Both the position numbers and the translations under genes were made by a program. Below the pieces are notes generated by a model. The model saw nothing but the letters and a program-made list of their open reading frames with translations, had not been told where the DNA came from and made no database searches. Of a stretch of 24,180 nucleotides of DNA, positions 1 through 24,180 are shown piece by piece. This DNA is from a virus. Where the stretch lies: positions 1 through 24,180 of the IMG/VR virus record IMGVR_UViG_3300002835_001067; one strand, written 5' to 3'. Within the stretch, counting starts at the first letter, position 1; every line of letters starts with the position of its first letter.

Positions 1-120
1 GAGAAGCCCGCGCCTGTTAAGGCTGAGAAGCCCGCGCCTGTTAAGGCTGAGAAGCCCGCGCCTGTTAAGGCTGAGAAGCCCGCGCCTGTTAAGGCTGAGA
101 AGCCTGCGCCTGTTAAGGCC
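1..120 (+). repeat. Five tandem 24-bp in-frame repeats (EKPAPVKA)
   Basis: Copies at 1-24, 25-48, 49-72 and 73-96 are identical; the fifth (97-120) differs at two third-codon positions. Each encodes EKPAPVKA in the frame of the giant gene. The array runs off the left edge, so the copy number is unknown. A Pro/Lys/Glu/Ala-rich repeat suggests an extended, flexible linker. Near-identity at the DNA level points to recent expansion by slippage or unequal recombination. Confidence 0.97.
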
Positions 121-3100
121 GCACCTAAAACGGATACGGCTGCGGCGATCAAAACCTTGGAAGCTAAGCGCGACGCAGAACTGGCGAAGTCAGAAGACCC
201 GTGGGCCGACGAGACGCCTAACCAGACCCTGATTGCCGCCCTGGAAAACCAAATCGCCAAACTTCAGCGTGGTGCGGCGGTCGAGCCTGAAACTACGGTT
301 CAAGAGGGCAATGATGTTGAAGCAACCGTTGACGCTGCGCTAACTGCGGACGAACGTCAGCTTGTTGCTAATGATCCGCAGCTTGGCAATGGTGATTACG
401 CTACCGGGCGTGAAAAGTTAATTGAATACGTCGCTGACTCGTTCATGGGCAAGTCTATCGCCCACCTTAAAAAAGCAATCCGTGACCTGATCACTAAACT
501 GAAGCACGGCGCGTTGTCTGTTATGGTTGCGTTCAACTTCAACCCGAACATACCGGTCAGCACCGTCAACATCCAAGGGGCCGAGTTTTCCGCGTCGGCG
601 TACGCTCGAACTGTAGACGTTGGGGATGCGCCGGTCCCCAACAGCGTCTTGGGTGTCGCCAACCATGCGCTTAACCGAGGCAACGGCCTGCCGTTCACCG
701 TCATCGACAAGCCAAATGCCAAGCTGTACGCGTTCCTTAAGGATGGCCGTATGGTAGGAAGCAGCTCCGTGCTGATTGGCGCGACTAAGCGCGATGCACT
801 GACGCCCAGTTGGGGAACCCAGACGCTCGATGAAATGAAAGAGACTGATAAAGTGACGCCAGCAGGCGTGTTCACCGGCCGTTTTAGCCTAAGTAGTGAG
901 TACGGCTCTACTATCAGCCTAGAAGAAACGGAGTCTCCTTCGACCTTCGTGGCCATCCACCGTACATATCTCGGCACTCCTAGCGAAAACCGTCTAGCGC
1001 GTTACGCAACACCAACGCCTGAAGACAACCGGGTGTCGTATGGGTGTATTAACGTCCCAAGCAGCTTCTACGACAACGTATTAACGCTTAATTTCAAGGG
1101 GAAATCGCAGATATATGTGATGCCCGACAACTCTGACGCCAGAGCGTTTTTCAATATACAAGACACCCGTACGGTCAGTACCGGCGGCAAGACCGAGACT
1201 GCCACAGAACCTGCACGCGGCGACGTAGTTGGTAAGGAAGAAACGGTCGATGAAGACGCCCCCTTAAGCCGCAAAATCGCCCGCAAGGAGACGGACAAAA
1301 AGCCGCGTTACACTTCTGCGTTAGAACTAGGTACAGATCTTGTTAAAGAGTTCGGGGTTGGCGCAATCAAGGCCGCAGTTGATGCAGGTCGCCTAAAAGT
1401 CTACGATTCGGAGACGGACCCGCGCATGTCTGAGCGTGACCGTGCGGCTATTGAGTGGGCGAAAAAGAACGGCGGGGGGGACCCAAGCGGGTTCTACCAA
1501 CCGAAGGGGGACTACGTCGTCCTCATTGCTAATAACACGGCGCGTACCGACGGCGTTAAGGCCGCTGTTCATGAAGCGGGCGTGCACGCAGGCTGGAAGG
1601 CTATCCTCGGGGATGCGGCGTACGCCAGGGTAATGAAGCAGCTCGACGACGCCGTGAAGTCCACAGAAGTCTCCAAGTTCAACACCGCTGCAAAAGAAGC
1701 AGACGCCGCCGCGCAGGAGCGCGCCGCCCTGCCGGAGCATATCCCGGAAGAGCGCCTTGCATACCTGTCTGAGCGATACTCCGATTTACCGCTGGTTAAA
1801 CGCGTGCTAGCTCAGCTCCGTAACTGGGCACGAGCCCACGGCCTCAACATCGACTTCACGGCAGACGATCTGGCAGTAATGGCGCGTGACATCGCCGATA
1901 AGTGGATGACGCAAGGTGGTCGCAAAACCGATGGCGCTCCGATGCTGAGAACGGAAGGGGCGGCGCCTGATGTAGACACGACGGCCCCGATTGGTAGCCA
2001 GCGTTTGCAACGCATGGGGCGCAGTTTACCTAGCGACGATCGGCGTACGCTTTCAGACCAGATTCGTGACATCAACGCGGTGCACGCGGACCCGAAAGCG
2101 GCGGCCAGCAAGCTATACGACAAACTGATGACCAAGTTGGACAAGGCGTATGCGTTCGAGGAAGGCATCCGTGGGGCGTTGAAGCGTGCGTTTGGAGACG
2201 GCGCAAAGTACGCGGAAGAGGTTACTAAGCTAGGCATCATCGCGCAAATCGGACATATCCCTGCTGTGGCTGACGTGGCTATGGAGCGCGGTGGCTATAG
2301 ATACAACCCCGACGCATTCGTGTTCGAAGCAACGGACAGCGATGCAAACTTCAAGCGGCTGTACGACATGGTGCTGCGTATGGCCAAAACGCACAATATC
2401 TCAAACGATGAGGCGAGCGCGTACGCAAGCGCCGCGCTAGAAGCGCGTAGACAGTCTGGAATCAACAAGGTTCGTGCGGAGAAACTAGCTCTAGCAGGCT
2501 CGCTTGAGGCCACCGGCAAACGGGCGAACATCAAAAAGGCCAAAGAGATTCGTGATAAGTGGGAAGAGATGCGGTCGCACATGACTGAGGCCGACATCGC
2601 CGAAGGCTTGAAGCTATTTGGAGACTACCCTGAAATCGCGGAGATCGAGGCTCTCAAGAATGACATCCGCGCATGGGTCGTTGATGCGTTGGTGCGTTCT
2701 GGTTTCTGGACACGCGATCAAGCTACGTCGATGCTCGATAACGCTGACTGGGTTCCGTTCAACCGGGAGTTCAACGAGGACGAAACGTTCTCGATGGAGC
2801 AGTACCACACCTATGTGCAGGGGCTACAGACCGACTTTAAGCAGAAGCGGTACATTGGCTCTGAGCGCGGCGTCAAAAACGTGATCGACAACTTCGAGCG
2901 CTGGACGCACACGGCGCTAACTCGCGGTATGCGGAATCAAGCGACTGCGGCGCTGCTGAAAGACGCAGTTAAATATGGTCTGGCTGAAACTAGCGGCAAG
3001 CCCGGCAGGTTCGATGCGAACACGACGGCGCACTACTACGAAAACGGCAAAGTAAACTACGTGCGGTTTGATGACCCCCTGCAAGCCGCGCTGTTTACTT

Positions 3101-4701
3101 CCGGTTTTGCTACGCCACCGGTATCTAAGTTGCTCCAGCATTTCAACACGCTGTTCCGTAACTCGATCGTTGCTACGCCTACGTTCTCGGCAGCGCAGCT
3201 TATTAAAGACCCGTGGGACGCCATTAAGCGGTCTGGTCTCCCCCCGGAGTACGCCCTGCGCATCGAGAAGTATGCGTTGGAGGAAATGGCGGCGATGCTG
3301 CGTGGGGAGACCACAGCGACACGCGAGCTGCTGACTAAACGGGGGCTGGTGGGTGCAGCTACTGACCTCGCGGCAGTGCGCCGGGAAGAGCTGAAAAACG
3401 CGATCGGCTATAAAGCCGGTCAGTCTGAAGCGCACAGTAAGCTCGGAAAGATACATGAGCGCGCGGTTAACGCGGGCTTGCGTGGGTCGATGTATTCGGA
3501 TAATGCGGTTCGCCAAGCGGTGTACCGCGCTGCGATCGACGCGGGTGAGACTGATGCGTCCGCTACCAAACTGGCGGCTGACGTTATTAACTTCCGGCGG
3601 CAGTTGGGCGACAGTGACGCGCTGAAAATGATGGCCGCGTACGTGCCGTTCGCGGGCGCAGCTATGGCGGCGACGCGTGCTTCCCTGATGGCTATAGCTG
3701 GTAAAGGTGGTGCGCGCAGCGACATGGAAGGTCGGCTCCGTTACGCGAAACTTGTGGCGACGACTACGGCGATCTCAACCCTGTTTGCTATGTTGGCTGG
3801 TGACGACGACGAGTACAAAGCGATGTCCATCGAGCAGCGGGCCCGTCAGATCACGATACCTGGGTTTGGCGGGTTTGGTATCCCCCGCCGGGTTAGTATC
3901 GAGTCGCTCCCGGAGATCATGGCCGAGATCACGCTCAACCAGATGTCAGACAACGCCAAAGACTCGCGTACCGTCCGTCGCGCAGTGGCGGGTATTTTGC
4001 ACGAGTCGCTCGTTCCAGTACCGGCACCGATGCCTGCTCCGATTAAGACCGCCGTCGAGGAGATGACGGACTACAACTTCTTCACCGGAGCGCCTGTCGT
4101 TGGAGCGCGGTTGAAACAGCAGGAAGCCTTCTTGCAGTACGGTGAGGGCACGAGTGAGTTTGCAAAGATGATGGGGTCTCTCGCCGACGCGGCTGGGTTA
4201 CCCAACGCAATATCTCCGAAGCGAGTAGACCATGTTATTCACGGGATGCTGGGTGTAACTGGCTCGATGGCGCTGCTCTTATCAAACATCGCGCTGGGTT
4301 CGCGGGAGTCAATGTCGGTCAAAGACATGGCAGCGTCTATCCCGGGCTTGACGATGCCGGGGGCTAAGGAGTTCAACAACGCTACGCGTAACGAGCTGTA
4401 TGACTGGATGGACAAGATCAACGAAGTGGTTGAGACAGCTAACCGGTTGAAGCGCGAAGGGCGAGTCGAGGACTACCAAGCGTACATGCAAGAGCACCAG
4501 AAGGAGCTCCAGTACAAGACTTCGGTGAACCAGATCGAACTCCAGTTGTCGAAAATCCGTCAGAGGATGGGCGTCGTGCGGGCTAGTAACACGATGTCCG
4601 GCGATGAGAAGAAATCCGAGATCGACCGGTTGAAGACAATCGAACTGCGGTACATCAACAACCTTAACGTTGCGGAGAAGCGTAAGACTGTATTTGAGTA
4701 A
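1..4701 (+). CDS. Giant virion polyprotein (probable DNA-ejection protein), 5' truncated
   Basis: The frame is open from base 1 (1566 residues visible), so the true start lies left of the window; the TTG at 157 is not a credible start. In order: EKPAPVKA octapeptide repeats (residues 1-40); an L,D-transpeptidase-like domain (about 235-378) with H320 and the motif SYGCIN (catalytic Cys 349); a metallopeptidase-like segment with HEAGVH (524-529) followed by EERLAYLSE; a long helical region resembling large polyvalent protein domains of the LPD38 kind; hydrophobic stretches at about 1251-1267 and 1412-1432; and a charged coiled-coil end (about 1468-1566). Size, multidomain build and position at the end of the rightward gene set suit an internal virion protein that enters the host envelope and remodels peptidoglycan. 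That role is inferred. The domain calls are firm for the transpeptidase and weaker for the rest. Confidence 0.85.
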   Translation, partial: EKPAPVKAEKPAPVKAEKPAPVKAEKPAPVKAEKPAPVKAAPKTDTAAAIKTLEAKRDAELAKSEDPWADETPNQTLIAALENQIAKLQRGAAVEPETTVQEGNDVEATVDAALTADERQLVANDPQLGNGDYATGREKLIEYVADSFMGKSIAHLKKAIRDLITKLKHGALSVMVAFNFNPNIPVSTVNIQGAEFSASAYARTVDVGDAPVPNSVLGVANHALNRGNGLPFTVIDKPNAKLYAFLKDGRMVGSSSVLIGATKRDALTPSWGTQTLDEMKETDKVTPAGVFTGRFSLSSEYGSTISLEETESPSTFVAIHRTYLGTPSENRLARYATPTPEDNRVSYGCINVPSSFYDNVLTLNFKGKSQIYVMPDNSDARAFFNIQDTRTVSTGGKTETATEPARGDVVGKEETVDEDAPLSRKIARKETDKKPRYTSALELGTDLVKEFGVGAIKAAVDAGRLKVYDSETDPRMSERDRAAIEWAKKNGGGDPSGFYQPKGDYVVLIANNTARTDGVKAAVHEAGVHAGWKAILGDAAYARVMKQLDDAVKSTEVSKFNTAAKEADAAAQERAALPEHIPEERLAYLSERYSDLPLVKRVLAQLRNWARAHGLNIDFTADDLAVMARDIADKWMTQGGRKTDGAPMLRTEGAAPDVDTTAPIGSQRLQRMGRSLPSDDRRTLSDQIRDINAVHADPKAAASKLYDKLMTKLDKAYAFEEGIRGALKRAFGDGAKYAEEVTKLGIIAQIGHIPAVADVAMERGGYRYNPDAFVFEATDSDANFKRLYDMVLRMAKTHNISNDEASAYASAALEARRQSGINKVRAEKLALAGSLEATGKRANIKKAKEIRDKWEEMRSHMTEADIAEGLKLFGDYPEIAEIEALKNDIRAWVVDALVRSGFWTRDQATSMLDNADWVPFNREFNEDETFSMEQYHTYVQGLQTDFKQKRYIGSERGVKNVIDNFERWTHTALTRGMRNQATAALLKDAVKYGLAETSGKPGRFDANTTAHYYENGKVNYVRFDDPLQAALFTSGFATPPVSKLLQHFNTLFRNSIVATPTFSAAQLIKDPWDAIKRSGLPPEYALRIEKYALEEMAAMLRGETTATRELLTKRGLVGAATDLAAVRREELKNAIGYKAGQSEAHSKLGKIHERAVNAGLRGSMYSDNAVRQAVYRAAIDAGETDASATKLAADVINFRRQLGDSDALKMMAAYVPFAGAAMAATRASLMAIAGKGGARSDMEGRLRYAKLVATTTAISTLFAMLAGDDDEYKAMSIEQRARQITIPGFGGFGIPRRVSIESLPEIMAEITLNQMSDNAKDSRTVRRAVAGILHESLVPVPAPMPAPIKTAVEEMTDYNFFTGAPVVGARLKQQEAFLQYGEGTSEFAKMMGSLADAAGLPNAISPKRVDHVIHGMLGVTGSMALLLSNIALGSRESMSVKDMAASIPGLTMPGAKEFNNATRNELYDWMDKINEVVETANRLKREGRVEDYQAYMQEHQKELQYKTSVNQIELQLSKIRQRMGVVRASNTMSGDEKKSEIDRLKTIELRYINNLNVAEKRKTVFE

Positions 4702-4726
4702 AAAGAACCCGGCGCGGGGCCGGGTT
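4700..4726 (-). terminator. Intrinsic terminator between convergent gene sets
   Basis: Arms AACCCGGC (4706-4713) and GCCGGGTT (4719-4726) form a perfect 8-bp GC-rich stem with a 5-nt loop. On the - strand the stem is followed at once by CTTTTT (4705-4700), a proper U-tract, so it terminates leftward transcription 55 bases beyond the last - strand gene. On the + strand A residues follow the stem, so it would be a weaker stop for the giant gene. Confidence 0.8.
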
Positions 4727-4741
4727 AAAAGGTACAGAAGG

Positions 4742-4787
4742 AGAATGAGACAATGGAGGGGTGTCTCGCCATGTAATGTCTCATTCT
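4742..4787. repeat. 11-bp inverted repeat between the convergent genes
   Basis: AGAATGAGACA (4742-4752) is repeated in exact inverse as TGTCTCATTCT (4777-4787), with a 24-base gap that contains a further TGTCTC at 4762-4767. The right arm covers the stop codon of the 72-residue gene at 4781. No T-tract follows on either strand. It could be an RNA hairpin that protects the 3' ends or a protein-binding site. Confidence 0.7.
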
Positions 4788-4999
4788 GAAGCCTGCGTGT
4801 CAACCTTGTCCTTCAATCTCCACGTGCGAATACCCAGCGCGCCTTGGTTGATCGCTTCTTTGCAGGTTACCGTAAGCCCTTCGCGTTTCGCCGCAGCGTG
4901 TATTGAGACCGCCATCGCCGCAGGCTTGAGCGTTGGTATGAAGAAGCTGTCCCCCACCTGCAAGCGCAGGAGGGCTTCTTCGTAGTCCCATTTAATCAT
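4781..4999 (-). CDS. Small conserved-looking phage protein (72 aa)
   Basis: Function is not recognised. The protein begins MIKWDYEEALLRLQVG and contains FFIPTLKP and GALGIRTWRL, a compact alpha/beta-looking layout of the sort found in small phage regulators or accessory proteins. A longer frame runs up to 5251, but its N-terminal part is an Arg/Ser-rich out-of-frame shadow of the primase gene. The ATG at 4999 is preferred because it overlaps the primase stop by 8 bases, typical of translational coupling. It is the last gene of the leftward operon. Confidence 0.75.
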   Translation of the reverse strand: MIKWDYEEALLRLQVGDSFFIPTLKPAAMAVSIHAAAKREGLTVTCKEAINQGALGIRTWRLKDKVDTQASE

Positions 5000-7796
5000 T
5001 GTTGAGCGTCGCCATAGACTCGCGCAGATCCCCTGCGATCGAGAATTCGAATACATCGACGGCTGGCGCAACCATACCCGTTCCGCTAGCCATACGCTTC
5101 TTGACCGTACCCTTGTACGTGAAGTCTGCGGAGCGAGACCGCAACGAGCCGTCCAAGTCGATCTGGCGCTTGACGCAGTATTCCTTGAAGTCCTTCTTGG
5201 GGATAAACATCGTCGAGGAATCGGCCTCGAACCGGGCGGAGATGCGCCCAACCGCAGGCTTGATGACGTTGGTCATGGTTATCGGGTTCACCTTGTTCAC
5301 GTCCACGACCAGAACGCTCCCGAAGTTGTCCGACAGGTACTCGCCTAGGGCATCGGAGGACGACACCACATGCTCCTTGACCACACGCCGTTGTTGCTTG
5401 ATATGATCGACCGCCCAGTCGAACACGGCGTCCATGTTGTAGTCGTTCAGCCCGATTTTTTGTGCGATGTGACCGCCGACTAGATTGCACGCCGTGGCGT
5501 GGAACCAGAACCTCTCTTTGATCTGGCCCCCAGCGGCTTCGATGAGCTTATCCACCGTGCGGTTAATCCACAGGGGTATCTTGCTGTAGCTGTTGATGAG
5601 CGCCTGTGCATAGAGCGGGCCCGCCACGCCATAGTTGGTGTTAAGCGAGTTGAGCATGGCTTGCGCGTCATCGACGGCGATCATGGCGATTTTGAACTCC
5701 ATCACGCGCATCTGCTCGCCTTCGGACGTGGCCTTGTTGGAAGCCAGTTTGTCTACGATTGACGCGTTACCCGTCGATACCGCGATGGTGCTCCATCGTG
5801 TGTTGTTGACCCGCTCCATGTTGGCATCGGCACGCATACGGTTGCGGCCCCGGCCATGCGAGATCGCGTAGGCTAAGTCCGACAAGTCTTCCGGCCTAGA
5901 GTTAGTCATCTCATCGAGCGTGATCGGAAGCGAGTTCATAATGCCCATACGATGCTGCTTCGCCGCTACGGTGTCTTTCTGCAAGAGCACGAGCTCGTCG
6001 GGGTGACCCCAGACGCTGTTAATCAACCGCAGGATCGACGTCTTACCTGTGCCGGAGTCGGTGTTCACCAGACTGACTAACGCCCCCGCTGAGCCCGTGA
6101 AGTTCATAAGCGGGGCACCGAACGCAGACATCAGTGCAAACACCTGAGCTTCGCTTCCGCTCGTCTTGGTGTACATGTTAAACACCCGACGCCACTCAGA
6201 CAGATCGCCCACGGGCTGTAGCAACGGGGCCAGTAGCTCGGTGACGCTGGACGATGGGGAGTGCCGCACGTCTTTTCCGCTAATCTCTGCACTACCGAGA
6301 ATGAACTTAGTGTGCCGGTCGGCCCATCCGAACTGCGTGCGGGCTTCTTCAGCCTTAAGCTGGTTGCGCAGCATTTTCACGTACGCTGTCGTATATGCCA
6401 TAAGATTCTCCATGCCTTTTTTGGAGGCGACCACTCCTTTTTCGCTCATGATGTCGCGGAACTTGTCGAACGATTGAATGTGCTTCAGCGGGACTGCAAA
6501 CTCGGAGACCGCATCGTGCGGCGGGTGCAGCCTTAACACGGCGCATACACCATGCTCCGGGTCTGTCACGCGCTTCACCACGTAGAAGTCGTCTTCACAG
6601 ACGGGGACTTCCTCAAACTCGCCGTTGGCCATCCGGTCTCTCCGGTACACCCCACCGGCCTGACCCCTGAAATACCCGAAGGGTACGTCGTAGGCTACTC
6701 GCGCTATGCCGTCGCCGGAAGTGCCGTCTGATTCGTCTGGTGTGATCTCCGCCGCTGGGGCTTCGATGACTACACGGCCTAGCTGGATCGGCGACGTGAC
6801 CGTGTGCTTACAACCCTCGCAGAGTTTCGTACTGTTCCCACTCTCTATGCGGTACCACGCGCACGTGCGCGGGCCCATCGACTCCCGTGCTTCGTCCGCC
6901 TTCTCCTCCGTGTCGGTGTAGTCGTAGTTCGGGTGCCCTTTTGACACCTTGTGGATAGCCGTGTCTGCGTCTGAACACCGGCTCGCTATAGTCAGCACGG
7001 CCAACCATGCGTCGTACGACTGATCCTTGGCGTTCTCAAGCGCGTCTTTTATCTGCGCACAGCCTTCACCCTTTAAGCTCAGCCGAGCGATCTTCCCGAA
7101 GTTGGATTGGTAGTTACCAAGCAGTGCCTGTGTAGTCGCATCCGCGCGCCAGTTACGTTTGTCGGTTGTGGCGACCATGTAAGGCTTGACGGCGGCTTGC
7201 ATCTGCTCGAGCGTGATGTGCACCCCAGACTGCAACAACACCACAGCCAGCGGGTTCTCCTTGTCCTTGAAGTTACGCGTGCCCGGCACACGGAGTATGC
7301 GAGCCGCATCAGATGGCACAGCCGGGTCGATGACGAGCCCTAGCTGAAGCGCAGCCCGCTTGAACGCGCGTGCTACCGGACGCCACTCATCCCGAGTGAC
7401 ATCGTTGTCCATCAGCCAGTATACGTGTATCCCGCGCCCCGAGTCGATAATGTACGGACGCGGCAGGCCCAGCGTTTTACTGAACTCTTTAAGCGCGAGG
7501 ACCGCGTCGCTCTTGGTCTCGTAGCCCTTGCCTTGCTCCGCCTTTTCGACACCGCAGTCGATGTCTAGGTAGAAGCTGCGCACGCGCAGGGCGTTGTCTT
7601 GGATGCGGCGCTTGTGCGCAAATGAGTGGCACGCGAAATAGGTATCGTGCCCAGACTCATCGAATTCTTTTGCCGCCTCTAAAAGGCTGGCTATTCCAGT
7701 TACGAACCGAGGTTTGACAACCTCGTCCTTGATACCGACCGCACATAAATAACCTTCGGTCGGTAGGGCTGTCTCCAAAAATGAATGCGTATTCAC
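4992..7796 (-). CDS. AEP-type primase fused to a helicase (934 aa)
   Basis: This is probably the phage's replicative primase-helicase. The N-terminal part carries archaeo-eukaryotic primase hallmarks: FYLDID with D78 and D80 (metal-binding DxD), SGRGIHVYW with H124, and ARILRVPGTRNFKDK at about 166-178. A Cys cluster (C312, C326, C329, H331) may bind zinc. The C-terminal part is an ATPase like DUF927-type helicases: Walker A DSGTGKT at 580-586, Walker B ITLDEM at 625-630, and a downstream HGRGRNRM segment. The start is a GTG; no ATG, GTG or TTG in this frame lies between it and the upstream in-frame stop, and the ribosome site is weak (GGTGAG). The fusion does the job done by TOPRIM-based gp4 in T7-like phages. 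Confidence 0.9.
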   Translation of the reverse strand: MNTHSFLETALPTEGYLCAVGIKDEVVKPRFVTGIASLLEAAKEFDESGHDTYFACHSFAHKRRIQDNALRVRSFYLDIDCGVEKAEQGKGYETKSDAVLALKEFSKTLGLPRPYIIDSGRGIHVYWLMDNDVTRDEWRPVARAFKRAALQLGLVIDPAVPSDAARILRVPGTRNFKDKENPLAVVLLQSGVHITLEQMQAAVKPYMVATTDKRNWRADATTQALLGNYQSNFGKIARLSLKGEGCAQIKDALENAKDQSYDAWLAVLTIASRCSDADTAIHKVSKGHPNYDYTDTEEKADEARESMGPRTCAWYRIESGNSTKLCEGCKHTVTSPIQLGRVVIEAPAAEITPDESDGTSGDGIARVAYDVPFGYFRGQAGGVYRRDRMANGEFEEVPVCEDDFYVVKRVTDPEHGVCAVLRLHPPHDAVSEFAVPLKHIQSFDKFRDIMSEKGVVASKKGMENLMAYTTAYVKMLRNQLKAEEARTQFGWADRHTKFILGSAEISGKDVRHSPSSSVTELLAPLLQPVGDLSEWRRVFNMYTKTSGSEAQVFALMSAFGAPLMNFTGSAGALVSLVNTDSGTGKTSILRLINSVWGHPDELVLLQKDTVAAKQHRMGIMNSLPITLDEMTNSRPEDLSDLAYAISHGRGRNRMRADANMERVNNTRWSTIAVSTGNASIVDKLASNKATSEGEQMRVMEFKIAMIAVDDAQAMLNSLNTNYGVAGPLYAQALINSYSKIPLWINRTVDKLIEAAGGQIKERFWFHATACNLVGGHIAQKIGLNDYNMDAVFDWAVDHIKQQRRVVKEHVVSSSDALGEYLSDNFGSVLVVDVNKVNPITMTNVIKPAVGRISARFEADSSTMFIPKKDFKEYCVKRQIDLDGSLRSRSADFTYKGTVKKRMASGTGMVAPAVDVFEFSIAGDLRESMATLNND

Positions 7797-7897
7797 CTGA
7801 CGCTCACCGAAAAATTGAAAGGGGGATCGGGCTCGAACGCTGGGTGGTGCGCCCAGTTTTCAGCCGTCGCTTAGTCCGGCCCGAAGCGTCGAATTTA
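7797..7897. other. 101-base intergenic region with a hairpin
   Basis: It lies between the DUF3310 gene and the primase gene. A hairpin at 7840-7856 (CTGGGTG, loop GTG, CGCCCAG, one G-T pair) is followed on the + strand by TTTT, so it would stop rightward (antisense) transcription; for leftward transcripts it lacks a U-tract. One - strand frame reads AENWAHHPAFEPDPPFNFSV after a stop and without a start codon, which may be a coding relic or chance. I see no tRNA and no clear promoter. Confidence 0.5.
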
Positions 7898-8137
7898 CTA
7901 CTCGAAGAGCGATAATTGCAAGGGGATTTTTTTGTCGAACTCAATCAATCGCTTAGCGTACCACTCGGCTTTCATGATTGACTCGGTCTGTCCTTTATGG
8001 CGCTCGCGCCATACATACTTAATGGTGTTGCCCTTCAGATACCCACGAAACTCTTCCGGTGTAAGTGCGGCCTCGATGGCATCAATGGTCTCGATGTCAC
8101 CCTTCGTATAGTGGCTTGGGCTGTTTACTGTATCCAT
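7898..8137 (-). CDS. DUF3310 family protein (79 aa)
   Basis: The protein matches the small phage DUF3310 pattern along its length: VNSPSHYTKGDIETIDAIEA at the start, then EFRGYLKGNTIKYVWRE, then KAEWYAKRLIEF. Family members are common in phage replication and nucleotide-metabolism regions, and some are annotated as nucleotide-kinase-like, but the reaction is not established. The ATG has a good ribosome site (CAGGAG, 6 bases away). A strong UUCG-loop hairpin lies just upstream, separating it from the ssDNA-binding-protein gene. Confidence 0.9.
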   Translation of the reverse strand: MDTVNSPSHYTKGDIETIDAIEAALTPEEFRGYLKGNTIKYVWRERHKGQTESIMKAEWYAKRLIEFDKKIPLQLSLFE

Positions 8138-8152
8138 GTCGTTCTCCTGAGC

Positions 8153-8170
8153 GGGGGACCGAAGTCCCCC
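8153..8170 (-). promoter_or_regulatory. Intercistronic UUCG-tetraloop hairpin
   Basis: On the - strand the sequence reads GGGGGAC-TTCG-GTCCCCC, a perfect 7-bp stem closed by the very stable C(UUCG)G loop. It fills most of the 39-base gap between the putative ssDNA-binding-protein gene and the DUF3310 gene. No U-tract follows, so it is more likely an mRNA 3'-end protector or processing element than a terminator. It could keep the upstream message abundant relative to the downstream one. Confidence 0.8.
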
Positions 8171-8176
8171 AGTTGG

Positions 8177-9091
8177 TTAGTCGTCAGCTTCAGCCCACTC
8201 ATCGAGCAGGTCGTTGATGGCTTTCTTCTCAGCGACTACGGGCGCCGCTTTCTTGGTGGTGACCTTGACCGGCTCCTCGGCTTCATCCTCTTCGGCCACT
8301 ACAGGGGCCGCTTTCGGTTTAACCGTGAGCTTGGGCTTCGGTGCAGGCGCTTGCTCGAACTTCTCGCCGTCGTCCTTGGACTTCACGGTGAACGTATGCG
8401 ATACCGCCTCGGTAGCGTCGCTCGTCTCTGCTTGCTTACGGCAGGATTCCCACTCAGCCTCGGTCAGCCCGCGCACGGCCTTGAATGTCAGCTTCGGAAC
8501 CGGGGACTTAGAGTCAAAGCGCATCTCGGTGACAACCGCCGTAACCGGCACATTGTGCGAAGCCAGGAAGCGGACGTACGCTTCGAGCGGGAGCTTACCG
8601 TCTTCGCCCTTACCGAAGATCGACGTAGCCGCAAGAGACAACTGGTACACATCGCCATCCACATCACCGTCCAGAACAACGGCAAGCTTGCGAGCGTAGC
8701 GGCACGCCTTGGCGTCACCCTGACCCGAGCCCTTAATGTTTTGAGGGCAGCTATCGCACTTGGAGGATTGCTGTGCCGGGGACTTCGCATCGGGCTTGAC
8801 GCCGTCAGCCGACCAACACACCGGGGACACGCTCTCACCCTCGCGGTACTGGCCTTCGTAGTACGTGCGCGACACGCCGGGGGACGCCTTCACAATAACG
8901 ACGTTCATCGCGCGGTCTTCGTTGACGGCGACTTCCTCGCCGTTGGCTATCATGCGGAACAGGTTGCCCTTAAACGAGACGCGCTTAACGCCGCCACCGC
9001 CGGTTCCCATCAGGGACTTAGTAGTCTCATCGAACTCAGCTTCTTTCAGGAAGGACGGCAAACCACCTTTGAACAATGTCATTTCACTCAT
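8177..9091 (-). CDS. Putative phage ssDNA-binding protein (304 aa)
   Basis: A single-stranded DNA-binding role is inferred from build and context. A basic and aromatic N-terminal half carries four cysteines (C92, C112, C115, C130) spaced as a possible zinc site, with the segments KCDSCPQNIKGSG and ACRYARKLAVVL. A Pro/Lys/Ala linker holding KAAPVVAE twice follows, then a short acidic tail ending LLDEWAEADD, like the protein-interaction tails of SSB and gp2.5/gp32-type proteins. It lies among replication genes. An in-frame TTG at 9118 is rejected as start because AAGGAG lies 7 bases before the ATG at 9091. No OB-fold signature can be read by eye, so the family is uncertain. Confidence 0.65.
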   Translation of the reverse strand: MSEMTLFKGGLPSFLKEAEFDETTKSLMGTGGGGVKRVSFKGNLFRMIANGEEVAVNEDRAMNVVIVKASPGVSRTYYEGQYREGESVSPVCWSADGVKPDAKSPAQQSSKCDSCPQNIKGSGQGDAKACRYARKLAVVLDGDVDGDVYQLSLAATSIFGKGEDGKLPLEAYVRFLASHNVPVTAVVTEMRFDSKSPVPKLTFKAVRGLTEAEWESCRKQAETSDATEAVSHTFTVKSKDDGEKFEQAPAPKPKLTVKPKAAPVVAEEDEAEEPVKVTTKKAAPVVAEKKAINDLLDEWAEADD

Positions 9092-9101
9092 TTCGATCTC
9101 C

Positions 9102-9272
9102 TTAGATAACAACTTCAAGGTTAGCTACATACTGGGCTAACGATTCTTTACGGAACATAACGCGCTGACCAAGCTTAACAAACGGAAGCTTTCCTTTCTT
9201 ACGCAACATACCTACAGATGCGATAGAGAGGCGTAAGTACTCGGCAGCTTCTTTGACTGTCATTAGATCCAC
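9102..9272 (-). CDS. Excisionase/MerR-like HTH DNA-binding protein (56 aa)
   Basis: The sequence MTVKEAAEYLRLSIASV followed by KKGKLPFVKLGQRVMFRKESL is the classic short winged HTH of excisionase and HTH_17 proteins, in which the first helices bind DNA and the KLG.RV.F..E wing follows. It could act as a small transcription regulator or recombination-directionality factor; no integrase is seen nearby. The GTG at 9272 is chosen because AAGGAG is 9 bases upstream and the codon overlaps the stop of the preceding gene by one base; an ATG at 9263 would be 18 bases from that site. The gene ends 10 bases before the putative ssDNA-binding-protein gene and encodes part of its ribosome site. Confidence 0.85.
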   Translation of the reverse strand: MDLMTVKEAAEYLRLSIASVGMLRKKGKLPFVKLGQRVMFRKESLAQYVANLEVVI

Positions 9273-9658
9273 TAATCTTTACTCCTTCGAACAGTGATCG
9301 CGTACTTGCGATCTACATTAACAGGCGCGATCACATCAGGATGTGAGTCGGCCCACTCTTTGTAGTTGCCCTGATGGATACGTTTCTCCAGCAGTTCAAC
9401 TGCATCGTGCTCACGCACGAATCCGTAAAACGAGTCCCAATCAGAAGCCCACACGCGTTCCTTGACGGTGCGAGTCGCTGTGCCAGCGGTAGTACGCAGG
9501 CTTTCGACGTCGTTCTCTTTGCATACCTCAAGAATCTCAGCCTCGATCAAATCGAGCTTGGCAAGCATCTTGGCGTCCTCCGCCTCGTACGCTGTCTTAA
9601 TCTCAGCGCGCTTGTCCCGGATCTTGATGTACACCTCTACTAATTTAGCTACATCCAT
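9272..9658 (-). CDS. Conserved phage protein of replication region (128 aa)
   Basis: I recognise the general pattern but not a function. An N-terminal charged helix (KIRDKRAEIKTAYEAEDAKM) is followed by a segment on a GTATRTVKERV theme, then DWDSFYGFV, ELLEKRIHQGNYKEW and a basic end, ITVRRSKD. Proteins of this layout often sit beside phage helicases, polymerases and SSBs. The start is the ATG at 9658 with AAAGGAG 6 bases away. An in-frame ATG at 9685 also exists, but it lies inside the end of the helicase gene and lacks that spacing. Its own last codons (RRSKD) supply the ribosome site of the following HTH gene. Confidence 0.8.
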   Translation of the reverse strand: MDVAKLVEVYIKIRDKRAEIKTAYEAEDAKMLAKLDLIEAEILEVCKENDVESLRTTAGTATRTVKERVWASDWDSFYGFVREHDAVELLEKRIHQGNYKEWADSHPDVIAPVNVDRKYAITVRRSKD

Positions 9659-9659
9659 G

Positions 9660-11216
9660 TCATTCTCCTTTGATAACATCTTCATATAACTGCATGAGTC
9701 TGCTTTGCTCTAGCTCTTTATTGTCTAACGCGGCATACACTTTCCTTTCTGCGGGGGAACCGCACAGTCTCACTACTAAAGTCTTATTCGTCTGCCCTGC
9801 TCTATGAATACGGGCGTTACCTTGCAGGTATGTTTCAACGGACGATGTAGGGCCGAACCAGATGATCGTACTGGCTGCCGTAAGTGTGACTCCGTGCGAT
9901 GCCGACTGTGGCTGGATGACCAGCACTTTAGGGTCGTCCGTCTCTTGGAACCGACGGAATATGTCAGTCCGCTTTCCGAGAGATACGTCGCCGTATATGC
10001 ACTCAGTTGGGTATCCATGCTTCTCCAAGTATTCCTTAACAATATGTATGGCGTGCTTAAACGGGACAAACACTACGGTCTTATGACTACTTTCCTGCAC
10101 TACACTTAACATCTCTTCTAAACGCGCATCGGCATCGAACTTAATAACATCACCAGTATCAGAATAGGCTGCACCACACGATATTTGTAACAGCTTGTTG
10201 AGAGCTGCTGCCGCGTGTACGGCGGTGATCTGCTCACCCGCTGCGCTAATTGTAAGCTGTTTCTTCAACAGCGCATAGTATTTCTCTTGCTGCTTTGACA
10301 TCGGTACGTCACGAGTATGATACAACATCTCAGGTAAGTCAAGACATTCTTCTTTCGTGAACCGAATCGCTGGCTGTAGCGCAGCGTTTACTGTCTCTGT
10401 AGCGCGTGGCGCTGGCACCCACTTGAACATGCCGATCTTCACCATCACCTTATCGCGCCACGATCCGAAGTAACTAGGCACGCGCGACGGCGTGCACATC
10501 TTAGCTAGGCCGAACGCGTCAAGGGGAGACTGCGCTGATGGGGTGCCGGTCATTAGCCACATCCACGTGTCCGGGCCGGAGATAGCGTTCATTGCTTTCC
10601 ATCTGCGCGTGGTTGAGGACTTGATGAACGTGCACTCATCCATGACGATCAGATCGAACTTGTCTTTCAAGTAGTGCTTTATCACGTCAACGCCGTCGTA
10701 GTTGATGACCACGATCTCCGCCTTACTGTCTATGGCCGCGATGCGCTGCGTCTTGGTGCCGTGCGCAACCGCTACGTCCCGGTGCATGATCGTTTGAAAC
10801 GCGTCGGCTACCCATGCTGACCGCATGATAGACACGGGGCATACAACCAGAGCGCGCTTGATAGTGCGTGTCTTGAGAAGATAGTCGATCGCCCATAGGG
10901 CGCTAGATGTTTTGCCGCTTCCTTGCTCGTTCAGTATGTAACACCGTTTGTGCAGCGTCATGAACTCTGCCGTTACCCGCTGGTGATCGAACGGCTTCCG
11001 TATTCCAGGCCAATCGTATGTGAACGCGATCGGGGATCGCACACCCTTGAGCTTAAGATTTCGCAGGACCTGCGCTTCTTCCAGCCCGAAATGGACCAGC
11101 ACCTCGCTTACGCCCGGGGCGATCTCGCCCAAGTTCTTGCTCTTGGGTATGACCGACGTAATACGGTCGGGGTTCTTTACGCGGAATTTGACCGCGCGGT
11201 TATCTATAATCTCCAT
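9660..11216 (-). CDS. SNF2-like superfamily 2 helicase (518 aa)
   Basis: This is an ATP-dependent DNA translocase of the SNF2/SF2 type. Visible motifs: FDHQRVTAEFM (Q-like), GSGKT with K102 (motif I), VVCPVSIM (Ia), MDECTFIKS at about 192-200 (II), LMTGTP at about 221-226 (III), then TVVFVPFKHAIHIVKEYL, LVIQPQSASHGVTLTAA and QGNARIHRAGQTN (motifs IV to VI). Phage members are thought to remodel DNA during replication or recombination. The ATG at 11216 is preferred over a TTG at 11243 because GGAG sits 5 bases before it. It follows a 157-base gap rich in palindromes and overlaps the ribosome site of the next gene at its end. Confidence 0.92.
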   Translation of the reverse strand: MEIIDNRAVKFRVKNPDRITSVIPKSKNLGEIAPGVSEVLVHFGLEEAQVLRNLKLKGVRSPIAFTYDWPGIRKPFDHQRVTAEFMTLHKRCYILNEQGSGKTSSALWAIDYLLKTRTIKRALVVCPVSIMRSAWVADAFQTIMHRDVAVAHGTKTQRIAAIDSKAEIVVINYDGVDVIKHYLKDKFDLIVMDECTFIKSSTTRRWKAMNAISGPDTWMWLMTGTPSAQSPLDAFGLAKMCTPSRVPSYFGSWRDKVMVKIGMFKWVPAPRATETVNAALQPAIRFTKEECLDLPEMLYHTRDVPMSKQQEKYYALLKKQLTISAAGEQITAVHAAAALNKLLQISCGAAYSDTGDVIKFDADARLEEMLSVVQESSHKTVVFVPFKHAIHIVKEYLEKHGYPTECIYGDVSLGKRTDIFRRFQETDDPKVLVIQPQSASHGVTLTAASTIIWFGPTSSVETYLQGNARIHRAGQTNKTLVVRLCGSPAERKVYAALDNKELEQSRLMQLYEDVIKGE

Positions 11217-11310
11217 CTGCGCTCCAATAGCCGTACGCCTCAAACACGTGTTTGAGGTGTGCCCGTCTTTCCGGGCTGTCCTCTAGCTCATACGCGAAAG
11301 GGAGCGTACG
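11200..11310 (-). pseudogene. Protein-like 36-codon frame without a start codon
   Basis: After an amber stop at 11311-11313 this - strand frame reads RTLPFAYELEDSPERRAHL and then KHVFEAYGYWSADGDYR before TAA at 11200. The composition is strongly protein-like, unlike the other two frames. No ATG, GTG or TTG precedes the conserved-looking part. Upstream of the amber, the same frame goes back to a GTG after a purine-rich run. It may be a decayed gene, a gene with a sequencing error, or chance. It overlaps the helicase start by 17 bases. Confidence 0.4.
11238..11257. promoter_or_regulatory. 20-bp perfect palindrome upstream of the helicase gene
   Basis: CCTCAAACACGTGTTTGAGG reads the same on both strands and lies 22 bases before the helicase ATG. 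A perfect palindrome of this length suggests an operator for a dimeric repressor or an RNA hairpin with no loop. It falls within the start-less frame at 11200-11310, so codon constraint may contribute. A second palindrome, AGCGTACGCT, lies at 11303-11312 and a small hairpin GCCCG/CGGGC at 11261-11276. Confidence 0.6.
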
Positions 11311-11327
11311 CTAGATGGTGCCGTTAT

Positions 11328-11347
11328 GAAAAGAGGCTATAAGCCCC
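11328..11347 (-). terminator. Possible terminator after the HNH gene
   Basis: On the - strand GGGGCT-TAT-AGCCTC forms a 6-bp stem (one G-T pair) with a 3-base loop (11347-11333), followed by TTTTC. It lies 27 bases beyond the HNH stop codon and before the helicase gene, so it could limit read-through within the leftward operon. The stem is short, so efficiency is doubtful. Confidence 0.45.
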
Positions 11348-11373
11348 CGCCATGTCACCCCACTGGGGCACCG

Positions 11374-11676
11374 TTAGGGTTTCTTTCGCTCACGCGCAGA
11401 CAACTCGGACTTCATACTGTGGTTCTTCTTGCGAGCGAATGAACGGTTCTCGCCTTGCGGAACTACAGCCAGATTCTTTTTACCGTTGGTGCCGCCCTTA
11501 GACAGCGTTTTCTTGTGGTGTACGTCCATGCCGTCGTTAGGCCCAACATCGCCGTTCTTCTCTAACATGTAACGGGCGCGTTTACGCGCGTTGCGTTTGG
11601 CCTTGACTGCCGGGCTGCCCTCGTAGTCTTGCGCGTTCTTAGTCCACTTACGATCGTTCGGATTCTTGTACGGCAT
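11374..11676 (-). CDS. HNH endonuclease-like protein (100 aa)
   Basis: A small basic protein: the N-terminal half is lysine and arginine rich (VKAKRNARKRARYMLEK), then comes MDVHHKKTLSKGGTNGKKNL and VVPQGENRSF. H53-H54, N68 and N77-R78 fit the H, N and N/H positions of a beta-beta-alpha metal nuclease. No CxxC zinc pairs are present, so it is a minimal form. A free-standing HNH in a replication cluster may nick DNA in recombination or packaging. The ATG at 11676 has GAGGTG just before it and lies two bases after the stop of the PD-(D/E)XK gene; a longer frame to 11748 has no such site. Confidence 0.75.
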   Translation of the reverse strand: MPYKNPNDRKWTKNAQDYEGSPAVKAKRNARKRARYMLEKNGDVGPNDGMDVHHKKTLSKGGTNGKKNLAVVPQGENRSFARKKNHSMKSELSARERKKP

Positions 11677-11678
11677 AA

Positions 11679-12335
11679 TCACCTCACCCAATGTTCGCAC
11701 GCTTCGTGCGGGCACCACCGGCATAACGGAGTAGGGTTCGGATGCCACTTGTCCAGCTCATACGCCTTATCAAGAAGCGCGCTTCCCGCGTCCCATTTAG
11801 CCCACATCTTAGCAATGTTTTGGCGCTTGTACACGCTCTTAATTAGTACGTCGTGCGCGACGAAAGCCAACGCGCCTTTAACCGTTTCGACTTCCGGGAA
11901 GTACGCGAACGTCATCAACGCCATGAGCTCGAGTTGGTCTTTGTCAGGGTACTTTGCACCGCCTGTTTTGTAGTCCAGCACGTGGGCGTTCGGCCCATCA
12001 ACTACCAGCACGTCGGCGATGCCGCGAACCCATACGTCCTTATCCCGAAACGCTACGGGCTGCTTGTCAGCGTTCAACGCCATCTTGAGCTCGCAGTGAA
12101 TCGCCCCAGGGAACCGGAGCACCGAGTCGGCCAGCGACTTGAACTTGTCGAACCCGGCGGGTAGCGGCTTGCTATCCCGGACGTACTCTTCAAGAGCTTT
12201 GTGTACCTGCTCGCCGTAGATGATCGCCTCTGTCTTGGGGCTCTTGTAGAGTTTCGCTACACGCACGGCATGGTACCGACGCGAGCATCCTTTGAAGTCT
12301 TTAATAGCGGAGAACGACCAACTGTGCTTTGTCAC
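11679..12335 (-). CDS. Cas4/AddB-like PD-(D/E)XK nuclease (218 aa)
   Basis: The sequence shows the RecB-family nuclease order: YGEQVHKALEEY with H45, CELKMAL with E82, GIADVLVVD with D108, LDYKTGG with D121 and K123, and DQLELMAL with Q134. One cysteine near the N-terminus (C17 in KGCSRRYH) and three at the end (C205, C208, C213) match the split four-Cys layout that holds an iron-sulfur cluster in Cas4 and AddB. Likely an exonuclease acting on DNA ends during replication or recombination. Its ATG overlaps the polymerase stop in an ATGA. Confidence 0.9.
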   Translation of the reverse strand: MTKHSWSFSAIKDFKGCSRRYHAVRVAKLYKSPKTEAIIYGEQVHKALEEYVRDSKPLPAGFDKFKSLADSVLRFPGAIHCELKMALNADKQPVAFRDKDVWVRGIADVLVVDGPNAHVLDYKTGGAKYPDKDQLELMALMTFAYFPEVETVKGALAFVAHDVLIKSVYKRQNIAKMWAKWDAGSALLDKAYELDKWHPNPTPLCRWCPHEACEHWVR

Positions 12336-14248
12336 TTAGCTTGCCCATAAGAATCAGCGATATCGCCTTCAGCCCATAGACGTATCTCGGGCCACCACGC
12401 AGGCGACGAACGCATGGTTGTCAACATAAACTGCAAACACTCTTCGGCTTGATTTTCATCCACGATGACGACGAGTTCGTCATGTACTGTGTGCACGACT
12501 TTATACTGTTTGCGAATCTTTAGCAACTGCTCGGCCATGATACCCCGCGACAAATGCTGAATGAGATTTTCGTCGCATTTCGGGCCGTTAATCCGCACGT
12601 GGTTGCGACCTTCCCCGTACCAGAACTCCGCTGCGTCCTCTTTGTACGTTAGCTTCGGGTACCGGATCATGCCAGTCGGCGTCTTGATTCCACCTTGTGC
12701 GGTAACGCAAAAACCCCACGGGTCGATCGGCACGCCATAGTCGTTGTTGTATATGTGGGCCAACGCTGAGCCGCACCGCTTCCATCCGTCCTTAATCGCC
12801 TTGTACTCGCTGCGCCACTGCCGTACGACCCTAGCTGCCTCATCCGCAGATATGTCTACGCCGCCCATCGTCTTTGCGATTGTTACGAACGTGTTGGCCC
12901 CAGCGCCGTACCCAAGTCCAAGATGCGCGATTTTACCGATCTGTCGTTGTGCCTTCGTGACTTCCGCCACTGGCACGTTGTACAGCTTGCTTGCAAAGTC
13001 TTTGTACAGGTCGGCTTTCTCCGGATCTTCTATGAAGAGTTCAGTGGAGGATTCTGCACGCCACAAGAAATGGTTGACCCGAAGCTCGATACCAGACAAG
13101 TCCACGACGACAACTTTCTTACCTTTAGGGGCACGGAGCGATAGCCGCAGCGCGTTAGTCGGTTTGTGTATGATGTTGCCATCTTTGTCGCGCGGGATGC
13201 GCGGCATGTTTTGCTGGTTGAGTCCGCCTGAGCCGCCCCACCTGCCGGTCGTCGCTGCGTAGTAGTTCAGGAAGATCGGCATCTTATTGTTCAGAGCCGT
13301 ACCTGCTGCCAAGAACTGGGTAATGCGCGATTCCAAGAGCGTGCTTTTGACGCCAAGTCGCGCGCGTGCAGTCGCAGCCACAATCGGGTCGGCGTGCTCT
13401 TGCAGTCGCAGGAACGCTTCGTCTGTTTTGGCGAGCGCGTAAACAGTCTTTTCCGGGTTAGTCGGGGAGGGCTTAACCGGTGGTTCCACACCCAGATCTC
13501 GAAGAAGCGCGGCAAACTTCGGCGCACTTGCCAGTACTTTCTTAACCGCTGCGGCAACACTCTCATCATCCATACCCGGCACGTACGCGCCTGTCATCGT
13601 TGCGATGTCCAGTAGCATTAGCTCCTTGGTTTTCTGCTCTTCGAGCAGCGTAGTCTCCAGTAGGTCTACATCTAGGTCGAACTCCGGCTCGACGAGCATA
13701 CGAACCGTTGCGTCGATAAGCTGTATCTCCTGCTTGGTAGTGAGCGGCGCCAGCTTTTTGAATATCCCGGCGCATAGCTCGACGTCCAGTTTGTTGTACT
13801 CCTCCATAGCCGTGAGTTCCCAGGGCGTGAAGTCCTTCAGGTGCTTGCCCTTCGTGTTGGTTGCCTCAAGGTCACCCTTCACTCCAACCTCAAGCTCGGC
13901 AGCTACTTTCTTGAGCGAGCCCCCAACGGTGGTCTGGAAGAATGGCCGCGCCATTGCCAGCGTGCACCCCCAGAGCTTCGGCTTAACGCCGAAACGCCAC
14001 GCGAAAATCATAGCGTCGAACCCGCTCATGTTGTGCCCAACAAGCATGACATCTGACCAATCAATACGGCTCAGAAGGTTGGCGATTTTGTCCTCGCCGA
14101 ACACGCAGTGCGTCTCACCGTCGTCGAACTTGGCAGCCAGACTAATGATCTCCGTGTCGGGGTGCATCACATAATCAATAGCGTTCATCTTGGTCAAGCT
14201 GTGCGTGGTAGACCAATAGGACTCAAAGTCCGCGTAACAAATCCTCAT
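12332..14248 (-). CDS. Family A DNA polymerase with 3'-5' exonuclease (638 aa)
   Basis: The replicative DNA polymerase. Proofreading motifs: YADFES (D7, E9), GHNMSGFDAM (H72, N73, D78) and YNKLD (Y151, D155). Polymerase motifs: RWGGSGGLNQQNMPR upstream of motif A, VVVDLSGIELR (D383), motif B RQIGKIAHLGLGYG (R435, K439), and motif C VHDELV (H589, D590, E591). All expected catalytic residues are present. The length is a little under that of T7 polymerase, with no 5'-nuclease domain. The ATG overlaps the stop of the VRR-NUC gene (ATGA), and its own stop overlaps the nuclease start, so the three are translationally coupled. Confidence 0.97.
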   Translation of the reverse strand: MRICYADFESYWSTTHSLTKMNAIDYVMHPDTEIISLAAKFDDGETHCVFGEDKIANLLSRIDWSDVMLVGHNMSGFDAMIFAWRFGVKPKLWGCTLAMARPFFQTTVGGSLKKVAAELEVGVKGDLEATNTKGKHLKDFTPWELTAMEEYNKLDVELCAGIFKKLAPLTTKQEIQLIDATVRMLVEPEFDLDVDLLETTLLEEQKTKELMLLDIATMTGAYVPGMDDESVAAAVKKVLASAPKFAALLRDLGVEPPVKPSPTNPEKTVYALAKTDEAFLRLQEHADPIVAATARARLGVKSTLLESRITQFLAAGTALNNKMPIFLNYYAATTGRWGGSGGLNQQNMPRIPRDKDGNIIHKPTNALRLSLRAPKGKKVVVVDLSGIELRVNHFLWRAESSTELFIEDPEKADLYKDFASKLYNVPVAEVTKAQRQIGKIAHLGLGYGAGANTFVTIAKTMGGVDISADEAARVVRQWRSEYKAIKDGWKRCGSALAHIYNNDYGVPIDPWGFCVTAQGGIKTPTGMIRYPKLTYKEDAAEFWYGEGRNHVRINGPKCDENLIQHLSRGIMAEQLLKIRKQYKVVHTVHDELVVIVDENQAEECLQFMLTTMRSSPAWWPEIRLWAEGDIADSYGQAK

Positions 14249-14604
14249 GCGAATCTCCTGTACAACTCACCCATGATCCGCGTCGTCTCTGCGCGGCTTG
14301 CGATCAACCCTTCGATAAACCCTTGCAGCATGTCAAGGTCGTTGGCGTCTATAACTAGCGCAGCGCCCTGCGCCTCCTTAATCTCGGACAGGTTCTTGAC
14401 CTGAAGCGGCGTCGGCGGGTTCGCGCGCTTGTCAGCTTTCACCTCTATAGCGAGGAACGAGCCTTTAACGCACGCTATGATGTCGGGTACCCCGCTCTTA
14501 CCAAAGGACCCCATCGCGGGCATAAAGTAATACACGTCCGGCGCATAGGACTTAAGTAACTGTTTTATCTTGTCTTTTACTTTACCCTCTGGGGTGGTTG
14601 CCAT
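14245..14604 (-). CDS. VRR-NUC domain nuclease (119 aa)
   Basis: A stand-alone VRR-NUC protein: MPAMGSFGKSGVPDII (D41), then FLAIEVKAD (E54, K56), then PTPLQVKNL (Q68) and AALVID, which is the PD-(D/E)XK core of the family. Stand-alone phage VRR-NUC proteins are thought to act as structure-specific nucleases such as Holliday-junction resolvases; the substrate here is not shown. The ribosome site is AAGGAG, 8 bases before the ATG, and lies inside the end of the small gene upstream. Confidence 0.93.
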   Translation of the reverse strand: MATTPEGKVKDKIKQLLKSYAPDVYYFMPAMGSFGKSGVPDIIACVKGSFLAIEVKADKRANPPTPLQVKNLSEIKEAQGAALVIDANDLDMLQGFIEGLIASRAETTRIMGELYRRFA

Positions 14605-14719
14605 GTTCGAACTCCTTGATTCGTGAAATTACGTAGATGCGGTTTGCTACGCTCACCAGTTCTTCCGCCGTCCGCGCCGCGTCGGACCACTCTTCCCGGC
14701 TCAGTTGCTCAAATAGCAT
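14582..14719 (-). CDS. Small hypothetical protein (45 aa)
   Basis: Function not recognised. The peptide MLFEQLSREEWSDAARTAEE continues into a short helix and ends EFEHGNHPRG; it is charged and mostly helical. An in-frame ATG at 14830 would add 37 residues but overlap the zinc-ribbon gene by 122 bases, so the ATG at 14719 is used; that overlaps by 11 bases. The ribosome site is weak. The 3' end overlaps the VRR-NUC start by 23 bases and carries its AAGGAG. Confidence 0.6.
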   Translation of the reverse strand: MLFEQLSREEWSDAARTAEELVSVANRIYVISRIKEFEHGNHPRG

Positions 14720-15266
14720 CCGGCTCAACGGCTGTAGGTTTACTTGCTGGAGCGACCACTCGCTCGTCTCCAAAGAATTTTGCATAGGCTTCATCGGTAA
14801 AATATGACAGGAAAGGTTTGAAATCCCCACGACGGACGTCTATTTCCATCTTGGCTCTGATGTCCTTGTAGTACGCGTCCATTTGCATCCGGCGCTGGTA
14901 TGTTCGCGCCGTCCGGGGGTTCTGGCGGCGCCCGTGTACTTCAAGGCGCTCCCGGTTTAGGGCGAGCCGCATCGCGTTGGTGTCGATCAGGTGGTTAATC
15001 CGGCGTAGTAGCGCGTTGGTCGCGTCGGTTAAGCGCACCGCGCGGCGCTCCTTCGTGCGCCGGTAATACCGTTTCTGGATAGCCCGCATCGCTACGCGCT
15101 TACGGCACTTCGGGCAGTCGAACGAAAACCCACTACGCGGCGTGTGATATTTGAACTTGGACACCGCGCCACAGGTACTGCACACGATGGCGGTCTGCCT
15201 CGTGCCGATGAACGGGCCCGGCACTTCTTCCCACTCATCGGCTTCACTTATGATCTCGTCGTCCAT
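14709..15266 (-). CDS. Zinc-ribbon protein of replication operon (185 aa)
   Basis: The N-terminal part has two CxxC pairs (C29/C32 in CSTC and C51/C54 in CPKC) spaced as a zinc ribbon. The rest is very basic and helical (KRYYRRTKERRAVRL, RRQNPRTARTYQRRMQM), ending with an acidic stretch. This suits a DNA- or RNA-binding accessory or regulatory protein. The family is not recognised. The start has TTGAGG just upstream. It sits 6 bases after the stop of the 113-residue gene and begins the run of genes that lead to the polymerase. Confidence 0.8.
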   Translation of the reverse strand: MDDEIISEADEWEEVPGPFIGTRQTAIVCSTCGAVSKFKYHTPRSGFSFDCPKCRKRVAMRAIQKRYYRRTKERRAVRLTDATNALLRRINHLIDTNAMRLALNRERLEVHGRRQNPRTARTYQRRMQMDAYYKDIRAKMEIDVRRGDFKPFLSYFTDEAYAKFFGDERVVAPASKPTAVEPDAI

Positions 15267-15272
15267 ACAGCC

Positions 15273-15614
15273 TCAAATCTCCAATCGCTCAATCAGGTCT
15301 TGTACGTTATGAGCGCACAACGCTACACGTCGCTGCGCGTCTGTAAGCGCGGCAACCACGGGGGACGCTGCGCCACTGCTCAACCCGGCGTCGGCAGTTC
15401 TTTGCGGTTGGTCCGCCATAACGGGTTGCAACCGGCGTTGCAGTAGCTCGACCACGCTTTCAAGAAATTCTAAGTTGCTAGCGAGCTCATCCCACTGGCG
15501 TTCGTACGCCGATCGGTATCGCTCTTCAGCTTGCTCGGCTTGACCTACCCCCAAGCTGTCCAAGATCGTTCGTGCAACCGCGCGGCTGTAGTCTGGTTGG
15601 CTTCGTTCGCTCAT
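15273..15614 (-). CDS. Helical hypothetical protein (113 aa)
   Basis: Function not recognised. It is helix-rich with a probable coiled coil (QAEQAEERYRSAYERQWDEL, then FLESVVELLQRRLQPV), a small Ala/Ser/Gly linker and a second helix ending VQDLIERLEI. No catalytic motif is seen. The ATG overlaps the stop of the gene upstream (ATGA), and its ribosome site AAGGAG lies within that gene's last codons. Confidence 0.75.
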   Translation of the reverse strand: MSERSQPDYSRAVARTILDSLGVGQAEQAEERYRSAYERQWDELASNLEFLESVVELLQRRLQPVMADQPQRTADAGLSSGAASPVVAALTDAQRRVALCAHNVQDLIERLEI

Positions 15615-16018
15615 TTCAGAAACTCCTTGATGTCGTCGTAGATGTCTTTACGAGCAGGGTTGTCCGACTCGAACTTCGTCCACCCGGCGTATCGCATCTC
15701 TGTCTCGGCACGGCGCAGCAGCTCGTAGGCTTTGTCAGCGTCTTTAGCGGTTGCATCCATCAGCTCTTTGTAGCTTTCTGCGGTCTGCTTCATGCAAAGA
15801 AACTCGTACATGGACACAGTTTTTCCTGTGCTGTCCTTGCTTCGTTGCGGTTGCACTAAATACCCAACTGGCTTTTCTGCTGGCAAGCCAAACCCCCGCT
15901 GAAGGTGCAACGCATGAACTTCTCCTCCGCCAATCTCATAGGCCAAGGTAATCGCTTCTTCTCTTGTTGGTTTGATGAATGTAACTATCTCTTGAATTTG
16001 TATCTGTCTTGTTGTCAT
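15611..16018 (-). CDS. Hypothetical protein (135 aa)
   Basis: Function not recognised. It begins MTTRQIQIQEIVTFIKPTR, has a Gly-rich GGGEVHALHL turn and a charged helical end finishing DDIKEFLK. The last six residues and the DNA beneath them nearly match the end of the gene at 16772-17404. A longer frame reaches 16147, but GGGGA lies 8 bases before the ATG at 16018, which also overlaps the previous stop as ATGA. Confidence 0.78.
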   Translation of the reverse strand: MTTRQIQIQEIVTFIKPTREEAITLAYEIGGGEVHALHLQRGFGLPAEKPVGYLVQPQRSKDSTGKTVSMYEFLCMKQTAESYKELMDATAKDADKAYELLRRAETEMRYAGWTKFESDNPARKDIYDDIKEFLK

Positions 16019-16407
16019 GCGTTCTTCCCCTTTAGTTTGGCTTCGATGGCGTGGGCAAATGCTTGATAGCTTTGCGGGGCGATCAACACACTGCCCCAAA
16101 TGTCTGCGGAAACAATGCCAATTTCTGCATCCGTCAGCCCAACCCACGGCTTGCTTGCTGGTGGTGCGGTGTAGAGTTGTTGTAAGTTTCTTATGTCACC
16201 CAAAAAATCTGGCTTGTGTAAATGCGCCGTTTTGTTCCAGCAGTCGTATTCGTCTAGCCATTCATACATCCACGCCACAGGCTCTTGTTCCGGCTGCGCC
16301 AGTGCTTGGCGTAGTGCTTCTGCGGCTTGATATACCTTCGGATGGTGTTCGCCTTTTTGCATCAAAGCCTCCAACGCCATCTCTGCTGCTTTGCGTAGTT
16401 CGTTCAT
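16015..16407 (-). CDS. Mosaic paralog A: PVAWMY / LTDAEI protein (130 aa)
   Basis: One of a family repeated in this window. Its modules are an N-terminal helix [15 protein letters not shown], an Ala/Gln-rich helix, then EPVAWMYEW, LYTAPPASKPW, GLTDAEI and a helical end AFAHAIEAKLK. I have met such proteins in Burkholderiales prophages, without known function. Its first 33 bases are identical to those of the gene at 17879-18310. Junctions on both sides are ATGA overlaps. Confidence 0.82.
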   Translation of the reverse strand: MNELRKAAEMALEALMQKGEHHPKVYQAAEALRQALAQPEQEPVAWMYEWLDEYDCWNKTAHLHKPDFLGDIRNLQQLYTAPPASKPWVGLTDAEIGIVSADIWGSVLIAPQSYQAFAHAIEAKLKGKNA

Positions 16408-16775
16408 TCTTGTTTCCTCGCTGCGGTTTCAATGGTGCAATTGTTCTCATAATCAAGAACGTCTTGCAATCGGTAACGTATTAGCCCGCCAATCTTCAAG
16501 TATCGAACGCCTTGTTTAAGTGAGCGATCACGCTCTAGCGTTGCGCCACTTATGCCCCAGCGAAGAGCAATATCTTCTTGCGTCAAAAATTGCTGTTTAG
16601 CCATATCAATAGCGGCGTTTTGCATCTCAAACAAACGCTGCTTCAACGAAGCAATTTCTGTTCTTGCTGCTTGCAAAAGTGTTGGTTCTGGCGGCAGCAG
16701 ACTGCCATCGGCGTCGAACCTGTGTGGCATACATACAGGGCACTGCTGCCAGTGTTCGCATTTGCATTGCTTCAT
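16404..16775 (-). CDS. Cys-rich N-terminus plus HTH protein (123 aa)
   Basis: The start MKQCKCEHWQQCPVC has four cysteines (C4, C6, C12, C15), a probable metal site. A coiled-coil stretch (ARTEIASLKQRLFEMQNA) follows, then a MerR/excisionase-like HTH: FLTQEDIALRWGISGATLER with the wing YLKIGGLIRYRLQDVLDYE. It is likely a DNA-binding regulator encoded in the middle of the accessory genes. The ATG at 16775 has AAGGAG 9 bases away; an open extension to 16865 lies out of frame within the neighbouring gene and is rejected. Confidence 0.82.
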   Translation of the reverse strand: MKQCKCEHWQQCPVCMPHRFDADGSLLPPEPTLLQAARTEIASLKQRLFEMQNAAIDMAKQQFLTQEDIALRWGISGATLERDRSLKQGVRYLKIGGLIRYRLQDVLDYENNCTIETAARKQE

Positions 16776-17404
16776 TTCAAAAACTCCTTGATGCCGTGGG
16801 CGGCTTCGATGGCTCGGGCAAACGGCTTGAGACGCATAAAAACGTCGCCTTTTGATTGCGACCATGCTTTCGCTATCTCCTCATCCGTCAGCGGCTCACG
16901 CGCTTGGGGGTGGTCATATAGTGGCTGACCATACGTGCCTTCATTTTCTTCCCATCGCCCATAATTGTTGACGCTGAAATACCCCACAGGCTCCTGCTGT
17001 GCTGGCTGCTCAAGTGCTGCCATGCGCTCTTCGACTTCGCGCACTGCGTCCTCAAAGAAGTATTGGCTGCTCCACTCGTAGCGGTCAGGCCCCAGCACCG
17101 CATCGCACAACTTGTCGATGATCTCGTCTCGGTGGTCGCGCTCTTGAATGAGTTGGTCAATCTGGCGGTCTTGCTCCTGCTCAGGCTGCTCAAGTGTTTG
17201 GTTTATTTCATCCACCCACACTTTTGTTATCGACTTGCCTTTTGGTCTGATGCTGTCAGACAACTTTTGTTGTGCGAGTGCTTCGCGGATGGCGGTGGTG
17301 GCTTTGTTCCACGCCTCTTCTGCCATTAATGTCATGTTGCCGGGATGTATTTCCTTCAACACCTCCAACGCTTGTTGCATTGCTGCTCTAGTTTTATCGT
17401 TCAT
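16772..17404 (-). CDS. Mosaic paralog B: coiled-coil / REPLTDEEI protein (210 aa)
   Basis: The longest of the paralogs. An N-terminal helix (AAMQQALEVLKEIHPGN) is followed by a charged coiled coil (QPEQEQDRQIDQLIQERDHR), then [32 protein letters not shown] and FARAIEAAHGIKEFLK. A 28-base block (16984-17011) that encodes EQPAQQEPV is repeated exactly at 18094-18121 in paralog D. Function unknown. The start overlaps the next stop upstream as ATGA. Confidence 0.83.
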   Translation of the reverse strand: MNDKTRAAMQQALEVLKEIHPGNMTLMAEEAWNKATTAIREALAQQKLSDSIRPKGKSITKVWVDEINQTLEQPEQEQDRQIDQLIQERDHRDEIIDKLCDAVLGPDRYEWSSQYFFEDAVREVEERMAALEQPAQQEPVGYFSVNNYGRWEENEGTYGQPLYDHPQAREPLTDEEIAKAWSQSKGDVFMRLKPFARAIEAAHGIKEFLK

Positions 17405-17628
17405 GCTGTTCCACCTTGGTCATAGGTTTCTGGATAGTCTGTGGACGGGTCTATGCCATCACGCTCGTCCCACAGTAACTTCTCATACCGTTCATCGGCT
17501 AACGCTTCTCGCAGGGCGTCCATTGCGGCGTCAATTTCTGCTGGTAGGCAGATCGCGTTTTCACCAATGCTTAACTTGTTAATTTCCTCTAACGCCTCCA
17601 GCGCCAGCTTCATTGCTTCTTTGCTCAT
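17401..17628 (-). CDS. Mosaic paralog C: short helical protein (75 aa)
   Basis: It carries only the N-terminal helical module of the family ([16 protein letters not shown]) plus [18 protein letters not shown] and a charged, Tyr-containing end ([12 protein letters not shown]); the PVAWMY and LTDEEI modules are absent. Function unknown. The ATG at 17628 has GAGGAG about 9 bases away and overlaps the next gene's stop as ATGA. An extension to 17787 is Arg/Pro-rich shadow sequence and is rejected. Confidence 0.78.
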
Positions 17629-17882
17629 GTGTTCTTCTCCTCGTTGAATTTTCTGAGCAGACACTCGTAGTGTGCTGGCCCCCATGTGTGGCATCCGGGG
17701 CCGTGTGTGCCGATGCGCTCTGAACGGTTCTGTTCCCATGTCAGGGCTTTGTTCAGGCGCTCGATCTCGATGGCCGCGTCTTGGCACAAACCAGTAAGCA
17801 ACGCATTGGCGCGTTGCGGTGTGCCGAAGTTGCCGGGGTAGTGTTCCTCTGGGTTGTTGAGGATTTCAGCCGGTGTGGTCAT
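17625..17882 (-). CDS. Small phage protein with HGPGCHTWG motif (85 aa)
   Basis: The N-terminal half reads [20 protein letters not shown], followed by a helix ([20 protein letters not shown]) and the Cys/His-rich block [18 protein letters not shown]. The clustered His and Cys could bind a metal, but this is untested. I recognise the block from other betaproteobacterial phage-type proteins with no known function. AAAGGA lies 6 bases before the ATG, which overlaps the stop of paralog D as ATGA. Confidence 0.8.
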
Positions 17883-18310
17883 GTGTTTCCTTTCGTAATG
17901 CCGTGGGCGGCTTCAACACCATCAATGATGTCAGCGGGTGATTTAGATTCGCGCACAATTTGCAAACGCTTTTCTGGCGTCAGCGGCTCACGCGCTCGGG
18001 GGTGGGTGTAAAGTGGTGTTACAGAGGGGTCATCAAATGGGTCACCGTATTCAATCTGTTCGCACTCACCGTCACTGTTAACATACATCCACGCCACAGG
18101 CTCCTGCTGTGCTGGCTGCTCTGCAATGGCTTCTCGCAGGGCGGTGATGGCTGCGGCAATCTTCTGCACATCAGCGTCCATCGCGGCATGGCGTTGCGGT
18201 TTGTAGCCCGCCATCGCGGCATGAAACTGATGTGCCTCGGCTTGCGCGGAGTCGTATCCTATCTCCAGCGCCTCCAGCGCCATCTCTGCTGCTTTGCGTA
18301 GTTCGTTCAT
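17879..18310 (-). CDS. Mosaic paralog D: PVAWMY / PLYTHP protein (143 aa)
   Basis: Starts [16 protein letters not shown] like paralog A, then a divergent helix, [37 protein letters not shown] and [11 protein letters not shown]. It combines the start of A with the central block of B. Function unknown. The ATG follows GGAG by 7 bases; that site lies within the last codons (GVEE) of the gene upstream, giving a coupled ATGA junction. Confidence 0.83.
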
Positions 18311-18513
18311 TCTTCAACTCCGATCATTGCTAAAAAATCTTCACGATAAAGTTCTTCAAGTTTCTTGGCGAATTCTTTATCACCAAACTGGTGAGTCCAT
18401 ACAGGATGCCCGAGCCGCTTTTCAACATCGGCGTGGAAGTCGCCGAACTGACATGCCAGTTTACCAGTGAACCCCGTAATGACTATTGCTTGTTCTTTAG
18501 AGAGTTTCTTCAT
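18307..18513 (-). CDS. Small phage protein, AT-rich block (68 aa)
   Basis: The sequence MKKLSKEQAIVITGFTGKLA followed by DFHADVEKRLGHPVWTHQF and [14 protein letters not shown] is a pattern seen in many phages of unrelated hosts; no function is known to me. It ends GVEE like the next two genes upstream, with nearly identical DNA at the junction. Base composition is visibly lower in GC than the replication genes. Confidence 0.82.
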   Translation of the reverse strand: MKKLSKEQAIVITGFTGKLACQFGDFHADVEKRLGHPVWTHQFGDKEFAKKLEELYREDFLAMIGVEE

Positions 18514-18836
18514 TCTTCAACTCCGAAATGTTCTTTTACGGTTGCCACAGCATCAAGGATCCCGCGATCCCAAGCATTATGATTAGCACCACCCAATTCC
18601 CAGCCCTCTATTTCAACAACAAATTTCTGTTCGTCGGTGTTTAACATGACATTGACACATTCCCGAATAATCAACTCGGCGAACTTTTCGTGAAATTGTT
18701 CGTGCCAACCGATGTGCCCATCCTCCCAAATCTTTCCAGGAGTCTTGCTTCTCACAGGTGGAGTATAAACTTCATTCACATATTCTCCAGCCTGTTTAGC
18801 AAGTTCTTTAATTCGTTCTTTAATTCGTTCGTTCAT
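18510..18836 (-). CDS. Tandem paralog 1 ending HFGVEE (108 aa)
   Basis: Starts MNERIKERIKELAKQAGEYV, has HEQFHEKFAELIIRECVNV in the middle and ends TVKEHFGVEE. The start, the (L/I)I(I/V)REC segment and the end are shared with the gene at 18833-19069, which shows an ancestral duplication with divergent middles. The family occurs in many phages without known function. AT-rich. The start overlaps the upstream stop as ATGA. Confidence 0.82.
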   Translation of the reverse strand: MNERIKERIKELAKQAGEYVNEVYTPPVRSKTPGKIWEDGHIGWHEQFHEKFAELIIRECVNVMLNTDEQKFVVEIEGWELGGANHNAWDRGILDAVATVKEHFGVEE

Positions 18837-19069
18837 TCTTCCACTCCGAAATGTTGTTTGATTGCCTTATGAATTAAATAACTTCTATCTGCGTTTTTCA
18901 TATTATGTTGTCTGGCAATGGCAGCACACTCCCGAACAATCAACTCGATCAGCCCATCTACTTCTTCACGATACATAAAGTAATGGTCATCCTCAATCGT
19001 TTCACCATAAGAGTCGAAATAGTCTCGGCAATAGTGTTGCTTTAGATATGCTTCAATTCGTTCGTTCAT
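18833..19069 (-). CDS. Tandem paralog 2 ending HFGVEE (78 aa)
   Basis: Shares MNERI at the start, ELIVREC in the middle and KQHFGVEE at the end with the adjacent 108-residue protein, but is shorter and has a Tyr/Asp-rich N-terminal part (CRDYFDSYGETIEDDHYFM). Function unknown. GC content in the sample 18841-18900 is 20 of 60 bases, far below the replication genes. The ribosome site is weak and translation probably depends on the ATGA overlap with the gene upstream. Confidence 0.82.
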   Translation of the reverse strand: MNERIEAYLKQHYCRDYFDSYGETIEDDHYFMYREEVDGLIELIVRECAAIARQHNMKNADRSYLIHKAIKQHFGVEE

Positions 19070-19344
19070 TTTACCGTCTTCAAATACTCGTTGACTGCTT
19101 TTTGGATAACAACTTCGATTTCATCAAACATTTTTTGAATATTATCGGGTAACGCTTTATAATACCCCATTTCCCAAAGAATACGGTCGTCTTTCCAGTA
19201 GTTATAAACATTCAATATTCCTTTATTTGGAATATGGTAGAACCGTCCAAAACCTGGAATTTCTTCGTCACCTTCCCACTCCCTTGCCTGAGGACATTCA
19301 AGGTATGCTTCGTAGCAAATTTCATGTAGTTTTTTAGCGTTCAT
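19066..19344 (-). CDS. Hypothetical AT-rich gene (92 aa)
   Basis: Function not recognised. The protein has many aromatic and acidic residues: MNAKKLHEICYEAYLECPQA, then GRFYHIPNKGILNVYNYWKD and a helical end FDEIEVVIQKAVNEYLK. GC in 19081-19140 is 18 of 60 bases. GGAG lies 7 bases before the ATG at 19344, so this is preferred to an ATG at 19356. It is the first gene of the AT-rich block in the direction of transcription. Confidence 0.8.
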   Translation of the reverse strand: MNAKKLHEICYEAYLECPQAREWEGDEEIPGFGRFYHIPNKGILNVYNYWKDDRILWEMGYYKALPDNIQKMFDEIEVVIQKAVNEYLKTVK

Positions 19345-19368
19345 TTCGATCTCCAATCAATCACTCCG

Positions 19369-19548
19369 TTATTTTTTCCCCCGCATCCACGGCGGCGGTA
19401 GGTCAGACCCATGTTCATCCTCGCCACCCGTGTGACGGCTATCCCATTTGTCGCTGGCCCATGCCAGCACGAACAGCAAGCCAGCACCGCATACGACAAA
19501 GACCACGAACGCGCCGATGGCCCACAGGCCAAGATCAAACCAGTTCAT
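19369..19548 (-). CDS. Single-span membrane protein (59 aa)
   Basis: One hydrophobic helix (LWAIGAFVVFVVCGAGLLFV, about residues 9-28) with a short N-terminus and a hydrophilic tail ending DLPPPWMRGKK. It probably sits in the inner membrane; a role in lysis or superinfection control is possible but unproven. The ATG at 19548 has GGGGGGA 8 bases before it and overlaps the stop of the small gene at 19545 as ATGA. Confidence 0.75.
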   Translation of the reverse strand: MNWFDLGLWAIGAFVVFVVCGAGLLFVLAWASDKWDSRHTGGEDEHGSDLPPPWMRGKK

Positions 19549-19703
19549 AAGAAAATCCCCCCTAAGATAAAGCCGATGGCAAAAATGCACGCCACCCACA
19601 GGTACGGCTCAGACCAGTGAGCCTCCGGTTCAAACCGGATGAAGTGCCCGTAGGCTTCGCGGCTGGTGCGGGAAAATCTAAGTGTCTGGTTGCTGTTGTT
19701 CAT
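19545..19703 (-). CDS. Small C-terminal-anchored membrane protein (52 aa)
   Basis: A very short gene: MNNSNQTLRFSRTSREAYGH, FIRFEPEAHWSEPY, then a hydrophobic end LWVACIFAIGFILGGIFL (about 35-52). It looks like a tail-anchored membrane peptide and is paired with the membrane gene that follows, whose ribosome site it encodes. GGGGA is 9 bases before the ATG. The gene overlaps the end of the winged-helix-like gene by 26 bases. Pairs of small overlapping membrane genes are a known form of phage lysis modules, but no spanin or holin signature is decisive. Confidence 0.7.
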   Translation of the reverse strand: MNNSNQTLRFSRTSREAYGHFIRFEPEAHWSEPYLWVACIFAIGFILGGIFL

Positions 19704-19974
19704 AGTCTAGTTTCCCCTTGCATATTAACACTTGAATGTCGCAGGGCTTCACTTGCTCCTGCGGGGTGTAGAAAGTCTGATCTCTCAGACCGGGCCTAGC
19801 GGTGAGCAATCCTTGCTCAGTCAGCATCTTTAATGCCCCGGCGTACACCGGAACCGAGAACTCAGGGTGCGCCTTGTGTAGCATGGAACACGTAACTGGC
19901 ACCTCCCATACCGGGATGAGTTCTAGTAGCCAGTCAACGATCTGCGCTTTACGCAGGGACTTCGGGAACGTCAT
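19678..19974 (-). CDS. Winged-helix-like small protein (98 aa)
   Basis: It resembles a winged-helix domain: AQIVDWLLELIPVW, VTCSMLHKAHPEFSV, then VYAGALKMLTEQGLL as recognition-type helix and TARPGLRDQTFYT as wing. Likely a DNA-binding regulator, though no family can be named by eye. Its ATG follows directly on the stop codon of the upstream gene (TAAATG). Confidence 0.72.
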   Translation of the reverse strand: MTFPKSLRKAQIVDWLLELIPVWEVPVTCSMLHKAHPEFSVPVYAGALKMLTEQGLLTARPGLRDQTFYTPQEQVKPCDIQVLICKGKLDYEQQQPDT

Positions 19975-20304
19975 TTAGTAATCCTCTTCATAGGCTTCAA
20001 TAAGTTTCTTTACGGCTCCCGTTGGGCGGGCGCGGACAACCTGTTGCAGTACATAGTCCGGGTTCATGTCGAACAGGTCGCAACACCACAGGAAGCTACC
20101 CGGGTGTTTCTCGGCGCTGGTGATCCAGCGGATCGTGTTGCGTAGGTCAGCGTCCCCCACATCCGTAGGGTCAGGTATTACAGGGCGCTTTCTGCGCTTG
20201 ACCATAGCACGGATGTCGCTGGCGGCTTGGGCCATAACGGCGGCCCATAGTTTGATGTACGGCTCTGCATCAAACCCCGCTGTGACTGATCGGTTCCGTC
20301 TCAT
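19975..20304 (-). CDS. Conserved phage protein (109 aa)
   Basis: I recognise the pattern but no function: YIKLWAAVMAQAASDIRA, DLRNTIRWITSAEKHPGSF, LWCCDLFDMNPDYVLQ. Similar proteins in phages predict an all-helical fold and often lie in early operons near transcription regulators. The start overlaps the stop of the gene upstream by 4 bases (ATGA). Confidence 0.78.
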   Translation of the reverse strand: MRRNRSVTAGFDAEPYIKLWAAVMAQAASDIRAMVKRRKRPVIPDPTDVGDADLRNTIRWITSAEKHPGSFLWCCDLFDMNPDYVLQQVVRARPTGAVKKLIEAYEEDY

Positions 20305-20597
20305 CCGAACGCCCTTTCTACTGACCGCTTGGCGATGCGCTGAATGTCATCGTCGAACAAGGCTACCAACTGCGCCAGGATACCTTTAGCATCCGCCCTC
20401 CCTTCCGCCGTCCGAGCACGCCCGGCAAGCCGCAAGAGATCGGCGACAACATCAGACCCCACCTCGTCATGCAGCACGAGTTCTTCTGCAACCGTAGGGT
20501 CGGACGTAATCATCCATAGGTACTCCACCTCGGCTTTGAGCGCCCGTTCGCGGCGCTCCTCGCGCTCTTCACGCGTCTGATAAAAGTTCATCGACAT
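20301..20597 (-). CDS. Helical hypothetical protein (98 aa)
   Basis: Function not recognised. It begins MSMNFYQTREEREERRERAL, a highly charged helix, and continues with VAEELVLHDEVGSDVVADLL and DDDIQRIAKRSVERAF. GAGGG lies 7 bases before the ATG at 20597, which is preferred over an ATG at 20636; it still overlaps the gene upstream by 29 bases. Confidence 0.72.
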   Translation of the reverse strand: MSMNFYQTREEREERRERALKAEVEYLWMITSDPTVAEELVLHDEVGSDVVADLLRLAGRARTAEGRADAKGILAQLVALFDDDIQRIAKRSVERAFG

Positions 20598-20805
20598 TCC
20601 AGTTCCCTCTATTGAATACCCAGTATGTATCATCATTTATCTTACGCCCTATTCGCTCGTCTCGGAAGCCGTCCGGTGCCACTATAAGCACCGCCAGTTT
20701 CTCTTTGATCGGGCTAGGGATATCGTCGAACGAATATGTATCCGTCGTGTATCGCCGTATCAGGCCCCATGAATCTCCCTCTCGGTACACTCGCACTAGC
20801 GCCAT
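20569..20805 (-). CDS. Small phage protein (78 aa)
   Basis: A compact alpha/beta-looking protein: MALVRVYREGDSWGLIRR, FDDIPSPIKEKLAVLIVAP, then IGRKINDDTYWVF. I have seen the combination of PxxIKxKLAxL and IGxRxxDDxxWV in phage proteins, with no known role. TAGGAG, which includes the stop codon of the DUF3150-like gene, is its ribosome site, so the two are coupled. Confidence 0.78.
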   Translation of the reverse strand: MALVRVYREGDSWGLIRRYTTDTYSFDDIPSPIKEKLAVLIVAPDGFRDERIGRKINDDTYWVFNRGNWNVDELLSDA

Positions 20806-20813
20806 GTTTTCTC

Positions 20814-21671
20814 CTACCAGTTGAACTTGCCAAGGATGTCCTCCACTTGAGATTTAACGTCTGAACGGATCGCATCATTCTTGCGCAGCTCCTCCGGCGA
20901 TACACCAAGGAGCGTGCGCTCTACTGCCTTACGCGCAGACTCAAGCTCCGTGTCGTTAGTGACATTTGTCTCCCGCAATAGGTCACATACTTCAAGCGCG
21001 TTCTCTACCAGTGTATCACGGAACACTTTGTTTTTACCATCACCATCTGCACCGAGCCTGTCGGCCATCTTATCCAGGACCGACTTGAGGCGCGCCCAAT
21101 GCTCACGGTTCACGGCATCTACGCGGCGGGCGTACTCGGCTTCGTACTGTTCCCGAAGTTCGCGCGCAATGTCGTCCGCAATATCTACACGGAAGTCCCC
21201 CACTTCAGGCACCGGGGTGAACGCGTAACGGATGCCGAACTTACCCGCTACTTCATGGTCGGAAGGGAACTCGCTACGATCGAACATCGCCCCCAGCTTG
21301 AAGGCTTGCGCGCTAATCAATGTCGGGTACATCGTCACGAAGTCAGCTACCATGCGGTCGAACTCGATTTTCTTATCATCCAGCTTACGCTTGAAATCAA
21401 GGAACTGCGCCGTACTAATAAGACGCGCCCCGCTATCAGACCACGGTACCGTGGAGGACGCAAGCCAGTTACGAATCTCCGCCGCCAGCTTGTTGATACT
21501 GGTCAAGCGGGGGTCGTCGGCCAATAGGTTCTTCTGCACTTGAGCCGCCCGCTTGGATGCGGCCTTGGCGTTGGTCAGCTCCTCCGATTCCTTCTTGGCG
21601 ATCTTCTTGGCAGACCAACACGATATCGTAACCTCAACCAACATGGCCGAGGATGCAAGTGACACAGTCAT
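20814..21671 (-). CDS. DUF3150-like protein (285 aa)
   Basis: The pattern fits DUF3150: VEVTISCWSAKKIAKKESEE, QKNLLADDPRLTSINKLAAE, VPWSDSGARLI, MYPTLISAQAFKLGAMFD, FPSDHEVAGKFGIRYAF and PVPEVGDFRVDI. The C-terminal half is helical. In other phages and bacteria DUF3150 genes lie next to a MoxR/CobS-like AAA+ ATPase and a VWA protein, which suggests a chaperone-like complex. Here the VWA gene is 935 bases upstream and no AAA+ gene is in the window. Start and preceding stop share a base (TAATG); AAGGAG is 8 bases away. Confidence 0.78.
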   Translation of the reverse strand: MTVSLASSAMLVEVTISCWSAKKIAKKESEELTNAKAASKRAAQVQKNLLADDPRLTSINKLAAEIRNWLASSTVPWSDSGARLISTAQFLDFKRKLDDKKIEFDRMVADFVTMYPTLISAQAFKLGAMFDRSEFPSDHEVAGKFGIRYAFTPVPEVGDFRVDIADDIARELREQYEAEYARRVDAVNREHWARLKSVLDKMADRLGADGDGKNKVFRDTLVENALEVCDLLRETNVTNDTELESARKAVERTLLGVSPEELRKNDAIRSDVKSQVEDILGKFNW

Positions 21672-22273
21672 TATGCTTCTCCTTCTTCAGTTAAAAAGTC
21701 CATCTCAGTAGCCTCGCAGTATTCAACGAACGATTCCTCGCTGGTCAGATGGTCATACTCCTGCATCAGCGCGTCGTAGATACCGCTCGCATAGTCTTTC
21801 GCCGCGTCCAGCATGGCGTCTTCCATCTCCCATAGGCTTATGCCCTCCAGCAAGGTGCCGATCGTAGCCCCCATGAGCACGCCAGAGTCCACGATATAGT
21901 CGTCGTCCCACATATCGGCGAAGCCGCTTGAGCGCATCTGCATACGGCCCGATGTGTAAATCTCCATCCGGCGGCCTACGCACCCGATACGCACTAGCTC
22001 ATAGAGCAAGAACCAATCCGGCTTTTCCTGTAGGTTGTTGCCCTCAATGAACTTCGGTATATCGACAAGCCCGCTCCACGCCGCGCCATCCCCTTGTGAA
22101 TAGAACCCGGAGAACTCGATGTCATCTACACGGAATCCTAACGGCAGCGCGTCCGTTTTCGATTCCTCATATACGGTGTCCCACCAGCAATGCGACGGCT
22201 CATGGGCAAGCCACTTGTAATACTCGGCGTCGAACTGGCGCGGGTGTTTCAGTTTAAGCTCATGGATATTCAT
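21671..22273 (-). CDS. Conserved phage protein with SGFYSQGDGAA motif (200 aa)
   Basis: The protein has the block WDTVYEESKTDALPLGFRVD, then DIEFSGFYSQGDGAAWSGLV, a motif that I know from many phage hypothetical proteins, and an acidic helical C-terminal part. The function is unknown. GGGG lies 7 bases before the ATG at 22273; an ATG at 22288 would lie inside the previous gene with poorer spacing. It sits between the VWA and DUF3150-like genes, so it may belong to the same complex. Confidence 0.8.
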   Translation of the reverse strand: MNIHELKLKHPRQFDAEYYKWLAHEPSHCWWDTVYEESKTDALPLGFRVDDIEFSGFYSQGDGAAWSGLVDIPKFIEGNNLQEKPDWFLLYELVRIGCVGRRMEIYTSGRMQMRSSGFADMWDDDYIVDSGVLMGATIGTLLEGISLWEMEDAMLDAAKDYASGIYDALMQEYDHLTSEESFVEYCEATEMDFLTEEGEA

Positions 22274-22605
22274 AGCATCCCCTTCCATACCGCAGGTGAT
22301 ATTGCATTGGCCGCCTTAGCTTCCGTGTCAGCCTCGAAACTTTGACGCACTGCGTCACGCCATGCAGTCGCTTCCTCACGGGTCAGCATCGTGGCGTCGA
22401 ACATCGGTATGCGCCCCGACGATACTTCTACGGGCGGCACATCGAACATTTCTATGTAGGCGAACTTCTCACGCTCCGTGTACCCGGATTCGGTGTATAG
22501 CTGCGCCTTGGTCAGCAAGGTCTGCAACTTATGCGCTTCGGCCAGCGGTAGCAGGATGGACAAGTTCCATGTCATCCGGATAACCGCCATCGGTTCGGAC
22601 TTCAT
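22270..22605 (-). CDS. Hypothetical protein in VWA/DUF3150 operon (111 aa)
   Basis: Function not recognised. It begins MKSEPMAVIRMTWNLSILLP with a helical part (LAEAHKLQTLLTKAQLY), then VPPVEVSSGRIPMFDATML and a helical end. GGAGG lies 7 bases before the ATG; the gene starts one base after the VWA stop and overlaps the next gene as ATGA. Tight coupling hints at a shared job with the VWA protein. Confidence 0.75.
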   Translation of the reverse strand: MKSEPMAVIRMTWNLSILLPLAEAHKLQTLLTKAQLYTESGYTEREKFAYIEMFDVPPVEVSSGRIPMFDATMLTREEATAWRDAVRQSFEADTEAKAANAISPAVWKGML

Positions 22606-22606
22606 C

Positions 22607-23743
22607 TCACGCCTCCATGCGAACGGTTACGCCATACGGCGCGGTAATGTTACTGGTGATAGCGAACAGCGTCGGGCACTCAAGCGGCGCACCCCAATCG
22701 CTAACATACCCATCGGTCAGCGCGATGACGCACTCCGGCATAAGGTTATTGCCGTGAATGTATTTGCCTACACACCTGAAGCTGGTGCCGCCCCTGCCTA
22801 CGGGAATAAGGGCAGAGGCAAGCCCGGTGTAGTCACCCTCGAACTCTTGCACCCCGCATACCGTGGCATCCCACCATAGTAAGGTCAGCTTGCTAGGCGC
22901 CATCGTGTCACAGATGGACACAAGCTCAGATGCGAACTCAGATAGCTCACGCTCCCGGATAGACCCCGAAGTGTCGATCGCCACGATGAGCTCACCCATA
23001 GATTCGGAATACATACTTGGCATATACACGCCTTGATGCAAGTGCCTACGGTTAGGGCGCCGCCATGTAGAAGCGTCTCGCCCGTTGGTGACGCTCGTCA
23101 CGAAGTCGCGCAGTGCCTCACGCCAATTAACCTTGGGTTCTAGCACCTCAAGCACACCACGGGGCAAGTTACCGTTGAGCTTGCCCGCTAATATCGCACC
23201 TTGCCGGGTTGCAACTTCGATCATCTTGTCACGCTCCCGTTGTTCTTCAGGCGTAACCTCTTGCCCCCATCCGTGCGCATCCATAGGCTCGGGGTTGTCA
23301 CTCGCACCCTTACCCTTACCGCGTTTTCCCAGTGCCTCGAATACTTCTTTAGTGGACATATTCCGGTACTGCGCATCAAGAAGCGCGGAGTCGATCACGC
23401 TCGCAACCGTCTCGTTGGGGTCAAGGTCAGCGATCATAAGGTTGACCACATAATCCGCCGCCATGTTAGCCCGCGTAGCATCGGTCTTGAACAGCGATGT
23501 CCACACCGTGAGCTGGCGCATCAGCTTGTGGAAGTTCTCGTGCAGTACAAGGAACGCCAGCTCGTTATCCGTAAGCTTACTAATAAACTTATCACCGTAA
23601 ACCACATTCCAGCCGTCGGTGTAGGCCGTAGGGCAGTCGCTGATCGTGACATTGCCGCACGCCACGATACCGGACATGAATGCGAATTTCTCACTCCGCA
23701 TGAGTCGGACATGGGTGCGTTGGATGCGTTGTAATGGAGTCAT
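22607..23743 (-). CDS. Metallopeptidase-like / VWA-like protein (378 aa)
   Basis: The domain order matches the DUF2201-type proteins. The N-terminal putative metallopeptidase part has AFLVLHENFHKLM with the zinc motif HENFH (H68, E69, H72). A helical linker with Lys/Gly repeats follows. The C-terminal VWA-like part has VAIDTSGSI (D257, S259, S261), GRGGTSF with T320, and ALTDGYV with D344, so the MIDAS metal site is complete. Such proteins work with MoxR-type AAA+ ATPases in assembly or disassembly of complexes. AAGGAA precedes the ATG by 6 bases. The gene heads the unit 23743-20814. Confidence 0.88.
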   Translation of the reverse strand: MTPLQRIQRTHVRLMRSEKFAFMSGIVACGNVTISDCPTAYTDGWNVVYGDKFISKLTDNELAFLVLHENFHKLMRQLTVWTSLFKTDATRANMAADYVVNLMIADLDPNETVASVIDSALLDAQYRNMSTKEVFEALGKRGKGKGASDNPEPMDAHGWGQEVTPEEQRERDKMIEVATRQGAILAGKLNGNLPRGVLEVLEPKVNWREALRDFVTSVTNGRDASTWRRPNRRHLHQGVYMPSMYSESMGELIVAIDTSGSIRERELSEFASELVSICDTMAPSKLTLLWWDATVCGVQEFEGDYTGLASALIPVGRGGTSFRCVGKYIHGNNLMPECVIALTDGYVSDWGAPLECPTLFAITSNITAPYGVTVRMEA

Positions 23744-23754
23744 GGTCTTTCCTT

Positions 23755-24093
23755 TCAGGGGTTTGAAGAAAACATCGTTGCGAATTGGCCAGCTACAGTT
23801 AGTGGGTTATCGTCCACCAGCAAGACAACTAGGCTTGGGTGTTCGATGTTCTTGCTGTAGCCGGTTCCGTAGCCGTAGCCGTAGCCGTGGCCGTGGCCGT
23901 CGCCGTTGCCGTGGCCGGTTCCGTGGCCGTCGCCGAAGCCCCTGCCGTAGCCGTAGCCGTCGCCGTTGCCGTCGCCGTTGCCGTCGCCGTAGCCGTTGCC
24001 GTTGCCGTGGCCGTCGCCGTAGTCGTCGCCGTAGTCGTCGCCGTCGCCGTAGCCGTTGCCGTAGCCGTAGCCGAAGCCATCTAGTCTACGCAT
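23755..24093 (-). CDS. Gly-rich repeat protein, copy 2 (112 aa)
   Basis: After MRRLDG the protein is almost only Gly alternating with Tyr, Asp, Asn or His (residues about 6-80), then a normal, hydrophobic end: HPSLVVLLVDDNPLTVAGQF, ATMFSSNP. The repeat is an encoded hexamer array (see repeat entry). The end matches that of the partial gene upstream. Function unknown; Gly/Tyr- or Gly/Asp-rich repeats elsewhere form flexible, adhesive or calcium-binding surfaces, which is inference only here. The ATG lies two bases after the upstream stop codon. The real start could be different because its ribosome site is weak. Confidence 0.65.
   Translation of the reverse strand: MRRLDGFGYGYGNGYGDGDDYGDDYGDGHGNGNGYGDGNGDGNGDGYGYGRGFGDGHGTGHGNGDGHGHGYGYGYGTGYSKNIEHPSLVVLLVDDNPLTVAGQFATMFSSNP
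23855..24078. repeat. Hexanucleotide array (GGCNAC)n inside the Gly-rich gene
   Basis: On the coding (-) strand the unit is GGC NAC, where N is any base, repeated over about 220 bases; on the + strand it appears as GCCGTN. Because N is the first base of the second codon, each unit encodes Gly plus Tyr, Asp, Asn or His. A few units are altered (GAC or a GGA/ACC type change). Near-perfect conservation of five of the six bases with a free sixth is unusual. Confidence 0.95.
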
Positions 24094-24095
24094 GG

Positions 24096-24180
24096 TTAGT
24101 TGCTCGATGAAAACATCGTTGCGAATTGGCCAGCTACAGTTAGCGGGTTATCGTCCACCAGCAAGACAACTAGGCTTGGG
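24096..24180 (-). CDS. Gly-rich repeat protein, copy 1, C-terminal end only
   Basis: The 28 codons visible encode PSLVVLLVDDNPLTVAGQF, ATMFSSSN and TAA at 24096-24098. The DNA of 24109-24180 is identical to 23768-23839 except for one base, with the copies 341 bases apart. The gene runs off the right edge, so whether it also has the Gly-rich repeats cannot be seen, but the tandem duplication is clear. Confidence 0.75.
   Translation of the reverse strand, partial: PSLVVLLVDDNPLTVAGQFATMFSSSN

What the first reader, a model, noticed from the sequence alone, without database searches (positions are those of the whole stretch)
700..1140. L,D-transpeptidase domain inside a giant phage virion protein
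The block from about residue 235 to 378 carries H320, then DNRVSYGCINVPSSFY with catalytic Cys 349, and ends QIYVMPD. This matches bacterial L,D-transpeptidases, including the SxGCxN motif, and looks close to Burkholderiales enzymes. Virion enzymes normally cut peptidoglycan (transglycosylases, endopeptidases). A cross-linking-type fold in an ejection protein could re-seal the wall after DNA entry, cleave existing 3-3 cross-links, or attach virion parts to the wall. The gap between H and the Cys motif is longer than the common pattern, as in the subfamily I recall.
Basis: partly seen in the sequence, partly recalled or inferred. Interest (0 to 1): 0.75.

Follow-up and report, generated by a model that had tools for sequence, protein, structure and literature searches.

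The report
Wall-linking enzyme in giant phage protein
A family of little-studied phages carries, inside one giant protein that is probably injected into the host with the DNA, an enzyme domain of the kind bacteria use to cross-link their cell wall, placed right behind what looks like a built-in export signal; this suggests that some phages edit the host wall rather than only cut it.

Summary
Window nt 685-1140 (aa 229-380 of a 5'-truncated frame of at least 1,566 aa) is a YkuD-fold L,D-transpeptidase-type domain with invariant H320 and C349. AlphaFold2 gives mean pLDDT 93, and every top PDB fold match is an L,D-transpeptidase or L,D-carboxypeptidase. Pfam alone is sub-threshold (19.3 against 23.4 bits). 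About 35 further phage contigs carry the domain inside proteins mostly 2,000-3,900 aa long, several fused to polyvalent-protein domains: LPD38, ART-PolyVal, InPase, RadC. The giant gene closes the virion gene block, next to a DNA-ejection-protein gene in several genomes. New here: in the giant proteins a basic, then hydrophobic, signal-peptide- or anchor-like segment sits about 180 residues before the Cys, and a zincin-like motif follows in most. An E. coli phage-plasmid has the same module. Bacterial relatives are secreted-looking enzymes, mostly Burkholderiales, with the same 29-residue His-Cys gap, in a separate clade. Most likely the domain acts on host peptidoglycan in the periplasm. Whether it cross-links, trims or anchors is unknown.

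The parts
1..4701 (+). 3' part of the giant polyvalent-protein gene (1,566 aa in window; start lies beyond the contig end)
   Evidence: full-length relative L002 is 2,644 aa and matches the C-terminal region at 46% identity
1..119 (+). 24-bp tandem repeat, 5 copies, coding for EKPAPVKA; linker repeat at which the contig ends
   Evidence: L002 has a comparable PKVE repeat before the module
460..546 (+). basic amphipathic helix plus hydrophobic stretch AHLKKAIRDLITKLKHGALSVMVAFNFNP (aa 154-182), signal-peptide/anchor-like, followed by AYA at nt 598-606
   Evidence: same place (offset about -163 to -190 from the Cys) in the giant phage proteins; weak in the window copy itself (mean KD 1.04)
685..1140 (+). 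YkuD / L,D-transpeptidase-type domain (aa 229-380)
958..960 (+). catalytic His320 (predicted)
   Evidence: invariant in 25 phage sequences, in model strand 97-100
1045..1047 (+). catalytic Cys349 (predicted) in SYGCIN
   Evidence: invariant in 25 phage sequences
1318..1920 (+). zincin-like metallopeptidase region (aa 440-640); HEAGVH at nt 1570-1587
   Evidence: only a weak fold match to lethal-factor-type zincins, no Pfam hit
3805..4326 (+). LPD38, large polyvalent protein-associated domain 38 (aa 1269-1442)
   Evidence: Pfam E=4.4e-19
4992..7796 (-). convergent DUF927 / primase-helicase gene: start of the replication block, same order as in relatives

Best explanation
The gene encodes a phage polyvalent protein that is carried in the virion and ejected with the DNA. 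One of its parts is a self-contained module: an internal export/anchor-like segment, a cysteine L,D-transpeptidase-type (YkuD) domain, and in most relatives a zincin-like peptidase that could cut the module free. During infection the hydrophobic segment would place the YkuD domain on the periplasmic side of the inner membrane. There it would use C349 to attack the mDAP3-D-Ala4 bond of host stem peptides and transfer the acyl group to another stem (L,D cross-link or exchange) or to water (L,D-carboxypeptidase), changing the wall around the entry site. Shown by computation: fold, conserved active site, module anatomy, fusion to polyvalent domains, gene position. Inferred: virion packaging, periplasmic location, substrate and reaction.
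For: Fold and conserved H/C. Fusion with LPD38, ART-PolyVal, InPase, RadC. Position as last gene of the TerL-portal-head-tail block; next to a 'DNA ejection protein' gene in several genomes. Separate lysozyme-type endolysin in 6 of 18 records. Signal/anchor-like segment at the same place in the giants; clearest in L033, L037 and the E. coli phage-plasmid (...AAALVGITLWNAQPVADVHA/A). Four stand-alone phage relatives have N-terminal signal-peptide-like starts and bacterial relatives are mostly single-domain with secretory-looking N-termini. LPD38 is phage-only and MPTase domains are proposed to process polyvalent proteins (PMC5512222).
Against: No proteomics or activity data. SignalP was not available; the window's own hydrophobic segment is weak, and an internal signal sequence about 1,000-2,000 residues into a protein has no well-known export route. 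Foldseek TM-scores to PDB entries are moderate (0.4-0.6). The window has HEAGVH (HExxxH) and no confirmed zincin fold. The motif spacing departs from the canonical H-x(14-17)-[ST]HGC, so the reaction may differ.
Confidence: 0.6

Rival explanations
1. Wall-strengthening variant: the domain makes L,D cross-links at the entry site, sealing the hole and making the wall resistant to lytic transglycosylases, which would limit leakage and block later phages that enter or lyse with such enzymes.
For: L,D cross-links inhibit lytic transglycosylases, including those of phages lambda and P2, but not lysozymes (PMC11390936). Where found, the phages' own endolysin is lysozyme-type. In three lineages a transglycosylase gene sits beside the giant gene (G016 and G003; E. 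coli phage-plasmid GH104).
Against: SLT-family transglycosylase genes were found in only 2 of 18 records, plus the GH104 gene of the phage-plasmid; endolysin type is unknown for the others; few enzyme molecules per virion would be delivered; transpeptidase activity is untested.
Confidence: 0.3
2. Trimming effector like Tlde1: the domain acts mainly as an L,D-carboxypeptidase/exchange enzyme that depletes tetrapeptides and weakens or re-programmes the host wall.
For: Top PDB fold matches include three L,D-carboxypeptidases, Csd6, Pgp2 and Bd1075. Tlde1a is a delivered antibacterial effector of this fold with carboxypeptidase and exchange activity (PMC9638812).
Against: The Foldseek ranking mixes transpeptidases and carboxypeptidases with similar scores; Tlde1 keeps the 14-17 spacing and was not a match in the searches made here; closest bacterial kin look like housekeeping secreted enzymes.
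Confidence: 0.25
3. Anchor: the domain joins a virion or ejected protein covalently to peptidoglycan, as some transpeptidases join lipoproteins or OutB to the wall.
For: Protein-to-wall attachment by this enzyme class is known (OutB abstract, listed; Lpp, established knowledge). The domain sits in a protein that must cross the wall.
Against: No conserved acceptor lysine or tail motif was looked for or found; nothing in the anatomy demands it.
Confidence: 0.1
4. Not delivered in the virion: the giant protein is processed in the producing cell and the YkuD fragment is exported there, for example for late wall remodelling or superinfection exclusion.
For: Stand-alone phage relatives with signal-peptide-like N-termini exist; a zincin-like motif follows the domain in most giants; P1 DdrB is processed before packaging (PMC5512222).
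Against: Gene position beside ejection-protein genes and LPD38 membership favour packaging.
Confidence: 0.15

Closest known systems
Phage-type polyvalent proteins (LPD38, ART-PolyVal, InPase; Iyer et al. 2017, PMC5512222)
   Same: Giant multidomain protein, LPD38 C-terminal region, ART/InPase partners, zincin-like neighbour, late-gene position
   Different: The text of that survey does not mention YkuD, transpeptidase, transmembrane or signal peptide; its wall enzymes are lysozyme, SpoIID-like and DD-peptidase domains
Secreted Burkholderiales-type YkuD proteins (one search set, e.g. L055, L065)
   Same: 35-41% identity, His-Cys gap 29, xxDNRISYGCINVP signature
   Different: Single-domain, chromosomal, form a separate clade (SH-aLRT 99) from the giant phage domains; activity unknown too
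Tlde1 T6SS effectors (PMC9638812)
   Same: YkuD-fold enzyme used as a delivered antibacterial weapon on peptidoglycan
   Different: Small effector with immunity protein, H-x(14-17) spacing, T6SS delivery
LDTGo 1,3-transpeptidases of Alpha-/Betaproteobacteria (PMC10864386)
   Same: YkuD domain, similar host taxa
   Different: H245-C264 spacing 19, proline-rich belt; a different subfamily
Stand-alone phage transpeptidases (Xanthomonas phage XacN1, Stenotrophomonas DLP phages)
   Same: Related YkuD sequence in phages
   Different: Short single-domain genes, not part of a giant protein
UniProt A0A8S5MBC9, 'L,D-TPase catalytic domain-containing protein', Podoviridae sp. ct53O25
   Same: Large podovirus protein already auto-named for this domain
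   Different: Automatic name only; weak fold match here (E=0.13), no study found

Membership tests
YkuD / L,D-transpeptidase fold (PF03734) | YkuD catalytic fold | tested here: met
   AF2 pLDDT 93; Foldseek top hits all YkuD-fold, probability 1.00
YkuD / L,D-transpeptidase fold (PF03734) | Pfam score above curated cut-off | tested here: inconclusive
   Window 19.3 bits, cut-off 23.4; relatives L033, L043, L032, L044 pass
YkuD / L,D-transpeptidase fold (PF03734) | Conserved catalytic His and Cys in [ST]xGC | tested here: met
   His and Cys invariant in 25 phage sequences
YkuD / L,D-transpeptidase fold (PF03734) | Canonical spacing H-x(14-17)-[ST]HGC | tested here: not met
   H320 to C349 is 29 residues and the motif is SYGC; bacterial kin share this. 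The subfamily is therefore divergent; fold membership stands on structure.
YkuD / L,D-transpeptidase fold (PF03734) | L,D-transpeptidase activity on peptidoglycan | not testable with these tools
   Needs purified protein
Phage-type polyvalent protein | Very large multidomain protein with polyvalent-associated domains | tested here: met
   LPD38 E=4.4e-19; relatives add ART-PolyVal, InPase, RadC
Phage-type polyvalent protein | Encoded among late/virion genes | tested here: met
   Relatives' contigs; in the window only the downstream side is visible
Phage-type polyvalent protein | Packaged and injected | not testable with these tools
   No virion proteomics
LDTGo LD1,3-transpeptidases | H-C spacing 19 and proline-rich belt before the domain | tested here: not met
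   Spacing 29; paper values; the belt itself was not looked for
Tlde1 effectors | Immunity gene and T6SS context, H-x(14-17) spacing | tested here: not met
   Phage late-gene context; spacing 29

The most novel reading that the evidence does not exclude
These phages inject an enzyme that builds L,D cross-links into the host wall at the entry site, using a signal sequence buried inside a giant ejected protein to reach the periplasm. The wall is thereby sealed and made resistant to transglycosylases of competing phages.
Probability: 0.25. Interest if true: 0.85.

Novelty: new variant of a known kind. Interest (0 to 1): 0.58.

Why it matters
Wall enzymes carried by virions are known as cutters. 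A conserved, recurrent transpeptidase-type domain inside giant, probably injected proteins would add wall editing to what phages do on entry. It would also link to the recent finding that L,D cross-links protect cells against transglycosylase-type phages. The E. coli phage-plasmid homologue and the intact active site make it directly testable.

Tried and rejected
Single-sequence phmmer against PDB chains gave only chance hits, and the family profile gave only sub-significant hits, several of them to YkuD proteins. NCBIfam names neither the phage nor the bacterial subfamily. hhalign of the phage alignment against four classical YkuD domains aligned only the N-terminal half (probability 26), too shallow to use. 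The antisense ORF 396-977 has no support and was ignored. Recent capture from a Burkholderiales host was considered and disfavoured: bacterial rows form their own clade, though only the 80 best bacterial loci were kept and half of those used. The endolysin reading was rejected for the relatives that have a separate lysozyme gene. LDTGo membership was rejected on spacing. No E. coli complete genome carries a near copy of the phage-plasmid gene.

Full report
The window is a 24,180-base IMG/VR virus record. Its first gene (1-4701, +) is open at the 5' end because the contig starts inside a 24-bp tandem repeat coding for EKPAPVKA. Downstream, on the other strand, lie a DUF927 primase/helicase-like gene, an SNF2-type helicase, a DNA polymerase and an exonuclease.

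The domain is real. H320, C349 and the DNRVSYGCIN motif are at the stated positions. Pfam sees YkuD at aa 234-355 below its cut-off. Scans of viral contigs found one relative with the single protein, then 44 loci with an alignment. In a 25-sequence alignment the catalytic His and Cys and ten other residues are invariant. AlphaFold2 on that alignment gives pLDDT 93 and pTM 0.88. All of the best PDB fold matches are YkuD-fold enzymes: Csd6, V. cholerae LdtA, E. faecium Ldt, Pgp2, Bd1075, LdtMt2. Among predicted viral structures the best matches are two very large uncultured-phage proteins, one named 'Large polyvalent protein associated domain-containing protein', with TM 0.84-0.87.

The surroundings define the protein. 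It carries LPD38 (E=4.4e-19). Thirty-odd relatives have the YkuD domain inside proteins mostly 2,000-3,900 aa long, with LPD38, ART-PolyVal, InPase or RadC domains in many. These are phage polyvalent proteins as defined in PMC5512222. In the contigs of relatives read end to end, the giant gene is the last of the virion block and in most faces the replication genes. Terminase, portal, head and virion proteins were confirmed by PHROGs for two of them. A 'DNA ejection protein' family gene lies one or two genes upstream in four records (G001, G008, G011, G012). The window has the same giant-then-convergent-primase order, and its C-terminal 740 residues are 46% identical to the relative in G001. 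Virion packaging is therefore likely but not shown. Isolate cousins with LPD38 (phiARM81mr, Pag-Yong1, CF418P1) show no YkuD hit, so the module is optional.

In the giant proteins a basic amphipathic stretch followed by a hydrophobic stretch lies 163-190 residues before the Cys. In L016 the automatic scan picked a neighbouring peak, but the same segment is there in the sequence. In about a third of the giants it is the most hydrophobic segment of the whole protein. In some lineages it reads like a full signal peptide: L033 ...SSNDAYA/A, L037 ...VHDARA/A, E. coli phage-plasmid ...VADVHA/A. In the window it is weaker. Stand-alone phage relatives L010, L032, L036 and L040 start with signal-peptide-like sequences, and the bacterial relatives are mostly 200-300-residue single-domain proteins with secretory-looking N-termini. 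The simplest reading, an inference, is that a secreted enzyme, signal and all, was inserted into the giant protein and its signal kept. After the domain, most giants have an HExxH or HExxxH motif. The window's HEAGVH region folds with moderate confidence and resembles lethal-factor-type zincins only weakly, the superfamily to which PMC5512222 assigns the processing peptidases of polyvalent proteins.

Origin: a genome-collection scan returned 397 relatives; the best 80 are mainly Betaproteobacteria, with some Sphingomonadales and Desulfo-type bacteria, at 35-41% identity and with the same 29-residue gap in nearly all. In a quick maximum-likelihood tree 40 bacterial rows plus one phage solo form one clade (SH-aLRT 99) and 28 of 30 giant-protein domains form another (93). 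The phage form looks like an old lineage, not a fresh host copy. Long branches and the selection of best hits limit this. Neither Pfam nor NCBIfam separates this subfamily, and no solved structure or assay of it was found.

Cultured examples are scarce. GenBank phages show only short stand-alone relatives. PLSDB holds one 60.5-kb E. coli 'plasmid' that looks like a phage-plasmid: its 2,318-aa protein has the full signal-like segment and YkuD domain, next to a GH104 transglycosylase gene and near a holin/lysozyme pair. No near copy is in 5,426 complete E. coli genomes.

Mechanism. The best-supported account is periplasmic action on host peptidoglycan by an ejected enzyme. Which reaction is open. 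Transpeptidation is attractive because L,D cross-links block transglycosylases but not lysozymes (PMC11390936), because lysozyme-type endolysins are present where found (6 of 18 records), and because a transglycosylase gene neighbours the giant in three lineages. Carboxypeptidase/exchange is equally allowed by the fold and has a precedent in the delivered effector Tlde1 (PMC9638812). Anchoring is possible. None was tested. Literature searches found no description of this domain in ejection or polyvalent proteins, within an open-access library only; one large podovirus protein already bears an automatic 'L,D-TPase' name.

Noticed in passing
window 460-606 and the same place in L002-L041: Signal-peptide/anchor-like segment buried inside giant phage proteins, immediately before the YkuD domain; not mentioned in the 2017 polyvalent-protein survey text.
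   Followed up: partly
L192:12579-20226 (CP061838.1, E. coli pSTEC648_2): A 60.5-kb record filed as an E. coli plasmid looks like a phage-plasmid with a 2,318-aa YkuD polyvalent protein beside a GH104 transglycosylase gene.
   Followed up: partly
window 23867-24078: A 212-bp hexanucleotide array (CCGTAG, 35 copies) near the right end; both contig ends lie in or near tandem repeats, probably why assembly stopped.
   Followed up: no
window 22607-23743 (-): PHROGs calls this protein an HNH endonuclease, but Pfam finds a DUF2201 putative metallopeptidase plus VWA-like domain; the PHROG name may be wrong.
   Followed up: no
L010 (IMGVR_UViG_3300045282_000087): Its stand-alone YkuD protein groups inside the bacterial clade: a recent transfer or a bacterial contig filed as viral.
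   Followed up: no
G007 contig ends (593-1768 and 67084-68259): The same ORFs recur at both ends, so this record is probably a complete genome of about 66.5 kb although it is classed as linear.
   Followed up: partly
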